Shown here piece after piece: positions 1 to 64,000 of a stretch of DNA of 64,000 bases. The notes under the pieces were generated by a model, which was not told where the DNA came from, made no database searches, and saw only the letters and a program-made list of their open reading frames with translations. The stretch's first letter is position 1. The number at the start of each line of letters is the position of its first letter. The position numbers and the translations under genes were made by a program. Source of the DNA: a virus; the IMG/VR virus record IMGVR_UViG_3300037156_000148, positions 1 through 64,000 of that record; one strand, written 5' to 3'.

Positions 1-1741
1 GCTCTCGTGCCACTGCGCGGGGCTTATGCGTTACCGCATCCAGTGCGTGTACGGTTTTCCATACATATGCCATACCTAAGTCAATATTTTTTACGGTATA
101 GTTTAAGAGGTCATCCAAGACTTCGACAAAAACTTCATTCTCCCATGTCTTATTAAATTCCGCTATGGCAACCTCTATCGCTTTCGCTACTGCCGCAGGA
201 GATGGCTTTATGCCGAATCTATTTTTAACCTTACTGAATGTGCCTACTTCGTCAAGGATTGTCGGACACCGATACAAGAACTTCATAGCTCCGTGATTGA
301 TGTGATAATTGAATATATCCTCGTCAGTATGCTCTATCAGGTTCATGGCGTTCCAGTACCTTTCTGCCTTGATACATTCTTGGAAAAATTCATCTTTATC
401 ATCAGGTCTGTCCACCATGATAGCTATGGTCATGCCGCCCAACTCTCCCATGCCCTGCCAAGGTCGGCGTACTATGATAGCACCCTTTGACATCTTCGCA
501 GATTTCTCGACATCCTGCAATCGGTATGAATCGGTTGCTATGAGATCGGGTGATAGTAGGTTTGGTTTTGGATGCCTAAATATTTTCCACTTGCCTTTTT
601 TATTGAGTCTGAATTTTACCTCACCACTTCCTATGTCATAGTATAAGTCGCCTTGCTGTATCTGATCGGTTATGGTCTTGTCTGTCTCAATACGGGATTT
701 TTGTGTCTCTATCTTCTCCGCACTGAAAGGACTGGAATTTATGGCCATGAGCATTTCCTCTATCGTAGTCGGGTAGTTCTGTTGATAGATCATCAGTTCT
801 TCGCCGTCTAATCCCTTGCCCTTTTCCTTTACATCAAGTAGTGCCGCTTCTTCATCGCTTTGCCCTGTCTCTAAATTCACGAAACCCCAATATGCTTTTT
901 GGGCAGGGACGAAGATGAACTTAAATCCCATTTCTTCGTGCTTGCGTGTGAGCCTGCGAAAGTCAGCGTACCCACCTGCGTTCACCGCATTGGATGTACC
1001 GCCGCATATATGGATACCAAATTTCTTGGCTCCCTCACGCATAGCTGCCTGATTGGTGCGCACAAGATTCAATGGTGCATCTATTTCACCAAATTCATCT
1101 ATGAAGATGGTCTTATACCTACCGCCCTTTGCTACGTCAGCATCCACAGATTTAAGTGTCACAAGTGTTGTCTGTATGCCGATCTCATTACCATTACCAT
1201 CTACCCGACCATATATTTTTATGGACTTGTCATCTTTTATACCAGGGAAGTGCTTGAAGTCCGGCAATAGGTGTTTCCATGCCAAATTATATTTTTCCTT
1301 ATAGATGTCTATCGCTTTGTTTTCGCCCGTTGGAAACAGCAAAAGTGTTTTCCTATTTGCAACAAGCATACAGTTAAACAGGCTGCAATGGGTTTCAATA
1401 TCCGTAAATCCCTTGTCCCGCGCCTTGGCTATAAAGAGATCATCGCCAGTCCTGTAGCACTCTTCAATAGAATCAAATATTTCTCTGTGGGCATCTACAT
1501 AGTAAGGACTTGCAGGTTGCTTGTCGCCACTCTTATCGGTTATGAGTATCGTGCCAAAGTTCAACATGAAGTAGTGCATACCTGTGATCCTGTCACCGCC
1601 TGCTTCATATCCTTTTAAAAAATAATTTTCCTGTTCGGCTATCCACTGCCCCCACGCCTCACTTTCGGGATCATAGTCGGGTATGCCTCCCTTTTTTACA
1701 GGGGAGAATTTACCGTAATAATCTGTGGAGGTGTAACTCAT
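1..1741 (-). CDS. terL: Terminase large subunit (3' end beyond window)
   Basis: This is the packaging motor ATPase/nuclease. The frame is open from an ATG at 1741 to the window edge, about 580 codons, so the C-terminus is missing. The N-terminal ATPase shows an atypical Walker A region (IAKARDKGFTD, about residue 110) and a clear Walker B with catalytic acid (KTIFIDEFGEID, about residue 210). A later stretch, GGMTIAMVDRPDDKDE, fits the start of the RNase H-like nuclease domain. The start overlaps the upstream stop as ATGA. Gene order and the Walker B motif make TerL very likely. The Walker A lysine lies in an ARDKG context, as in other headful-type terminases. This is seen in the sequence; no alignment was run. 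Confidence 0.85.
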   Translation of the reverse strand, partial: MSYTSTDYYGKFSPVKKGGIPDYDPESEAWGQWIAEQENYFLKGYEAGGDRITGMHYFMLNFGTILITDKSGDKQPASPYYVDAHREIFDSIEECYRTGDDLFIAKARDKGFTDIETHCSLFNCMLVANRKTLLLFPTGENKAIDIYKEKYNLAWKHLLPDFKHFPGIKDDKSIKIYGRVDGNGNEIGIQTTLVTLKSVDADVAKGGRYKTIFIDEFGEIDAPLNLVRTNQAAMREGAKKFGIHICGGTSNAVNAGGYADFRRLTRKHEEMGFKFIFVPAQKAYWGFVNLETGQSDEEAALLDVKEKGKGLDGEELMIYQQNYPTTIEEMLMAINSSPFSAEKIETQKSRIETDKTITDQIQQGDLYYDIGSGEVKFRLNKKGKWKIFRHPKPNLLSPDLIATDSYRLQDVEKSAKMSKGAIIVRRPWQGMGELGGMTIAIMVDRPDDKDEFFQECIKAERYWNAMNLIEHTDEDIFNYHINHGAMKFLYRCPTILDEVGTFSKVKNRFGIKPSPAAVAKAIEVAIAEFNKTWENEVFVEVLDDLLNYTVKNIDLGMAYVWKTVHALDAVTHKPRAVARE

Positions 1742-2349
1742 TTTTTCGTGGAGGTGCGCTGTATGACCCTGAACTCCCCACGTGTCAAAGGTGTTTCTCC
1801 TTTGATTTTAATCTTGACATCTGCCACATCCTTCTTTTGAATGTCTTTCATGGCTATGTCGTTTTTTATCATGTCCGGCAATTCCTTGATGGACTTTATC
1901 ATTTCTGAAATTGACATGTCTCCCTTTTCGGTTTCGATTCCCTTTTCTCCAACCTTCAATCCACCTGTCACTATATCGTGTAGGTCACTGATTGCCTGAT
2001 ACACCATTTCCCTTGACTTGGTTATATTCTGGGCGGTAGGTGTATTGCACCAGTCGGTGTACACATCCATAGCATCCCGAATAGCTTTGACCTTATAGAA
2101 TTTCTCCCTATCTGAATCGCTGTCATCCCTCTTTACGGCTCGATACGCCTCTTTTAATATCCTGTCCTCTTTCCCATTGAATGCCTCCCTGACGGGGCTT
2201 AGTGGATCACAGGCGTAGGCTATGATTGCTATCGCGTCAACGCCTTGGTTGTCTTTTTGCAGGACGGCGCGTAGTTCGGGCATACAGTTAGCTACATTTT
2301 CATCAATGGCTATCTTTTTGCCTTTCTCGAAGGTTACATCTATCAGCAT
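1738..2349 (-). CDS. Unknown protein upstream of TerL (possible small terminase)
   Basis: This 203-residue protein has an acidic N-terminus and a helical middle, ending in a lysine-rich tail (TSTKK). It overlaps TerL by 4 bp (ATGA), so the two are translationally coupled. Position and size would suit a small terminase subunit. No helix-turn-helix motif is obvious, so that role is only inferred from context. Confidence 0.6.
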   Translation of the reverse strand: MLIDVTFEKGKKIAIDENVANCMPELRAVLQKDNQGVDAIAIIAYACDPLSPVREAFNGKEDRILKEAYRAVKRDDSDSDREKFYKVKAIRDAMDVYTDWCNTPTAQNITKSREMVYQAISDLHDIVTGGLKVGEKGIETEKGDMSISEMIKSIKELPDMIKNDIAMKDIQKKDVADVKIKIKGETPLTRGEFRVIQRTSTKK

Positions 2350-2350
2350 C

Positions 2351-2527
2351 TTACAATCCTTTATTTAATGCAAAATGGTTCACCCATGGCTTCGGCTCTT
2401 TAGCTTCCTCCCTTATAATCCTGCTTTCAGAGTGCGCGGTTATGCGCCCCTGATGCTTATGACCCACAGGTGGAGGCTTTTTACCCTTCACCGACTTATG
2501 CTTGCTTTGACTGCCTTTCTTCCGCAT
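2351..2527 (-). CDS. Small basic protein, probably leaderless
   Basis: This 58-residue protein is rich in Lys, Arg and His (starts MRKKGSQSKHKSVKGKKPPP). Its stop lies 1 nt before the start of the 203-aa gene, so it opens the terL transcript. The start codon lies exactly 4 nt after a TACCTTTG box (2532-2539), implying a leaderless message. Function is unknown; the charge suggests nucleic-acid binding. Confidence 0.6.
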   Translation of the reverse strand: MRKKGSQSKHKSVKGKKPPPVGHKHQGRITAHSESRIIREEAKEPKPWVNHFALNKGL

Positions 2528-2531
2528 GTCA

Positions 2532-2539
2532 CAAAGGTA
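2532..2539 (-). promoter_or_regulatory. Bacteroidetes -7 box TACCTTTG before the terL operon
   Basis: An exact TAnnTTTG match on the minus strand, followed by 4 nt and ATG (2527). No good TTTG is seen at 19 nt upstream. Confidence 0.5.
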
Positions 2540-2551
2540 TTAATTTTTGGG

Positions 2552-2582
2552 CAAAAAAATAACCCCACCCGTGAGGGCAGGG
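2552..2582 (-). terminator. Rho-independent terminator
   Basis: An 8-bp GC-rich stem (2563-2570 with 2575-2582) with loop GTGA is followed on the minus strand by TTATTTTTTT. It ends the 2613-3227 gene before the terL promoter. Confidence 0.75.
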
Positions 2583-2612
2583 CTAACCTAAATAAACAAT
2601 GAAACCCGATCT

Positions 2613-3227
2613 TTAGTATGATGGATACGGTGCTGCCGTGACGAACTTGACATGCCGTGCATATTGTTTGCCATGACCGTTATTCACAAGGTCATCAGCA
2701 TTTACTTGTATCACCCTTGGCTGTAAGTTAGTTTTGACCGACACATGCACAATGAAACTATCCAAGCCTGAAATGCCCGGTCTATACATACTGTCTGCCT
2801 TGATAGTTTGCGCCGATGTGAAAATATTTGATGTCAGCTTAGTCACTATATAGTTCCCATTGACAGCGTATAGATATTGAGGCTGAGAGATTCTATATGT
2901 GGACAGGGTATCGAGTGTTGCTTCATCGGCATACAGTTGATAGTAGTTTGATACGAACTGCACATCAGCAGCATATGTGTTCACGCTTGGGCTGTATGTC
3001 GTTATCCCTACTATGGTGTAGGCTGCGGAGTCCGGCACATTCACCAGTTGATAGTTTGCGGTAGGAACAAGTCCCTGCGCGAAGCTCATAAAAGAAAGCG
3101 ACATGAGCAGTCCTATGAGGATTGTTGTCATCGTGCCTTTTGGCCCTGCCTTACCTGCCGTTTTTTTGTTTACACCTTTTCTTGGTGATGTAACTTTCTT
3201 TTTGGGAGTTGTCTTAGTTTTGCTCAT
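2613..3227 (-). CDS. Putative secreted or membrane-anchored protein
   Basis: This 204-residue protein has a strongly basic N-terminus (about 32 residues, many Lys/Thr/Pro). A hydrophobic stretch (MTTILIGLLMSLSFMSFAQG) follows and ends like a Bacteroidetes signal-peptidase I site (FAQ/G). The rest is beta-rich and polar (SAAYTIVGITTYSPSV). It resembles the signal-peptide-bearing genes at 36.5-41 kb. It could be a secreted or surface-exposed phage protein; no family was recognised. The internal Met before the hydrophobic stretch is an alternative start. Confidence 0.6.
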   Translation of the reverse strand: MSKTKTTPKKKVTSPRKGVNKKTAGKAGPKGTMTTILIGLLMSLSFMSFAQGLVPTANYQLVNVPDSAAYTIVGITTYSPSVNTYAADVQFVSNYYQLYADEATLDTLSTYRISQPQYLYAVNGNYIVTKLTSNIFTSAQTIKADSMYRPGISGLDSFIVHVSVKTNLQPRVIQVNADDLVNNGHGKQYARHVKFVTAAPYPSY

Positions 3228-3270
3228 GGCGTGTTATTTTTGCTGTAAAGATAATAATTTTTGATAAAAA

Positions 3271-3567
3271 CTAATCCTGTGTCACTTTTTTAATTACCTG
3301 ATGTTTCACAAGGTAGTCAATAAGAGTGTTCACATCCATCTTCACATTGATAAATTCCTTCTGTCCCTTTCGCATGACCGACAATCCTGGTATGTCTTTG
3401 CGAGTGTTTCTGTTATAGAACGCCCTGATACCGTAGCCTTGTAGTTGTTCTTTGGTGAAATACTCCTTTCTGGAGGATATTAATTTCACCTGATATTCCG
3501 TTTCGGTGTCATCCGGCACATCCTTGATCGAGAATACGGGGATCTCTATTTGTGTAGTTTCTCCCAT
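3271..3567 (-). CDS. Hypothetical protein, 98 aa
   Basis: The protein starts MGETTQIEIPVFSIKDVPDD and is mixed charged with no membrane segment. Its ATG overlaps the stop of the upstream gene (TAATG at 3567), so the two form an operon. Not recognised. Confidence 0.6.
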   Translation of the reverse strand: MGETTQIEIPVFSIKDVPDDTETEYQVKLISSRKEYFTKEQLQGYGIRAFYNRNTRKDIPGLSVMRKGQKEFINVKMDVNTLIDYLVKHQVIKKVTQD

Positions 3568-4256
3568 TATTCTTGGATAAAGTATTTGTAAATCACGTCC
3601 TCTACGAATACAGGGTCTATGATGGACTGATCGGCGTACACCGTTACATAGTGCAGTCCCTCGGCAGATTTGGCACCCAGTTCGTATGTTTTGATCTCAT
3701 ACTTGGTATTGCTGAATTGCTCCTGTAAATCGGTACACTTGGTCACAAACTCAGCGCGGAGTGCTTCGTCTTTCAGTTCCGGCTTGAATGCGCCACGAAA
3801 TTCTTTTGGTATGTCATGACCTGTGTAGACCGATACAAACCGAACCTTGCCGTCTTTTGCTGTGGTAAACTTCGCTTTGTCGGGAACTTGCTGCCCGTCT
3901 ACTTCGGTGAGCAGGGTCAATACCTTTCCTGATTGCGGATCTGTCTTTACTTCGGGGTGTCCATCCTGTATGTACAGTTCTTCGCCATTGTTTGCTTCGG
4001 GATAGAAAGCCCTTGCCTCACCGAGCATCTTCTCACGGGAGTCTTTATCGTGTGCTTCCAATACTTTTTTGAAGTTGGCGGTGTTCTTTGAGAACCACCT
4101 TTGAGTAGTCTGATTCACTACTGGGTTATGATATGACATAGCATTTAGCCATTGCCAAATCTCATATAGTCCCTTTACCGTAAATGATTCTGTCCTCTCC
4201 ACGAATTGAATCGCTTTGCCAATTGTTCTCGGCACCTTTCCGCTTGCTCCTTTCAT
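3567..4256 (-). CDS. Hypothetical protein, 229 aa
   Basis: I chose the ATG at 4256 (MKGASGKVPRTIGKAIQF) over an upstream TTG at 4283. The N-terminal half is helical (GLYEIWQWLNAMSYHNP) and the C-terminal half is beta-rich (VRFVSVYTGHDI, GLHYVTVYADQS). It is not recognised, and is first in a three-gene unit ending at the 2.55-kb terminator. Confidence 0.65.
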   Translation of the reverse strand: MKGASGKVPRTIGKAIQFVERTESFTVKGLYEIWQWLNAMSYHNPVVNQTTQRWFSKNTANFKKVLEAHDKDSREKMLGEARAFYPEANNGEELYIQDGHPEVKTDPQSGKVLTLLTEVDGQQVPDKAKFTTAKDGKVRFVSVYTGHDIPKEFRGAFKPELKDEALRAEFVTKCTDLQEQFSNTKYEIKTYELGAKSAEGLHYVTVYADQSIIDPVFVEDVIYKYFIQE

Positions 4257-4597
4257 TCTAAGTGTGTTTTTGTTTGAGTGCAAATAAATAGCATTTAATT
4301 AACAATACCAAAAATATTTATTCCGAGAAAGGTTTGAGAACGGAAGGTAAGCAAAGGTGTTGTACCCCTACCCCAAAGGAAGTACAACAAAAATGCTACC
4401 AATAAATTATTCGTCGAATAGGAATTGAATCGTGTGGCTGTCGGAGGAAAGTGTTACGTCCATGCCCGACATTTAAAAGCAAAATAAAATATCGGGAGTT
4501 GCCTACCTTATGCTATGCCTTCATTCCCCTACGAGCGTGTTAAGGGGCAGAAAAGAAGATTTCAGTCGCTACGAAGTATTGCTGATGTCATGAAATA
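4257..4597. other. Non-coding, hairpin-rich region
   Basis: No ORF is credible here. The region holds an 8-bp perfect inverted repeat TGTTGTAC/GTACAACA (4358-4365 and 4382-4389). It also holds a 5-bp TTCCG/CGGAA pair (4321-4325/4341-4345) and further short stems. It lies between a tRNA terminator and the 4256 gene, so it probably contains that gene's promoter and possibly an untranslated RNA. Confidence 0.4.
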
Positions 4598-4623
4598 AAA
4601 AACCCACTGGTAGGGGCAGTGGG
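4593..4623 (-). terminator. Terminator downstream of the tRNA
   Basis: A perfect 7-bp stem CCCACTG/CAGTGGG (4603-4609 with 4617-4623) is followed on the minus strand by TTTTTTATTT. It ends the HU-like/tRNA transcript. Confidence 0.75.
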
Positions 4624-4728
4624 CGGGTTACGAGGTTATCAATTTGACTTCCTAATAACAAACCCGAAACATACATCCCTACAATGGATATTTCGGATCA
4701 TCTATAATTCCTCGGTCTTCCGACCTAG

Positions 4729-4802
4729 TTGCAACGGTAGGACTCGAACCTACGACTTTCAGGTTATGAGCCTGACGAGCTGACCAACTGCTCTACGTCA
4801 CG
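4729..4802 (-). tRNA. tRNA-Met(CAT), initiator-like (tRNA-fMet)
   Basis: This is a 74-nt cloverleaf without encoded CCA. Arms: acceptor CGTGACG/CGTTGCA, D stem GAGC/GCTC, anticodon arm TCAGG-CTCATAA-CCTGA with anticodon CAT, T arm GTAGG-TTCGAGT-CCTAC, discriminator A. Three initiator features are visible: an unpaired C1:A72 at the acceptor end, the A11:U24 purine-pyrimidine D-stem pair, and G-C pairs at 30:40 and 31:39. The third G-C pair normal in initiators (29:41) is A:U here. Elongator tRNA-Met has none of the first two. It lies 15 nt downstream of the HU-like gene and is followed by a terminator. Confidence 0.85.
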
Positions 4803-4817
4803 ATACAAAAATACAAA

Positions 4818-5138
4818 CTATTTTCTAATCTCCAAATTTATTTCCTTCTCACCGATATGTTTTGAATAGTAAATTGCCATCTCACCTCGCAAAACCTTGT
4901 TCATGTATTTCCTATTCTTATCCACCGTAGCAGTTTTCTTCTTGACCTTCGTCTTGATTATGCCATCCAGTGTAAGTTCACAGCCCATGCGCATCAGTGT
5001 ATCGAACATCGTATCAAAGACCTGAGCATAGTAGTAGGCATCCTTATAGTTCAACCCATACAGCCTAGCCATCTTTTTAATGACTTCCTCGCGGGGGGTG
5101 CCTTTGATGGACGCATATGTTTCCGGTCTTACTCCCAT
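4818..5138 (-). CDS. Possible HU/IHF-like DNA-binding protein
   Basis: This 106-residue protein has a helical N-terminus (YKDAYYYAQVFDTMFDTLMRMG) followed by a short beta segment and a Lys-rich arm (LTLDGIIKTKVKKKTATVDKNRKY). That order recalls HU/IHF proteins, which related phages encode, but the PR/NP DNA-intercalation motif is not visible. It overlaps or abuts the 100-aa gene upstream and is followed by the tRNA. Confidence 0.5.
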   Translation of the reverse strand: MGVRPETYASIKGTPREEVIKKMARLYGLNYKDAYYYAQVFDTMFDTLMRMGCELTLDGIIKTKVKKKTATVDKNRKYMNKVLRGEMAIYYSKHIGEKEINLEIRK

Positions 5139-5139
5139 G

Positions 5140-5442
5140 TTATTTACCCACTACTCTATCACATGTGGGTTCTGCTACTGATTTCCCAACTATGGAATCT
5201 AAGTGGCTAATGTAAATATAAAGCCCGTCCAAACTTTCATTTTGCATCTGCATAAGTACGTCTAAGTAGTCAGATAGGTTTTGGGGGCTTTTAATTTCCG
5301 GCGCACATTGATTTTCACATTTCTTGGGTTCGGGTCTATTGGATATTGCTATCAGCATATTGCTGAGTGAAGCAAGCCTTTCATTGATTCTGGCCTGAGT
5401 TTCTATTGCATACTCAATTTTGTCTGCGATTGATTTTGACAT
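5140..5442 (-). CDS. Hypothetical protein, 100 aa
   Basis: Helical, polar protein (MSKSIADKIEYAIETQARIN), with Cys residues CENQCAPE in the middle. If the cassette at 5471-8071 and one 8-bp duplication are removed, its ATG falls about 20 nt after the stop of the winged-helix gene, making a normal operon. Function unknown. Confidence 0.6.
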   Translation of the reverse strand: MSKSIADKIEYAIETQARINERLASLSNMLIAISNRPEPKKCENQCAPEIKSPQNLSDYLDVLMQMQNESLDGLYIYISHLDSIVGKSVAEPTCDRVVGK

Positions 5443-5470
5443 TGTTTTATTTTTTAGTTAATATAATTTA

Positions 5471-5494
5471 GGCAATGATATATTTTAGTGTACC
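5471..5494 (+). repeat. Terminal inverted repeat, left end of R-M-S cassette
   Basis: Starts GGCAATGATATATTTTAGTG; matches the right end at 8048-8071 over most positions, with the first 15 identical. Confidence 0.8.
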
Positions 5495-5504
5495 TTAATT
5501 TTCA

Positions 5505-5669
5505 CTAATGTGTTTGTCCACTATCTTTTTTCAAGTGATTGAATGAACTTGGAGCTTTAGCCATTCGCTTTAAAGCCTTATCAAAGTTTATCTTGCCTCC
5601 AGTATCATACTTAGCTATAAGTTCCTTATCGGATAGTCCTTTCGGGCGTGGATGTGGTTTAGATTTCAT
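5505..5669 (-). CDS. Small cassette protein, 54 aa
   Basis: Starts MKSKPHPRPKGLSDKELI and is basic overall. It begins 4 nt after the stop of the R-M-S gene and lies inside the cassette, so it is probably co-transcribed cargo. It might be an RM accessory or control peptide; nothing specific is recognised. Confidence 0.5.
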   Translation of the reverse strand: MKSKPHPRPKGLSDKELIAKYDTGGKINFDKALKRMAKAPSSFNHLKKDSGQTH

Positions 5670-5672
5670 AAA

Positions 5673-7955
5673 TCAATTAAAAGCTTTTGATATAATAACA
5701 CTGTCTTTCTTATCTTCTAACTTCCCCTTTAAGGCTATTGCAGATTGACGTTCTCTTTCTATTTTATCCAGTTCGGTGACAATTGATTTTATTTTCGCTC
5801 GATCAAAAGGAATGTCCAAATCTTCAACCGTATCTTTATTTAAAGTATCTCCTTTTGTAGCCCTGTTTGTGCTATAATCAATCTTCGGTAATATATAATA
5901 CAGATATTTCTTTATGGTTTCATCTTCAACTATTAGCCCCGCAATTGCTTCATTTGTATATAATGGTTTTTCGGTAATAGCAACCTTCCCTATTGATAAC
6001 TTAAAGCTAAAAAGCAACGTACCTTTGGGTAAAAGCTTTTGTGGTTTTATTGCCAAATCTGTAATTTTCTCTTCCGAATCTGATATATACATATCGTCTC
6101 CGATGTCACTGATAGACACCCATACATTTTTCCCTCCAAACCAATACGAATCATCATCACGGGGAGGCGTGAACCCCATTATAATACGATTGTCTTTTAA
6201 TAGGGATTTTAGTTTGACGGTTTTCACTATACTGTCTTTCTTGATATAGTTATTCATCGACAATTTGTATTCATTAGCCGTTATTGTTTTTAAGTCAACA
6301 AAGAAGGAGTTGCCGCCTTTTTTTTCCTTCCATATTTGGCGCAATAATATCAAATCATCAAGTTCGATTTTTCTTCTCCCCTTAATGCTCCCTGTTTTCT
6401 TAAATCCATCTTCATTAACATCAAAAAACCAAACCTTTTTAGTCGTTTCTCCTTTGTGGAAAATTAAAATACTTGTAGGTTGCCCCGTGTAAGGCTTAAA
6501 CACAGAACTGTGCAATCTGATAACAGCCTCTACATTTGTATGTTCAAGTAATAGTTTACGTATCCTTATATGCTCTTTGGTGCTTTCGAATAATACACCT
6601 TCTGGAACTACAACAGCGCACCTCCCTTTGTCATTTAAACTATCATAAATATGTTTTAGAAAAACAATATTGGCATCAGTTGTAGTGAAATCATAAAATG
6701 CCCCAAAATCTGTTTTTTGAGAGAAAGCATAGTTGCTTAAAACAACATCATACTCCCCTTTTACTGGAAATTCTAAAGAGTCTTTTTGCTCAACATTATT
6801 ATGCCCATCGCCGATAATAATCATGTTCATTTTAGCTACCTTAGAAGTAGTAGAAATTTCTCTGCCAAATACCGTATTGTTCTCTAGTATCTCTAAATTC
6901 TCTTTAGTGTTTTTGCACTTATTTTTTATGTTCTTGAAGGCTTCAATTAAAAATCCCCCTGTCCCGCAACAGGGATCGTATATAGTTTCATTAAATTTAA
7001 GGTCTAAAAGCTCCACCATTAACTTAACAATGTGTCTTGGGGTAAAGTATTCACCCAAGTCATTACCTACGCTTATTGAGTTCTTTAAGAAGTACTCAAA
7101 GGCATCTCCCTTTATATCTGAATTGGTATCTAGCAAATTGCCAATTTTGGATATTTTATCTACAATTTCCTTTAGATTTTCGGCCTTATTGATAAGTAGC
7201 TTTTTATTGAAAATATCGCTCGTGTGATTATATTCTTTATCGAATCTTGGTAAAACTATTGAATTGATATATGTCTGTAATTCTTTAGCGGGTTTATCAG
7301 CATAGGATTCCCAACAAAACATTGTTTCTAGCCTTCTTTTTTCGCCTCTCTCTTCACGTTGCTTTTCAATATCACTAATCAGTTTTAAGAATAGGAGATT
7401 TGAAAATTCCGTGAAGCGTTCTTTGCCTTCGCTTAGTCCATCCTTTCTTAATATATCATTTGCCTCTTGAAATATCCTTATTAACTCTAATTTAGAATGT
7501 ACAACTTTCTTTTCGCTAAATATTTTGCTGCCACCATCAATGAATAACTTTACCCTTTTTTCAGAAAGAAAATCCGTTACTACCTCTGAATTGTAATATA
7601 AATAGTCATTCTCGATAACGTGATATGATTGAATGAACAATCCATCTGTTATGAATACAATTTTCACTCCTAATGGAGTAGCGTATTTTGCGATTGTTTC
7701 TCTTAATGTTTTTTCTAAATCCTTTCCAGGCCTTTTTGCTTCAATTATAGCAATTGGGTTTTTATCAGATGATGAGTATAAAACATAGTCTGGCTTATTT
7801 CCCTTAAACTTTTTGTTTTCAGCCACCGTTCTTGCTCTTTCCGTATAGCAGTTACAGTCTGGGCTACTTTCATCAATATTCCATCCAAGATTAACAAGCC
7901 AGTTATTGATCTTGATTCGCGTAGAACTTTCTAAGGGATTGGTGAACTTTTTCAT
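5673..7955 (-). CDS. Single-chain restriction-modification enzyme (R-M-S fusion, type I/IIG-like)
   Basis: This 760-residue protein carries three activities. Residues about 1-170 form an HsdR-N-like PD-(D/E)xK nuclease (KPDYVLY ... AIIEAKRPG). Residues about 180-560 form an N6-adenine methyltransferase with SAM motif I DPCCGTGGF and an HsdM-like N-terminal helical domain. Residues about 580-750 hold one target-recognition domain and a terminal helical spacer (ELDKIERERQSAIALKGKLE). Motif IV, expected as NPPF/NPPY or NIPF, reads SNYAFSQKTDFG, so the catalytic loop is altered. The order R-M-S in one chain fits type IIG or solitary type I-like systems. A TATCTTTG promoter box with an inverted repeat precedes it. 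Confidence 0.8.
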   Translation of the reverse strand: MKKFTNPLESSTRIKINNWLVNLGWNIDESSPDCNCYTERARTVAENKKFKGNKPDYVLYSSSDKNPIAIIEAKRPGKDLEKTLRETIAKYATPLGVKIVFITDGLFIQSYHVIENDYLYYNSEVVTDFLSEKRVKLFIDGGSKIFSEKKVVHSKLELIRIFQEANDILRKDGLSEGKERFTEFSNLLFLKLISDIEKQREERGEKRRLETMFCWESYADKPAKELQTYINSIVLPRFDKEYNHTSDIFNKKLLINKAENLKEIVDKISKIGNLLDTNSDIKGDAFEYFLKNSISVGNDLGEYFTPRHIVKLMVELLDLKFNETIYDPCCGTGGFLIEAFKNIKNKCKNTKENLEILENNTVFGREISTTSKVAKMNMIIIGDGHNNVEQKDSLEFPVKGEYDVVLSNYAFSQKTDFGAFYDFTTTDANIVFLKHIYDSLNDKGRCAVVVPEGVLFESTKEHIRIRKLLLEHTNVEAVIRLHSSVFKPYTGQPTSILIFHKGETTKKVWFFDVNEDGFKKTGSIKGRRKIELDDLILLRQIWKEKKGGNSFFVDLKTITANEYKLSMNNYIKKDSIVKTVKLKSLLKDNRIIMGFTPPRDDDSYWFGGKNVWVSISDIGDDMYISDSEEKITDLAIKPQKLLPKGTLLFSFKLSIGKVAITEKPLYTNEAIAGLIVEDETIKKYLYYILPKIDYSTNRATKGDTLNKDTVEDLDIPFDRAKIKSIVTELDKIERERQSAIALKGKLEDKKDSVIISKAFN

Positions 7956-7997
7956 TTTTACCTATGCTATCGGTGTCATTGCTCTTTAATTATAGAA

Positions 7998-8035
7998 CAA
8001 AGATACCTGCGCACTACGCAATGAACTTACGTAGT
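7998..8035 (-). promoter_or_regulatory. Promoter and operator-like inverted repeat for the R-M-S gene
   Basis: TATCTTTG (7998-8005, minus) is a -7 box. Just upstream lies the inverted repeat ACTACG-N11-CGTAGT (8013-8018/8030-8035), placed where a repressor or control protein could bind. Confidence 0.5.
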
Positions 8036-8047
8036 AAAATAAAATCT

Positions 8048-8071
8048 TGTACATCCAAATATATCATTGCC
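8048..8071 (-). repeat. Terminal inverted repeat, right end of R-M-S cassette
   Basis: Read on the minus strand: GGCAATGATATATTTGGATG then TACA. Outside it lies the second ataattta copy. Confidence 0.8.
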
Positions 8072-8076
8072 ATAAT

Positions 8077-8796
8077 TTATAACCATTTATTTTCAGCTAA
8101 CCGTTTGTCTTCTTCTTTCTTCCCTGCTTTGATTTTCTTCAAAGCCTCCTCACGCTTGATATTATCGCGTTGCTGTTCATTATACCGCTCCTGTACTTGA
8201 AGGGATAGCTTTTTTAATTCCTCCCCCTGTTCTAAAAGAGCCTCAACATAACCTAAAGGTATATCAATTCCAGTCTCTAGTATGCTCTTCATTGATGGCT
8301 TGGCATCATCGAACCTATATACTAGCGTCACCTCTACCCTGTCGGATTTATCAATTTGACGCTGATGGAACAGCACCTTATCATTCAGTTTGTACAACCC
8401 GTTCTTTATCTTGATTATTAATCCCTTACGAGCAACCAGTCTGCCAAATAGCTGTGATACCGTACCTCTCGTCAATCCTGATGCCTTAGAAACGTGGCTA
8501 ACACTATCATTCGTCCATACAAATTGAGATTTATACTTATATAGGCTTGTCAGTGCTAAAAGTATTAATATTTGCCCATCACTTAACCCAAACGCTTCTC
8601 GTATGTTTTTAAGGTGGACAAACAAAAAATCCATCCTGTCTATGCCCTTAACCATCCTGCCCCTTTGTACGGTACTTGTTAAATCTTCTCTGTCCGTATT
8701 ATCTTGTACCTCTGGTGTGAAATTCCAATCCACCCGCTTACGAGACTGTTCAGATGTTTTTAATCTCTTTTTTATTTTATCATTTTCGTATGCCAT
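8077..8796 (-). CDS. Winged-helix DNA-binding protein
   Basis: This 239-residue protein has a MarR/replication-initiator-like winged helix at about residues 70-140 (DGQILILLALTSLYKYKSQFVWTNDSVSHVSK, then TRGTVSQLFGRLVARKGLIIKIKNGLYKLN). A long charged C-terminal helix follows (EELKKLSLQVQERYNEQQRDNIKREEALKK). Role as regulator or replication initiator cannot be decided. Its TAA stop overlaps the right target duplication of the RM cassette. The promoter is divergent from the 8876 gene. Confidence 0.65.
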   Translation of the reverse strand: MAYENDKIKKRLKTSEQSRKRVDWNFTPEVQDNTDREDLTSTVQRGRMVKGIDRMDFLFVHLKNIREAFGLSDGQILILLALTSLYKYKSQFVWTNDSVSHVSKASGLTRGTVSQLFGRLVARKGLIIKIKNGLYKLNDKVLFHQRQIDKSDRVEVTLVYRFDDAKPSMKSILETGIDIPLGYVEALLEQGEELKKLSLQVQERYNEQQRDNIKREEALKKIKAGKKEEDKRLAENKWL

Positions 8797-8824
8797 TATA
8801 TGTCTATATCTAATTTACCGTACA

Positions 8825-8854
8825 CAAATGTACCTTTTTATTTGGAAACTCAAA
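8825..8854 (-). promoter_or_regulatory. Promoter TTTG-N18-TACATTTG for the winged-helix gene
   Basis: Minus-strand TTTG at 8851-8854 and TACATTTG at 8825-8832, with 18 nt between. It overlaps the divergent plus-strand promoter. Confidence 0.7.
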
Positions 8855-8871
8855 AATATTTAGTAGGTTTG
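8841..8871 (+). promoter_or_regulatory. Promoter TTTG-N19-TAGGTTTG, leaderless start
   Basis: TTTG at 8841-8844 and TAGGTTTG at 8864-8871 with 19 nt between: a perfect Bacteroidetes promoter. The ATG of the next gene follows 4 nt later. Confidence 0.75.
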
Positions 8872-8875
8872 GGAA

Positions 8876-9151
8876 ATGAAACAAAGCACTAAATTAAACT
8901 GGAACGATTGGAAAACCTTTTGGCTGTCACACTGGAAGATGGTACGCAATTACTTTATCTACTTGTGGTATAACCTAAAGACTTCGGGCGCAGCCTTTGT
9001 AATTGTAATAGGGCATAATGTTTTTCAAAGGGGAGACACATTGAATGTGGGACTGCCATCACAAATTATAGTTCTAAAGAATCTTGGAGAAGATAATCAA
9101 GGTCATTACTCATTGATAGTCAAACTATACCAACATGAAAAAATTACTTAA
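8876..9151 (+). CDS. Hypothetical protein, 91 aa, leaderless
   Basis: A Trp-rich N-terminus (LNWNDWKTFWLSHWKMVRNYF) is followed by a short hydrophobic stretch and a beta-rich tail. It may associate peripherally with membrane. It is first gene of a plus-strand set, and its ATG is 4 nt after the promoter -7 box. Confidence 0.55.
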   Translation: MKQSTKLNWNDWKTFWLSHWKMVRNYFIYLWYNLKTSGAAFVIVIGHNVFQRGDTLNVGLPSQIIVLKNLGEDNQGHYSLIVKLYQHEKIT

Positions 9152-9338
9152 CAACATCAAAACTTGGTGGAAGCACTACCTCGATCTCCGGCATCACGGG
9201 GTCAATCCGCATAGGAAGCTATACACTAATAATGGTATCATTACAATACCTAAAGGTAGACACACAATAAAACTACCTTCACACTGGGCTTCCTTTGATA
9301 ACGACATCCACCAAGACGAACAACATCAAATCAATTAG
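9135..9338 (+). CDS. Hypothetical protein, 67 aa
   Basis: Basic, His- and Trp-containing small protein (MKKLLNNIKTWWKHYLDLRHHG). It overlaps the previous gene by 17 nt; unknown. Confidence 0.5.
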   Translation: MKKLLNNIKTWWKHYLDLRHHGVNPHRKLYTNNGIITIPKGRHTIKLPSHWASFDNDIHQDEQHQIN

Positions 9339-9340
9339 TT

Positions 9341-9613
9341 ATGAAAGTAATGAGCCTTAGTATAAATAGAGGAAAGGATGTTTGTGTTGGAATCAGAATA
9401 CGAGCATATGATGCAATATCGGGTGAAGTGGTAGGGGAGTTTGATAGTGCGACTAAAGCAGCAAATAGTTTATTTATTCATAGATGTAGCATTGGTTCTA
9501 TTATAAGAAATGCTACTCAAATGGCTAAATTACAAAAAAATGGGAAAGGTAGAATGAAGGGGATAACGTCTTACAAAACTGGACTTAAATATAATTTCTC
9601 CATAATCAATTAG
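9341..9613 (+). CDS. NUMOD1-like DNA-binding repeat protein
   Basis: This 90-residue protein contains IRAYDAISGEVVGEFDSATK then AANSLFIHRCSIGSII. The pattern recalls the NUMOD1 modules found next to homing-endonuclease domains (a beta hairpin with G-x-F, then a helix-turn-helix with S.I). No nuclease domain (GIY-YIG, HNH) is present, so it may be an orphan DNA-binding module. It follows the previous gene by 2 nt. Confidence 0.5.
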   Translation: MKVMSLSINRGKDVCVGIRIRAYDAISGEVVGEFDSATKAANSLFIHRCSIGSIIRNATQMAKLQKNGKGRMKGITSYKTGLKYNFSIIN

Positions 9614-9708
9614 CCAACACCCCCTCAAATACAATATAATCCCTTGATCTATACCCGTTAAATAGCTAACAACTCCCCGTATAACCGGCCCCATATCCAA
9701 AATAAATA

Positions 9709-9731
9709 GGCAATGATATATCAATTTACAC
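9709..9731 (+). repeat. Solo IS1595-type terminal repeat
   Basis: GGCAATGATATATCAATTTA then CAC, 21 of 23 positions as in the 12913 end. No partner with matching 8-bp flank (aataaata) is visible, so it may be a remnant of an earlier insertion. Confidence 0.6.
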
Positions 9732-9791
9732 TAGATAACTTATTAAAATAATCATACATTAGCTTTATTATTAAACCATAAATTATATATC

Positions 9792-10007
9792 ATGGCAAAC
9801 GAATTATTTAAGGAAGGAGATAGGCTAAGAATGAAAGATAGTGTTACACATGCTCAAAACTCACGAGCGGAAGATGTGAGAGATCAGACATTGCTATTTG
9901 TTCATTATAGCAATAACATCAGCGATCCTAAAATGGTAGGATGTAGAATAGAAAATGGAGGTGGTGGAATTTTTACTTTCGCCGAAAATCAACTTGAAAA
10001 AATATAG
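9792..10007 (+). CDS. Hypothetical protein, 71 aa
   Basis: Starts MANELFKEGDRLRMKDSVTH, and looks like a small SH3-like barrel or cargo gene (short beta strands: GDRLRMKD, LLFVHYS, GCRIENGGGGIFTF). It is followed by a strong terminator. It lies just inside the solo terminal repeat at 9709. Confidence 0.55.
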   Translation: MANELFKEGDRLRMKDSVTHAQNSRAEDVRDQTLLFVHYSNNISDPKMVGCRIENGGGGIFTFAENQLEKI

Positions 10008-10015
10008 CCTTATTT

Positions 10016-10045
10016 ATAGCCCTCTCCAAAAGAGAGGGCTATTTT
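10016..10045 (+). terminator. Rho-independent terminator
   Basis: Perfect 11-bp stem ATAGCCCTCTC/GAGAGGGCTAT (10016-10026 with 10032-10042), then TTT. Confidence 0.8.
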
Positions 10046-10047
10046 CC

Positions 10048-10251
10048 TATTTGCCTTTTGCACCTGTCATGTCAGTCCATTGCTTTATAGTAAGCCCCCT
10101 TTCCTGTACAGCTTTTAGTACGGCGCTCATTTGAGCGCCATCATATTTCTTATTATATTTTTTCTCCCAAGCATCTAGAAGGCAAATCACCGTAATATCT
10201 TATCAAATTCGTCCTGTTACCGCCCTTGTTGAAGTAGATAGACTCGATCAT
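10048..10251 (-). pseudogene. Frameshifted small gene
   Basis: An ATG at 10251, 4 nt after a TACCTTTG box (10256-10263), opens a frame MIESIYFNKGGNRTNLIRYY that stops after 32 residues. A second frame continues as LDAWEKKYNKKYDGAQMSAV and ends ...MTGAKGK at about 10048. The two pieces look like one roughly 70-residue protein split by an indel near 10190. Confidence 0.45.
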
Positions 10252-10263
10252 GAGGCAAAGGTA

Positions 10264-10873
10264 ATATTTCATACAACACACCGTACCGACAGCGTACAAG
10301 GCCTAATTATACAAACATACCACCTACCGCTACTGACTGAAATTTCATAAGTGTAAGAGTGTGTTGCCTGGTGGTGGGGGGGGGGCTTGTGAGGGGCGTT
10401 CCGGGATCTACCGGGTGCCTTCCAAAAAAGGAATTTCCCGCAAAAGATTTAATAGATGGTCAAATACCTACCGTGTAAAGTCGGGGAGTATATGTCTAAC
10501 TGGTCTATGGTCTGCACAATGTGGCTAAATGTAACGTATCTAAGGCGTGAGGGGAGAACTATATCAAGCCAATGGATTGTGTCATCTAGGGTTAAAGTGT
10601 CTTAGATTGGCTGTGAATGATTAAACTATGATAGATAGCACTGCGTATTTAACATAATAGTATTTTTATGTTACAATTTGACTATTGATTATCAATACTA
10701 ATGTGAATAGTTATAAAGTGTTGACAGTTTGGCAGACTAATGAGGATTGAAACTATCTTAATCAAGACATTGAATATCATTCGATTAACCCTATTATTGT
10801 CTTATAAGCCTATTTGAAGTCGTTTTAAACTCGATGGATGGATTTGAACTAGGGGAATGTGGGGAGGATTGCC
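10264..10873. other. Gene-free stretch with a G10 tract
   Basis: No credible ORF on either strand. It contains a run of ten G at 10376-10385, which stands out in this AT-rich DNA. Nothing else recognisable. Confidence 0.5.
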
Positions 10874-11350
10874 TTAAATGTACTTTAGATTGGATGGATA
10901 CTTACTTACTCTTGATCCATGAAACAGGCAAACGGGGTTAATATGATAGGTGCCGGAGATTGAACTACTACATATAAGGGATGATTGCAGCAGTTCTTTT
11001 ATCCCTCTTTGATATGTTCGTTTGGTTACGATTGCCTTTTTGCAATACAAATCTACATTGATGTGAATATTATCATGACCGGCCTGCAATGAGTATCCAA
11101 TCCAGATCCATAAGCTCAAAGCGGAACCGGTGAGCCGCATTACGGTATCCCGAACGCGAGTATTATTAAATACCTTGTGATAATCATCTGCATCAAGCCA
11201 GACCTCTTTAGGAGCTAAAATTGGCGACAAAATTGTCCCAACGTTCACAAGTTCTTTAGTAGGTGGAAGCATCCTAACAGGAACCTCAAATCTACTGTTA
11301 GCAAAGGGATTAGCCTCTTTTGGACCCGATTTTATTGGTATGTCTTTCAT
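10874..11350 (-). CDS. RepL-like winged-helix replication protein
   Basis: This 158-residue protein has a winged helix at about residues 70-130 (SALSLWIWIGYSLQAGHDNI, TKRTYQRGIKELLQSSLICS). It ends in a GTYHINPVCLFHGSRVSKY motif, close to the YxxNPxxxFxGxR signature of RepL-type plasmid initiators. It stands alone in the accessory region and could come from a plasmid or satellite. Confidence 0.55.
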   Translation of the reverse strand: MKDIPIKSGPKEANPFANSRFEVPVRMLPPTKELVNVGTILSPILAPKEVWLDADDYHKVFNNTRVRDTVMRLTGSALSLWIWIGYSLQAGHDNIHINVDLYCKKAIVTKRTYQRGIKELLQSSLICSSSISGTYHINPVCLFHGSRVSKYPSNLKYI

Positions 11351-11798
11351 TTGGCAAATATACTACAAATAATAGCAATAACGACATTGATGTCATTATA
11401 ATTATTAATCATAAATAAGCCACACAAAGCGTTTAAGGGCCAATTTAACAAATAAAGAATTGTGATTGTATTATATAAGCACTATTTTTATTCAAGGAAA
11501 GCACACGCATTAGCGAGGGGGGTTATACAGTCATTCGCCTATCATTTACCTTGTGATATTTTGATAGTCCCGATTTTGTGGTCTTTTTTAAGCTGTTTAA
11601 GGCAGTTCATTATCTTCCTTGTGGATTGGTCATTTATTGGGAGTTATGACCTTGTGAGAGAGATTTAAGGCTATTTCTTGGGGTTATATAGATTTTATTG
11701 TGGTGGATGTGCTGGATCTGCGAGATTTGGAGCTATGGAGTAGGTTAATGAGGTCTTATGATTGTTTCCGCTTCGCTCCAACTTAACCGGCTACGCCT
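11351..11798. other. Gene-free stretch
   Basis: Only poor ORFs occur here; a 68-codon plus-strand frame at 11462 has no promoter or neighbour support. It probably contains the RepL promoter and the 3' end of the 12166/11990 operon. Confidence 0.4.
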
Positions 11799-11990
11799 TT
11801 AAGGATTAAAAAAAACTGCAAATGTTTGATCCCATCCAGGCAGCTTTATACATAGCGCTTTTCGTCTTTGGCTTAGTCTCTGTCTATCCTTTTCAGACAA
11901 TTGCAAATGATTTGTGACCGACAATTTTAGATTTATCTCATTAATTTCGGCGTGTCTTTTGTCCTCTTTGATTGCTTCCTGGTCTGTCAT
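11799..11990 (-). CDS. Hypothetical protein, 63 aa
   Basis: Helical charged protein (MTDQEAIKEDKRHAEINEIN). Its start overlaps the preceding stop as ATGA, so it is in an operon with the 59-aa gene. It may be the partner of a small DNA-binding protein; unknown. Confidence 0.5.
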   Translation of the reverse strand: MTDQEAIKEDKRHAEINEINLKLSVTNHLQLSEKDRQRLSQRRKALCIKLPGWDQTFAVFFNP

Positions 11991-12166
11991 AACGTGGCTT
12001 TCAGGTCTTTAATCATGAGATCATTTATATACTTCGTAGGACTAGCTTTGCCGTCCTTATTGGTATGCTTTAATTCCTTACAACGCTGTATTAGCAAGGC
12101 TTTCAAGGCTATTGGTAAGCGTCCTGATACTGCGTAATATTCTTTATTTTCTTTTAATCGTGCCAT
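11987..12166 (-). CDS. Small DNA-binding-like protein, 59 aa
   Basis: Starts MARLKENKEYYAVSGRLPIA and continues ...TKYINDLMIKDLKATL, the layout of short ribbon-helix-helix-type proteins, though not clear-cut. Overlap with the next gene is ATGA, and the pair could be a toxin-antitoxin-like or regulatory unit (inference). Confidence 0.5.
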   Translation of the reverse strand: MARLKENKEYYAVSGRLPIALKALLIQRCKELKHTNKDGKASPTKYINDLMIKDLKATL

Positions 12167-12194
12167 TATTGCATTATTTAGTTAGTGCGAATGT

Positions 12195-12226
12195 ACTATT
12201 TATTAATTAATTCGCAAAGGTTAATT
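12195..12226 (-). promoter_or_regulatory. Promoter TTTG-N19-TACATTCG
   Basis: On the minus strand CCTTTG is followed after 19 nt by TACATTCG (one mismatch to TAnnTTTG), just upstream of the 12166 gene. Confidence 0.5.
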
Positions 12227-12236
12227 ATTTAATTCA

Positions 12237-12260
12237 GGTAATGATATACAAATTTACACC
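12237..12260 (+). repeat. Degenerate solo IS1595-type terminal repeat
   Basis: GGTAATGATATACAAATTTA then CACC; related to the 9709 and 12913 ends but more diverged. Left 8-bp flank ttaattca has no partner. Confidence 0.55.
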
Positions 12261-12270
12261 GAATGCCTGA

Positions 12271-12296
12271 AATAAAAAGCCCTACTGTTAGTAGGG
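12271..12296 (-). terminator. Terminator after the P63C-like fragment
   Basis: Stem CCCTACT/AGTAGGG (12280-12286 with 12290-12296), then CTTTTTATTT on the minus strand. Confidence 0.7.
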
Positions 12297-12466
12297 ACTT
12301 CGATACTCGATTATCTAAAATCTATTCTCTTTGTCTTTAATACTAGCAGTAGGACTGCAATAATTATTACCGTTGTCATCGCTGATTTGGGTTTTATTAT
12401 TTTCAATAGCAAGCAAGCCTTTCGGGTTGTCCATTGCATTGTAAATATATTAAAATCTGTCGGTTA

Positions 12467-12912
12467 TTATTTGTTCTTCTTTTTAGAACTCGTTCCCTTA
12501 TTAGCTTTCTTGGGTTTCGCATCAGGGTCAACATCCTTATTCTTTGGTGGTTTTGGCACATCAAGCATTCCCTTTAGTAGCGTATCAAAGGGCTTTTCTT
12601 CTTTTGGAGTATCTTCTTTTTTGACCTCTTTAACTTCTTTGTCAGGCTCTATATCATTTACCGTTAGTTCAAGTTGACCATGTTTCCGCTGGTTCATTTT
12701 ATTGAAATTCTCTAAAAACTGTTTCCAGTTATCTGAGAAACGCATGATAGCTATAACCTGATTTAGTTGCGCCGACAAGTGCGGGTTGCCTGTATCGGGT
12801 GTTAGGCTCTGAAAAAAACGCGCTGTATAATTACCAGCTTTGCTTTTCGGGGTTTTCTTCTTTAATTCCTCAAGAACACCTTTTGGTAATTGCCGATATA
12901 TAACATTGTTTG
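12467..12912 (-). pseudogene. P63C-domain protein, 5'-truncated
   Basis: The minus frame is open from the edge of the repeat at 12913. It reads NNVIYRQLPKGVLEELKKKT ... ARFFQSLTPDTGNPHLSAQL then NQVIAIMRFSDNWKQFLENF. This matches the pattern of the P63C domain (LPPGVLEEL, LT.D.GHP.L, VI.LMR.S.NW..F). A Lys/Glu/Pro-rich tail follows. No start codon survives, because the left end of the 12913-17049 element replaces the upstream part. The N-terminal portion is not found beyond 17049. Confidence 0.6.
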
Positions 12913-12936
12913 GGCAATGATATATTTATTTACACC
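12913..12936 (+). repeat. Terminal inverted repeat, left end of the 4.1-kb element
   Basis: Begins GGCAATGATATATTTATTTA; 23 of 23 positions identical to the right end at 17027-17049 in inverse orientation. Confidence 0.85.
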
Positions 12937-13027
12937 TCAGTCCAGTAAAAATACCATAAATTCTTGGGTGGGGATAAAATGTTAATCAAATAAATTCGTT
13001 TCTATTTCCCGTTTCCTACTTTTAAAG

Positions 13028-14248
13028 ATGCTAAGAAATACAGCCGAATATGATGTGCTCACAAATGAAGAAAGGAGCATTACGATTTATAAGGAAAACA
13101 ACACCCCAACCGATTCTTCAAAAGTAACAGCCAAAACACCCCTTTCTGAATTGAATCTAAATTGGTCAGAAAAGGATTTGCCAGAAAGAAATAGAACAAA
13201 GCACGTTCACAGGCTACACCCGTATTTGGGAAAATATATTCCTCAACTTGTTGAAATATTTTTGAGGAAATACTTTAAACCAGGTCAAACAGTCCTTGAC
13301 CCGTTTAGCGGTTCAGGAACAACGCTTGTTCAGGCCCAGGAGCTTGGCATCAACAGTGTGGGCTTTGACATTTCAGAATTCAATGTAAAATTAGGAGAGG
13401 TAAAAACAGCGGATTATAATATTCCTCTTTTAAAAACAGAAATAGCGGATATACTTAAACAAATGGAGGGTAATTTGTTTTCCGGTAATGTCGATGTAGA
13501 CAAACTGGTAAAAGAAAGCAACGATTATTTGCGCCAATGGTTTGCGCCAGAAGCGCTTCGGCAGCTACTTCTGTTTAGACATTTATTAGAAAACTATACA
13601 TATAAAGACCTTTATAGAATTATCTTATCCCGATCAGCCAGATCGTCAAGATTAGTTACTCATTTCGATTTAGACTTCCCAAAAAAGCCCCAAATAGACC
13701 CATACCACTGTTATAAGCATTCGAGAATGTGTCAGCCCACAACCGAGTCTATTCAATTTTTAATAAGGTACTCATTAGACACAGTAAAACGAATTGAAGA
13801 ATTTTCAAAACTAAAAACTAAAGCTACCGTATCGGTTCGGCATGTTGATAGTAGATACGGTGATCCGGGGCAAGTGGACGGAATAATTACATCTCCCCCT
13901 TATGTGGGATTGATTGACTATCACGAACAACATACATATGCCTATAATTTATTGGGGTTAAAAGATAATTCAGAAAGCGAAATAGGGCCTGCCAAAAAAG
14001 GGTCAAGTATAAAAGCAAAAGAGGACTATAAAGCAGCTATGGCCCAAGTTTTCCTAAATACAAGTAAGCATGTAAAGGAGAAAGGGAAAATAATTGTTGT
14101 AGCTGGTGATAGAAATAATCTATATCCTGAAATTGGAGAAAGAGCAAATCTTCGATTAGATGCTAAAGTTGAAAGGCATGTTAATAGAAGAACAGGAAGA
14201 CGCTCTACTCCATTTTTTGAAACGGTTTTTATCTTCACCAAAAAATAA
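13028..14248 (+). CDS. Beta-class DNA methyltransferase (N4-C or N6-A)
   Basis: This 406-residue protein has motif I (LDPFSGSGTTLVQAQELG) at about residue 95. It has motif IV as TSPPYVGLIDYHEQH at about residue 295. The SPPY form is typical of N4-cytosine methyltransferases and some N6-adenine enzymes. The N-terminal segment RLHPYLGKYIPQLVEIFLRKYF resembles the front of type II modification enzymes of this class. The restriction partner follows after 12 nt, so this is a type II RM operon. Confidence 0.8.
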   Translation: MLRNTAEYDVLTNEERSITIYKENNTPTDSSKVTAKTPLSELNLNWSEKDLPERNRTKHVHRLHPYLGKYIPQLVEIFLRKYFKPGQTVLDPFSGSGTTLVQAQELGINSVGFDISEFNVKLGEVKTADYNIPLLKTEIADILKQMEGNLFSGNVDVDKLVKESNDYLRQWFAPEALRQLLLFRHLLENYTYKDLYRIILSRSARSSRLVTHFDLDFPKKPQIDPYHCYKHSRMCQPTTESIQFLIRYSLDTVKRIEEFSKLKTKATVSVRHVDSRYGDPGQVDGIITSPPYVGLIDYHEQHTYAYNLLGLKDNSESEIGPAKKGSSIKAKEDYKAAMAQVFLNTSKHVKEKGKIIVVAGDRNNLYPEIGERANLRLDAKVERHVNRRTGRRSTPFFETVFIFTKK

Positions 14249-14260
14249 TTCTCTCTTTAA

Positions 14261-15091
14261 ATGGCTAACGAAAATGTTGCTGAAGGGATAAAACTGGTTG
14301 TTCAAACTATGATGGACAGGGTTATGAATAACGTCCTTAATGTAGACCCCTTTCTGCCGGACGTACACAAAGCGAATAAACCATTATACGCTGCTCTTGT
14401 CCCTGATGAAATATTTAAAGGTTCTCATTTTGAAAGAAGGTTTGTTACTCCCTTTGGTGGTGTTTGGGAAAAACTTGCCAAAGTAGTGGCCACAGAAGCA
14501 TTAGGTAAATGTGAATTAGGTTTTATGATTCACGGGAATGTAGGCATGGAAAGGCTTAGAAGGATAAGCGAGGTTTTAAATAACCTTGAACATTCAACAA
14601 AAGGAAAAGATAGAATACATCCTGAATGGGAAAGGGAACTTAACTATATTTTAGAGGGCGGTGGAGAAATGATACCCGTTCATGTTATATGTGATGTGTA
14701 TGTGGAAGATGTGAAGAACAATTTGAAATACTCTTTTGAGCTAAAAGCACCTTTGCCAAATAGCGATCAAACCAAAGTAAGCAAAGAGAAGATTTTCAAG
14801 TTATATGCAATGGAGCCACGAATTATTAACGAGGCGTATTATGCTCTGCCATATAATCCATACGGTAAAAGAGAAAATTATGAGTGGTCTTTCCCGGCCA
14901 GGTGGTTCAATATGAAAAAAGACCCGTCCGTATTGATAGGGGATGAATTTTGGGATAAAATTGGCGGGAATGGAACCTATCAACTGTTTATCTCTGAGAT
15001 CAACAAATTAGGGTTGGACTACCGAGAAAGAATTTATAGAGAGTATTTAGGAATTGAACCGCCAGAGGGATTTGATGATATAAAAATATAG
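14261..15091 (+). CDS. TdeIII-like type II restriction endonuclease
   Basis: This 276-residue protein has a PD-(D/E)xK core: Asp in VICDVYVEDVKNN, then SFELKAPLPNSDQTKVSKEK. Together these are characteristic of the TdeIII family, whose prototype cuts GGNCC. Length and placement next to a methyltransferase agree. The recognition sequence of this copy is inferred only from the family name. Confidence 0.7.
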   Translation: MANENVAEGIKLVVQTMMDRVMNNVLNVDPFLPDVHKANKPLYAALVPDEIFKGSHFERRFVTPFGGVWEKLAKVVATEALGKCELGFMIHGNVGMERLRRISEVLNNLEHSTKGKDRIHPEWERELNYILEGGGEMIPVHVICDVYVEDVKNNLKYSFELKAPLPNSDQTKVSKEKIFKLYAMEPRIINEAYYALPYNPYGKRENYEWSFPARWFNMKKDPSVLIGDEFWDKIGGNGTYQLFISEINKLGLDYRERIYREYLGIEPPEGFDDIKI

Positions 15092-15096
15092 ATCAA

Positions 15097-16044
15097 TCAT
15101 TGTTTATCTTTTCTGGGTGGTGGTGTGTTTAATAGTATTGTCAACTTTTGGTCGAAGGTAGGTTCATTTTTTTTTTGATTGCTTTGATAGTCTACAAAAG
15201 TAGAGTGCGTTTCTTTCTTTAATGTTTTAATAGTATCAAGTGAATCCAATGTTTTCCTTTGGTCTACAACAGTCTCTCGAAGAATTTTAAAACGTTCTTT
15301 TTTAGGTAATCCATTTTTTATCAAAATAGAATTTAAACTCTCTAAATTAGACAAGATAGCTAATTCATTTATGCTTGCCATATCTCTTAAATTCTCACCG
15401 TTTAAGGCCCTATCTGGATATGTTTCTCTCCATCGTTTAGCGGTAATACCAAATAAGGCAATATTCAAAAGGTCAACTTCATCAGCGTACAATAACCATT
15501 CTTTCGCCTGAGTATATCCCGCTTTGGGAACGATATAATTTTTCACAGCCTCAGTATGGATGTAATGATTTGCTTTACTAAGTATTCTTTTTACATTCCA
15601 CTCTAACCCGTATTGATTGCTTTCTATCTCTTTAAGACGCTGGTACTCTTTAACGATGTATAGCTTAAATATAGGGCTTATGGCTGCCCCAAATTCAAAT
15701 GCTATATCTTTGTGGGCATAAGTGCCGCCTGTTTTCCCCAATTTTGAATAAATACCTATTGCTTTCGTGGCTTCAACCCAAGTGCTTACGCTCATTGTAA
15801 ATGTCGGTAAACCAGCCTCTTTTCTAAAGTGGTCAAATTCGACCACTTTAAAATTCGGGTTATAAATAGTCTCCCAAGTACCTAAAAACTCAATAGTCCC
15901 CCTCCCCCTTATCCAGTTTTTAATTACATCTGCCGCCCGTGCATCTGCTCCTTTTGCCTTTACCATATCCGTAAGGCAGATAAAATCATTTTCAATATTT
16001 ATCTCTGTACCTTGTACAACTATTTTAGTTAATTTACTGTTCAT
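15097..16044 (-). CDS. KilA-N domain protein
   Basis: This 315-residue protein has an N-terminal KilA-N-like DNA-binding region at about residues 5-145 (ICLTDMVKAKG, VIKNWIRGRGTIEFLGTWE, VSTWVEATKAIGIYSKLGKT then GGTYAHKDIAFEFGAAISP). A helical C-terminal half of unknown role follows. It starts 11 nt inside the transposase 3' end, so the two share a transcript. As element cargo it could regulate the RM genes or the transposase (inference). Confidence 0.7.
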   Translation of the reverse strand: MNSKLTKIVVQGTEINIENDFICLTDMVKAKGADARAADVIKNWIRGRGTIEFLGTWETIYNPNFKVVEFDHFRKEAGLPTFTMSVSTWVEATKAIGIYSKLGKTGGTYAHKDIAFEFGAAISPIFKLYIVKEYQRLKEIESNQYGLEWNVKRILSKANHYIHTEAVKNYIVPKAGYTQAKEWLLYADEVDLLNIALFGITAKRWRETYPDRALNGENLRDMASINELAILSNLESLNSILIKNGLPKKERFKILRETVVDQRKTLDSLDTIKTLKKETHSTFVDYQSNQKKNEPTFDQKLTILLNTPPPRKDKQ

Positions 16045-16960
16045 TATTCTTGCTTATTAGGGTTTCGTAAGTCAATCTTTTGTCGTTCGCATTAGCCAAA
16101 ACTACATTAAATCTGTCATTCGTGGTATTCTTACGAGTGTTATATCTTAGGGTGTATTCGGTCACGTATGAATTAAGATGCTCCATGCTAACGTGGTGGT
16201 AAATTCCGGTTACTCCCCTTTGAAGATGAGACCAGAAATTTTCAATTCCGTTCGTATGTACCATACCCCGTACAAACTCTTTAGCACTGTGATTGACTGA
16301 TTCGTGAAAGTGTTTTTTATCTAAACCATTATAAGCATTGTATTGATCTGTCATAAGGATAGCCATTTCAGGTATTGTATTGTTTATGACAGGTAGAATA
16401 TGTTTTTTCTCAACGGTAGGGACGGCCTGAGCAACAACTTTGCCCCCGCGCTCCATCATACCCAATACAGGGGCTTTGGTGCTTATAGTGCCTCCACGTT
16501 CGTTTTTTACTTTCTTATTCTCATGTTTGTTCTTAGCCTCTCCACCGACAAAGGTTTCGTCTATTTCTATAATCCCGCTAAGATGTATATTCCCTTCTCC
16601 AAAAGCATGGCGCAAACGGTGTAAGATGAACCAGGCTGTTTTCTGTGTTACTGTGATGTCTTTAGCCAACTGGTGAGAACTGATACCCTTCTTATGCGAA
16701 CTGAAAATATACAGAGCTAAGAACCATTTTTGTAAGGGTATGCGGGTACAATCAAATATTGAATTAGTACGAACATTAAAATACTTTCCTGTATTTTTGC
16801 ATCTGTATTTATTCCCCGCACACGCATACACTTTAGATGTAGGGTCAAGGGGACTAACTACATTGCCATGCCAGCGCAATTCCGTCAAGTGGTCTATGCA
16901 AGATTGTTCGTCAGGAAAGGCTTTAAGCAGGTCAATGATTGATTTGAATTCTGTGAGCAT
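16034..16960 (-). CDS. IS1595-family (ISXO2-like) transposase
   Basis: This 308-residue full-length transposase has the expected order. First comes an N-terminal region with a partly degraded zinc ribbon (first Cys pair replaced by SPLD; YRCKNTGKYF retained). Then come the wHTH-like block GISSHQLAKDITVTQKTAWF, catalytic IDETFVGG, LMTDQYNAYNG, and HTNGIENFWSHLQRGV. The D, D and N/E positions are intact, so it may be active. It is the only complete transposase in the window and the natural source for mobilising the RM cassettes. Confidence 0.9.
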   Translation of the reverse strand: MLTEFKSIIDLLKAFPDEQSCIDHLTELRWHGNVVSPLDPTSKVYACAGNKYRCKNTGKYFNVRTNSIFDCTRIPLQKWFLALYIFSSHKKGISSHQLAKDITVTQKTAWFILHRLRHAFGEGNIHLSGIIEIDETFVGGEAKNKHENKKVKNERGGTISTKAPVLGMMERGGKVVAQAVPTVEKKHILPVINNTIPEMAILMTDQYNAYNGLDKKHFHESVNHSAKEFVRGMVHTNGIENFWSHLQRGVTGIYHHVSMEHLNSYVTEYTLRYNTRKNTTNDRFNVVLANANDKRLTYETLISKNNEQ

Positions 16961-17026
16961 ATATTTGAATTATGGTGTAAATATATGCCTAACTTTTGAG
17001 AACACCAAACTTATCTCAATCTTTCT

Positions 17027-17049
17027 GTGTAAATAAATATATCATTGCC
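17027..17049 (-). repeat. Terminal inverted repeat, right end of the 4.1-kb element
   Basis: Identical over 23 positions to 12913-12935 in inverse orientation. It also supplies the TGA stop of the 65-aa gene outside (CGG CAA TGA). Confidence 0.85.
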
Positions 17050-17239
17050 GTACTTTTACCTTATTATTGGGAGGGTCATTGTCATATTGGCTACAATAAC
17101 CATCCAGATGTTGTAAATACTCAAAAGCCTTCACCCCCTCTGGATGAATAGCCTCTCCCTCTTCCCACTCTTTTTTTATAGTAGCAAGGGGGGTATTCTT
17201 TATATACCACCTAAGCCAAGTGAGCATTGTGTTTTCCAT
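17042..17239 (-). CDS. Small protein ending inside the element terminus
   Basis: This 65-residue ORF (MENTMLTWLRWYIKNTPLAT) ends ...KVKVRQ-stop, where the last codons belong to the transposon repeat. Its natural C-terminus was therefore probably lost on insertion. It starts 11 nt after a transposase remnant. Function unknown. Confidence 0.4.
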   Translation of the reverse strand: MENTMLTWLRWYIKNTPLATIKKEWEEGEAIHPEGVKAFEYLQHLDGYCSQYDNDPPNNKVKVRQ

Positions 17240-17250
17240 TTTTGATAGTT

Positions 17251-17500
17251 TTAAGCGTATGTTTCGATTATATAATCTTCAGGGTACGCTATTTTATAAT
17301 TATGCAATAATAATGCCGTTTTATCAATAAAACAAATTTGGATAGGGGGGTATAAGTCTAAAACAGCGGGCTCTCTCCGTGAAAATCTCACAACATGCCT
17401 AAATCTTTTATCCCAAAATATATCTCCCTTATTCTTACCTAAAGCCCTGATAGCTCTTTTGAGTTGTGCGAAATATCCCTCAACCGAGTTAGTACAAAGG
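17251..17500 (-). pseudogene. Transposase C-terminal remnant (ISXO2-like)
   Basis: The minus frame reads TNSVEGYFAQLKRAIRALGK, then NKGDIFWDKRFRHVVRFSRR, ending ...EDYIIETYA. The TNSVEGYF..LKR motif is the third catalytic motif of IS1595-type transposases. No start codon or upstream half is present. It may be an unrelated, older copy than the transposase at 16 kb. Confidence 0.5.
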
Positions 17501-17508
17501 TAAACTAT

Positions 17509-17554
17509 TTTGGAAACTTTAAAACTAAAAATAAAATATTTATTTGGAAACTTT
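17509..17554 (+). repeat. Direct repeat TTTGGAAACTTT (two copies)
   Basis: Copies at 17509-17520 and 17543-17554; a TTTGGAAACT also forms the -33 region at 8841. Possibly promoter elements. Confidence 0.35.
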
Positions 17555-17564
17555 TATCGTATAA

Positions 17565-17792
17565 ATCAAATATTCTACCTATCTTCGTTCTACAATTAAA
17601 AGGATTAGACATATTGAACCAGAGCCATTTGAAAGAGAAACGCCAACTCTTTTAACTCAGGTGGTAACTGAATATATAAAAGAGATCAGTAAATCAATGG
17701 AAGGATTGGCACACCAATTTTCATTAAGCATGGAGGATTTTGAAGCGCGATATTTCCCGCAATCTGAAAAGCGCCTAAAAATCATAAGATAG
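17565..17792 (+). pseudogene. 5'-truncated ORF before a terminator
   Basis: An open frame follows a TAA at 17562. It contains HIEPEPFERETPTLLTQVVT and SMEGLAHQFSLSMEDFEARY, ending ...KRLKIIR. No start codon exists upstream of an internal ATG at 17696. A good terminator follows, so it was once a gene whose 5' end was lost at the junction with the transposase remnant. Confidence 0.4.
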
Positions 17793-17797
17793 TATTA

Positions 17798-17820
17798 AGC
17801 CCCTCACGGGGCTTTTTTTT
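17798..17820 (+). terminator. Rho-independent terminator
   Basis: Stem AGCCCC/GGGGCT with loop TCAC, then T7. Confidence 0.8.
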
Positions 17821-18019
17821 ATTCAACTTGTCGAGGGCCAATTGCTTCATATGCTGGAAACTCAGCTTCTCTTGGGGTCGGATATAAATCCCATATTCCT
17901 TTACATATTCTTTCGGCATCCTCCATTGAATTGGCAATAAATGTGATGTCCAAAAAGACCTGCACAACATTATCGTGTCCTCTTCCTACTGTCTGAATCT
18001 TGTAATTAAATCTTGGCAT
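17819..18019 (-). CDS. Hypothetical protein, 66 aa
   Basis: Starts MPRFNYKIQTVGRGHDNVVQ, continuing VFLDITFIANSMEDAERICK. Beta-beta-alpha pattern with no known family. An alternative overlapping minus frame (17782-17970) looks poorer. Confidence 0.5.
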   Translation of the reverse strand: MPRFNYKIQTVGRGHDNVVQVFLDITFIANSMEDAERICKGIWDLYPTPREAEFPAYEAIGPRQVE

Positions 18020-18128
18020 AATTATAGTTTTGCATCTAACTTACACATTTATCTTTAAATCATATATCTTTCAAGTGTTCTGAGGGGATAAGTGCCAAAA
18101 TTATGGTATTTGTTTACGTTAAATTATG

Positions 18129-18136
18129 TATCTTTG
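18129..18136 (+). promoter_or_regulatory. -7 box TATCTTTG with leaderless mini-ORF
   Basis: TATCTTTG is followed by 4 nt and an ATG (18141) opening a 9-codon frame, MLRFSNQKN (18141-18170). It ends 4 nt before the ATG of the 95-aa gene. It might be a leader peptide that couples translation. Confidence 0.45.
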
Positions 18137-18174
18137 ATCCATGCTTAGATTCAGTAACCAAAAAAATTAAACAG

Positions 18175-18462
18175 ATGGAACATAAAAAGCAAGAGATTAT
18201 GGTCATCAATGGAGTGTCTAAGTATTTTCATGTTCAGGTATCAGGCAACACTATATTTATGAGTAGTGAAGATTTTGAATTTATGTATACCGTTGCTGAT
18301 GACGTAGTGAAAGACGAATTTAAAGGACAGTATCTGTATATAGGTGGAATACAGCATAATTTTGAAAATGAATCCCCCGAAGCTATCGAATTAGAAAGAA
18401 AATTGTCAGATGTGGCTTTTGCTATTATGACAACGTTAGGCAGGCAAAAACTCACTAACTAA
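18175..18462 (+). CDS. Hypothetical protein, 95 aa
   Basis: I chose the start MEHKKQEIMVINGVSKYFHV over an upstream in-frame ATG that would precede the promoter box. Beta-rich N-terminal half (FHVQVSGNTIFMSS), helical end. Not recognised; a stand-alone plus-strand gene. Confidence 0.55.
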   Translation: MEHKKQEIMVINGVSKYFHVQVSGNTIFMSSEDFEFMYTVADDVVKDEFKGQYLYIGGIQHNFENESPEAIELERKLSDVAFAIMTTLGRQKLTN

Positions 18463-18526
18463 ATAATGGCAAAAGTAATCACCGCAGCAGTCAGGGAGGG
18501 AGGAAATAAATCGGGATATATGAATA

Positions 18527-18673
18527 TTATTTCAGTCCTAGTTTTTCTAATGTTAAAAGTTTGCTAGTCTTATATATCGCATAGGCTCGGGACTTAGCTT
18601 GAATGATACGCTCAGTATCGGCTATCTTTTGCTCGATTATAACATGGCATTGTAGTTTGTCTGATCTGGTCAT
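18527..18673 (-). CDS. Small helical protein, 48 aa
   Basis: MTRSDKLQCHVIIEQKIADT and onward to ...LEKLGLK; an almost continuous helix. It lies downstream of the 43-aa ORF on the same strand. Unknown. Confidence 0.45.
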   Translation of the reverse strand: MTRSDKLQCHVIIEQKIADTERIIQAKSRAYAIYKTSKLLTLEKLGLK

Positions 18674-18683
18674 GGGAGTGGTT

Positions 18684-18815
18684 TTAAAATGGATTTACAA
18701 TTGAGTGATGGATAGTATCAAGGAAGGCCATACTAAGGCGATACAGGGCATCCCTGCGCGTCTGAGTGGGGTATCGCTTGTAACGATAGTATAACTTTAG
18801 GTATTTCTTTCTCAC
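18684..18815 (-). CDS. Small basic protein, 43 aa (GTG start)
   Basis: Starts (GTG) VRKKYLKLYYRYKRYPTQTR; very basic with many Tyr. It follows the repeat pair at 18.83-18.91 kb. Low certainty because no ATG exists. Confidence 0.35.
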   Translation of the reverse strand: MRKKYLKLYYRYKRYPTQTRRDALYRLSMAFLDTIHHSIVNPF

Positions 18816-18834
18816 GATTTGATTTTTAAACTAA

Positions 18835-18906
18835 GGCAACTATATACTTATTACACCCAAATGGGTTTTGTTATTAAAATAAGGTGACTATATACTTATC
18901 TAACCC
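18835..18906 (+). repeat. Two tandem diverged IS1595-type ends
   Basis: Copy A from 18835 reads GGCAACTATATACTTATTAC; copy B from 18883 reads GGTGACTATATACTTATCTA. Similarity continues past the ends (ACCCAA then TTTAAAA), as a roughly 48-bp diverged tandem unit. Both resemble GGCAATGATATATTTATTTA from the larger elements. Confidence 0.6.
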
Positions 18907-18915
18907 AATTCGAGT

Positions 18916-19332
18916 TTATGGTTTAAAAATTACTATCATTGAGTCAAGCGGATTGCCATTACCCATCTTCGTCCTTTTACCTGATTCATCGAGTTTTTCA
19001 AATGATATCCTACCTTTCACAAATCTTATCTCCGAGGCATTGGGTTTAATATGCTCATGAAATAGCTTTGTACTCGTGGAAACAGGGATTAACAGTACTG
19101 ATGTCCTGCCTTTTTTCTTTTCATCTATCGCCTTGAGTATAAACGCCTTCTTTAATTCGGGCGAATAAGGGGGATTAACAAAATTACATTGCCCCCACTC
19201 TATTTTTAGTCCATCATTTACTATTTCGCCTTCGCAGTATGGGCATGGATCTAAATCAAAATTGAATTCCGCGTGTAGTGGCTCGTAAACCGATAAGGGA
19301 GTAAGCCAGTTGTCATTTTCTTTTCTTTTCAT
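18916..19332 (-). CDS. Phage Dam-like DNA N6-adenine methyltransferase
   Basis: This 138-residue protein starts MKRKENDNWLTPLSVYEPLH, then FDLDPCPY and FVNPPYSPELKKAFILKA. The WxTP front, DPCP and NPPYS (motif IV, catalytic) are the hallmarks of the short phage adenine-methyltransferase family. It probably modifies phage DNA against host restriction. The gene starts about 18 nt inside the right-hand repeat and lies just downstream of dnaB. Confidence 0.8.
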   Translation of the reverse strand: MKRKENDNWLTPLSVYEPLHAEFNFDLDPCPYCEGEIVNDGLKIEWGQCNFVNPPYSPELKKAFILKAIDEKKKGRTSVLLIPVSTSTKLFHEHIKPNASEIRFVKGRISFEKLDESGKRTKMGNGNPLDSMIVIFKP

Positions 19333-19349
19333 TGTATCTTTTATTGTTC

Positions 19350-19373
19350 AGGTTGAATAAGTATATAGTTGCC
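19350..19373 (-). repeat. IS1595-type end upstream of the methyltransferase
   Basis: Read on minus: GGCAACTATATACTTATTCA then ACCT; about 20 of 24 positions agree with copy B. It lies between the dnaB stop and the methyltransferase start. Confidence 0.6.
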
Positions 19374-19377
19374 GGTT

Positions 19378-20823
19378 TTAAAATGGAATATTTGTCTCAA
19401 TAGCTTCATCCTTTGGTGTTAATCTTTTTTGCTCCACATACTCCCCGCCAGTGTCATAGTCCCAATCGTAAAATTTTACATGCTCTTTTTGAAATCTTGC
19501 AGCTAGGTCAATTGTGGCACCGTCTCTGTACTTCGCCACTATCAATTCACATAAGTCTTTTGTTTTACCGTAAAATGGATCATTCTCAATGCCGTAGTAT
19601 TCGGGCCGGTGAAGGAAAACAACAATGTCAGCATCCTGTTCGAGCGATCCCGATTCCCTCAAATCTGTCAATTGTGGCTTATGGACTGCCGACCCCTTTA
19701 CGGGCCTGTTCAATTGAGCCATAGCTATCACAGGAATCTTTAACGACATGGTAAGCTGCTTACACCCTCGCGAGATAGCACTTACTTCCTGCTCCCTGTT
19801 CGCGCTGTTTTTCATGCCTGCAATCTTGCAGAGCTGAATATAGTCAATGTATAGCCTTGTGATCCCTTTTTTCTGTACCCATTTTTTAGCCTGGGATAAA
19901 ATTGATCCCCATTCGAGCGAGGTATTTTCAGATAAATAAAGAGGGTATTTTCCCACTTCCTCCGAAATCAGCATTATCCTTTTTTGAGTTTCAATGTCAT
20001 TTCTCCCATACTTTGAGAAGTGCCTGAGATCAATATTTCCCTCCATTGAAATTAATCTTTGACCTAGCGACACATCGGACATCTCACCGGATATGAACCC
20101 GACCGGATCACCTCCCTTTGCCTGTTTTCGGGCCGCGTCTAAAGCAAAAGCCGTCTTGCTCATGCCAGGCCGACCGGCTATTATCACAAAATCGGTACTT
20201 TGAATATTAACATTTACATCAAAATCACCCAAATGCATGGGATGTTCACTTTTACCCGACCTTTCAGCCGATTTAAGCACTTTTAATGCCGACTCTTGCA
20301 TTACTATTGCCATGTCCCTGTTTTTGCCCCTGTCGAAGCGAGAATTGATAATATCATAGGTTGAGCGCATATTATCCAGTACGTCTACAAAGTCTACATC
20401 TTCGTCATAGGCCTTGACAATGGTTTCCGATGATCCCTGTATGACTGCCCGCTTGATATATTTTTCAGCTATCACCCGCGCGTGATATTCCACATTGGCA
20501 GAGGTCCCGACCTTATTTGTCAATTGAGCTATGTAGTAAGCACCCCCGCACATTTCGAGATTACCATCTTTTTTAAGCTGTTCAACTACCGTCAATAGGT
20601 CAATCGGACTGCCTGCGGTGTGGAGCGTCCTCATGGCCGTGAAAATATACTGATGATTAGTGACATAGAACATGTCGGCATCGATAAAACTTACTATCTC
20701 GTCCATAGCATCAGATTCGATCATGATAGCGCCGAGGACAGCCTCTTCGAACTCCCGCGCCTGGGGAGGTAGTTTCCCCATTACCTGCAATTCCAGATCC
20801 ACCCGTGTATTTTTATTGTTCAT
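19378..20823 (-). CDS. dnaB: Replicative DNA helicase, DnaB family
   Basis: This 481-residue protein is full length for DnaB. The N-terminal helical domain starts PQAREFEEAVLGAIMIESDA and includes MRTLHTAGSPIDLLTVVEQL. The RecA-like core has Walker A GRPGMSKTAF (about residue 218), Walker B-region RLYIDYIQL, the PVIAMAQLNRPV motif, and LTDLRESGSLEQDADIVVFL. The usual glycine before the Walker A lysine is Ser here (GMSKT instead of GMGKT). Its ATG lies 11 nt inside the end of the replication-organiser gene. It unwinds DNA at the phage fork. Confidence 0.93.
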   Translation of the reverse strand: MNNKNTRVDLELQVMGKLPPQAREFEEAVLGAIMIESDAMDEIVSFIDADMFYVTNHQYIFTAMRTLHTAGSPIDLLTVVEQLKKDGNLEMCGGAYYIAQLTNKVGTSANVEYHARVIAEKYIKRAVIQGSSETIVKAYDEDVDFVDVLDNMRSTYDIINSRFDRGKNRDMAIVMQESALKVLKSAERSGKSEHPMHLGDFDVNVNIQSTDFVIIAGRPGMSKTAFALDAARKQAKGGDPVGFISGEMSDVSLGQRLISMEGNIDLRHFSKYGRNDIETQKRIMLISEEVGKYPLYLSENTSLEWGSILSQAKKWVQKKGITRLYIDYIQLCKIAGMKNSANREQEVSAISRGCKQLTMSLKIPVIAMAQLNRPVKGSAVHKPQLTDLRESGSLEQDADIVVFLHRPEYYGIENDPFYGKTKDLCELIVAKYRDGATIDLAARFQKEHVKFYDWDYDTGGEYVEQKRLTPKDEAIETNIPF

Positions 20824-21616
20824 GTCCGAGGTCTTTAGCGGTTACGGGACGTACTTTTTTATCTGTAATAGCCGGCAATGGGTTTTGATTGAAATCTTTA
20901 TTTCGCGAAGCCCACGTACTTAGTCTTTGCCCTAGTGACCATGTTTTTTGAAGCTCAAATCCCATTTTAGTAAAAGTTTTATTAGGCTGTATCCAGTATT
21001 CGTAAAATGCCTTAATCATTTCAATCGGATAAAGTTCCATATACGGGGTGAAGGTCATTTTAAACTCAATCGCTCGTTTTTCTAAGGATGCCTGTTTTTC
21101 TTCGATAGTTTTGCTTTGTATTTTATTATCTCCTTTACTCTCCTTTACTCTAGTTTGTGGTAAATCTGTGACAGTAATATCCTGCATTGTGGTAGTTTCT
21201 GTGACAGTAACACCTAGTGATGTGGTAAATGTACCGTTTTTACGCCTTTGCCGACTAGCACTTTCTTGTTTTGCTTTGTGTCTTTTTTCATAAACAGGGG
21301 CTAAGTATTCATCTAATGAAGGGGAGAATAAAAACCCATCTCGTATAAATAGGACTTCTACTTTCAGGCAATACTCAATGATCTCTTTTATTTCTGTGGC
21401 AGAAACTCCAAGCTCTGAGGCGAAGCTGTCCCACTCCATTTCTACATGCTCAATCTCGTTCCCGTCGGCCTCAGTCAAATATTCTAAAAACATTGACCAA
21501 AAAGCATAACCTAAAACTTGACCAAATTTATTTCGCAGTATCTTAACCTTCTTGTGATTCCGCATAGTAGTTAGGTGCGGGAAATAATCACAGTTATTTT
21601 TCGGAGGTCTTGCCAT
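20813..21616 (-). CDS. Replication organiser-like protein (DUF4373/DnaD-type)
   Basis: The chosen start gives MARPPKNNCDYFPHLTTMRN, 267 residues; the longer frame from 21652 lacks support. The first 110 residues match the Lin1244-type N-terminal domain (DYFPH, KILRNKFGQVLGYAFWSMFLEYL, VLFIRDGFLFSPSL) of phage initiation proteins. A linker rich in Lys, Gln and Thr and a helical C-terminal region (YPIEMIKAFYEYWIQPN) follow. Placed directly before dnaB, it is likely to be the origin-binding or helicase-loading protein. Confidence 0.7.
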   Translation of the reverse strand: MARPPKNNCDYFPHLTTMRNHKKVKILRNKFGQVLGYAFWSMFLEYLTEADGNEIEHVEMEWDSFASELGVSATEIKEIIEYCLKVEVLFIRDGFLFSPSLDEYLAPVYEKRHKAKQESASRQRRKNGTFTTSLGVTVTETTTMQDITVTDLPQTRVKESKGDNKIQSKTIEEKQASLEKRAIEFKMTFTPYMELYPIEMIKAFYEYWIQPNKTFTKMGFELQKTWSLGQRLSTWASRNKDFNQNPLPAITDKKVRPVTAKDLGHEQ

Positions 21617-21791
21617 AATAAAAAATCGGAATATCAAGAGGGGGAGCCGCAACGACGAAGAAGAAGCTCAACCCCTCTATCAATTCCTTATCTTAAATAA
21701 ATTATAAATATATAGCATGTTCGTCGTTGCTTATTGCGAATATAGCACTTTATTCCGTCATTGCAAATTTAATTAGAAAGAAAAATAGTAT

Positions 21792-21917
21792 CTAATTCTT
21801 TAGCGTGTCCTTTACCTTCTTTTTGCACCGGATACAGAATAATCCATTTTCGGGATCTTTCTTATTGTTATCGGGATCTAAAAAATACCATTCATTTTCC
21901 ATTTTTTTTCCTTTCAT
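21792..21917 (-). CDS. Leaderless 41-aa protein with CxxC
   Basis: MKGKKMENEWYFLDPDNNKK then DPENGLFCIRCKKKVKDTLK. The ATG at 21917 is exactly 4 nt after the TAACTTTG box, so the message is probably leaderless. A second in-frame ATG (21902) has an AAAGGA before it and could be used instead. The CIRC motif suggests metal or redox chemistry; no family recognised. It is first gene of the replication operon. Confidence 0.5.
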   Translation of the reverse strand: MKGKKMENEWYFLDPDNNKKDPENGLFCIRCKKKVKDTLKN

Positions 21918-21921
21918 TCGA

Positions 21922-21951
21922 CAAAGTTAGAAATTAATTTCACAATCCAAA
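21922..21951 (-). promoter_or_regulatory. Promoter TTTG-N18-TAACTTTG for the replication operon
   Basis: Minus strand: TTTG at 21948-21951, TAACTTTG at 21922-21929. Divergent from the promoter at 21989. Confidence 0.75.
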
Positions 21952-21988
21952 CACTTTCAAATCTTTTTTATTTTATTTTCAAAATAAA

Positions 21989-22019
21989 TTTGGAAGTGTC
22001 AAAAATGTGCTTACTTTTG
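21989..22019 (+). promoter_or_regulatory. Promoter TTTG-N19-TACTTTTG for the recombination operon
   Basis: TTTG at 21989-21992 and TACTTTTG at 22012-22019, exactly 19 nt apart. It drives the 22-31 kb plus-strand genes. Confidence 0.8.
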
Positions 22020-22039
22020 TGTCGTTAAATAATAAACAA

Positions 22040-22276
22040 ATGACAAGAATAGAATCAATAGAATACCAAAAAAAAATAAAATCACTCTGTAAAGAGTTCG
22101 GGAAATATGGCCATGAGCGCGTTGATGGTGGCTATTCTAACTACCATATAGAAAGTGTATTAAAAATTTCTGTCCCCAACGAATTGAAGTTAATAGGCAT
22201 CCTCAAATACTTTCAAGGCTTAAAATCTGCGAAGGATGCTGAGATCGAAAAAGCCAAGTCAGAATTAACTAAGTAA
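22040..22276 (+). CDS. Hypothetical early protein, 78 aa
   Basis: Start chosen at the ATG MTRIESIEYQKKIKSLCKEF, because an in-frame GTG at 22007 lies within the promoter. Helical, charged; unknown. First gene after the promoter. Confidence 0.6.
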   Translation: MTRIESIEYQKKIKSLCKEFGKYGHERVDGGYSNYHIESVLKISVPNELKLIGILKYFQGLKSAKDAEIEKAKSELTK

Positions 22277-22303
22277 CAATTTCACAATCATAAATCAACA
22301 AAA

Positions 22304-22519
22304 ATGGACAACTCAGCATTGGTATCAACACCAAAACCCAAAAAGACGCGTGAGCGCAAACAGACAGGTAGCTATATCGGAGGATTAGCTACTAAATTAT
22401 CACCGGTGCAGGATGAATATCTGAAATCGGTGCTTAAAGATCATTTCGGGACTGCTGATGTCACAGGACTATCAGTTTTCGAGAAAGAGATATTCGCAGG
22501 GATTGCGGCTATTCTCTAA
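22304..22519 (+). CDS. Hypothetical protein, 71 aa
   Basis: Starts MDNSALVSTPKPKKTRERKQ: a basic N-terminus, then helices (LSPVQDEYLKSVLKDHFGTA). Unknown. Confidence 0.55.
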   Translation: MDNSALVSTPKPKKTRERKQTGSYIGGLATKLSPVQDEYLKSVLKDHFGTADVTGLSVFEKEIFAGIAAIL

Positions 22520-22520
22520 A

Positions 22521-22693
22521 AATATTGATTGCGATAAGCAATTGTGGATGTGAGAAGTGTATGGCATACAGTTGGTTCAAGGCCGACCTCACAGCATATC
22601 CCCGTTCTTAGTAAAGTAAGAGAAATGTCCGAGACAGTAACCGCTTCGTTCTCGCATGACGAAAGACAGATTTGAGAGGGTGAAAGTCCCTCC
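22521..22693 (+). ncRNA. Structured RNA with a T-arm/acceptor minihelix
   Basis: This 200-nt intergenic stretch has no ORF but many stems. Stems: ATTGC/GCAAT (22528/22538), TGTGAG/CTCACA (22549-22554/22588-22593), TGTAT/ATACA (22558/22566), GTTGG/CCGAC (22571/22583), CGAGA/TCTCG (22630/22650) and GAGGG/CCCTC (22676/22688). The GTTGG arm has a 7-nt loop TTCAAGG, which fits the tRNA T-loop rule TTCRANN. It sits directly against the TGTGAG/CTCACA stem, as the T arm does against the acceptor in tRNA. There is no room for normal D and anticodon arms. Confidence 0.45.
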
Positions 22694-22720
22694 ACTTTTT
22701 AAAGGCTAAAAAACAAAAAG

Positions 22721-22990
22721 ATGATAAAGTATAAGACAGGTAGTTTGTGGAGCAGCGGCATTGAACAAGTCGAGGTTGTCAGAGAAACAGAATCGAGTGT
22801 GTTTGTTATGTATGGGACTAAGGAACGTAGGGAATCAAAGCGTACCGATTATCATAATTTCCACGATACATATGAAAATGCTATCCAGTGGTATATTGAA
22901 GGGGCGATAAAAGAAATTCATTCCGCCAAATCTAGGCTAGAAAGTGCTGAAAAGATCCTATCAGAAATCAAGGCTAAATATTCAATCTAA
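22721..22990 (+). CDS. Hypothetical protein, 89 aa
   Basis: MIKYKTGSLWSSGIEQVEVV ..., beta-rich first half and a coiled-coil-like end (EIHSAKSRLESAEKILSEIK). A similar layout occurs in many small phage early proteins. Unknown. Confidence 0.6.
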   Translation: MIKYKTGSLWSSGIEQVEVVRETESSVFVMYGTKERRESKRTDYHNFHDTYENAIQWYIEGAIKEIHSAKSRLESAEKILSEIKAKYSI

Positions 22991-22999
22991 ACAATAAAT

Positions 23000-24004
23000 A
23001 TGAGAAAGATCAAAGGATTTAAAGGATTCGACAAAGACCTGAAATGCAAAGATGTCCAATTTGAAGTGGGCAAAGAATTTTCAATACCCGACGAAATGCC
23101 TATCAAAATATGCGCATCGGGATTCCACCTCTGCAAAAATCCACTTGATATTTTCCGATATTATAAAGCGGGTAGTAGCAGATTTGCAGAGGTCGAAGGT
23201 GACGGCGATGAAAAAATACATGAAGATGACAGTAAAATAGCCGTTAGGCGCATATTTATCAAGGCTGAAATCAAAATTGATGACATAATCAAAGGCGGTA
23301 TTAAGTTCATTTTTGAGAAAATAAAAGAGATAAAGCCCGAACAATATGCATCAGGTAACTCTTCGACAGGCGCGGCATCAGGTAACTATTCGACAGGCGC
23401 GGCATCAGGTAACTCTTCGACAGGCGCGGCATCAGGTTACTCTTCGACAGGCGCGGCATCAGGTAACTATTCGACAGGCGCGGCATCAGGTTACTATTCG
23501 ACAGGCGCGGCATCAGGTAACTCTTCGACAGGCGCGGCATCAGGTAACTATTCGACAGGCGCGGCATCAGGTGAATCTTCGACAGGCGCGGCATCAGGTA
23601 ACTCTTCGACAGGCGCGGCATCAGGTTACTCTTCGACAGGCGCGGCATCAGGTGAATCTTCGACAGGCGCGGCATCAGGTTACTATTCGACAGGCGCGGC
23701 ATCAGGTGAATCTTCGACAGGCGCGGCATCAGGTAACTCTTCGACAGGCGCGGCATCAGGTTACTCTTCGACAGGCGCGGCATCAGGTAACTATTCGACA
23801 GCAATCGTAACAGGCAAAGATTCTATTGCGGTGGCTAATGGCAAAGACTCAAAAGCAAAGGGGGCTATCGGTTGCTATTTGGTTTTGAGTGAATATAAAG
23901 ACGGAAATCTAATAGACGTCAAATGCAAAAAAGTGGACGGCAAAAAGATTAAGGCTGATACTTTTTACACATTGCAGGACGGCAAATTTGTAGTTGTTAA
24001 ATAA
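23000..24004 (+). CDS. Hypervariable 9-residue-repeat phage protein
   Basis: This 334-residue protein has an N-terminal domain (GFKGFDKDLKCKDVQFEVGK, CASGFHLCKNPLDIFRYYKA, SRFAEVEGDGDEKI) of a type seen in front of repeat tails in other phages. Seventeen copies of SGxxSTGAA follow (residues about 116-270), where xx is NS, NY, YS, YY or ES. A diverged end then reads TGKDSIAVANGKDSKAKGAI, with a short C-terminal domain. The repeats could form a beta-solenoid or a flexible display arm. Function is unknown. Confidence 0.75.
   Translation: MRKIKGFKGFDKDLKCKDVQFEVGKEFSIPDEMPIKICASGFHLCKNPLDIFRYYKAGSSRFAEVEGDGDEKIHEDDSKIAVRRIFIKAEIKIDDIIKGGIKFIFEKIKEIKPEQYASGNSSTGAASGNYSTGAASGNSSTGAASGYSSTGAASGNYSTGAASGYYSTGAASGNSSTGAASGNYSTGAASGESSTGAASGNSSTGAASGYSSTGAASGESSTGAASGYYSTGAASGESSTGAASGNSSTGAASGYSSTGAASGNYSTAIVTGKDSIAVANGKDSKAKGAIGCYLVLSEYKDGNLIDVKCKKVDGKKIKADTFYTLQDGKFVVVK
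23347..23805 (+). repeat. 17-copy 27-bp coding tandem repeat
   Basis: The units are identical at the nucleotide level except for two adjacent codons: AAC, TAC or GAA, then TCT or TAT. Long open frames in other registers and on the minus strand here are by-products of the repeat. Confidence 0.9.
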
Positions 24005-24041
24005 TAACAAGGGATAAAGAAATAATCAAAATAAAAATAAA

Positions 24042-25967
24042 ATGAACATCAAACTCAAAAACTTAACAGCAGTCAATTTCAAAGGCGGTAAATTTGACAT
24101 CAATTTTTCATCTGTCACAAATATATCCGGTGCAAATGCGGTCGGTAAAACAAGGATAGCCGATGCCTTCTTTTGGCTGATGTGGGGCAAAAATAGTGAA
24201 GATGCAAAAGACTTCTCTATAAAAGACAGCGTGAATCTGACTAACAACAAATCAGATCATGAGGTATTCGGCACCTTCGATATTGACGGCAAAGAAGTTA
24301 GTCTTAAAAAAGTGTACAAAGAGAAATGGACAAAAAAACGCGGTGAGCCTGAGCCTGAATTTACAGGCCATGAGACGGTTTATTTTTTCAATGATGTGCC
24401 ATGTTCACAATCTGAATATACATCAAAGGTAAGCGACATTTTGCCCGAATCCATAGCCAAACTTATCACCAATCCATTTGCATTTAATAGCCTGAAATGG
24501 GAGCAACGCAGGGAGGCATTAGTAAAGATAGCCGGGAATGTAAATGATAGCGATATCGCATCTGGGAGCAAAGAATTTACCGATCTGCTATTGATGTTTA
24601 ATGACAAATCTCTATCCGATCTCAAAAAAGAAATCGGGGCCAAGAAAAAGAAAATACGCGAAACCCTGGATTTCATCCCTTCGCGAATTGACGAATCTGA
24701 AAGGGGCAAGCCAGAAACGCAGGACTTCGATGTGATTGAGAAATCTATCGAGTTTAAGCAAAAAAATATAGCTAAGATAGACGAGGCCAGTGAAGATTTA
24801 GCTAGGACGCATCGGGATGCATCGCAGATTGTAATGGTAAAAAACAATGAGCTGAATGCGCTAAAGGTGAGACTGTCCAATCTCGAAAACGAAGCATCCC
24901 AGGCGCAAGCAAAAGAACTACGCGAGATAAAAAATAAAATCAGTCAGTTAGAGCAAGAGCAATCTGACTGCAATCGCAACTTAAATGACAAAACACAGAG
25001 GATAGCTAATCATAACAGCAGAATAGCTAATATCGAAAAGGAAACAAAAGAACTGCGGATAAAAGTAGCGGCAATAGATGCTGAGGTTGCACCTGAAATG
25101 AATGCAGATGAGACTATATGCCCTTCGTGTTTACAGCCGTTGCATGCCGATAAAATAGAAAATATCAAGTCTACTTTCCAACTAAATTTCAATAAAAATA
25201 AACTATCTCGCAAAAATGCCACAGCCCTACAGGGGAAAGCAAATAATGAGATTGTGAAAACCCTACAATCGGAGATTTCTGAGTATGAAGGCAATCTATC
25301 TGAATATAATAATAGGAGATATGCTATAGATAAAGAGATTGAACAATTACATTTTGAGTACAAGGCAAAAGAATTTTTAGAAGATAAGCCTGTCAGCCTT
25401 GAAGTTATTGGACTGCGCGAGAAAATAGGGACATTTGTCATCCCCACATCACCCATAATAGACTATACTGAATTTAAAGAACGCCGGACACAGTTATCAA
25501 ATGAAGTATCAGACCTGAAAAGCAAGCTATCAGCTAAAGATCAAATCACAAAAGCCGACCAAAGAATAAATGAACTACAAAATAATGAACGCAAATTGTC
25601 TCAGGAAATAGCAGATTTGGAGAGGACTGAATTTACTATTGATGCTTTCACTAAGGCAAAAATGGACTTAGTTGAAACTAGGGTGAATGCAATGTTTAAG
25701 TTAGTAAAATTCAGAATGTTTGAAGCTCAAATAAACGGCGGGACGACTGAGGCGTGTACATGCTTAGTAAATGGGGTCCCTTTCTCTGATGCAAACAACG
25801 CAGGTAAGATAAATGCGGGGCTTGACATCATCAACACACTGCAATCGTATTACAACATATTTGCTCCTGTGTGGGTGGATAATTCGGAGGCTGTTAATGA
25901 AGTATATCCTATCAATTCACAACTTATAAAACTGGTAGTTACTACCGGCAAACTCACAATTTCTTAA
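24042..25967 (+). CDS. SbcC/Rad50-like AAA ATPase with zinc hook
   Basis: This 641-residue protein has an N-terminal Walker A NISGANAVGKTRIADAFFWL (about residue 35). A long coiled coil follows, with a CPSCLQPL zinc-hook motif near residue 360. The C-terminal lobe has FRMFEAQINGGTTEACTCLV, PVWVDNSEAVNE (Walker B/D-loop region), and LIKLVVTTG. The Walker B Asp-Glu is DN here. Such ATPases pair with a nuclease for end processing. In front of RecT it is probably the motor of phage recombination or DNA-end handling. Confidence 0.8.
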   Translation: MNIKLKNLTAVNFKGGKFDINFSSVTNISGANAVGKTRIADAFFWLMWGKNSEDAKDFSIKDSVNLTNNKSDHEVFGTFDIDGKEVSLKKVYKEKWTKKRGEPEPEFTGHETVYFFNDVPCSQSEYTSKVSDILPESIAKLITNPFAFNSLKWEQRREALVKIAGNVNDSDIASGSKEFTDLLLMFNDKSLSDLKKEIGAKKKKIRETLDFIPSRIDESERGKPETQDFDVIEKSIEFKQKNIAKIDEASEDLARTHRDASQIVMVKNNELNALKVRLSNLENEASQAQAKELREIKNKISQLEQEQSDCNRNLNDKTQRIANHNSRIANIEKETKELRIKVAAIDAEVAPEMNADETICPSCLQPLHADKIENIKSTFQLNFNKNKLSRKNATALQGKANNEIVKTLQSEISEYEGNLSEYNNRRYAIDKEIEQLHFEYKAKEFLEDKPVSLEVIGLREKIGTFVIPTSPIIDYTEFKERRTQLSNEVSDLKSKLSAKDQITKADQRINELQNNERKLSQEIADLERTEFTIDAFTKAKMDLVETRVNAMFKLVKFRMFEAQINGGTTEACTCLVNGVPFSDANNAGKINAGLDIINTLQSYYNIFAPVWVDNSEAVNEVYPINSQLIKLVVTTGKLTIS

Positions 25968-25985
25968 TCAAATAAATACAATATC

Positions 25986-27005
25986 ATGGCAGTCAAAGAA
26001 ACACCCAAAGCAGAAATAGTAAAAAAAGAAATATCCCAGGCCGAAAGGTTTACGGCGATGGTCGTAAAAGAGGCATCAAGTGTGGGAGATTTAAACCTCT
26101 CCCCATTCCAAAAGAAACTATGCCAAAACTATTTCATCAAACTCGATCAGCAACTAAAAGACGCTGAAATAAAGAGATTGGCACAAGATGAAAAATACCG
26201 CCCGGCACTGGAATACAGGTGGGAGAATGTCAATATGCCGGCATTGGCTTTGGGAGTAGTGGCTATGTCATCAGTAGAACTGGACCCGTCACAGCCGAAT
26301 CACATATTCATGATACCCTATGCAAACAAGCATACCAAGAAATATGATATTTCCTTTACGAAGGGATACAGGGGCCTAGAGATCGTAGCCATGAAATACG
26401 GGCGTGACATACCTGAAATGGTAATAGTTGAACTTGTTTACTCCAATGACAAATTCAAGATCGTCAAAAAGGACGCAAACAATCCTGTTGAAAAATACAC
26501 ATTTGAGGTAGGCGATGCCTTTGATCGCGGGGAAATAGTTGGAGGATTCTACTATCACATCTATCCTGACCAAAACAGAAACAAGGTAGTAGTTATGACT
26601 ATTGCCGACATCGAAAAACGCAAACCCGCTAAAGCAAGTGCTGAATTTTGGGGTGGAGAAAAGACCAAATATACCAATGGCAAACCTGACGGTAAAGAAA
26701 CCGTAGACGGATGGCATACCGAAATGTGCCGAAAAACGGTCTATCGGGCCGCGTATAATGACATAACTATCGACAGCAGTAAGATAGATGCAAACTTCCA
26801 ACTCATGTCTAAGATTGACCGGGAGAGCATAGATGTGGCAGTTAAAGCAGAAATCACACAGAATGCCAATACAGAGACTTTGGACATCAGCCATGAGGAA
26901 ATAATGCAGCCGGAAAAGAAAGTGGCTAATAAGGAAGATAAGGAGGTACAGGCAGTAAGCGAGGCCGGGGGCGAAGACGGAAAGCAAGAAGAAATAAAAT
27001 TTTAA
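25986..27005 (+). CDS. recT: RecT-family single-strand annealing protein
   Basis: This 339-residue protein is a RecT family annealase. It carries LSPFQKKLCQNYFIKLDQQL (N-terminal helix), NMPALALGVVAMSSVELDPS, YDISFTKGYRGLEIVAMKYG (core RecT signature, about residue 120), and VDGWHTEMCRKTVYRAAYND. A Glu/Lys-rich tail follows. It anneals complementary strands in recombination-dependent replication. It lies between the SbcC-like ATPase and the MBL-fold hydrolase (stop 1 nt before the next ATG). Confidence 0.9.
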   Translation: MAVKETPKAEIVKKEISQAERFTAMVVKEASSVGDLNLSPFQKKLCQNYFIKLDQQLKDAEIKRLAQDEKYRPALEYRWENVNMPALALGVVAMSSVELDPSQPNHIFMIPYANKHTKKYDISFTKGYRGLEIVAMKYGRDIPEMVIVELVYSNDKFKIVKKDANNPVEKYTFEVGDAFDRGEIVGGFYYHIYPDQNRNKVVVMTIADIEKRKPAKASAEFWGGEKTKYTNGKPDGKETVDGWHTEMCRKTVYRAAYNDITIDSSKIDANFQLMSKIDRESIDVAVKAEITQNANTETLDISHEEIMQPEKKVANKEDKEVQAVSEAGGEDGKQEEIKF

Positions 27006-27006
27006 A

Positions 27007-27747
27007 ATGAAACTCATCGTAGTCGGCAGCAATTCAGCGGGGAACTCTTATATTTTGCAAGGCAAAACTCAATCTCTGATTTTAGAGTGCGGAATGCCTT
27101 TGGCGAAAGTAAAAGAGGCGTTAAACTTTGATCTTAGTAATGTAGTGGCTGCATTGGTCACTCATAACCATGCTGACCACGCCAAATACGCTGCTGACTA
27201 CATGATGGCAGGAATAGACGTTGGCGCATCTATAGGCACGTTAGATACTATCCCGATAGTCGGCACTCATCGTATGCGAATATTGAAATCAAAGAGCAAA
27301 TACCAATTCGGGGAGTTCATAGTTATGCCTTTTGATATTGTCCATGACGCGCCGGAGCCATTTGGTTACCTATTAAAACACGATGAGTGCGGCCTTGTAT
27401 TATTCGTGACCGATACGCAATATTTGAAACCGACATTCCCTGGATTAAATCAGATCATCATTGAATGCAATTTCTCACAGGCAATACTTGATAGCAGATT
27501 AGATGACGGCAATACAAATACATTTGTCAGGAATAGGGTGGTGCAAAGCCACATGTCGTTTAGCACTTGTAAGGATGTATTGAGAGCAAATGATTTATCG
27601 AAGGTGAATAACATAGTGCTTATACATTTGAGCGATGGCAATAGTCACGCTAAAGATTTTGTAAATGAGATACAAGGATTAACTGGTAAAAATGTATTCG
27701 CAGCTCAATCCGGCTTAGTTATTGACTTCAATATTCAACCTTTTTAA
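27007..27747 (+). CDS. MBL-fold hydrolase (probable nuclease partner of RecT)
   Basis: This 246-residue protein has the metallo-beta-lactamase motif THNHADHAKY (HxHxDH, about residue 58). A second-shell Asp (FVTDTQY) and late His residues (QSHMSF, LIHLSDGN) complete two metal sites. The YycJ/WalJ-type 5'-3' exonuclease subgroup has this size. Its tight coupling to recT suggests it supplies the exonuclease of the annealing pair; substrate is inferred. Confidence 0.8.
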   Translation: MKLIVVGSNSAGNSYILQGKTQSLILECGMPLAKVKEALNFDLSNVVAALVTHNHADHAKYAADYMMAGIDVGASIGTLDTIPIVGTHRMRILKSKSKYQFGEFIVMPFDIVHDAPEPFGYLLKHDECGLVLFVTDTQYLKPTFPGLNQIIIECNFSQAILDSRLDDGNTNTFVRNRVVQSHMSFSTCKDVLRANDLSKVNNIVLIHLSDGNSHAKDFVNEIQGLTGKNVFAAQSGLVIDFNIQPF

Positions 27748-27759
27748 ACCTTTTACCCC

Positions 27760-27855
27760 ATGACCTTCAAAGACAGAAACAAAGCGATAGACATATTAAT
27801 AGTGGGGTTCTGCTTCACTGTGATAGCATTAATTTACTTTTTAAATACGAAATGA
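27760..27855 (+). CDS. Single-pass membrane peptide, 31 aa
   Basis: MTFKDRNKAIDILIVGFCFT then VIALIYFLNTK: a 20-residue hydrophobic helix with a positive front. It lies between MBL and the next gene, spaced 1 nt from it. Confidence 0.55.
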   Translation: MTFKDRNKAIDILIVGFCFTVIALIYFLNTK

Positions 27856-27856
27856 A

Positions 27857-28042
27857 ATGAGCGAAAGAACATTAATAGCATATGCCCGAATTGAGGCAGC
27901 TAAAGCAAAGATAGAAGCTATGAAAATTGAGAATCTACAACGGGAAAACGGGGGCGAATCCCCTGCTTATCCATCAAGTTACTTTTTTGATGAAGCGAAT
28001 GAGATAGAAAATGCCATCACAGAATTTCATAAAAACGGATAA
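27857..28042 (+). CDS. Hypothetical protein, 61 aa
   Basis: MSERTLIAYARIEAAKAKIE ..., a helical protein. Overlaps in composition with small early phage proteins. Unknown. Confidence 0.5.
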   Translation: MSERTLIAYARIEAAKAKIEAMKIENLQRENGGESPAYPSSYFFDEANEIENAITEFHKNG

Positions 28043-28052
28043 AACCAACATC

Positions 28053-28373
28053 ATGCTAACAGACGAAATAAAAAAGATCATACGTAATCATTCCAGTTCA
28101 CCCATGACGGGACTTGTTGAAGCGGTTGAACAGACACGCCAGAACGCATTAGCTGCGGAGATACAGGAACTTATTGAGAGAAGGGAATATAAGGCATTTG
28201 AGGCGGGCTGTAAGGGTCATGGCAATTTCATATTTGACCACATATTTTTCGAGGACTACCAATCCTCCCCCGACTATGGCGAAGTCAAACAAGTAAGCCC
28301 GATGGTAACACCGTTGTTAGCTGATATACGGGTGATAACTGATGAATACCGAGACGCGAACAATATCAAATAA
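28053..28373 (+). CDS. Hypothetical protein, 106 aa
   Basis: The ATG at 28053 (MLTDEIKKIIRNHSSSPMTG) was chosen over an upstream ATG inside the previous gene. Acidic, helical, unknown. Confidence 0.55.
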   Translation: MLTDEIKKIIRNHSSSPMTGLVEAVEQTRQNALAAEIQELIERREYKAFEAGCKGHGNFIFDHIFFEDYQSSPDYGEVKQVSPMVTPLLADIRVITDEYRDANNIK

Positions 28374-28381
28374 TAACAAAT

Positions 28382-28525
28382 ATGAAAGATAAAGAACGTA
28401 TCAAGGCAGTAATAGCGAAGATTAACAAGTTAGATTATTATTACCACAGGTCAATGAAAATGGCAGATAAATACTCCATTAAAATAGATGCTGCTTATAA
28501 ACTTTTAGATAAACTTCGTAAATAA
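28382..28525 (+). CDS. Small basic protein, 47 aa
   Basis: MKDKERIKAVIAKINKLDYY ... ends LLDKLRK. Helical and basic; spaced 8 nt from the previous stop. Confidence 0.5.
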   Translation: MKDKERIKAVIAKINKLDYYYHRSMKMADKYSIKIDAAYKLLDKLRK

Positions 28526-28538
28526 TAAATTCAAAACA

Positions 28539-29354
28539 ATGAACTCACCCACAGACTTTATTCAGTCCCCGTATTTCATAAACATCATTCTATTGCCATC
28601 GCTATTTGTGATCGCTGTGGTATTTGTTTGTTGGTGGTATGAGAAGAAACTGAAAGAACTCAATTCAAACTATCTGTACCTAAAAAACAAAGACGAGAAA
28701 TATAGGATTGAATTCCCAAAATCACAAGAGAAATGGCAGGCCGAGATAAGAAAGCAGACTGATTTATTTCAGGAAGAGCGAAAGAAAAACTATGCCCACG
28801 TAAAAACTATCCAGCAGTTCACCGATGACCGCGATATGTGGATGAATGCTACAACGGTTGCACAGAAAGCAGCGAAGATGAGAGGGGATGAACTACTTGA
28901 ATTGCAAGATGCCAATGAGCGCATACAAAAAACAAACCAGTCATTGCTGAATAAGACCAATGAACAGCAAAAAGCAATTAAAGAATTAGCTAGTGTGGTT
29001 GTGAATATCACAAAGCTAAAACTTGCGCATCAAAGCCATATCAAAGACCTGCAAGCTGAAAATGCAGCACTGTATGAAATTATTACATCATTAGCCCAGG
29101 ATCTGCCGGAGAAGGAAGCGGTGAAAGCTGAAATGGAGTTTTATGATACGATTTCGGAGATTAAGGAAGGCGATAAGTTCCTTTGTACTGAAAGTTATAG
29201 GTGTGGTGATACCGATTGGCACTATAAAAGAGGCACCATATATATATCCCCTTGGAATGAGTTTTTAACAGAAGAAGGTAATACTCCGATTAATTGGGCA
29301 TCAACTACATGGGGTGATAAAATAAATGCTCACTTCAAAAAGATAAAACCATGA
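28539..29354 (+). CDS. Membrane-anchored coiled-coil protein, 271 aa
   Basis: N-terminal transmembrane helix (IILLPSLFVIAVVFVCWWYE), then a long coiled coil to about residue 195. The C-terminal domain is small and beta-rich (YDTISEIKEGDKFLCTESYR then GTIYISPWNEFL). It may tether a replication or host-interaction complex to the membrane; no family known. Confidence 0.65.
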   Translation: MNSPTDFIQSPYFINIILLPSLFVIAVVFVCWWYEKKLKELNSNYLYLKNKDEKYRIEFPKSQEKWQAEIRKQTDLFQEERKKNYAHVKTIQQFTDDRDMWMNATTVAQKAAKMRGDELLELQDANERIQKTNQSLLNKTNEQQKAIKELASVVVNITKLKLAHQSHIKDLQAENAALYEIITSLAQDLPEKEAVKAEMEFYDTISEIKEGDKFLCTESYRCGDTDWHYKRGTIYISPWNEFLTEEGNTPINWASTTWGDKINAHFKKIKP

Positions 29355-29399
29355 GTACCCGCCCGACACAAGCCGATTTGGATAATTTAATAATTTAAA
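29352..29399 (+). pseudogene. Remnant copy of the VRR-NUC N-terminus
   Basis: A 15-codon frame MSTRPTQADLDNLII resembles the start of the VRR-NUC gene at 29719 (MTRPTQSDLDNWK). It looks like a duplicated or left-behind 5' end. Confidence 0.45.
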
Positions 29400-29407
29400 A
29401 AAAAACA

Positions 29408-29722
29408 ATGGCAAACCAATTTTTAGAAGTAAGAACAAACTTAACGCTCGGCGTAAATTACGAAACTAGTGCAGTTGCGCCACAGGTAGAAATGATTTTT
29501 TTAACTGCAAACCCAAATTATGTAGTTGGGGAAAATAATACTATCGCAAGAAAAGTATCAATACGCGAATTCCGGATGCAACTTGATCCAGATCACCTAA
29601 AGAGATTTATAGTTGATTTAGTAAAAATAGCGGAGAACCTTGACTCTTTTGCAAAGCTAAAGGATGCCATAAATGTGGTTGTAAAAGATGACGCAGAAAT
29701 TAAAGCCACTAAATCAGAATGA
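29408..29722 (+). CDS. Hypothetical protein, 104 aa
   Basis: MANQFLEVRTNLTLGVNYET ..., beta-rich first half, helical second half. Its stop overlaps the VRR-NUC start (ATGA). It lies between the VRR-NUC remnant and the intact gene, so it may be a recent insertion. Confidence 0.55.
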   Translation: MANQFLEVRTNLTLGVNYETSAVAPQVEMIFLTANPNYVVGENNTIARKVSIREFRMQLDPDHLKRFIVDLVKIAENLDSFAKLKDAINVVVKDDAEIKATKSE

Positions 29723-30237
29723 CCAGACCCACACAATCCGACCTTGATAATTGGAAAGCAAAAGGACTGAAAGTATTCGATTCTAAGGGGGTGAAGCCTG
29801 TTGGTAAGGCAAGTATGCCAGATGCCAAAGATAAGGCTCCTGTGAAGGCGGGAGAGGGCAGAAAGCGGCATTTAGAGAGCGCAATACAATCTGCCTGTGT
29901 CAAATGGTTCGATATGGCATATCCGAAGCTGAAATTAAACCTATTTTCTGTGCCCAACGAAGGAGCAAGGACACCCGCAAATGGGGCAAGGATGAAAGCT
30001 ATGGGGAGACGCAGGGGTGTTGCTGATTTGTTTTTATCAGTACCAATGGAGGATAGCCGGAGTAATGACGGCGGTAGTGGGTGTTTCGGTTTATTCATGG
30101 AAATGAAAGCCGAAAAAGGACTGCAATCTAAAGAGCAATATGCATTTCAGTTAGCAGTCGAATCGCAAGGATACCGATATGAAGTAGTCTGGTCATTCGA
30201 TGATTTCAAAATATTAATTGATAACTATTTAAAATAA
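29719..30237 (+). CDS. VRR-NUC domain nuclease
   Basis: This 172-residue protein contains HLESAIQSACVKWFDMAYPK, FSVPNEGARTP, RRRGVADLFLSVPM (catalytic Asp), LFMEMKAEKG (ExK), and LQSKEQYAFQLAVESQGYRY. This is the VRR-NUC PD-(D/E)xK set. In phages such enzymes work as Holliday-junction or structure-specific nucleases in recombination. It belongs to the RecT operon. Confidence 0.85.
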   Translation: MTRPTQSDLDNWKAKGLKVFDSKGVKPVGKASMPDAKDKAPVKAGEGRKRHLESAIQSACVKWFDMAYPKLKLNLFSVPNEGARTPANGARMKAMGRRRGVADLFLSVPMEDSRSNDGGSGCFGLFMEMKAEKGLQSKEQYAFQLAVESQGYRYEVVWSFDDFKILIDNYLK

Positions 30238-30242
30238 ACAAC

Positions 30243-30371
30243 ATGAAATCAATACTCTGGTCACACAAAGCGAATCTAATTTTTCACCAACTATTCAAAG
30301 GGGAGGTTAAGACATGGAGAAAGTTCAAGCTGGCTTATGATATTGCAGTTATTATTGAATGCGCCGCTTAA
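30243..30371 (+). CDS. Small ORF, 42 aa
   Basis: MKSILWSHKANLIFHQLFKG, basic and Trp-containing. It overlaps the next frame by 35 nt, so one gene with a frameshift is an alternative. Confidence 0.4.
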   Translation: MKSILWSHKANLIFHQLFKGEVKTWRKFKLAYDIAVIIECAA

Positions 30372-30510
30372 CTCCCAGCAGTATGATAGGCTCTACAACG
30401 GAACTCACGAATTTGACCTGAGAACTATTGCGTTGATAGAATCAAAGTACAGTGACTTCCTTTTTTCTAACGGGATAGGTAATATGATCTCAACAAACAT
30501 AATGAAATGA
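30337..30510 (+). CDS. Small ORF, 57 aa
   Basis: MILQLLLNAPLNSQQYDRLY, ending ...NMISTNIMK. Its composition looks protein-like, and its stop overlaps the next ATG. Unknown. Confidence 0.45.
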   Translation: MILQLLLNAPLNSQQYDRLYNGTHEFDLRTIALIESKYSDFLFSNGIGNMISTNIMK

Positions 30511-30608
30511 GCAACAACACAACAATGACAGTAGCGGAAGCTCAAATGAATGCTTCACTGGCAAAGCACCCTACCTATTATGTCACCGAAATAAAATTGA
30601 CACCATGA
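30507..30608 (+). CDS. Small ORF, 33 aa
   Basis: MSNNTTMTVAEAQMNASLAK; ATGA overlaps on both sides with its neighbours, which supports translation. Unknown. Confidence 0.45.
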   Translation: MSNNTTMTVAEAQMNASLAKHPTYYVTEIKLTP

Positions 30609-31189
30609 AAAACATCAAATACCCGCTTAGTATTTTAATCACGCCTACCGAAGAAGATGGATGTCATATTGATATTGTAGGTTCAGACACTCAAATTATT
30701 GCGAGTGAATTATTAGATACCGAAACTGCTCAATACATCTGCGATACCCTCAACTCCATGCACTCCGATAAGGACGTGGAGGAACTGGCTGAGGATTGGG
30801 CAAAAGGTCAGTTTGTCAAATCTGCATCTTTAAATGTAGCGTGTAGCCCCAATCACACCTATGAATACTGGCAGAAAGAACTAGCTAAAGCCTTCCTCGC
30901 AGGTCGCGCATCCATCAAGGGGGAGAAAGAATTTACACATGATGAATTGCAGTCAATGTGGGATGCTAAGAACCCCAAGCCGCCACTTTCCACCCTCGCC
31001 GATAGCCCGAAGGACTGCGAGGAGATAGCGAGGATGCTAGGAACAGAAAAAACCTCACTTATAGCGCTACTCCCGAGTTCGACCATTTGCGTGAAAGCAC
31101 GAAAATGGTCTGGAATTGTTAGCCCTGAAGACTCACAAGCTACCTTAGCCTTCTCGATAGCGTTGGTGAAATTCTCCCACCTTGAATAG
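30605..31189 (+). CDS. Hypothetical protein with chimeric 3' end
   Basis: The first 145 or so residues (MKNIKYPLSILITPTEEDGC ... LADSPKDCEEIARMLG) look genuine. From about position 31050 the frame runs antisense through a DinD-like fragment (SSTICVKARKWSGI). The natural C-terminus has therefore been replaced. Function unknown. Confidence 0.5.
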   Translation: MKNIKYPLSILITPTEEDGCHIDIVGSDTQIIASELLDTETAQYICDTLNSMHSDKDVEELAEDWAKGQFVKSASLNVACSPNHTYEYWQKELAKAFLAGRASIKGEKEFTHDELQSMWDAKNPKPPLSTLADSPKDCEEIARMLGTEKTSLIALLPSSTICVKARKWSGIVSPEDSQATLAFSIALVKFSHLE

Positions 31190-31296
31190 CCGAGTAATAC
31201 TTGCAATTCTCGCGCACTCCAAACTTCTAGGCCCTCATACAGATAGCAAGCCTGTTCAAATCGGTCAAAAAGCTCTGTAATTAATTCAGTTTCCAT
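31063..31296 (-). pseudogene. dinD: DinD-like N-terminal fragment
   Basis: METELITELFDRFEQACYLY, EVWSARELQVLLGYSRWENF, and HFRAFTQMVELGSSA match the DinD/antirepressor N-terminus (FWSAR.L...L.Y..W.NF; DHF; MV.LGS). The reading breaks off after GSSA, where DinD proteins continue with DYHLTRYACYL. A TACATTTG box lies upstream on the minus strand. It is a truncated foreign insert that overlaps the plus-strand gene. Confidence 0.65.
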
Positions 31297-31404
31297 TTTG
31301 TAGCATTTTTTGTTTATACAAATGTAGCAAATAAAAATACCCTCAAACACGATATTAGCCCCCTGTGGATAAAATGTTAACCCAATTTATAGCCCTTAGA
31401 AAAT

Positions 31405-31412
31405 TATATTTG
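31405..31412 (+). promoter_or_regulatory. -7 box TATATTTG
   Basis: Exact TAnnTTTG, 25 nt before the 31437 gene; no clear TTTG at the right distance. Confidence 0.4.
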
Positions 31413-31436
31413 TATTTTTGTTTTAAAGAATGAAAA

Positions 31437-31949
31437 ATGGATCAATTATTTAGGAGCGATAACGACATTATAGCAGAGATAAAAGAGAAGTATAGCTATC
31501 ATTTATCCTGGGCTAACAAATATAAGGCAATGCTAGATGCCGCAGATGGTGTGGGACTTACTCAGAAGCCTAATAATTCAGGAGTGCCACCTATAGTTAA
31601 CAAAAGGAATGATGTGGCTCCTACAGTTTCAGGGAGAAAAAAAGAAACATTTGCGGACATCATTGTTAAGTATTTTGAAGATGGTAAGCCTAAAACTACT
31701 ATGATGCTATTGACTTTATATAATCAAAATACAAACCACCCATTAGATAGAAAAAACTTATCAAGTAGGCTTTCGATTATGGCAAAACTTACAAAACAAA
31801 TTAAGAATATAGAGTTTGAGGAGGCGAGTAATGATACTAGATTTTGGTGGGGTTTATCAAGTTGGTTTGATGATAGTGGGCTTAAACCAGATCATTCAAA
31901 ATACATCTCATTAACGAAAAAATCAACTAAGATTTTAGCTTTAGATTAA
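31437..31949 (+). CDS. Hypothetical protein, 170 aa, possible winged helix
   Basis: MDQLFRSDNDIIAEIKEKYS, N-terminal helix and linker. Residues about 65-135 (KETFADIIVKYFEDGKPKTT, LDRKNLSSRLSIMAKLTKQI) recall a winged-helix fold. WW motif (RFWWGLSSWF) near the C-terminus. Two terminator-like hairpins follow. Confidence 0.55.
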   Translation: MDQLFRSDNDIIAEIKEKYSYHLSWANKYKAMLDAADGVGLTQKPNNSGVPPIVNKRNDVAPTVSGRKKETFADIIVKYFEDGKPKTTMMLLTLYNQNTNHPLDRKNLSSRLSIMAKLTKQIKNIEFEEASNDTRFWWGLSSWFDDSGLKPDHSKYISLTKKSTKILALD

Positions 31950-31951
31950 TA

Positions 31952-31975
31952 AAAAAGCCCCGAAAGGGGCTATTA
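31952..31975. terminator. Bidirectional terminator hairpin
   Basis: AGCCCC-GAAA-GGGGCT flanked by A-rich and T-rich runs; strongest T run is on the minus side. Confidence 0.65.
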
Positions 31976-32200
31976 AGATACTCCGAACGTTGGAAAGCGT
32001 GAGGATAGACTGATAGGGGTACGCATTCGCGCTAAATCAGGTGTGTCACAGGTTTCATTTACTTGTACGTACTCATTTTTCGTAAAATCCACCTTGTCAC
32101 TTGTTGGTCGGCCTCGGAGAAGTTTGCAGCTTCTTCGGGGCTTTTGTTTAATACAAAGGTATCCCAAATCTATCGGATAACCAAATAGCAATATCAACAT
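31973..32200 (-). CDS. Dubious small ORF, 75 aa
   Basis: Starts MLILLFGYPIDLGYLCIKQK, opposite the palindromic promoter. A terminator at its end and a minus-strand TAACTTTG support transcription, but the protein composition is poor and the frame contains a strong hairpin. Confidence 0.25.
   Translation of the reverse strand: MLILLFGYPIDLGYLCIKQKPRRSCKLLRGRPTSDKVDFTKNEYVQVNETCDTPDLARMRTPISLSSRFPTFGVS
32111..32150 (+). terminator. Strong terminator hairpin
   Basis: A 12-bp stem GCCTCGGAGAAG/CTTCTTCGGGGC with loop TTTGCAG, then TTTTGTTT. It may end the 31437 transcript or a small RNA from 31976-32110. Confidence 0.65.
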
Positions 32201-32217
32201 AATATTTAACAATTAAT

Positions 32218-32259
32218 ATTTGTAACACAAAGTTAAACGTTTAACTTTGTGTTACAAAT
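32218..32259. promoter_or_regulatory. Perfect 42-bp palindrome with divergent -7 boxes
   Basis: 21-bp arms (the left arm begins ATTTGTAACACAAAGTTAAA), perfectly inverted with no spacer. Each arm carries TAACTTTG reading outward. It ends immediately before the ATG of a ribbon-helix-helix gene, whose product probably binds it. Confidence 0.75.
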
Positions 32260-32409
32260 ATGGCAAAAGATAATAAAACAGAGTACGTAGGCATCCGAAT
32301 GACTAAGGAGTTAAAGGATAAGTTACAGGCTATGGCAGACAAAGACAACCGTACGCTTAGTGACTATATCCATATCCAGTTAGAGAAGATTGCCAAAGTA
32401 GGCAAGTAA
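32260..32409 (+). CDS. Ribbon-helix-helix (CopG-like) regulator, 49 aa
   Basis: MAKDNKTEYVGIRMTKELKD then KLQAMADKDNRTLSDYIHIQ. An N-terminal beta strand (EYVGIRM) and two helices with the RTLSDYI turn fit the MetJ/Arc/CopG fold. It is probably autoregulatory through the 42-bp palindrome that touches its start codon. It lies 36 nt upstream of the truncated transposase. Confidence 0.7.
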   Translation: MAKDNKTEYVGIRMTKELKDKLQAMADKDNRTLSDYIHIQLEKIAKVGK

Positions 32410-32445
32410 TATATTTTTTGTCCCTTGTGTAAAACAATGTAAAAC

Positions 32446-32973
32446 ATGAAAGCATTCAAATCAATATTAGCATTTCAAAAGCACTTCGATACAGATGAAA
32501 AGTGCAGAGAGCATTTAGAGCTTAGCAGGTGGAACGGAACACCCGCTTGTCCTTTCTGTGGCTCTATAGGTGTTCATAGATTCCCTAATGGCAGGATATT
32601 TAAGTGCAGGGATTGCCGTAAAAAGTTCTCTGTAACAGTCGGCACTATGTATGAGAATACCAAAATACCGTTGACTAAATGGTTTTTGGCAACATATATT
32701 TTAACTAATCACAGCAAGGGTATATCTTCTTTGCAGTTAGCTTCATGGCTAGACGTAACTCAGAAAACAGCATGGTTTTTAAATCATAGAATACGCGAAA
32801 TGCTGACAGAGAAAAACCCAGCACTATTAGAAGGTACTGTAGAGATTGATGAAACTTATGTTGGTGGATCAGATAAGAACAGGCACCAGCACAAAAAGAA
32901 AGGTAAAGGCTCTAAGGCTATGTATGAATCAGAAAGGAAAGGCAAAAGCCAAAAAACTGATTATCTAAAATAA
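32446..32973 (+). pseudogene. Truncated IS1595-family transposase
   Basis: The first 160 or so residues are a transposase N-terminus: zinc ribbon (ACPFCGS ... FKCRDCRKKFS), helix-turn-helix (GISSLQLASWLDVTQKTAWF), and first catalytic IDETYVGG. After KGKSQKT the frame turns into unrelated sequence and stops; the second Asp and NGIEN motifs are missing. It is distinct from the 16-kb copy, which lacks the first ribbon Cys pair. Inactive on its own. Confidence 0.8.
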
Positions 32974-33002
32974 AAAATCCTGCGCCAAATAATGACGCAG
33001 GA
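32972..33002 (-). terminator. Terminator of the 33027 gene
   Basis: Stem CCTGCG/CGCAGG then ATTTTTTATTTT on the minus strand. Confidence 0.75.
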
Positions 33003-33026
33003 CTATTCAAAATCAAATTCTTTTGG

Positions 33027-33386
33027 TTACTTCTTAGCAGCAGCTTTGATGTCTTTGTACAATTTAAAAGCATCAGCGATAGTAGCTACCACCTTTGCGC
33101 CTATTGCATCCTCAGACACATTCTTGACATCGGATACGATTGCAGATACGGTAGGATTGCCTATCTCTACTGCGATAGCATCAGCTACGTCCAGTCCCGC
33201 TTCAAATAGCTCCACAGGGCTTAGTTTTGGTGTACCTGACAGTGCAGCCAGTTCAGCTACGAATGCGCCCTCAAATAGCTCCGCAGGGATATTCTCAGGG
33301 ATTTGATCGAATACGCCTTTTACGGCTTTGGCTACTGCTTTGAGCAGTGCGGTTTGGTTGTCGGTTAATACTGTTTCGTCAGCCAT
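33027..33386 (-). CDS. Small alanine-rich helical protein, 119 aa
   Basis: MADETVLTDNQTALLKAVAK, then amphipathic helices rich in Ala and Val, ending LYKDIKAAAKK. The composition suits a virion-associated or membrane-active helical protein. Monocistronic, with a terminator on each side. Confidence 0.6.
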   Translation of the reverse strand: MADETVLTDNQTALLKAVAKAVKGVFDQIPENIPAELFEGAFVAELAALSGTPKLSPVELFEAGLDVADAIAVEIGNPTVSAIVSDVKNVSEDAIGAKVVATIADAFKLYKDIKAAAKK

Positions 33387-33440
33387 GTGTTTGTGTTTTT
33401 GTTGTGATTAAAATGTGATGTAATGTAACGAGATTAGTTC

Positions 33441-33471
33441 AAATAAAAAAGCATCCCCAAAATAGGGATGC
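33441..33471 (-). terminator. Terminator of the 33511 gene
   Basis: Stem GCATCCC/GGGATGC then TTTTTTATTT (minus). Confidence 0.75.
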
Positions 33472-33510
33472 CTATTTAACTTTTGCGAGTGTCTTATTAC
33501 TTCGCAGCTC

Positions 33511-33909
33511 TCATATTTTACTGAGTCGCTTGGAATACCCAGTTAGGTACTTCCTCTCGATCGGCAGTAGTTGGCTATTGTAGCATGTATTTTTGGCGAT
33601 ATTAATTTTGCATAAACTTTGCCACGCAGGATGGTCAGGATAGTATCCGTATTGGTAGTTTGCATTTTCTCTTACTGCTATGCAGATTGTCGTATTTCCC
33701 CTTTCGCTGACCTCATACGGGGCAGTTACTGATACGGTTTGCAGGCAGATTGCCGGGCCGGTTGTGATCTCATTATATATTGTGGCAGCTTGTGCCTTGT
33801 GGATTGCTGTATAGCCAGGCGGTTCGCCAGTGCTAACAGAACCGAAACAGTTTGTGGACGCTAGTGATAGCGCGACTACAAACAACAGTCCGAGCAGTGT
33901 TCTTTTCAT
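33511..33909 (-). CDS. Secreted Cys-containing protein, 132 aa
   Basis: Start chosen at MKRTLLGLLFVVALSLASTN, a classical signal peptide. An upstream in-frame TTG/ATG would add a polar stretch. The mature part has Cys pairs (AICLQTV, TTICIAV, SLCKINIAKNTCYN) that could form disulfides in the periplasm. It may be an immunity or lysis-associated factor; no family recognised. Confidence 0.6.
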   Translation of the reverse strand: MKRTLLGLLFVVALSLASTNCFGSVSTGEPPGYTAIHKAQAATIYNEITTGPAICLQTVSVTAPYEVSERGNTTICIAVRENANYQYGYYPDHPAWQSLCKINIAKNTCYNSQLLPIERKYLTGYSKRLSKI

Positions 33910-34073
33910 TCTTGTTTGATTTTGTGAATTAATAATATAGTTCAAATTTAAAAAAGATTATTTGAACGGCAAAATTATATTTTCTGCCAATAATAGTAAA
34001 ATGAGTTTTTTCATGGCTGATAAATTTTAACAAACGGGAAAGTGTGCGTAAAAAAACATGAATTAGGTGTCAT

Positions 34074-34361
34074 CTATTTTATTACAATTTTCGGTAACAA
34101 TTGAAATGCTATTAATTCTTGAATCTTCGCCCGTTCATCCTCAGATAAGTCCATAAAGTCAATAGATACCTGCATCTCTATCTGTTGTGCCCCGAAATGA
34201 AGCCGTCTACAGTGCCTGACTGTCCTTTGCATCCTTCGCTTTAGTACTCCTTGCTTATCCGCTCCATCCCTGTTTTTGAGCCATTCCAGTATTGCAGGGG
34301 ATAGGGTTTCACCGAATAGGCTAAGGTCGTCTAAAAGTTTAAAGATTAGGGTGAAGTCCAT
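34074..34361 (-). CDS. Hypothetical protein, 95 aa
   Basis: MDFTLIFKLLDDLSLFGETL, then a basic middle (LKRRMQRTVRHCRRLHFG). First codon overlaps the preceding stop (TAATG). Lysis-region gene of unknown role. The 160-nt gap downstream of it holds only an 18-codon frame (MKKLILLLLAENIILPFK). Confidence 0.55.
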   Translation of the reverse strand: MDFTLIFKLLDDLSLFGETLSPAILEWLKNRDGADKQGVLKRRMQRTVRHCRRLHFGAQQIEMQVSIDFMDLSEDERAKIQELIAFQLLPKIVIK

Positions 34362-34471
34362 TATCCAAATTTACAAAAAAAAACGTAAGCGGCAATGATA
34401 GCCCAGATTACGCAGACTGTGTATAGGATGATTTGACGTAGGAAGAGGGTTATTTGCAAAAGGTATCTCAT
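34361..34471 (-). CDS. Single-pass membrane peptide, 36 aa
   Basis: MRYLLQITLFLRQIILYTVC then VIWAIIAAYVFFCKFG: mostly hydrophobic. Start and stop overlap neighbours (ATGA/TAATG), which supports real translation. A candidate holin or lysis helper. Confidence 0.55.
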   Translation of the reverse strand: MRYLLQITLFLRQIILYTVCVIWAIIAAYVFFCKFG

Positions 34472-34578
34472 TGGTCTTCTTTATTTTTCATATCCCGAAA
34501 TGCTACATATATCCACAGTATCAGGACTACAATGACCGATGCGAATACGGGCGTGCTGATGTGGGAGTTATTGGTCAT
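34468..34578 (-). CDS. Single-pass membrane peptide, 36 aa
   Basis: MTNNSHISTPVFASVIVVLI then LWIYVAFRDMKNKEDQ: N-out style single helix. Coupled to both neighbours through overlapping stop/start codons. Confidence 0.55.
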   Translation of the reverse strand: MTNNSHISTPVFASVIVVLILWIYVAFRDMKNKEDQ

Positions 34579-34763
34579 TATTTTATTCTCTTTTTATTCC
34601 GCTTTTGAGTGCCATTATTAGGCGGGATAAACTTACTTGTATTGAGATGGGTGACGTAAGCCATTTCACGTATCATTTTTACATGGTCTAGTACTTCTTT
34701 TGAACTTAAATGACCAATAAAACTATTGATAAAATCATCAACTATCTCAACTTTATTTTTCAT
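34578..34763 (-). CDS. Hypothetical protein, 61 aa
   Basis: MKNKVEIVDDFINSFIGHLS, helical, basic tail. Overlaps both neighbours. Unknown. Confidence 0.5.
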   Translation of the reverse strand: MKNKVEIVDDFINSFIGHLSSKEVLDHVKMIREMAYVTHLNTSKFIPPNNGTQKRNKKRIK

Positions 34764-35083
34764 ACTTTTTGTTTTTTATTATTCTCCAACGCGCCATAAG
34801 ACTTTTCAAAAATATCAGGCTTGCATGGGTAAAAATCCCGATCGCCTGTGGGGAATGGCTCTTTTATAATCCAGTCGTTTTGAAAGGCTTTCATGACGCC
34901 CTCTTTAGTTTCAATTAGTAAACTAAAAATTGGGGCACCCTTACCCGCTATATATGCCGTTTCACTCTCTAACTCTACGTCTAATTTCTTACATACAAAA
35001 ATCTCAATTTCTTTTAGGTTAGAGTTCCCATTCCATTGGATAGCTTCAACCACTACTGTCTTTTTTATAAATTTTTGTATCAT
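34760..35083 (-). CDS. Conserved phage hypothetical protein, 107 aa
   Basis: MIQKFIKKTVVVEAIQWNGN, NDWIIKEPFPTGDRDFYPCK, PDIFEKSYGAL. The VEAIQWNG...FYPCKPDIFEKSY pattern is a widespread phage protein of unknown function, often near lysis genes. Confidence 0.7.
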   Translation of the reverse strand: MIQKFIKKTVVVEAIQWNGNSNLKEIEIFVCKKLDVELESETAYIAGKGAPIFSLLIETKEGVMKAFQNDWIIKEPFPTGDRDFYPCKPDIFEKSYGALENNKKQKV

Positions 35084-35250
35084 TTTATTACAGTTGATTT
35101 ATGCAAGTGCATGATGCTATTTGATCTTATACATTGTAGCCTGACTTTTGTTTCAAGTACTTCTAACACTATCCAACTTGCGCCACTGTTCGGGATGCCT
35201 ACGATTTCACCCTTGGTTACGTCATTCAATGTGCGGATTGGTTTGGTCAT
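35080..35250 (-). CDS. Hypothetical protein, 56 aa
   Basis: MTKPIRTLNDVTKGEIVGIP: small, beta-rich (GEIVGIPNSGASWIVLEVLE). ATGA overlaps with the endolysin stop and the next start. Confidence 0.55.
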   Translation of the reverse strand: MTKPIRTLNDVTKGEIVGIPNSGASWIVLEVLETKVRLQCIRSNSIMHLHKSTVIK

Positions 35251-35903
35251 GAGGCTAGATTGAAATCGGAGAAGTCAATTAAAGTATAGCTGATATTGCC
35301 CTGTATCTTCTTTAAGATAGGCATTACATCATTAAGGTATATTTCATCCATAACCTGACAGCCTGCGCTTAGATTATCCACCGTTGAGCCATTGTCACCC
35401 CGCCAAGAATGAAAGTTGATGCCGAACATTCCAGTGACAGACGAGAACTTATCAATAGTACCCCCCTCTGTTTTATCGCGATATATTTTACATGGTGAAA
35501 CTTGCATCAAATATTGATCCCCACTCCACCCACCTGCGGGCCGGTATGACCACATATCTTTATATTGTCCGGGCGCAAGACAAGCACACCCGCCGACCTG
35601 TGCTACATAGGCATCATTCTTTTGGTAAGATGAACCTGGTTTGGTTGACATGGGGAAAATAAATGTATCACCTGTCCCTGTGAATATTGCGCCCCAATCG
35701 GTGAACTGATTTGTATAATCATCCGACATTCTGATTCCTACTAAATTGGCAAAGTCATACCCTTTGGCATTGAATACAGATGAAAGTTTATCGTGAAAGA
35801 TTTTAAGTGCAGCTTGTGAAGCACTCCCTAAGTCACCATCTACGGTAAGTCCCGCCTTGATAAGCTCATTCAGACCCGCTTGTGTTGATTCCTGTATTGT
35901 CAT
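35247..35903 (-). CDS. Putative endolysin: peptidoglycan-binding plus YkuD-like domain
   Basis: This 218-residue protein has an N-terminal peptidoglycan-binding-like repeat (LIKAGLTVDGDLGSASQAAL). A C-terminal domain reads GINFHSWRGDNGSTVDNLSA then GCQVM. The His...S-x-GC arrangement is that of L,D-transpeptidase/YkuD-type enzymes, with Cys as nucleophile. Such phage enzymes cleave or remodel peptidoglycan. Neighbouring membrane proteins support a lysis role. The substrate bond is not known from sequence. Confidence 0.65.
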   Translation of the reverse strand: MTIQESTQAGLNELIKAGLTVDGDLGSASQAALKIFHDKLSSVFNAKGYDFANLVGIRMSDDYTNQFTDWGAIFTGTGDTFIFPMSTKPGSSYQKNDAYVAQVGGCACLAPGQYKDMWSYRPAGGWSGDQYLMQVSPCKIYRDKTEGGTIDKFSSVTGMFGINFHSWRGDNGSTVDNLSAGCQVMDEIYLNDVMPILKKIQGNISYTLIDFSDFNLAS

Positions 35904-35946
35904 ATTCCAAATGTAAGCATTATCCCGAATAGACCAAATTTATTTT

Positions 35947-36225
35947 TTAGTCCCCATCGTAGTCCTGCGCATAATTAGGATATAGCTTTGTATGCAAATT
36001 GACTATCAACTTATCCTGCCTGTGCTCACTGGTTTCCAGCTCCGTAGTCCTATGTTCGACCCTTTCCATAAAGTCGCATACCTTTTGATCGGATTTTGCC
36101 CGTTCAATACTTGTAGATAGTTGCGCTGAAAGTAGTCCTATGATGACAGTCAGCAATGTGGCGAATATAACCGTTTCGGCATTCTCTAAAAACTTTCTCC
36201 AAGCTGATTTTACGATAGGTGGCAT
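35947..36225 (-). CDS. Membrane-anchored coiled-coil protein (spanin- or holin-like)
   Basis: 92 residues: one transmembrane helix (TVIFATLLTVIIGLLSAQLS) and a charged helical tail (ERAKSDQKVCDFMERVEHRT). This topology is that of inner-membrane spanins or class III holins. Directly before the endolysin. Confidence 0.55.
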   Translation of the reverse strand: MPPIVKSAWRKFLENAETVIFATLLTVIIGLLSAQLSTSIERAKSDQKVCDFMERVEHRTTELETSEHRQDKLIVNLHTKLYPNYAQDYDGD

Positions 36226-36527
36226 TATGGTTTTGTTTCCGTTTGTTGATGTGGAGCAATAGAATCAAGGTCCATCGGTACATCATTTGTTTTAGCTGTA
36301 CCTGATGCTTTTTCGATAGTCTTTAAAAATCCTGATGTGGTAGTCAGGACGGTCAGGATATACACCCGCAAATCGTTAGGGATCCATCCTGTTGGCATTG
36401 GTGCGAGCAATAGACCTATGATAGTGGACATAAAAATAAAGCCGTTAGCAATCGTTTTAAGCTGCTGTGGTGAAGGCTCTGATAATTGAGAAACCCCTAT
36501 TTTTACATTGCCTATTTGTAATGCCAT
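36225..36527 (-). CDS. Putative holin, 100 aa
   Basis: Two hydrophobic segments (TIANGFIFMSTIIGLLLAPM and LRVYILTVLTTTSGFL) and a polar C-terminus. Size and position before the spanin-like and endolysin genes fit a holin. Confidence 0.55.
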   Translation of the reverse strand: MALQIGNVKIGVSQLSEPSPQQLKTIANGFIFMSTIIGLLLAPMPTGWIPNDLRVYILTVLTTTSGFLKTIEKASGTAKTNDVPMDLDSIAPHQQTETKP

Positions 36528-36537
36528 GATTCAGTTT

Positions 36538-38490
36538 TTAATACCAAGTTGATGTTCCGCTGTCGTATGTCAATATCTCCACACTGCCAATTATCGGACT
36601 GACTAATCCGCCTAATACTGTACCTCCTCCGTAAGTCACATTACTTACTGCTTGGTCAAATTTTATTTCAACCCTATCATTATCCGCAGGTGTGGCTGGT
36701 AAATTTATAGTGAGTGCTAAAATGGGTGCAGCGGGATTGACTATGTTCATTTGATTGTCAATCGCTGTAATGGTTGCTCCTGTAGTGGGAGTGAATATCG
36801 TATGAGGTAAATTTGGCACTTTCTGCCATGTCAGATTATTACTTGCATCAGCAACAGCTATCTGTCCTAATGTGGGTGAGGTTTTTGGCAGGTTGTAATA
36901 AGCAGGACCGATAAATTCAAATCTGATGTTATTTGTCTTCCAATTTCCTGTGATACCTACTGTTGAATCACTTGATCCACCTAAATCTGAACTTAATATT
37001 GCAAAACCACTATCAGCAAAACCACATCCTACGACTGTATTACAATTATGAATGGAATCATTAATAAAAACAGCTCCCATTCCGCCAATGCCATTAGATG
37101 CAAATATAGCAGCTTGATCAAATGTATATAGACTTCCTACCACATTCAGCGCACCGTCACTAGCTCCTATCATATTAGGAGGATATGATGTCCCTGCATT
37201 GCCAGTTAATCCCCATCCACCTGATCCACCTGATGTATTCACATTGCCATCTGGAGTAGCATGAACTCCATCGACGGTGAGAACCCTCACTCCGCTACCC
37301 ATTGGAATGGTGTCTTTATAATTGCCTGTAAGGTATTTGGGGTAGTAAGTAGTATAGTCATTGGAATTAGTGTCCACATAAGCTAAAAAAGCACCATCTA
37401 CATTTGCGACCATTGCCAATCGAGAGTTAAATACACCGCTAACAAAAGATTGAACACTGACCGCTGACCCTATTAACCCTGCTGTTGTAGCTCCATTTGC
37501 ATCTAATATATTTAAACTATGCCTCTCTGCATTGAGTGAAAAAAACTGATAGCCATCCTGAAAAGCTCCGAATGAAAAGTCAGAAGTATCTTGGTGAAAA
37601 AATGATCCTATCCCACTGCCACCATTAAATATAGCCCTTTGCCAATTTACTGAATCTGCATTATTTATGTGAACATAATTGGGAGAGGACAAGGCTATTT
37701 TAGCAAAGGCATTTTGTGCGCCAATTTGGAAATAGCTTTGTCTTGACCGATCCCTGTTAATGCCATATAGTAGTCCCACTGCACTATCCCCGAAATCAAC
37801 CGGCTCTGCATCAAGGGCTAATTGAATTCCGTATGAGGAGTTGCTAAACCCCGCAATACTATCAGCTCCCGGAGCAGATAAATCTGGTTTATACCACATA
37901 TTTATCCCCACCTTTTTTCTACCTGTTGAGTCAAATCTATTTTGAATCAAAGTTCCCTCATTCCCTTTCACAAAAAAGAGGTTAGTCCATCCATTAAAGA
38001 TCAGCTTACTAGAAGTATCTACCGTTACCGTCCTATTAGTGTTGGCAGGGATCGTGCCGTCTGAGTTGTAGATGTTGGCTGTATGGATACGAGCAATGGA
38101 ATCTAGTTCGTATTTGGTAGCTATGTGACCGCCGAATAATGTGTCTGTGTATGGGATAAGGTCGCCCCAGGCTAAAGTATCTCCGAAGATCATAGTATTT
38201 AGCTTTCTGAATCCACTATCCATATTTGGAGCGAGGATGTATATGCTATTAAGATACCATACTGCTACGATAGAGTTGTTATAGACACTCGATACGGTCA
38301 GTTGTGGATACCATTGATTTACATTGTACGATACCCGCAGAGAATTTTTCGGCAAACTCAGCGAATCCGCATGGGTGCTATCTACAAATAAAACATAATT
38401 CCCCGCATCGTAGACGTTATACACATAATGGGGCTGTGCCTTTACTATTGAGCATATACAGACCAAAATTATGATTAGTGATTTTCTCAT
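36538..38490 (-). CDS. Large tail-fibre/adhesin-like protein with signal peptide
   Basis: This 650-residue protein starts MRKSLIIILVCICSIVKAQP, a typical Bacteroidetes signal peptide (cleavage after KA or KAQ). The mature part is rich in Ser, Gly, Asn and Thr and beta strands (SSYGIQLALDAEPVDFGDSA). The C-terminal block VEIKFDQAVSNVTYGGGTVL ... VEILTYDSGTSTWY is the receptor-tip type found in Bacteroidetes fibre and adhesin proteins. Phage fibres are normally cytoplasmic, so the leader is unusual. Role: receptor binding or secreted surface protein. Confidence 0.65.
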   Translation of the reverse strand: MRKSLIIILVCICSIVKAQPHYVYNVYDAGNYVLFVDSTHADSLSLPKNSLRVSYNVNQWYPQLTVSSVYNNSIVAVWYLNSIYILAPNMDSGFRKLNTMIFGDTLAWGDLIPYTDTLFGGHIATKYELDSIARIHTANIYNSDGTIPANTNRTVTVDTSSKLIFNGWTNLFFVKGNEGTLIQNRFDSTGRKKVGINMWYKPDLSAPGADSIAGFSNSSYGIQLALDAEPVDFGDSAVGLLYGINRDRSRQSYFQIGAQNAFAKIALSSPNYVHINNADSVNWQRAIFNGGSGIGSFFHQDTSDFSFGAFQDGYQFFSLNAERHSLNILDANGATTAGLIGSAVSVQSFVSGVFNSRLAMVANVDGAFLAYVDTNSNDYTTYYPKYLTGNYKDTIPMGSGVRVLTVDGVHATPDGNVNTSGGSGGWGLTGNAGTSYPPNMIGASDGALNVVGSLYTFDQAAIFASNGIGGMGAVFINDSIHNCNTVVGCGFADSGFAILSSDLGGSSDSTVGITGNWKTNNIRFEFIGPAYYNLPKTSPTLGQIAVADASNNLTWQKVPNLPHTIFTPTTGATITAIDNQMNIVNPAAPILALTINLPATPADNDRVEIKFDQAVSNVTYGGGTVLGGLVSPIIGSVEILTYDSGTSTWY

Positions 38491-39548
38491 TATTGACCTA
38501 TTACTATGACGTTAAAAATATACTGTGTGGCATCTGCTAAAGCCGTACCGCCTGATGTAAAAGCTATGCCTGTTGTTGCCTCTGCGGGAGTGATTAGATA
38601 AAATGCGGCCGAGGTAGAATTTACATTCCTTGATTGAATAAATGCCAATGGTATTGCTGGATATGACGATGTGAATGCTACCGTTAAGATGTTGGAAGAA
38701 GTACTGCACCCTGTCCCTGTGGTCAGATTTACCCTAAAACCTACTGCATTGCCCGTTATCGTAGCGACTGCCCCTGTACCTGCCCCTGCGCCAAATGAGG
38801 CGGTAGGGTTGATAGCCTGATTACTGAGGATGATGGATGGCTGATATGCGGCGAGTGCGTTCTGTACAAAATTATCATTGGATATTTTAGTCGTGTTATC
38901 TCCAAGTGATTGTGTTGGTGCTGTGGGTGCGCCTGTAAGTGCAGGACTAGCTAAAGGCGCGAGAAGTGCCCTTGCGGTTGTGAGTAAGGCAGTTGTAACT
39001 ACCTCTGTCGTATTGGTAGATAAAAGCAATGTAGGGGCGCGTAGCTTTGTAAAATTACCACTATTCGTCCCCTCCAATGTATCTACTGTATTGGTAAGCT
39101 GTGACTGCGATACGTAATTCAGCAAAGTATCAGACAAGTCAGTATTGTCAGGATAGTTAGCGAGTATGCTTGCTATGTTCGCTGGGGGTGAAGTGACTGT
39201 CCATGCAGTCCCATTATAGGTGCAGGTTACAAATAAATTGACCACTCCGCTACATATCTTTGTGTATTCCTGACTGAGTATAAAAATGCTGTGCCCGTTC
39301 GGATGGATATTAGTACCGTTGAACCAAATGGTAAACTGTGAGCCGATCAAAGGTGTACCGCTAAAGATGATGGACATATCAGATGATAGCGTGAGGGTAT
39401 CTTTGGTAAGAAATACCTGTGTGGTACTACCCGCATAGATAGTCACCGAACCGCTTTGCAGGTGCAGATTGGCGGTGTTAGGTGTGCCTACTGCGAATGT
39501 GAGTAGTGCGCTTATGCTGAATAATATGCTAAGAATTATTTTTTTCAT
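38490..39548 (-). CDS. Fibre-like protein with signal peptide, 352 aa
   Basis: Start chosen at MKKIILSILFSISALLTFAV; the longer frame adds a polar stretch before this leader. N-terminal module NLHLQSGSVTIYAGSTTQVF, a Leu/Thr/Ala-rich stalk (LLTTARALLAPLASPALTGA), and a C-terminal beta module (GFRVNLTTGTGCSTSSNILT). Stop and start overlap with the 650-aa gene. A surface or fibre protein. Confidence 0.65.
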   Translation of the reverse strand: MKKIILSILFSISALLTFAVGTPNTANLHLQSGSVTIYAGSTTQVFLTKDTLTLSSDMSIIFSGTPLIGSQFTIWFNGTNIHPNGHSIFILSQEYTKICSGVVNLFVTCTYNGTAWTVTSPPANIASILANYPDNTDLSDTLLNYVSQSQLTNTVDTLEGTNSGNFTKLRAPTLLLSTNTTEVVTTALLTTARALLAPLASPALTGAPTAPTQSLGDNTTKISNDNFVQNALAAYQPSIILSNQAINPTASFGAGAGTGAVATITGNAVGFRVNLTTGTGCSTSSNILTVAFTSSYPAIPLAFIQSRNVNSTSAAFYLITPAEATTGIAFTSGGTALADATQYIFNVIVIGQ

Positions 39549-39558
39549 TGTCTTAATT

Positions 39559-40281
39559 TTACCAAGTGGATCTAATTGACCGTCCCCATCCACTTCCTGA
39601 TTTGGTGTAGATATAATTTGCGTCCTGTACAATCATTCCTACGCTACCATATGTGTCTGCGCTTCCTGATGGCGTGTGGGTAGGGCATATGGGTGTCCAT
39701 GAGCCTAGTCCATCTGATGCACATGTAAAGGCATATCCCGCCACCTGTGTGCCGTCTACGATTTGAACTTTCCCTGCATTTTTAAAAACTGAATCACTCG
39801 CGGATATTACCTTATATTTATCATTAACGATAATACCTGTGGAATTGAAAGCTCCATCTAAATCTCCCAAAGCACATTGTATATTTGACGAATCAGCAAT
39901 TTCAGATACGGCATAAAAGAGTCTATTGCCAATAGAATCAAATGTTTCTACCCCTCTAAAGCTCCTATTTTTACCTACCGATAAATACGTTACCTTATTA
40001 CTCTTTAAAAGCAATGTCTGATAATCCGTAGTCCCCACAAAGTTCACTGCTGAATTAGTCCCCGCATTGCCGTGTAGCTTCCAAAATTGAGCGGTGTCTA
40101 ATGGTGCTGTCCATATCCCATGACAAAAGCTATCTGATGTCAGATTATACCCGTTATGACAAGTACCGACATGGATATTGACGGGACCGTAAAAGTTCAT
40201 CGTGTCCCGAAAATTCCTTACTCCCTGCGCTTGGTCAGGTATAGAAAAGAACATCGCTAATATAAATATGATATTTCTCAT
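39559..40281 (-). CDS. Fibre-like protein with signal peptide, 240 aa
   Basis: MRNIIFILAMFFSIPDQAQG is a leader ending DQAQ/G. The mature part has VNIHVGTCHNGYNLTSDSFC and a C-terminal module (DANYIYTKSGSGWGRSIRST). Member of the same series as its neighbours. Confidence 0.65.
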   Translation of the reverse strand: MRNIIFILAMFFSIPDQAQGVRNFRDTMNFYGPVNIHVGTCHNGYNLTSDSFCHGIWTAPLDTAQFWKLHGNAGTNSAVNFVGTTDYQTLLLKSNKVTYLSVGKNRSFRGVETFDSIGNRLFYAVSEIADSSNIQCALGDLDGAFNSTGIIVNDKYKVISASDSVFKNAGKVQIVDGTQVAGYAFTCASDGLGSWTPICPTHTPSGSADTYGSVGMIVQDANYIYTKSGSGWGRSIRSTW

Positions 40282-40282
40282 G

Positions 40283-41140
40283 TTAGTTTGGTATGATTGC
40301 TAATGATTGAGTACTTAAAACCGACCCGCCTACCCATGTGAAGGTGCCCGTTGAACTGACATATGTGTACCTTGTCGTAGGGAAGCAAAGCAAGCCGTCT
40401 ATGTACACTGAGAACCTTGCATTTGGTATGTTCACCAAAGCAGCATTGACATAGGTCGAAGTATTGTTTCCTGTGCCGTATATAGGTGTAAATGGTATTG
40501 GTGATGTCCACGATAACTGAGTATATCCCGTATTACCATCTGATGTTAATACTTGTCCAACAGTTCCCTGTGTGGGTGGGAGGGAGTATAGTATGTCTAA
40601 TAACCCATTGTCATTTACAAATGCGGCGACAACATTAGATACATTAAAATTATATAGTGATAACGCATTAGTCGCAACAGCCCCATCACCTAAGCTATCG
40701 GTAACATAAAGTGTAGAATAGGTATCGTTCCAACTAAGTCCATGATTAGACGAGAATACGCCCCCTATACTGTATTGAATGTCCCCGCGTGTACCACTAG
40801 CCCTTGGTATCTTTTTAATGGTAGCAATAGTCTTGAATGTATCCGCGAATGTCGGAATGACCGAACCCGTATCAACAAACGGGATATAGCTTCTCAAAGA
40901 ACTTACAGTAGCCAATACCGATGTATCTAATGGTGCCCATGTGATCTTACCGAATGAATCTGACTGTGCAAAGTATCCATTATGCGCGCCTAGTGACATT
41001 ATCACGCGCGCCCTGAATGTTGCCGTATCTTTTAAGAACACATTATTTGTAAATACCACAGGTTGCCTCAGTGTATCTACCCATTGCCCCTTTGCAATAA
41101 GTGAACTCAAAAATATCGCTATAAATAGTATCTTTTTCAT
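40283..41140 (-). CDS. Fibre-like protein with signal peptide, 285 aa
   Basis: MKKILFIAIFLSSLIAKGQW is a leader ending AKGQ. The C-terminal module from about residue 215 (FTPIYGTGNNTSTYVNAALV ... TYVSSTGTFTWVGGSV ... IIPN) is homologous to the end of the next gene. It shares a STGTITWV-type tip with the collagen-like fibre. Confidence 0.65.
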   Translation of the reverse strand: MKKILFIAIFLSSLIAKGQWVDTLRQPVVFTNNVFLKDTATFRARVIMSLGAHNGYFAQSDSFGKITWAPLDTSVLATVSSLRSYIPFVDTGSVIPTFADTFKTIATIKKIPRASGTRGDIQYSIGGVFSSNHGLSWNDTYSTLYVTDSLGDGAVATNALSLYNFNVSNVVAAFVNDNGLLDILYSLPPTQGTVGQVLTSDGNTGYTQLSWTSPIPFTPIYGTGNNTSTYVNAALVNIPNARFSVYIDGLLCFPTTRYTYVSSTGTFTWVGGSVLSTQSLAIIPN

Positions 41141-41141
41141 A

Positions 41142-42092
41142 TTAGTTTGGAATTATAAATATTGGTGTTCCGACATTCACAGCCCCTAATACCCATGTGA
41201 TAGTGCCCGTTGACGAAACAAATGTCCATTCAGTACCGTAACCCACAGGCATCTTGTCCACCGCTACCCAGAAATTGTTAGGATTTATACCTATCAAAGC
41301 GTTATTCTGATATGTCGTTGCACCCGTACCTACTGTATAGATAGGGGCAAATGTGCCTGATGAACCAGTGCCGAACATAGCTACCAATCCCTCTATCAGA
41401 CCTACTCCGCTTGTGGTAGTTGCTGCATTGAAGCTCATTTGAAAGTTCACGTCGATAGCGGGATTAAAAGCCAAGTCAAACGCAGGATATTCGCTTTCTG
41501 TTTCGATTGTACCTCCATTGACCACACCGACCATGGTATCCAAAGATCCCGATATGTAGTATTTGACAATTACCCCTATTGTTACCGTAGTCGGATTTTT
41601 AAGTTGTACCAATATCTCCGCGATATACTCCTGTGTATTTACAGATTGCGCTGATATTCTCGCCTGAATATCATGCGGTATCAATGACATAGATATATAT
41701 CCACCCGTACCGCCGTTAATTGGCGCACCTCCCTGATTTGGTACTATCCCCGCCACAGTGATTTTGATGCTATCACCTGCATTGTTCAAAGTGAACGCAG
41801 GTATGACACGGAATACATAGTTAAAGCCTCCTGTGCCTGTCGTACCGTCCCATGCGTATGGAGGATCAAGGAATGGCACCCATAGCCCACCGAATCCGCT
41901 TGTGCCTGATGGCCCTTGTGCGCCTGTATTGCCTGTCGCTCCCTGACTACCCGCCGCCCCTGTCGGGCCTATTGGCCCCTGTGGGCCTGTCGGAATAGTA
42001 GCACCATCACCCAATTCTATTAGAGTGATGCAAGTCGCATTTATCGGGCTTATTTGCCCCCTGTTGCAGTTGTTATCCCATTGTCTTCTCAT
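41142..42092 (-). CDS. Collagen-like tail fibre, 316 aa
   Basis: Gly-X-Y repeats at about residues 36-65 (PTGPQGPIGPTGAAGSQGAT) form a collagen-type stalk. A beta-rich head follows, and the C-terminal module is shared with the 40283 gene (FAPIYTVGTGATTYQNNALI ... WTFVSSTGTITWVLGAVN). No signal peptide. A trimeric tail fibre is likely. Confidence 0.7.
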   Translation of the reverse strand: MRRQWDNNCNRGQISPINATCITLIELGDGATIPTGPQGPIGPTGAAGSQGATGNTGAQGPSGTSGFGGLWVPFLDPPYAWDGTTGTGGFNYVFRVIPAFTLNNAGDSIKITVAGIVPNQGGAPINGGTGGYISMSLIPHDIQARISAQSVNTQEYIAEILVQLKNPTTVTIGVIVKYYISGSLDTMVGVVNGGTIETESEYPAFDLAFNPAIDVNFQMSFNAATTTSGVGLIEGLVAMFGTGSSGTFAPIYTVGTGATTYQNNALIGINPNNFWVAVDKMPVGYGTEWTFVSSTGTITWVLGAVNVGTPIFIIPN

Positions 42093-42307
42093 TAGCAGTC
42101 ACAGTATTTGGTTATTAAACAATCCAAATCGCAATCCGTTCTACATGACCTGACTTGCGCGAGTTCATAAAGGAGTTCTAAGCTTATCAGCTTATCTTCC
42201 AAGTGATACGTAGGCTTACCCAAGCACTTAAAGTTCTTGATAGTGCAAAAGGTTTTACCCAAACACCTCTGTATGGTTTCACATTGACTATCCATTGTGC
42301 CTATCAT
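42092..42307 (-). CDS. Cys-rich small protein, 71 aa
   Basis: Nine Cys (SQCETIQRCLGKTFCTIKNF, RSCRTDCDLDCLITKYCDC), suggesting metal clusters or disulfides. It overlaps the 445-aa gene by 20 nt and is coupled to the fibre gene. Confidence 0.55.
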   Translation of the reverse strand: MIGTMDSQCETIQRCLGKTFCTIKNFKCLGKPTYHLEDKLISLELLYELAQVRSCRTDCDLDCLITKYCDC

Positions 42308-43625
42308 TATCAGGTGTTTCCCCGCATTCAGGGCAATCTATCATGCACTTGTCAAAAAGTCGTTCTATGTAGCCATTTATGCAGTTAATATCTGTAGTAG
42401 AGGCTGCAATGATCCCATTCAGCTCTCGCCACTGGTTATATACTTCCTGTTTTTCTTTTAGATCACACCCATGCAAAGTGCTGATTATCTTCTTTTCTAA
42501 GCATCTCCATGTATTTGTGTATAGCAACGTGTTAATAGTTTCCGTTGCTAACAGGCATTCCGATGAATAAGGCGTGGCGTACACGTTGAATACTATCTTA
42601 TATATGCCATCAGGGATGCGAGAATACAATCCAAAGCCAAGATTCTGAGGCGTAATGATTGCCGTATTATTGGCAGCATTTGGCACATATCCGAGATCAA
42701 AAGCTACGGTATTGCCGTCCGGCGTTGTCACCACAAATTCAGTCCTTGATACATCGGCATATGCAGGGTTTGGTGTACCATAGCCACCAAGATTATCCGT
42801 AGCATATCCAAAAGTTTGATCTACAAAGGTCAAAATCCTGCTATCCGGGTCTTGAAGGAATACTACGTTTGCCTTTAATCCGCTTGGCAGTACCGTTCCG
42901 CAGCATGGCATTACAAAAGGTATCTGTAATGGCGAGCAGGTAATGGCATTGTCAGTGACAATAGTATATTTTAACTGATAGGTCGTATTGCCTGTAAATC
43001 CCGTCAGTGCGAAATTGGCTGCGGTCAGGCAGATAGAAGCAAAAGGAGCCGCCGTTGGTCTGTATGTAGTAGTGTATGGGCTTCCTAGTGTCGCACCCAT
43101 GCTATCCAAGAGCGTGAAGGTGACTTGGATTATATTGATGATCGCAGGGAAGTTAGGTGGGCCATACCCGTTCGGATTGATGACCCCGACGCCTCCCGAA
43201 GTTACCCCTGTGACATCAGTGAAGTTCAAACATTGCCTATCACAGTCAAACATCAATAAGCCGTCTATTACCGCAGTTATACCCGCACACGTCTGTTGCC
43301 CACAGTTCTCATTGGTAGCCGCTATTGAGCGCGCCACATCTGAGAAAAGTATCTGTGCTGACATGGTATCAGGCGTTGATTCCGATACGCAGTTTGTTGA
43401 TATATTTAGATATGATAGCCCTGTTTCGTGATTTGTGTCGTATTCTGCCAACCAAAGGTATGCGGGCAGTACAGATTGTAACCAAACTAAGATAAGGGGC
43501 GTATTCTGACGAGATAGAATAAAAGGAAGTGGTGGCGTATAAACAATGCCATTGACCGTGACAGAAACTAATGTGTCCCTGTTTTCGACATGTTCAATTG
43601 GAATAGTATAATTGTATAGAGCCAC
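42288..43625 (-). CDS. Beta-rich Cys-containing structural protein, 445 aa
   Basis: Starts MALYNYTIPIEHVENRDTLV. Fibronectin-like stretches, then a Cys-bearing C-terminus (CLEKKIISTLHGCDLKEKQE, CINGYIERLFDKCMIDCPEC). Likely tail/baseplate or adaptor protein. First gene of a transcript with its own promoter at 43667. Confidence 0.6.
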   Translation of the reverse strand: MALYNYTIPIEHVENRDTLVSVTVNGIVYTPPLPFILSRQNTPLILVWLQSVLPAYLWLAEYDTNHETGLSYLNISTNCVSESTPDTMSAQILFSDVARSIAATNENCGQQTCAGITAVIDGLLMFDCDRQCLNFTDVTGVTSGGVGVINPNGYGPPNFPAIINIIQVTFTLLDSMGATLGSPYTTTYRPTAAPFASICLTAANFALTGFTGNTTYQLKYTIVTDNAITCSPLQIPFVMPCCGTVLPSGLKANVVFLQDPDSRILTFVDQTFGYATDNLGGYGTPNPAYADVSRTEFVVTTPDGNTVAFDLGYVPNAANNTAIITPQNLGFGLYSRIPDGIYKIVFNVYATPYSSECLLATETINTLLYTNTWRCLEKKIISTLHGCDLKEKQEVYNQWRELNGIIAASTTDINCINGYIERLFDKCMIDCPECGETPDNDRHNG

Positions 43626-43641
43626 TTTGGGGTATTTTCTC

Positions 43642-43674
43642 TACACTATCTGACACTATCTTGCCACAAATATA
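43642..43674 (-). promoter_or_regulatory. -7 box TATATTTG and tandem 10-bp repeat before the fibre operon
   Basis: TATATTTG (43667-43674, minus) followed by GATAGTGTCA-GATAGTGTAG at 43642-43661, which may be an operator. Confidence 0.4.
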
Positions 43675-43685
43675 ATAAACTTACT

Positions 43686-46600
43686 TTAAAACCCTGCCGT
43701 CTTTTTTGCTATATCTATTGGGTAGTGTGGTATGCCTGCCGCTTCGGTCGTAAAGTTGATGAAATCCTTTATGGCTTTCTTTTGTTTTGATCCATCTGTA
43801 ATAGCATGAAATCCATCAGCAAGTGTAGTCCCTCCGTCCGTTACAATCTCAAAAGGAGCATATGAAAAGTCCCTGCCATACACGCCTGACTTGTATTTTG
43901 AGTACACCAAATCAACCACTGGTGCGGCGGCGGGTATGTTATTGAACAGACTTTTTGTAAACTCACCCTGCCATTCATCTTCGGGCTTATGTAGAGCCAG
44001 GGTAGCGGCACTACCAAGTAGCGCAAGCCTGCCCGTTGCGATAGTAGCTGATAATGCAGCATTGGTCACAAATACGTTCATGGCCTGAGTAGCCATCTTA
44101 TTCAGGTTTTCTCTTGAGGGATCAGAAATGTAGTCTATGACCCGTGAGTGAAAACCATTAAATGCCGCTATCTTCTGAGTGCCGAATAAACTTAGTGATT
44201 TGGATAAAACGTCGTTCTGTGTAGCCAACATTGACCTGTGACCGTCATCTGAGCTATGCTGTGATTCCGTGATAGCCTGAGTGTACAAGTCCCCTACGCG
44301 CTCCCTGAATTTTGGCATTGTCGCGCCATAGTCAAAAAGCCCTTCGTCATTTGCCATCATCTTGGCTGCCGTGTAATACATGGCTCCAATAGCCTTGTCC
44401 GGTGTTTGAACGTTCTTCAAAAGGTCATTTCTATTGATTTGAAACCTATCACTTCCGAATACCTTTTTAAGTCCCTTGTTCAATACATCAATAGACTTAC
44501 TATCCGATGTCTGCATGAATCTTTGAAGCTCGCTACTGCCGTAAGTATTTCTGTATAGGGCGTAAGGTATGCGCTCATTCATTTCATCATAAATGGCTAC
44601 GTTCTTTTTGTCTTTGCCCCACCAATCGGTGAACATATCATAGTTAGCTATGTCTTTGCCCATACTACTGAAAATGACACTTTTGGCTCGGAATAGGTAT
44701 TTTGCGGGAAGAGTATTTACAGCCAAAGGGATAGCTGTCATTTGTTCGGCTGATACAAAAGGGTTCATTCCTATCTTTGATAAGATGAAATTTGCCATCA
44801 TTCCTTTGCCTGTCTTACCTAGCACCCCTTCGCTTTGCGGGTTAAACACGTTTTTCTTATAGTCCACCCACCACTGCGTCTTATGCTCTAAGCCCAAATC
44901 CTTTATTAGTTGCTCGTTTGCCCTTAGAAAATTATCAACATTCCGCATAGGGATAGTCCATGCTGCATACTTAGAGTTGCCATCCCTGTAACTTTGCATG
45001 GTTTCATAGAAGTCCCCTGCACTCATTTTGACATTTTCGGATGGGGAATATGTTTTGTGAGAGGCTATATCGTTGATCCACTTGTTTCGGTTCGTCTTAT
45101 CCATTATGATATTCTCGTCACCGGCCACCGTGTGCGGGTAATAGAATCCTTTCTCTTTCTTCTCGACTTTCACTTTTTGTAGGCCTTCCGGCAAGCCTGA
45201 CTGATTTTCTTCTTCGCCACCGTCTTTTGCTACAACTGCCAATTCCCTGCCGTTCTCCAATTTAAAGACACGGTTTACAAAAGTTAGCAGATGGTTTGAC
45301 CCTTTCACCCATGTATCTTTTATTTGGTCAAGGTGTGGCGCAAATTCAGCCTCCATTTCCTTGTGGTCATTATAAGAAATCAATACCTCTTTAGCATCCC
45401 TTCCCTCTATTTGACGCTTAAAAACAAAGGTCATGCCCTGCTTTTCGGGAGCTATTATTTGTGAGGCTTCGCCTTTAGTCGGGTCTGTTTCCTGTATAGA
45501 TGTACGCTCCGCTTGTTTAGCATCAGTATCACCTTTCCCATACCACATAGCCGCCGAATTGCCCCTTTGCCCCTGGGCGTATATGTCAAGCCTCTCCGAT
45601 GTGGTCACGGGTACACCTGCGATAAGTCTTGTTTCCAGTTCTGTTATCTTAGCATTTGGATTAGACGCGGCACTTCCTTTTCTTAACCAGTCCGATTCAT
45701 ACAGTGTTTTTACCGCCCTGTCAAATGAGTTCTTATATGTCGCCTCCCTGCCAGTTGACCCATCTGCCCCCGTCATGCCACTTACTATCTTATTGAGAAG
45801 CCCCTCGTTCAACCCTGTGAAGTTTTTAGCCCATCCGTTAAGATGTTCGGTAAGCCCCAAAACAGATTTATCAAATTTGTCGTATAGTTTTAACAGTGAC
45901 GGGTGATCGCCTATCTTTTCAAGTATGCGTTTACGGAAGGTGGAAATGTCGGCTCCGCTTGCTTTGACTTGATCTTTGGATATTTTTGTTTTTTCATCCA
46001 ACAAAACATCATCTTTGACGGAATCCAAATAAGCCTTTTGATAATAATGCTCAATCATATTATCATACATCTTCCTAAACTCTTTTGAGTAAACAGGTTC
46101 TCCGTCTTCTTTGGTAGCTCTCATGTCAAGCCTACCCTCATTGACTATCTGACTAGCCATAGCCTCAATATCATTGGCAAACTTATTGCTCTCCAATATT
46201 GCCTTTGCGGGTTTTAAGTCAAGTGTGAAGTTTTTATCATTAGGGTTGCCTTCACGCCGAGAAGATGTTGTTTCTATGATACTATCCAACTTGGTAGAGA
46301 GATAGCTTCTTATTGCTTCCCTAGGCGTTACATTGGGGTTATTTGCTTCAATAGCACTTTGTACAGCACCGCCTATTCCTTGTCTTAGTCCACGCTCCTG
46401 ATTAAATCCCACTTGGAATATAGGTTCCGTAGATACCCCCTCTGAGTGAGGGATAAATTTATATAGGTCGTTTTGCGGTACTGTGCCGTTTACTTCAAAT
46501 CCTGTCAGTGTGGTACTGCCTTCAATGTCTGCCGTCTGTTCGCGGGTAAGTTGATCGGCTGCCCCTTCCTGTGCCAATTTATTGTATATCCTGCCGGACA

Positions 46601-47309
46601 GATTCTCCAAACTTTCATACTGAAATCCGTCAGGTATTTTTGCCTTTGTGGTATTCTCTATATGCTTTTTTGCAGCATCGAAAAGTTTATCAGTCCACAT
46701 TTCTTTAGGTATGTTCTCTAAAGGATGCTCTGAAATATCGGCTATATATTTTGACGCTACCGATTCAAGTATTTCCTTTTCACCTTTTGCGCCCCCGTCT
46801 ATGGCACGTTGTATGCCTGCCCCGTCCTGCTTTGCCAGTTCTAAGCCTTGCTGATATATGTCGGCAGCAAAGGTTTTAGCCCAATCGAGCCATGACTTAC
46901 CCGCCTCGTGTACTTTGGTAGCCGTGGTCATATCCATACCTGCCACATCTTTTAGTCCTACCTTACCGAGAGTGCCATCTACCCATTGCTTAGTAGGCTC
47001 TGATATAGGTGTAGAATGAGGCGGTTCTTTTGCTATCCTACCATCTTCCTGTTGGAGCTTATTGATGTCCCTTACGTGCTTTGCTATATTGAAAGCGTCA
47101 ATAGTCTTAGAGTCAATGGAGGGATTTGCTTCTTTATAAGATTCCTTTATGTAGGGCGCGAGGTGTGCTAGTTGCTGTTTTGTGCGCTCACCCCCTTCAA
47201 TAAAATAGCGAATTTGTTTTGGCAATGTATCATACCCCGCCTCAGAGAGTACTTTTGTATATTCCTCTGCCTTCGATTTTAGTTCGTCCGGTGTTAAACA
47301 CTTTGCCAT
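43686..47309 (-). CDS. Very large internal virion protein, 1207 aa
   Basis: I chose the ATG at 47309 (TAATG overlap with the 34-aa ORF) rather than a TTG six bases upstream. Long charged helical regions (EYTKVLSEAGYDTLPKQIRY; PKEMWTDKLFDAAKKHIENT) alternate with small hydrophobic segments near the end (NVFVTNAALSATIATGRLAL). Related phages carry such proteins as cargo or ejection proteins that pass into the host. No RNA-polymerase DxDxD motif was found. Confidence 0.65.
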   Translation of the reverse strand: MAKCLTPDELKSKAEEYTKVLSEAGYDTLPKQIRYFIEGGERTKQQLAHLAPYIKESYKEANPSIDSKTIDAFNIAKHVRDINKLQQEDGRIAKEPPHSTPISEPTKQWVDGTLGKVGLKDVAGMDMTTATKVHEAGKSWLDWAKTFAADIYQQGLELAKQDGAGIQRAIDGGAKGEKEILESVASKYIADISEHPLENIPKEMWTDKLFDAAKKHIENTTKAKIPDGFQYESLENLSGRIYNKLAQEGAADQLTREQTADIEGSTTLTGFEVNGTVPQNDLYKFIPHSEGVSTEPIFQVGFNQERGLRQGIGGAVQSAIEANNPNVTPREAIRSYLSTKLDSIIETTSSRREGNPNDKNFTLDLKPAKAILESNKFANDIEAMASQIVNEGRLDMRATKEDGEPVYSKEFRKMYDNMIEHYYQKAYLDSVKDDVLLDEKTKISKDQVKASGADISTFRKRILEKIGDHPSLLKLYDKFDKSVLGLTEHLNGWAKNFTGLNEGLLNKIVSGMTGADGSTGREATYKNSFDRAVKTLYESDWLRKGSAASNPNAKITELETRLIAGVPVTTSERLDIYAQGQRGNSAAMWYGKGDTDAKQAERTSIQETDPTKGEASQIIAPEKQGMTFVFKRQIEGRDAKEVLISYNDHKEMEAEFAPHLDQIKDTWVKGSNHLLTFVNRVFKLENGRELAVVAKDGGEEENQSGLPEGLQKVKVEKKEKGFYYPHTVAGDENIIMDKTNRNKWINDIASHKTYSPSENVKMSAGDFYETMQSYRDGNSKYAAWTIPMRNVDNFLRANEQLIKDLGLEHKTQWWVDYKKNVFNPQSEGVLGKTGKGMMANFILSKIGMNPFVSAEQMTAIPLAVNTLPAKYLFRAKSVIFSSMGKDIANYDMFTDWWGKDKKNVAIYDEMNERIPYALYRNTYGSSELQRFMQTSDSKSIDVLNKGLKKVFGSDRFQINRNDLLKNVQTPDKAIGAMYYTAAKMMANDEGLFDYGATMPKFRERVGDLYTQAITESQHSSDDGHRSMLATQNDVLSKSLSLFGTQKIAAFNGFHSRVIDYISDPSRENLNKMATQAMNVFVTNAALSATIATGRLALLGSAATLALHKPEDEWQGEFTKSLFNNIPAAAPVVDLVYSKYKSGVYGRDFSYAPFEIVTDGGTTLADGFHAITDGSKQKKAIKDFINFTTEAAGIPHYPIDIAKKTAGF

Positions 47310-47413
47310 TACCAATCTTCTGTTTCGTTTGTAATACTATGATCGGTATTTAAAATATCGTCATAGTTGTCATCCGCCGTTGGCACTTCTATTTCACATT
47401 CATCATCATCCAT
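47309..47413 (-). CDS. Acidic 34-aa ORF
   Basis: MDDDECEIEVPTADDNYDDI, very acidic. ATG overlaps the ATP-grasp stop; TAATG overlap with the 1207-aa gene supports translation. Confidence 0.45.
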   Translation of the reverse strand: MDDDECEIEVPTADDNYDDILNTDHSITNETEDW

Positions 47414-48680
47414 TGCTGAATAATTTAATGCCAAATTTAGTCAATTTATCCATCTCTTCCTGCGCCTTGCCCATAGTCTCTAAACTAATAACCAGTTGAT
47501 GCGCCTCAATCTGTTCTGCATTTTTCTTCACATGCTCCAATGCTTCCTCCAAAGTATTGCCAAGTCCTATGACAGCCCCGATTACATTTGTAGGGAAACT
47601 TTGTGGTGCGATATAGTATGTATCTTTTATTCTTACTGCATTCATCAACTTTACAAACTGCTTTATTTCGTCAGGGAAATAAACAGGCAGCCAATTATCC
47701 TGCGCCCACTCCGAATACATCATTATTTCTACTCCCCATTTAGCAGCCGGTATCGGATCAATAACTTTGCCTTCGCTACCGTACCATATTATTTCAGCAA
47801 GGTTGCTATATAGTTCCTGACAAAGCTCTGTGGGGGGAGACGGACAGCGCATTGTGCCGTCTATCATGTATGCCTTTTTATCCTCTCCAACCCTTATTTC
47901 GGTTGAAAAAAATCCCCTGTACCCGTACCCCTTGAATGTGTCTGAAATCTTAGTGTTGAACTCCGTAACCTCTTTTGGGATGTCTTTATATTCGCGCATT
48001 TCCCCCACATATCCGAGGTCTTTAACCTCGATACCTACAACGGATTTAGACGGATATTTGCCGTCAATAGTATATCCATCGTAGCCGATTTCGACCTTGT
48101 TATCGAGCTTATGATCTACGATAAATTCAGTTATATATTTTAATGGCCCCATTTCATGCTCAATAGCATCCAGTTTGGGCTCTATCATTTTATAGTTTGG
48201 AGAATTGAACGTTTCAAAGTGTCCGCGCCATTGCGATATTTTTACATAGACATCTTCGTTCTTTTTTAGGTACTCACGCAAGGCATCCATACCCGTAACA
48301 ACTTCATATTTACCAACAGGCAAGCCAAGTTTATTCATGTGCTTCTTCATGCGGTCACGGTCTATCTCCATATCTTCTCCCGTTCTACTGCCCCATACCC
48401 GCTTACCGAGAGATTCAATGTGTTCCTGTAAGTCCCCAAAATACACACATGGGAATACAAAAATATCGACTTCATCAAAATGCTCCCAGATAGAATTTAC
48501 GCGGGTGATATTAGGCATACCATATCCGATCATCCCTTTGTTCATCTTTGGATATGGTTCTTCCCATACTGTGTAGTATAGGACTTCTTTGAATGATTCG
48601 CCAAGTTTCGATGCCAGCTCTAAAAACATGCCATCATCTATGACCATGCAAACCTTATCTTTGATATTGTCCTTGGTCAT
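47406..48680 (-). CDS. ATP-grasp enzyme (PurD-like) in the virion operon
   Basis: This 424-residue protein has the ATP-grasp layout. The pre-ATP-grasp fold is at residues 1-105. The central domain contains RDRMKKHMNKLGLPVGKYEV, VYVKISQWRGHFETF (ATP-binding Lys), and ITEFIVDHKLDNKVEIGYDG. The metal-binding STEIRVGEDKKAYMIDGTMR then CPSPPTELCQELYSNLAEI follows. The order matches glycinamide-ribonucleotide synthetase (PurD). Such ligases join a carboxylate to an amine using ATP. Here it lies between structural genes, so the substrate may be a virion protein or a nucleotide. Unusual for a phage. Confidence 0.75.
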   Translation of the reverse strand: MTKDNIKDKVCMVIDDGMFLELASKLGESFKEVLYYTVWEEPYPKMNKGMIGYGMPNITRVNSIWEHFDEVDIFVFPCVYFGDLQEHIESLGKRVWGSRTGEDMEIDRDRMKKHMNKLGLPVGKYEVVTGMDALREYLKKNEDVYVKISQWRGHFETFNSPNYKMIEPKLDAIEHEMGPLKYITEFIVDHKLDNKVEIGYDGYTIDGKYPSKSVVGIEVKDLGYVGEMREYKDIPKEVTEFNTKISDTFKGYGYRGFFSTEIRVGEDKKAYMIDGTMRCPSPPTELCQELYSNLAEIIWYGSEGKVIDPIPAAKWGVEIMMYSEWAQDNWLPVYFPDEIKQFVKLMNAVRIKDTYYIAPQSFPTNVIGAVIGLGNTLEEALEHVKKNAEQIEAHQLVISLETMGKAQEEMDKLTKFGIKLFSNG

Positions 48681-48934
48681 ATTCCAAATTTATCAGAACG
48701 GGGTTTGCGCTCCCTACGAGTAATAGTTGGTTCTATCTGAGGACGCTCTTTAGGCTTGGCAGCATGAAGTGCAGCGTGGTTCTTATTGACATGGTGCATC
48801 AGCTTTTTTCTTGATTCAGGTTCTATATTGGCAAATCTCTGATTAATAAAATTCTCCATTTTATCATCGCCAAGATAATCCTTCATGGCAACCAAGTATT
48901 CCATACTGGTTTGTATTTTTTGCTTTTTATCCAT
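48677..48934 (-). CDS. Hypothetical protein, 85 aa
   Basis: MDKKQKIQTSMEYLVAMKDY, helical, basic C-terminus (RREKPRSDKFGI-like). Overlaps the ATP-grasp start (ATGA). Unknown. Confidence 0.55.
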   Translation of the reverse strand: MDKKQKIQTSMEYLVAMKDYLGDDKMENFINQRFANIEPESRKKLMHHVNKNHAALHAAKPKERPQIEPTITRRERKPRSDKFGI

Positions 48935-48935
48935 A

Positions 48936-51900
48936 TCAGAAAGGACAATTTTCGTCCTCGGTTTCTTTTGAAGTAGCTAAGTTATCTAATTCTTTCTTAG
49001 CTTCACCAACTTTCTTTTCTGCCACTTCTTCTGGATGTTCAGCCTCCCATTTCGCTTTTCGCTCGCCTTCCCTGTTATGCTCATCCTGTACCTTTGCTTC
49101 CGCCCTTTCGGGGATGGACTTTATTATATTCCCATTAGAATCACTGAAATCCTCTTTTAGTCCCGCCACCATGCTACTTTGCTTCTCATGGCTATGGGTA
49201 ACATCAAGTATTATATTTTGCGCCTCATTCTGGTCTATTGGGTCATGTCCGCTATCCTCCCATTGGCGTTTCAAGTCCCCTGCAAGTTGGTCTAATGTTT
49301 TGGTTACTTTGGTTTCTGTGTCTTTGGTGCTATGGAATAGCCACCTTCGGTTTCTAAACTCGGCAGGATCTTCTACTTCGCCACGTATATTTTTTTGTTT
49401 TGTGTATCCGGTGTCCTTTCTTATTTGCTCGGTGTCCTCTAGTTTACCAAAGTGCTTAAAATTCTTATTGATGCCAATAAAATATTGCATTACCAATTGA
49501 CTAAAGGTTTCTGGCTCTGCGGCTGTAAGCTGCTGTATTTCGGTCCCTTTATCTTTTTTAGATTCGGGATTTTCTTTAGGACTATTTTTTGCCGCTATTG
49601 CATCAAGATCGTCAGCTAAATCAGATAGCGCATCAGACAATACCTCGTCTTTTTCAATTTCGGGTATATCTTCTTCTATTGATTTGGTAAGGGATTCTTT
49701 TTGTTCGGGAGTATATTTATCATGAGTTTCGGTAACGTCCTTTTGGAGTTGCTCTTCGGGCGAAACTTGACGTGCTTCGGGAGGCTCTTCCTGTGCGATA
49801 GGTGCTGGATTTTCAGTTGCCGAGGATTTCTCGGTATCTTCTTTTGGTGCTTTTAAATTATGGCTATACTTTGAGTTATCCACCGCTTCATTGCCGTCTA
49901 CGATTTCCGTATGCTTAGTTCCATCTTCGGGTTGAAAGTAATGCTCTTTTTGTGGTTCTTCACCCGGCAATGAGTTATCCCTTTCTGCAATAGTACCTTT
50001 ACCAAGTTGGCTATGTGTAACCGATTCACCGACCAAATCCTTATACCTGACACCGTTTCCATCAGGTGTTTTCCCCTCTTTAGCTTTAGCCCTTGCCTCC
50101 CTGTCAAATCCCTCCATAAGCGGGGCTATATCGGCATTAGTCTTATAGTCGTGTTTCTGTCCACTTATTTCATTCAGCTTTTGGCGTATGTCCTTAAACT
50201 TTCCCGTAGCCGTAGTCTCTGTGATATGCTTGTTTATCTCGGTGTGCTTTTCAATATTATTTGTCCAAGCATCATAGCCGTCTGCTACTCGCGCCTGTAA
50301 TGCTGAAATAGCGGGGGTGTTATTGGGGTCGGTTTGCTTCAATGATCTTAGTTGCTCCACCAGTCCCCCGTTATCTTTAGCCTGTGGATCAGGATTAGCA
50401 GGATGACTAAAGTCATGTATATCCTTTTCTATCTTTGGTTTCTCATTATTTTGGTAGTTATAGACATCATATGATGCCTCGGCAGTTACTTTATCACCGT
50501 TTATATCTTTCAAAGTAGCCGATGTTTCAGCCATTTTGTCTATCAAACCCTTCTTTGCGGGTTGCGCCTGTACTTCCGGCTGTCCTTCGGCGGCAGGTTT
50601 GCCCTCTACGGCAGGTGTACCCACCAATTCCGCGTGTTGTTCGGCAGTCATTTTGCCCTGTTTAAGCAATATGTCAGCCATTTTATGCACCTTACCTACA
50701 CCTTCCTGTGCCTTGCCTCCCCTTATTTTGCCATCAAGGTATCCGTATAATGACTGATTGACCATAGGTGTATTGAACATTCCCATTCCCATGCCTATCA
50801 TAGCCCCATAGATACCGTTTTGGGTGTCATCTATGAAGGAGTTTTTATTGACTTTGTACCCGAATAGGGATGGGCCTGCGCCTGATGGATCATTTTCATC
50901 CACAATTTCCTTTGCGCCAAACTTACCTTTGCCCACTTCCTTGCCGTCCCCATACATATTGTCATACATCTGCTCTCCAAACTTCTGTACCGCCGATTGC
51001 ATATACATCTGACCAAATTCCTTACCTGCTATTTTCGCAGTCTGCCCATTGACGAGCTTCTTTGCTAATTGAGAAAATGATTTTGTAGTGGCTTTGACCG
51101 TAGTGGCAAAATCCGCTTCTGATAGTGCCTGTCCCTTTACGCGACCCTTCAAACCTTCCAGTAAGCCCTTCTCAGAAAATTCATTTACTACTGCACCCTC
51201 TGCACCAGGCATCTCACCTGCCAAGTATTTCTCCAACTGTCCTGCTTCTGGGCCTATTGCACCGATACCTCCAAGTACGGTGCCAAGCACCAATGATAAT
51301 CTTGCGGCATCTGCGGGGTTAAGTCCTGCGTGTTGAGCTTCTTTATATATCTGTGGAGTAAATAATAGTGATCCTGATGCTGCCTTTGTCATGACGAGCT
51401 TGCTACTTGCCGCCTTGTACAATTGCGTGGCTTTAGCAAGCCCTAATTCGTCCCCTGCGGCAGTTGCTACCTTCACCGCTTCGGCTGCCTCGGCTACGTC
51501 CCCTGCGCCTCCTGTGAGGTATGCTAGGGCTACAAACTGGCCGACCATGCCTACGCCATATCCAAAACCATTGAGTACGCTGCGCGCATTGGTAAATTGA
51601 AATTCTCTGTTTCCCTTTTCATCGGTCTTGAATATTCCCTGATTATGTTCGGGGTCTATGTAAGCTGATGCGTTTTTATCTACCCATTCATCTACGCCTT
51701 TATCAATGTCATCTATGGTCTGAGAGTGTACGCCTGCTGCATTGGTAAACAAACTAGCTAATGCTGTCGGTGTTTTGAGTAGTGAAGGCACAAGTCCATT
51801 GTACACAGATTTTACCATTTCTATGGGTGCGCTGTCCTCGCTATGTTTTTCGGGAATGTTGTTGCTATATTCAGTAGAAGGGGCAGTAAGTCCCTGTACT

Positions 51901-52097
51901 ATTCGTTGTTTTTTGATGAAAGTTTCTGCTGACTTTTTTGCCTCTGCGGGTTTAAACCCTTTCTGAATCATGGTATCATAGCCGCCTTTTGCAGCTTGAT
52001 TTATCTTCTGCATAGGATCAGCGGCGGGCGCACCTTGTCCTTGTGGTGGTGCTACCTGTGCATTAGGGTCTGTCGGCGGTGTAGTCGGTTCTGCCAC
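48936..52097 (-). CDS. Internal virion protein, 1053 aa
   Basis: Pro/Gln-rich N-terminus (AEPTTPPTDPNAQVAPPQGQ), then hydrophobic helices (GVGMVGQFVALAYLTGGAGD; LSLVLGTVLGGIGAIGPEAG; GIYGAMIGMGMGMFNTPMVN). Long Lys/Glu-rich helical regions fill the C-terminal half. This is the pattern of phage cargo/ejection proteins that can insert in the host membrane. Confidence 0.65.
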   Translation of the reverse strand: MAEPTTPPTDPNAQVAPPQGQGAPAADPMQKINQAAKGGYDTMIQKGFKPAEAKKSAETFIKKQRIVQGLTAPSTEYSNNIPEKHSEDSAPIEMVKSVYNGLVPSLLKTPTALASLFTNAAGVHSQTIDDIDKGVDEWVDKNASAYIDPEHNQGIFKTDEKGNREFQFTNARSVLNGFGYGVGMVGQFVALAYLTGGAGDVAEAAEAVKVATAAGDELGLAKATQLYKAASSKLVMTKAASGSLLFTPQIYKEAQHAGLNPADAARLSLVLGTVLGGIGAIGPEAGQLEKYLAGEMPGAEGAVVNEFSEKGLLEGLKGRVKGQALSEADFATTVKATTKSFSQLAKKLVNGQTAKIAGKEFGQMYMQSAVQKFGEQMYDNMYGDGKEVGKGKFGAKEIVDENDPSGAGPSLFGYKVNKNSFIDDTQNGIYGAMIGMGMGMFNTPMVNQSLYGYLDGKIRGGKAQEGVGKVHKMADILLKQGKMTAEQHAELVGTPAVEGKPAAEGQPEVQAQPAKKGLIDKMAETSATLKDINGDKVTAEASYDVYNYQNNEKPKIEKDIHDFSHPANPDPQAKDNGGLVEQLRSLKQTDPNNTPAISALQARVADGYDAWTNNIEKHTEINKHITETTATGKFKDIRQKLNEISGQKHDYKTNADIAPLMEGFDREARAKAKEGKTPDGNGVRYKDLVGESVTHSQLGKGTIAERDNSLPGEEPQKEHYFQPEDGTKHTEIVDGNEAVDNSKYSHNLKAPKEDTEKSSATENPAPIAQEEPPEARQVSPEEQLQKDVTETHDKYTPEQKESLTKSIEEDIPEIEKDEVLSDALSDLADDLDAIAAKNSPKENPESKKDKGTEIQQLTAAEPETFSQLVMQYFIGINKNFKHFGKLEDTEQIRKDTGYTKQKNIRGEVEDPAEFRNRRWLFHSTKDTETKVTKTLDQLAGDLKRQWEDSGHDPIDQNEAQNIILDVTHSHEKQSSMVAGLKEDFSDSNGNIIKSIPERAEAKVQDEHNREGERKAKWEAEHPEEVAEKKVGEAKKELDNLATSKETEDENCPF

Positions 52098-52100
52098 TTA

Positions 52101-53603
52101 TTAATTGTCATTCATTAAGAAATACTGAGAGTTATCGCCACCTTCATTTTCGGAATCACTTATGTTACCTGCGTTCCTTTCATAAGGAGTTTTGGACATG
52201 GTTTGTGTTTCCTGTTCTAGGCCTGTTACTACCTGCGGGTGTGGCTTTCCTTTTTCGTCAAGACCAAAATCCGATACTACATCTATATCCCCCGTTGCAT
52301 TAGTGTCACCCATGTTCCAAAAATGTGGGCCTCCCTGATACCTTAGTCCGGGTGTTTTTTCGGCTTTGCCTCCCCAATTTGTTGATAGCTTCAATGCTTC
52401 CAATCCTTCTTTATTCAGGTGCAATGTAAATCTTGTTCCGTGATTAATGATGTTGCTATTCTTGTCATATTGGACAGCAAGTGTCGTGCTTGGCTCTAAG
52501 GTATAACTTCCTCTCGGCAATGCTTTGATGTCAAGGTTATCGTTTGTCCCCACAATTTTCAGGTTGTTTCTTCCCACAAAAGCATCATGATTCGCTACAA
52601 CTCCCTGCTTAAACCCATTTTCTTTATTGGGCTTCTCATACTCTATCCCTGCCACATTGGTATATCCATTGCCCCACTTACCGCCTACCTCATAGTTTGC
52701 AGTTACAATGCCATTGTCTTTATTCGTGGCAGTGCTAGTCGGTGTTATGATTGCAGCGATAGCATTTCTATAAAAGTCGCCTGCATTTAGCTGTCCATCA
52801 CCCGCACCTTTTTTATAGTTCTTATAAATCAGTGATCGCATCAATTCGTCTTTCAATGGATTTTCTGATTTGTACTGATATGGGTGTTCGCCTGCTTGCA
52901 GTCCTGCCATGTACCCCTTTGTCTCTGAGGTAGCAAATTGACGCGCATCAGCTATTGTTCTCCCCTTACCTTTCGCCGATTGGAATACATAATCAAAAAC
53001 ATCTGTCGGGCTTGCGTCTTGCGGTAACTTTTGATGGTTTCCAAAGACTTCACCAAAGTATTTACGCGGGTCTATGTCGGGTCTTTCAAATGCTCCGTTA
53101 TAATTAATAGCATCCGTTTTGCCGTCATAGTATTCTTTGACATGTTCATCAAAGGTTTTATCTCCCGTCTGCCTGAGTATAAGTCCGGCCGCCGCATCTG
53201 CCTTAGCTTTGTTGTAATTGTAAAAATTACTTTGCCCCCTTTGCATTTCATTGGAGTTGATAAGGTCTTGCTGATACTCGTGTAGCTCCGTAAGTCCCCC
53301 GCTATCCATGTACCGCGATACGTCACCATGATATTTCATGATGCCATCTTTTATCTTCGTTTTGAGTTGGTCATTTACCGCCGACACCTTTTTTTTGTCG
53401 GGATCGAGAAGTCCGGGCTTATTTATCGTGTCGTAGTATTCTGCTAATTTGGCTTGTGCGAGTTGCGAATTATGCAAACTGTTTTCTGCAATGTTCGTAC
53501 TCTCACGCTGAAACTGTAAGGCACGTTCTGCCATGCCACGTTTAGCATCCCAATTGGTGAATCCACCACTCATGGCCTGTATGGTCGCTGCGTCTAATGG
53601 CAT
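52101..53603 (-). CDS. Structural protein, 500 aa
   Basis: MPLDAATIQAMSGGFTNWDA, helical N-terminal half (AERALQFQRESTNIAENSLH), beta-rich C-terminal half. Start overlaps the upstream gene. Likely internal virion or cargo protein; family not recognised. Confidence 0.6.
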   Translation of the reverse strand: MPLDAATIQAMSGGFTNWDAKRGMAERALQFQRESTNIAENSLHNSQLAQAKLAEYYDTINKPGLLDPDKKKVSAVNDQLKTKIKDGIMKYHGDVSRYMDSGGLTELHEYQQDLINSNEMQRGQSNFYNYNKAKADAAAGLILRQTGDKTFDEHVKEYYDGKTDAINYNGAFERPDIDPRKYFGEVFGNHQKLPQDASPTDVFDYVFQSAKGKGRTIADARQFATSETKGYMAGLQAGEHPYQYKSENPLKDELMRSLIYKNYKKGAGDGQLNAGDFYRNAIAAIITPTSTATNKDNGIVTANYEVGGKWGNGYTNVAGIEYEKPNKENGFKQGVVANHDAFVGRNNLKIVGTNDNLDIKALPRGSYTLEPSTTLAVQYDKNSNIINHGTRFTLHLNKEGLEALKLSTNWGGKAEKTPGLRYQGGPHFWNMGDTNATGDIDVVSDFGLDEKGKPHPQVVTGLEQETQTMSKTPYERNAGNISDSENEGGDNSQYFLMNDN

Positions 53604-56281
53604 TAGCTACCTGTTTTTTGTGTCATTAACCAATCCTGATATTTCTTATAGTCATTGTATGATGGGTCGGCAGATTTATTTGAAGTGTATGAATTTCTAA
53701 ATCCACCCTTCAAAGCTACCTCATTACCACTTTTTTCGCTGTCTGCTGCCGTCTGCGCCCTTTGCAGTTCCACATCTTTTAGCTTTTGATAGTCGCTGTT
53801 CCTACCATAGAACCTATCAAACATGGCATGACTATTTACATCATTCTCTGCCATAGCCGCTAATTGCGCCCCTGACTGTTTGGTAGCATTTATGCGGTTA
53901 TATTGATCTTCGTATGACTGCCTGTCTAAAGCAAGGTTCTCATTTGCTACGGGGGCATACGCTGATAGGTTGGCGCGCTTTGCTGCCGCGTCTACCGATG
54001 CCAGTTGCACCGCAGCGCGATTATGTTGACCGATTGCGGCCTGATCTCCCGCCATGATAAGACCCGCATTGCCGCCGCCGATGTTCCTGTTCCTTTCCAA
54101 CATGGTTAATAGCGTATTATCGGAATCATTTTTAGCCATAGCCTTATCTGCTTCGGGTAGCCCTTCATATGATTGCTGCCTTACCCTGTCTGAGTATTGC
54201 GTCCAGTCGGGAGATATTTGATAAGTAGGCAATGTTTCATTTGCGCCGACCATTCCTAATACTCCTTTCGCTGCACTTGCTCCATATTCACCCGCACTAC
54301 CCCAATCAAAGCCGTGATTATTTTCTTGGTCGTGTGGGCCTGTGGTGTTAGATGTTAGTGGTGCTACGGGAGATGCTTGATTTGAAGATGCTGATTCATT
54401 ATTTTGATCGAGTGGGTTTTTTTGGATAGGCATTTCAGCAACGGGTGTGCCATCAGGAGTATGCCTCTGCATGTATCCATTGGCATCTGGCTTATGTGTA
54501 TTCGCGCCATTCGCGAATGTAGATTTCGATAAAATGTCTCCTTCGGGGCTATCTTTGTGGATAGCGGGTTTGGTCATGTTATTATTGTACTCTACGCCCA
54601 AACGCGGTGGTTCTTTTGCTTTGGCTACTGCTTGCGCTTCATCAATGTGTTTTTGAGTGGCATCATTAGTTGCAGCATCTTTTTTGCCTGATTTGTTATA
54701 ATACCAATCAAAATAATTAAACTTTTTATCGGGGACTATTGAAGCCCTCGTGCCGCTTTGGTCTGGTTTCCCAAAAACATTTTCGTATCCATGCGTAAGC
54801 CCCCTTTTTTCTAATTCAGCATTTGCCGCATCTAAAACTTTCCCGTGTCCTCTTGCATTTATACTTGTGGCACTACTCTTTAATGCCGCTAGTTCTTCAT
54901 TAGAAAGGGTAGATATTCTATCCTCTGGCGCACCACTATTTACTATTTGCTTTAACTTATCAAACTTGTCCTTATCATCATATGATACTTCTCCTTTTTT
55001 ATCCCACTTGTCCTTTATGCGGTTATATTCGGCAAGTGCATCTTTGTAGTTTATATTCTCCATTGAAGTTACCGTACCGCCTTCTGAATATCCCGTACTG
55101 CCATCTTTATGCTCACCTTTCTTTTTTATCTGTTCGGACATCATTTTAAATGCGCCGTCCTTATCACCGCTTTCAATAGCCTTTCTAAGCGCGTCTACGT
55201 TGTCCTTAGAGAAAACAATCATTTCGCCTTTCTCTACCCGTACGCCTGTGTCCTTGCCTGTATCAGCGTGTACTAAGGCAATGTCATCATCACCTTTACC
55301 GCCTTTGACATGGGCTACACCGCCTTCTGCGTAAGCTGTATATCCTGCCGCATCAAAACTTAATCCACCGCCACCACTATCAATAGCCGGAGCCGATAGA
55401 GTATCCATAGAGGCAGTATCACTTACTCCACCTGAACCAGACCCAAAACTATTCATCCCATCTAAGATAGGATTTGATGATTGCACCGATCCCAAGTCGG
55501 GAGTGTTTGCTCCCTGATTGAGCATCATATTAGTATTGAAAGGTGCACCAGTACTATCGCCTCCATTGGGATTTTGGAATTGTACGCCTCCACCACCTAC
55601 ACCTGTATTTCCTGATACGGGTGTAAATGATTGAGTCGGAATAGTAGCACCTGTCTGTGGAGTGGCTGTATGATTAGCCAATAGCTGTTTCAATATGTCG
55701 CCACCAAATGCTCCTATACCCGCCATGCCTGCCTGTACGCCTGCATGTTGATTGGGCTGATTGACACTGTTTACGGGTCGTCCAGTTGAGCCATACGATA
55801 TGCCATTGTTGTTTAAGGCATAAGCGGAATAAGCGTCCTTATAGTAGTTTTGCTGATCGTGAAATTGCTTCTCTGCATTGCGTCTTTTGTTTCCATCAGA
55901 TACCGCTTTTATGGCATCGAATATCGGGCCTCCAAGTATTTCTCCAATACCTTCACCGACCTTTTGCGCCTGACCTTCGCCTTTTGTTTCCTGCTTATAA
56001 TTTGAAAAGTAATTGAACTGTTGCCCGAAAGGGTCTAAAGCTGCCCCCGTTGCATCACCTCCCGCAGTATTAGTAGCCTGTATCGGTTTAGTTATAGAAG
56101 TTATGCCACTATATATCTGACCGACTACCGGCACTGCCTTTATGCCTGATTCTATGCCGGACTTAACCAAGCTCCCCGTAGGGTTCTTCCTTGTGCCGTC
56201 TGCATTGTATAAGGAGTTAGGATCGGTATTGTCGTAATACTGATATGGCCCTTGATTCCCAAATGTATTTTCTACTGGCAT
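53603..56281 (-). CDS. Structural/internal virion protein, 892 aa
   Basis: Gly/Asn/Pro-rich N-terminus with small hydrophobic stretches (IKAVPVVGQIYSGITSITKP). A block typical of phage structural proteins, GGVAHVKGGKGDDDIALVHA then DTGKDTGVRVEKGEMIVFSK, lies near residue 325. A helical C-terminus follows (QSYEDQYNRINATKQSGAQL). Probably cargo or tail-internal. No catalytic motif visible. Confidence 0.6.
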   Translation of the reverse strand: MPVENTFGNQGPYQYYDNTDPNSLYNADGTRKNPTGSLVKSGIESGIKAVPVVGQIYSGITSITKPIQATNTAGGDATGAALDPFGQQFNYFSNYKQETKGEGQAQKVGEGIGEILGGPIFDAIKAVSDGNKRRNAEKQFHDQQNYYKDAYSAYALNNNGISYGSTGRPVNSVNQPNQHAGVQAGMAGIGAFGGDILKQLLANHTATPQTGATIPTQSFTPVSGNTGVGGGGVQFQNPNGGDSTGAPFNTNMMLNQGANTPDLGSVQSSNPILDGMNSFGSGSGGVSDTASMDTLSAPAIDSGGGGLSFDAAGYTAYAEGGVAHVKGGKGDDDIALVHADTGKDTGVRVEKGEMIVFSKDNVDALRKAIESGDKDGAFKMMSEQIKKKGEHKDGSTGYSEGGTVTSMENINYKDALAEYNRIKDKWDKKGEVSYDDKDKFDKLKQIVNSGAPEDRISTLSNEELAALKSSATSINARGHGKVLDAANAELEKRGLTHGYENVFGKPDQSGTRASIVPDKKFNYFDWYYNKSGKKDAATNDATQKHIDEAQAVAKAKEPPRLGVEYNNNMTKPAIHKDSPEGDILSKSTFANGANTHKPDANGYMQRHTPDGTPVAEMPIQKNPLDQNNESASSNQASPVAPLTSNTTGPHDQENNHGFDWGSAGEYGASAAKGVLGMVGANETLPTYQISPDWTQYSDRVRQQSYEGLPEADKAMAKNDSDNTLLTMLERNRNIGGGNAGLIMAGDQAAIGQHNRAAVQLASVDAAAKRANLSAYAPVANENLALDRQSYEDQYNRINATKQSGAQLAAMAENDVNSHAMFDRFYGRNSDYQKLKDVELQRAQTAADSEKSGNEVALKGGFRNSYTSNKSADPSYNDYKKYQDWLMTQKTGS

Positions 56282-56291
56282 GGATTACTTT

Positions 56292-59200
56292 TTATGCTCT
56301 ATTGCTCTCTCTGTACTTTGTCTGTACATCCGTAATCCTCACAATCGTATCTGAACCATCATTGCCAATCTCATATTCCTGCACACAATACTTTCCTAGT
56401 ATCCTTGCCCTGTTCGTTAGTTCCCGCATCGGATACCGAAGGAAACCCTCTTCAAACTTCGGCCTCGTATCCACAGTTGGGTCATTCAGTGTTATAGACT
56501 GCGCCGCCGTAATAGGAGTGACCAAATTTACTGAATTTATTTTACTTGCACCCGCTAACGTTTCTACGCCTATCTCCGCGTTGTCGAAATAATTAGCTCT
56601 CAGTATTTCGGGATTGCTGACAAATTTAAGTGTTGATACCTGATTCACTCCATATATCTGCCCCTTGATACCCTCATTGTGCATGTATATTGTCGGTATG
56701 ATAGTAGCGGTTGAAATCGGCATCTGAGAGAAAAATGATTGTTTCAGGTCGAAGTACATGGTAGGGTAAAATCCATGCCTGCTTTGAAACTGACTGAGTT
56801 TAGCACTAAATTCTACGGTATGTGGATCCCCTACGGTCACTACTCCAGAACGTGTGCTATCCTCTAATCTTGTCGTAAATGTGGTATATATGCTCTCATT
56901 CTCAGAATCAAAAACACTATGTATGCCACCTAAGAAAGTTGGGTTATCATAGTATCTTGGATTGCCACCCGTCAATGTTCCACCCCTATCAATAACTAAC
57001 CAGTAGTCTCTTGTCCACTTGTTAATATTATCGTGGTAATCAAATTTATCTGAGTATGCTTCTACCCCATCTTGGGCAAATCTATTGAGCTTCCCCTTTT
57101 CTGCATCTGTCCAATAAAGAGCTTTGCCCGTATTGACTACTGACCACTGATGCTGACACCCATCTTTGATAGATAGGTACTGATGCCCCTGATACCCATT
57201 GGCGATGGCTGTAAGGAGTTCCCCACCCCCTGCGGCTATTCCAGTCCTCTCATTGAATAATATACGCGAGAAGCCATATCTCTGCAACATATAGATACTA
57301 TTGTACCCTCCCATGTATGCCATTTCGGTTATCTCCCCATATTGACCCTGCGCGAACTGTGATTTAGTAGTAAGGAATTGCCGGAAACTATCATAACACT
57401 CCCCATATACTTTTTGATTACTGTATATTTCCATCAAGGGGAAATTGTTATTTACCTCCCCGAAACAGGCTTGAAGCGAAGTGTATTGATTCGCGGTATC
57501 GGCTGCATTGCATACGGCAGCTATTAAAAAGTCCTCTGACTGTTTAAGCGCATCATCAAAGTACCATATACCATCTGCATTTACTATGGTACTATTGGGA
57601 TTACAATATGTACTCATAGGATCCGTCCCGTACCGAGGAAATGTAATACCCGCCCTCATGGTGTGGTTATAAACAGATTCTACACAAAACGCCATTCCTA
57701 TGGCATAATCAGGATAGTTTGCCGTACTGCAATCTGGCGAAGTCTGTGTGCCTATGGCTTGATTAAAGTAAGCGGGTTCTATCCTATCGTAGCAAAAGAA
57801 ATCCACGTAGGTATCCCCATAATAAACCTCTATGTCGCTAAACGTGTATCTCTGAGTAGTAGGATTTAAGGCAATGGCAAGGGTGTCTTTATTGATAGGT
57901 ATAAAGTGACCTATGTTATTATAAATTCTGTTATCGAGCCATGACTGCGTGATAGTATAGGCTCCTACACTACGCATGTAGTTCATTAGGTAATAGGGTG
58001 TATGGCAGAAATTTCCCGTATTCCCTGTCCAGTCTTTTACCCGAAGGCTTGCTGTTTTAAGCCCCGTATTAGGAGTGCCTGCCACTGAACCCATAGCGGC
58101 ATCAGATACCAATAGCATTGTATCGGAATGCGCGCGTCCCGTATAGACCTTTCGTGACGCTGAAAATGTTTGATAATCAACAGGGTAATAGTCCTGCTGT
58201 GTTCCTATCTCATAATAATTGTATCCCTGACTTCCTTGATAGCCAGGCACATTCCTTGCCTGTACGTACAGATCATTTACACTATATGGTACGCCAAAAA
58301 AAGCATTATTGGCAGTATATGCGGGATTATTTAATTCAGGGTTACTGTCAATACTTCCGGGGAATGGCAATGAATTGGGTAATGATATATAGTGCTTATT
58401 GAAGAAATGCGGATAGGCTGTATATGTTTGGAGTGATCCCGCGCATCCTACGAATTGATCAGGCGAAACACCTGTGTCCGGGCCAGAATCAGGGATGACA
58501 GTAAAATCTCCCGTTTTTAGGTTATAGGGAGCAACGATGCCAATAGGGACAATTGTATCGGCACTTAATGATGTACCAAAAATAGTGGGATCAAAAAATG
58601 CATCAGGGCATTCAAATGTAAAAGCATATGGCATTACTTGGATTGGCTCACCATCCGACAACTTCCCTGCTGTACGAGCATACCCTATCCCTAGTTGTTC
58701 ATACCAGTTATAGCCCGTTACGAGGGGATGGGTTTCTTTTGTATCGTGACCTGCGTTATCTATATATTTGGTCGTATTCAAAATCACTCCCTGCCCGATT
58801 ACCGCGCCCAATCTTGGCATTTGGACAATAGCAAATCCCGATACCTGCAAATCTCCGTATTGGTCGAATAGAATATCTGTCAGGTCTATGTTCCCAAATT
58901 GGATTCCCATTATGATAGGACAGATATTTGCCCCCTGTATTGTGTTATCTAAGATAGGATCACCGCTTACATATGGTGGCTGTGGAATACCATTTACAGA
59001 AAATGGAGTATCGGTAAGCCTGAAATCACCTACGCTATATGGGGTAGTTCCCGATGTCGTCCCCGATAGTCTAGCATCGGAAAATATATTATTAAATTGG
59101 GCAGGGAAGGTATAGTCTGTGATATGCTGCGCCCATGATGGCTGTCCTTTTCTGTCAAACAATACAAGGGCAAACGGATAGGTATCTTGCCTCATCTTTG

Positions 59201-60593
59201 ATTTATAAAGATGCTCCCATTGAGTTCCTTTGTAATTTGTGTAGTCCTCATGACCTACCGACCCGACCTCATATATTTCCTGATACATAGTCCCGCTACC
59301 GCCAAAAAACATGTTCCTTGTGGTAGTATCTGATATGGGGATTTGATTGGTGAAAGGCAGAGCAGATATAGGATTAAGTGTAGGATCAGGGTTGCCATTT
59401 CCTATACCAGTCGTATCGCTAATCATCTTTTTTAAAATGGGGCAGCATACTATACCTGCCGTACTTGCTATTTGTGGTTCAGCGTATAAATCTATATTCG
59501 CTTTATGCAAATAATTATCCCCTGTGATAGCGTCCGTTTTAGCATTTTGTATCTCGAAATATCTTTGTATAAGTGATTCTGCCGTTATTATTTGCCCTAT
59601 GTCTACGGTGTGCTGAACGAGTACCGTAGCGGGGCCTGTCTGTGGAATATCCACCTTTGAAAATATTATACCATTTAACGGAGCTATATCAGTTGCCCAA
59701 TATAGTGCCGCCACTTCTATTTGCTGAAATCTTTGATCCAGTCCTTTTATCTCAAATAGATGCCCTTTAGTCGTTGCCGACCCTGCCGAGGACATAAAGT
59801 ATTGATTCCAGTCTGTAATGCTCCTATCCTGCGCCGTACATTGGATATGTGCCGTCAAAGCTGACCAAGGGGAGACATACCCGCTTTTACCGATATACCG
59901 ATACGCATACTGCCGCTTGCCTGAGATAAGCGCGCCGGATATGTCGTGCTGATACTTTACTAATCCCCATGTGAGGTCAGGCATAGAATTTATCTGATGT
60001 GCACTATGCCATACAGGATAAGGCAACGTAGACCATACTGTGCCGCTTGGCGGGATTATATTGATAGTTCTTGGTTCATTGTAGTCATCATCCCAATAAA
60101 CGCGCGTAGTGTGTTCGTTTTCTACGATACCAAGCATTTTGGCGTTCCATGCTGTTTTGAGTTGTAGCCTGCCCTGTCCGGCGTTCGCGCCTACGGGTAT
60201 TGGCCCATTGGGATCATTGTAGTCATTATAGATAGTTTCATATGAAAATCTACCGAACTGCGGTTGCGATATGACCCCTATTTCGCTCCACCAATTATTT
60301 GTTAGCAGCACTACGCATTGCCCATTGACCGTACACTGTCCGATGATGATATAGGGGGGCATTGCCCCACCAGGTATCGGAGGGTATGGGACTAATGGAT
60401 TGGCATGATTGACAGAAATAGTCAAGACAAGTTTTGTCCCATTGGCATTTTCCCACGCATATGTTCCGTCCTCATTATATATGATACGTCCATTAAAACT
60501 ATCCAAATAAGACTGCTTCGATTCTTGGCTTTTATCCAATCCCGTGTGCATTCCTTTCTGAAAGGTATTGATCGTTGTTTTTGTTTCGCTCAT
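56292..60593 (-). CDS. Very large tail-hub/stabilisation-type protein, 1433 aa
   Basis: The N-terminus INTFQKGMHTGLDKSQESKQ, then FNGRIIYNEDGTYAWENANG, resembles the opening of crAss-like tail-stabilisation (muzzle, P22 gp10-like) proteins: short F..GM..D, then a beta-propeller type body. The rest is beta-rich with many Tyr and Pro and no membrane segments. It follows the ring proteins in the operon, as expected for that protein. Family assignment is tentative. Confidence 0.6.
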   Translation of the reverse strand: MSETKTTINTFQKGMHTGLDKSQESKQSYLDSFNGRIIYNEDGTYAWENANGTKLVLTISVNHANPLVPYPPIPGGAMPPYIIIGQCTVNGQCVVLLTNNWWSEIGVISQPQFGRFSYETIYNDYNDPNGPIPVGANAGQGRLQLKTAWNAKMLGIVENEHTTRVYWDDDYNEPRTINIIPPSGTVWSTLPYPVWHSAHQINSMPDLTWGLVKYQHDISGALISGKRQYAYRYIGKSGYVSPWSALTAHIQCTAQDRSITDWNQYFMSSAGSATTKGHLFEIKGLDQRFQQIEVAALYWATDIAPLNGIIFSKVDIPQTGPATVLVQHTVDIGQIITAESLIQRYFEIQNAKTDAITGDNYLHKANIDLYAEPQIASTAGIVCCPILKKMISDTTGIGNGNPDPTLNPISALPFTNQIPISDTTTRNMFFGGSGTMYQEIYEVGSVGHEDYTNYKGTQWEHLYKSKMRQDTYPFALVLFDRKGQPSWAQHITDYTFPAQFNNIFSDARLSGTTSGTTPYSVGDFRLTDTPFSVNGIPQPPYVSGDPILDNTIQGANICPIIMGIQFGNIDLTDILFDQYGDLQVSGFAIVQMPRLGAVIGQGVILNTTKYIDNAGHDTKETHPLVTGYNWYEQLGIGYARTAGKLSDGEPIQVMPYAFTFECPDAFFDPTIFGTSLSADTIVPIGIVAPYNLKTGDFTVIPDSGPDTGVSPDQFVGCAGSLQTYTAYPHFFNKHYISLPNSLPFPGSIDSNPELNNPAYTANNAFFGVPYSVNDLYVQARNVPGYQGSQGYNYYEIGTQQDYYPVDYQTFSASRKVYTGRAHSDTMLLVSDAAMGSVAGTPNTGLKTASLRVKDWTGNTGNFCHTPYYLMNYMRSVGAYTITQSWLDNRIYNNIGHFIPINKDTLAIALNPTTQRYTFSDIEVYYGDTYVDFFCYDRIEPAYFNQAIGTQTSPDCSTANYPDYAIGMAFCVESVYNHTMRAGITFPRYGTDPMSTYCNPNSTIVNADGIWYFDDALKQSEDFLIAAVCNAADTANQYTSLQACFGEVNNNFPLMEIYSNQKVYGECYDSFRQFLTTKSQFAQGQYGEITEMAYMGGYNSIYMLQRYGFSRILFNERTGIAAGGGELLTAIANGYQGHQYLSIKDGCQHQWSVVNTGKALYWTDAEKGKLNRFAQDGVEAYSDKFDYHDNINKWTRDYWLVIDRGGTLTGGNPRYYDNPTFLGGIHSVFDSENESIYTTFTTRLEDSTRSGVVTVGDPHTVEFSAKLSQFQSRHGFYPTMYFDLKQSFFSQMPISTATIIPTIYMHNEGIKGQIYGVNQVSTLKFVSNPEILRANYFDNAEIGVETLAGASKINSVNLVTPITAAQSITLNDPTVDTRPKFEEGFLRYPMRELTNRARILGKYCVQEYEIGNDGSDTIVRITDVQTKYRESNRA

Positions 60594-60596
60594 ATT

Positions 60597-61274
60597 TTAC
60601 CAGTAATAACTGCCATACCAACGTCTACGGTTTCTCACTCCCATATAGGCGCGTCCAAGGCTCAATATTTCTTCATTCGTAAATTCATTGATGTCATGCC
60701 TGCTTTGCTTACATGCTTTAAGCCACTGTGCGTATTGGTCATCCTTCCTGTCATCACGCTCACGTACACATATTTTCCATCCGATGTAGTAAGCAATTGC
60801 TCGTTCACATAGGCTTATTATCATTGGGTAGCCATCATCATCCACCGGCTTTAAAAGGTACTGTATTTGGACAGGTGTATTGTCAGCTATTGCGGGGGTG
60901 AAGGTGATATACTCTTGGGTTATTACAAAACTATGACCCTCATTAAAGCCTCTATTTGTATATTCTATTCCCATCCTTACGTGTGGAGTAGATCGGCTAT
61001 TTCTGTTATACCTAATAGAACGACCTCCGATATGTATATCTTCCAATACCTGAAAGTCGGGGCTATTCCTTATTTGATTATTGAGTGTGAGCCTTGTTTC
61101 TATAAGCATAGGTGATCCGCCAGGTTGCTTGAATACAAGGTCTTGCGCCTCGGCACTCCATCGCACTAAAGCGGATTCCTGCGTCTGCATGATATTCTCA
61201 GAGTAGCCCAAGTTTTCAAGAGCACTTTTGATGGCTACCATGCACGACATAAATATGATGTTATTCTTCGCCAT
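60597..61274 (-). CDS. Ring/head-tail connector protein 2 (crAss-like, tentative)
   Basis: 225 residues, N-terminal helix (FMSCMVAIKSALENLGYSEN), central beta domain (IETRLTLNNQIRNSPDFQVL; VQIQYLLKPVDDDGYPMIIS), C-terminal helix and a Tyr/Arg-rich end (RNRRRWYGSYYW). Order and size fit the second ring protein of P22/crAss-like connectors. Confidence 0.5.
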   Translation of the reverse strand: MAKNNIIFMSCMVAIKSALENLGYSENIMQTQESALVRWSAEAQDLVFKQPGGSPMLIETRLTLNNQIRNSPDFQVLEDIHIGGRSIRYNRNSRSTPHVRMGIEYTNRGFNEGHSFVITQEYITFTPAIADNTPVQIQYLLKPVDDDGYPMIISLCERAIAYYIGWKICVRERDDRKDDQYAQWLKACKQSRHDINEFTNEEILSLGRAYMGVRNRRRWYGSYYW

Positions 61275-61500
61275 GCCATTTACCCATAGGGCACTCCATT
61301 TTTTTAAACATTGTCTTTAAGTCTATGTCACACATGCACTCATTGCAATGCCTTGTTTTTATTACGGGAACAATCGTAAAGTTTCCGCACATCTCACAGG
61401 TTGAAATCCTTTCTTGTACTACACTATCCGATGCGTAGTTGCCCTTTCTCGTTTCCTTGATGGCTTCTACTATATCCCAAATGCTGTCCCTGATTTTCAT
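61261..61500 (-). CDS. Zinc-ribbon protein, 79 aa
   Basis: Two pairs of Cys: TCEMCGNF and HCNECMCDIDLKT, plus MECPMGKW. N-terminal helix. A small metal-binding structural or regulatory factor inside the connector operon; overlaps both neighbours. Confidence 0.6.
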   Translation of the reverse strand: MKIRDSIWDIVEAIKETRKGNYASDSVVQERISTCEMCGNFTIVPVIKTRHCNECMCDIDLKTMFKKMECPMGKWHGEE

Positions 61501-61904
61501 GCGTATGATTTTGGCTTGTTCTTCTCCAAATATTTCATCCTGAATGACGGATCAATCTTCACATCTATGTGCTTATACCTATGCTCCATGTCTATGCTTA
61601 AATCCGTTACGCCGTACTTCAAATCCCAAACCACATCATTTTTAGAAATGAACTTTTCTGATACGATCTTCTGTCCGGTGTACATCTTAACCTCACCATA
61701 CTTGATAGCCGTTGCCATCATTGCCTTGATGTAGTCAGTTGCAAAGTCCCCGTAAGTTACAAGTTTTTTAAATTCAGGTATTTTATTATCCCGCATGGAG
61801 TTGCGTTCACGCACCATTATCATGAATAGTCGGGACATGTCAAGGATGCCGAAATGCCTTGCCACATAATTATGTCGCGGTGTTTTTGATTTCTTTATTC
61901 TCAT
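61497..61904 (-). CDS. Hypothetical structural protein, 135 aa
   Basis: MRIKKSKTPRHNYVARHFGI, basic N-terminus, helical middle, beta end (DLSIDMEHRYKHIDVKIDPS). Lies between ring proteins, so probably a connector component. Confidence 0.55.
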   Translation of the reverse strand: MRIKKSKTPRHNYVARHFGILDMSRLFMIMVRERNSMRDNKIPEFKKLVTYGDFATDYIKAMMATAIKYGEVKMYTGQKIVSEKFISKNDVVWDLKYGVTDLSIDMEHRYKHIDVKIDPSFRMKYLEKNKPKSYA

Positions 61905-62562
61905 TTCCCTGCGGCAAGTTAATACTTTGTAAAATAGTAGCCCATACCATATTATAACAATCCTGCTCTATGGCTGTATCTATCGGATATTGGTCATTGT
62001 CCCAATCAAATTCTACCTCATTCCCATTTTCATCATACCTTACTACAAGCTCCGGCCGGTCAGCTAATACCCTGATATTCGCATAACAGGGCACATTTTC
62101 TACGTCTCCATAAATATAAATGGTATCTGCAATTTGTTCGGCCCATATAGCGTCACGTTTCGGATAGCGGGTATATTTATTGAGTTGCCCGTATGAGGTG
62201 TCTGTAAGTGATATGGTAGTGAGCTTGTCTATCATGCCAAAAAAAACTACTCCTTTGTTTCGGGGCAGGTCAATTACTTTTGGTATGATTACTTTTTTGA
62301 TGGGTATGCCCCATTTGACATCGAGCGTGTCTGTGATGTCACAAGTGATAAGGGGTACGGCCCCTAGGTCTTGCTGATATTGTGGAGTGATGTCATCCCT
62401 TTGCCGTCCTGATTGAGAAAAATATCGGGAGATAATTATTTTGTTCCTTGCCGTTCCAAAGGCAAAAAGAAGCTCACGATCAGAAAAACCATATTCGCGG
62501 TTACTCTGACCACCCGCAGGGGTGTTGCGGAGGTGGAATACTATCTCTGCTGCTGTTGGCAT
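61870..62562 (-). CDS. Ring/head-tail connector protein 1 (gp4-like, tentative)
   Basis: 230 residues: YGFSDRELLFAFGTARNKII (N-terminal helix as in P22 gp4-type adaptors). Then a beta domain (IPIKKVIIPKVIDLPRNKGV) and a final helix (EQDCYNMVWATILQSINLPQ). Size and order match the first ring protein of crAss-like phages. Confidence 0.5.
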   Translation of the reverse strand: MPTAAEIVFHLRNTPAGGQSNREYGFSDRELLFAFGTARNKIIISRYFSQSGRQRDDITPQYQQDLGAVPLITCDITDTLDVKWGIPIKKVIIPKVIDLPRNKGVVFFGMIDKLTTISLTDTSYGQLNKYTRYPKRDAIWAEQIADTIYIYGDVENVPCYANIRVLADRPELVVRYDENGNEVEFDWDNDQYPIDTAIEQDCYNMVWATILQSINLPQGNENKEIKNTAT

Positions 62563-62828
62563 TATGCGGCATTGTCACCATCAGGGCTTTTAGGTTTTAC
62601 ATCAAGATTGGATTCTTCTTTCGAAGTTTCATCTTCGGATTCTTTCGAAGTTTCGCCTACGGGCTGATTAAGTAACCGGCCATATGTAGCTGATGGTATA
62701 TGCGACCCGCCTTTGCCTAGTTGACTAGCAGCATAGGCATTGTGTTCAGCAATAGCCTTATTCTTTTCTTCTTCGGTCTTTGCGCTGACAATAGCCAAAC
62801 GCAATTCTTCGTGTTTCTTATCTGCCAT
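62562..62828 (-). CDS. Hypothetical protein, 88 aa
   Basis: MADKKHEELRLAIVSAKTEE: charged helix, then Pro/Ser/Glu-rich tail. Overlaps the ring protein start. Unknown structural protein. Confidence 0.55.
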   Translation of the reverse strand: MADKKHEELRLAIVSAKTEEEKNKAIAEHNAYAASQLGKGGSHIPSATYGRLLNQPVGETSKESEDETSKEESNLDVKPKSPDGDNAA

Positions 62829-63015
62829 CGTATTGATTTTTGTAGTTAGGAATAGTGCCCGTAACAGGCTTGGTGTCGAAACCCCTGCCCGGTTGTTTCC
62901 AGTTCTTATTCATCGGATTGAACTTGGCAATCTCGGCTGATTTTTTCACGCAATTTTCGCCTGTGATACCTGTCATAGTATCCATTTTTACCCTTGTGCC
63001 AGTCATCTTTTTCAT
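62818..63015 (-). CDS. Hypothetical protein, 65 aa
   Basis: MKKMTGTRVKMDTMTGITGE: basic and Gly/Pro-rich C-terminus. Overlaps the next gene. Unknown. Confidence 0.5.
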   Translation of the reverse strand: MKKMTGTRVKMDTMTGITGENCVKKSAEIAKFNPMNKNWKQPGRGFDTKPVTGTIPNYKNQYDGR

Positions 63016-63030
63016 GATTAAGTTTTTTAT

Positions 63031-63267
63031 TTATCCGCAATTTTTACAACCTGTTTTACCAGTACCCGACGCTATCATTGTTTTTTTTTGACTTACGCTC
63101 TGTTCGCACCCCTTACATCTTCCTGCCTGATGGTCAAGTATGGCTTTCACCATCTCATCCTTTGTTCCTGCTACCTCCAATCCTAGTGATTTAGCTATAT
63201 GCTTCACCACATCTTCATTCTTGGAGTTTAGCAAGTCTGCCGTTACCGTCCCCATTATCCCCATCAT
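63031..63267 (-). CDS. Zinc-ribbon protein with HeH/SAP-like helix pair, 78 aa
   Basis: LLNSKNEDVVKHIAKSLGLE then VAGTKDEMVKAILDHQAG has the helix-extended-loop-helix pattern, followed by CKGCEQ...CKNCG. A nucleic-acid-binding virion or assembly factor is plausible. Confidence 0.5.
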   Translation of the reverse strand: MMGIMGTVTADLLNSKNEDVVKHIAKSLGLEVAGTKDEMVKAILDHQAGRCKGCEQSVSQKKTMIASGTGKTGCKNCG

Positions 63268-63896
63268 GCTTCCATTTTTGAGGCTATCCTATCTCCTGCC
63301 GCCTGCATACGATTAAAGTTTTCGATGATCGAATCCTCCTGTCTTGCACAGATACTTACTATTTCCCTGCCAAGATCATCCGGCTGCTCAAAGATAGCCA
63401 ATGGTGCTGCAACTAAATCTACATACTTTGGTTGCCTCACATATAGCCCCTCAATCTTTGTCGGCACTGTATCGCTATTAACCAAGAATATAGTACCGCT
63501 TACAACGGTTGCTGTCTGTACAAAAGTAGGCTCTCGGTCTGTGCCCTTATTGAATGGATCTTGCTGCAAAACGTCTACCCTGTTATTCTGTACAGGTCTG
63601 CAACTGCGACCATCAGGATATTTAGGTGTTGTCACCTTTACCCTTGCCTCGTACCTTACATCTGGTGCTATGCTTGAAATAATAACCTGTCGGCTATTGA
63701 GTGCTTCAAACGGTTGTAAAAGAACGCGAATCTTGTACTTATTTTCCGAATCCATCTCAAACCGCTTCCAAAGGAGCCTCACCCATATGTCATAGGACAT
63801 ATTGAATATCTGAGTGAACTCCGCCTCATTGAACCAAGGGCTTCCTGTCTTGTCGTACAGGATATTGCCGAAATCGAATAGCTCTTGGGCGGTCAT
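63264..63896 (-). CDS. Structural protein, 210 aa
   Basis: MTAQELFDFGNILYDKTGSP, a helical N-terminal part (FTQIFNMSYDIWVRLLWKRF) and a beta-rich centre (IRVLLQPFEALNSRQVIISS). Comparable in layout to connector/tail proteins of crAss-like phages. Coupled to the next gene. Confidence 0.5.
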   Translation of the reverse strand: MTAQELFDFGNILYDKTGSPWFNEAEFTQIFNMSYDIWVRLLWKRFEMDSENKYKIRVLLQPFEALNSRQVIISSIAPDVRYEARVKVTTPKYPDGRSCRPVQNNRVDVLQQDPFNKGTDREPTFVQTATVVSGTIFLVNSDTVPTKIEGLYVRQPKYVDLVAAPLAIFEQPDDLGREIVSICARQEDSIIENFNRMQAAGDRIASKMEA

Positions 63897-63899
63897 TCA

Positions 63900-64000
63900 T
63901 TATTTTTTATCTTCGTCAAACACCTCTTTCATCTGTTGGTACTCGTCCTTATTGTCAGGATTTTTAATCCATAGGATCGCTTCGTCCATACTGCGGCCTA
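63900..64000 (-). CDS. C-terminal end of an upstream gene (runs off the window)
   Basis: The minus frame ends ...RSMDEAILWIKNPDNKDEYQ QMKEVFDEDKK-stop at 63900. It could be a portal or capsid-region gene (gene order only). Confidence 0.4.
   Translation of the reverse strand, partial: GRSMDEAILWIKNPDNKDEYQQMKEVFDEDKK

Follow-up and report, generated by a model that had tools for sequence, protein, structure and literature searches.

The movement of restriction-modification (R-M) genes is known to be frequent, and the vehicle usually has to be guessed. R-M complexes have been described as composite transposons or as being flanked by target duplications, with IS elements aiding their movement (PMC3031569, citing Furuta et al. 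2010). As outlined in that source, these complexes have either two flanking IS copies or long duplications of variable length. Among the closest described elements are also the transporter IS (tIS) of the IS1595 family, for example MTnSag1/tISSag10 and tISCpe8. According to PMC5704250 (citing Siguier et al. 2009), they are 1.7–2.0 kb long, are found in Firmicutes and carry a lincosamide-resistance gene with the transposase in cis. Their IS1595-family DDE transposase, their preference for AT-rich targets, which are duplicated, and the presence of a passenger gene (PMC5704250) are shared with the elements described here.

The window analyzed is a stretch of 64,000 nucleotides (positions 1 to 64,000) from a 69,686-base IMG/VR virus record, IMGVR_UViG_3300037156_000148. 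The record is a Bacteroidota-type phage genome in which the portal protein and the major head protein have matches among PHROG families. It contains a 2601 bp element, here called element A (5471–8071), which is bounded by inward-facing ends that start with GGCAATGATATATTT. The end at 5471–5485 on the plus strand continues as TAGTGTAC, and that at 8057–8071 on the minus strand continues as GGATGTAC. The first 15 bp are exact on both sides, and the arms extended to 29 nt are 83% complementary. Directly outside the ends lies the target-site duplication ATAATTTA, with exact copies at 5463–5470 and 8072–8079 on the plus strand. The inward-facing ends and the perfect 8-bp duplication proposed in the initial annotation are therefore both confirmed. 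Among pairs within 6 kb, this is the only exact 15-bp inverted pair in the window with an exact 8-bp flanking duplication, and 60 Markov-simulated windows contained no such pair.

The 8-bp, AT-rich target duplication expected of IS1595 elements is thus present at A. The base composition of the element is 34% G+C compared with 43% for the left flank, and the record is a single IMG/VR virus contig, as would also be seen if A had been joined to the phage contig from another replicon during assembly. A join of this kind would leave no exact 8-bp duplication at exact inverted-repeat ends, and the same phage independently holds a second element with identical 15-bp ends, as explained below. An assembly chimera is consequently improbable in the extreme.

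Element A is positioned between two phage genes on the minus strand. One encodes a 239-aa protein with a weak HTH_36 (winged-helix-like) match (8077–8796) and the other, on the opposite side, a 100-aa protein (5140–5442). The second copy of the duplication includes the stop codon of the upstream, 239-aa gene: when read on the minus strand, the duplication begins with this TAA as its first codon. This places the insertion just behind the stop so that nothing is interrupted, and both neighboring genes are intact, as had been claimed. Removal of the element and one duplication was also said to restore a tight arrangement of stop and start codons. It does so, with the TAA of the 239-aa gene followed by 25 nt, not about 20, and then by the ATG of the 100-aa gene. 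Their spacing and orientation suggest that the flanking genes form an operon. An empty site for A did not emerge when viral contigs, phage records and 395 Bacteroidia genomes were searched with the winged-helix gene, a 106-aa gene and the major capsid protein, because the flanking phage genes have no relatives in these collections.

The cargo of A consists of two genes on the minus strand, and other large genes are absent. The first is a 54-aa ORF (5505–5669) with no family match and no homologues in 295 Bacteroidia genomes. The second encodes a 760-aa R-M-S protein (5673–7955) with three domain parts: an HSDR_N-like stretch, an N6_Mtase domain (residues 279–575) and one Methylase_S domain (residues 578–717). 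The gene is complete, as initially proposed, and together with the small ORF it supplies the passenger that characterizes a transporter IS. With a length of 2601 bp and a 760-aa gene, A is not a short, non-coding element, and a MITE identity was rejected.

The R-M-S protein is Type IIG-like, as a nuclease, an N6-adenine methylase and a specificity domain are present in one chain that lacks a helicase domain. The nuclease motif, P55 D56 ... E72 x K74 (PD..ExK, here PD..EAK), is invariant in six aligned proteins. In the methyltransferase part, motif I (GTGG) is present and motif IV reads NYAF, while three closer relatives have N[IM]P[FY], and methylation activity is therefore not assured. As there is a single Methylase_S domain, a dimer would be expected to read the site. 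Over its R and M parts the protein aligns with proteins from an Acinetobacter phage, a Geobacillus plasmid and a faecal phage at 34–38% identity. In tblastn comparisons, enzymes of Acinetobacter phages and of a Geobacillus plasmid, which are likewise phage- or plasmid-borne single-chain R-M(-S) proteins with PD-ExK and N6 methylase parts, are approximately 36–41% identical to it. Close relatives at E<=1e-60 were absent from 395 Bacteroidia genomes. Assignment to the MADS methyltransferase MAD2 was rejected, since NF047738 gave 134 bits against a curated cut-off of 720.

Inside A there is no similarity to a transposase or to KilA-N, in agreement with the initial annotation, which had stated that no transposase is present. 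Without a transposase gene, A can only be a non-autonomous relative of the IS1595 family. The statement does not extend to the neighborhood, where an IS1595 transposase lies within identical 15-bp ends. The 15-bp end recurs at 12913 on the plus strand and at 17049 on the minus strand, and these two copies bound a second element, element B (12913–17049; ends GGCAATGATATATTTATTTACAC), which lies 5 kb from A and had been overlooked. B is an IS1595-type transporter with R-M cargo. Its plus-strand cargo genes encode an N4/N6 DNA methyltransferase (13028–14248; PF01555) and a TdeIII-type type II restriction endonuclease (14261–15091; PF09520, E=6e-67). On the minus strand are a KilA-N domain gene (15097–16044) and, overlapping it, the gene for an IS1595-family DDE transposase (16034–16960; NF033547 E=9e-61; PF12762), which is a candidate for the trans-acting mobilizer of A. 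DNA similarity between A and B is not convincing outside the 15-bp ends.

Matching 8-bp flanks are absent from B. On its left is the remnant of a further element (12237–12912), which comprises a family end at 12237 and a P63C gene (12467–12912, minus strand). This gene is cut mid-domain by the left end of B, so that profile positions 49–93 remain, and no P63C match was found on the right side of B. A deletion beside B would be a likely explanation for the missing duplication. A solo family end, GGCAATGATATATCAATTTACACTA, is located at 9709–9733 on the plus strand and its partner was not found. The ends at 9709 and 12237 (both plus strand), along with the P63C gene cut by B, indicate that the phage was colonized by the element family more than once.

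Three other features of the phage were noted. A Dam-type adenine methyltransferase gene (18916–19332) is located between perfect 18-bp inverted repeats, GGCAACTATATACTTATT (18835–19373), that resemble family ends. A third, direct copy is present at 18883 and there is no 8-bp duplication; the region is possibly another small cassette like those of the A/B family. A truncated IS1595-type transposase of 175 aa (32446–32973) retains the zinc ribbon and the start of the DDE domain and is 44–49% identical to three relatives of the B transposase, with no convincing inverted ends nearby. Finally, a 334-aa protein (23000–24004) contains many short tandem repeats of the SSTGAASG type.

The transposase of B was used as a query, which yielded 13 relatives in viral contigs and 199 in a genome collection containing one genome per species (84,980 species); 80 were kept. 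Elements were delimited by pairing GG...CC ends around the transposases, followed by a rescan with an end profile. This produced 63 delimited relatives of 2.0–5.9 kb, all flanked by 8 bp that are duplicated exactly. A+T makes up 90% of these duplications, of which 56 are distinct, and the majority base at each position gives TAAATTTA; that of locus L212 is identical to the ATAATTTA of A. One further candidate, at 525–4664 of locus L152, was rejected as a non-autonomous element because it has a transposase-like ORF of its own. The gene directly after the transposase is mostly P63C (21 of the 57 proteins scanned), KilA-N (13/57) or RhuM (8/57), and variable cargo comes next. In addition to R-M, this cargo is toxin-antitoxin-like or of unknown type, and the family as a whole is therefore not R-M-specific.

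The 15-mer shared by A and B is exact in only one of 118 other family ends, which makes its presence on all four ends of A and B notable. The assignment of A to IS1595, which had been a guess from sequence, is supported both by B, with its identical ends and its transposase, and by the 63 relatives. These relatives also bear on the proposal that the repeats are regulatory sites of the phage and that ordinary recombination between them brought in the R-M-S gene. End-like repeats without an intact element do exist, at 9709 and 12237 and around the Dam gene at 18835, 18883 and 19373, as this proposal would have it. The end at 12237, however, adjoins the truncated P63C gene, the usual partner of an IS1595-type transposase here. 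Furthermore, in 63 loci the family ends enclose transposase genes and are flanked by exact duplications, and such ends also coincide with real empty sites. Regulatory sites do not predict 8 bp duplicated exactly on the outer side of inward-facing ends; the duplication largely refutes them and makes this origin of A highly improbable.

The ends of A are not typical in every respect. Relative to the family consensus, GGYAAYKATATAY(N)3TTTACAC, the first 13 bases fit and bases 17–23 do not. Past base 15, the TAGTGTAC and GGATGTAC of A are unlike the family TTTACAC, and their scores are under 7, compared with 12 for the lowest-scoring family end. Ends of the A type, with TGTAC, were not found elsewhere. 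The bare 15-mer occurs in 118 stretches of viral contigs, each time as a single match that lacks a partner end, and these lone matches are read as chance.

In a tree of 57 transposases, that of B groups with L120, L121, L134, L136 and L137 (98/96 support). All six transposases of this clade are on elements with DNA methyltransferase or R-M cargo of several kinds. A C5 methyltransferase occurs in L120, alongside an unassigned 247-aa protein, and in L134, where it is paired with an Eco47II endonuclease. In L121, a methyltransferase is followed in the same chain by an Mrr-like domain. L136 has a type II methyltransferase and endonuclease (PADLOC models), and L137 encodes an N6 methylase and, separately, an S protein. 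B and the two members closest to it by path, L120 and L121, lie in viral records, that of L120 also encoding a terminase large subunit and GroEL and that of L121 a primase/helicase. It is conceivable, if somewhat doubtful, that a distinct IS1595-type lineage in phages and Bacteroidota carries R-M cargo and yields transposase-less R-M cassettes that colonize phages. If true, this lineage would be a general route of R-M systems into phages.

Further support for R-M genes as transposed passengers, which had been proposed for A, came from streptococci, where such elements occur with and without a transposase and real empty sites exist. The end pattern was present at 18 places in 58 Streptococcus genomes, and the reversed control gave 0. 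An element of 4960 bp in S. gordonii (L198) has an IS1595 transposase aboard and encodes a 756-aa R-M-S protein homologous to the enzyme of A, with N6_Mtase and Methylase_S domains in the same order and place. A near-copy of this protein in L209 is 26% identical to the A enzyme over 405 aa. When the flanks of L198 are joined, they match four other streptococcal genomes gaplessly across the junction, with one target copy. The L250 element, from another Streptococcus genome, is 99.6% identical to L198, and its flanks are dissimilar and its duplication different. Near-identical 5-kb R-M-S transposons at unrelated sites are a sign of recent transfer. In L192, L196, L198, L205, L209, L211, L250, L251 and L252, the place of P63C/KilA-N after the transposase is taken by three small genes (about 150, 95 and 182 aa); of these, the one at 7908–8366 of L198 has no Pfam match.

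A streptococcal element without a transposase was also found. L253 is 2742 bp long and has inverted ends, the exact duplication ATATTTTA and a single, 767-aa gene. Its alignment to an L192-type element is broken by a 2.25-kb gap where the transposase module would be, and from this alignment it looks like a tnp-deleted derivative of such an element. Its joined site has a continuous match in seven other genomes, two of which are correctly aligned with one target copy. No family matched the 767-aa protein significantly, and a type IIG label for the L253/L192 protein was dropped because family searches gave nothing. By eye, the motifs GAFYTP, DRCAGTG and NPPY can be seen, which suggest an adenine methyltransferase, and the protein is for this reason termed a putative R-M protein only. 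Like A, L253 has one large gene with methyltransferase motifs that lies between inverted ends and is flanked by an exact duplication; unlike that of A, its empty site is found in relatives. The two enzymes are not demonstrably homologous, and the L192 relative gives a weak motif match to that of A.

L253 bears on how A lost, or never had, a transposase. If A had arrived as a complete, autonomous IS1595 transporter and its transposase module had been lost after insertion, it would be a fossil with the same duplication that is seen now. The missing module of L253, which may have been lost before or after insertion, is compatible with such a course, and the divergent ends of A are as expected of an ageing copy. 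Against this, A contains no remnant of a transposase or of KilA-N, its two ends still agree with each other and with those of B at all 15 bp, and its duplication is unmutated. Loss of the transposase in situ is thus unlikely. There is instead good reason to regard A as a non-autonomous IS1595-type transporter cassette, which was probably moved in trans by the transposase of B or of a relative.

In the proposed mechanism, two short inverted ends would bracket the single-chain R-M-S gene and the small ORF, and the 15-bp GGCAATGATATATTT that they share with B would be recognized in trans by an IS1595-family transposase, most simply that of B or of a close relative. The cassette would then insert at an AT-rich site right behind a phage stop codon, so that 8 bp are duplicated and neither neighboring gene is damaged. 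Here, the transposase of B is presumed to act on the ends of A and the R-M-S enzyme to be active. The enzyme may help the phage by restricting competing DNA, or it may be hard to lose.

Collectively, these results show that A and B belong to a class of restriction-ferrying transposons that is widespread and poorly documented. The vehicle can be seen here: its ends are defined, its duplications have a fixed length of 8 bp, its transposase family has a name, empty sites exist in relatives, and there are autonomous as well as transposase-less forms. The ends provide a practical search handle for mobile R-M systems that are missed by gene-neighborhood annotation, and the phage case makes the step from transposon to phage directly testable. 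Searches of the open-licence literature found no account of R-M as a regular cargo in the IS1595 family, of the P63C/KilA-N/RhuM partner gene, or of a transposase-less R-M cassette of the A type in a phage; the founding paper of the family (Siguier et al. 2009) may hold a precedent.

Within this class, A resembles the elements of the B clade and of the oral streptococci (L120, L121, L134, L136, L137, L198, L250 and L251) in its GG-starting ends with an ATATA core, its 8-bp duplication, which is mostly AT-rich in these elements, and its R-M cargo. It differs in that these elements carry a transposase and have TTTACAC at bases 17–23 of their ends. Relative to MTnSag1/tISSag10 and tISCpe8, the cargo here is R-M, A is without a transposase, the host replicon is a phage, and the relatives have a P63C, KilA-N or RhuM gene beside the transposase. 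In contrast to R-M complexes in composite transposons, the gene of A lies between the bare inverted ends of one IS1595-type unit and is flanked by an 8-bp duplication.
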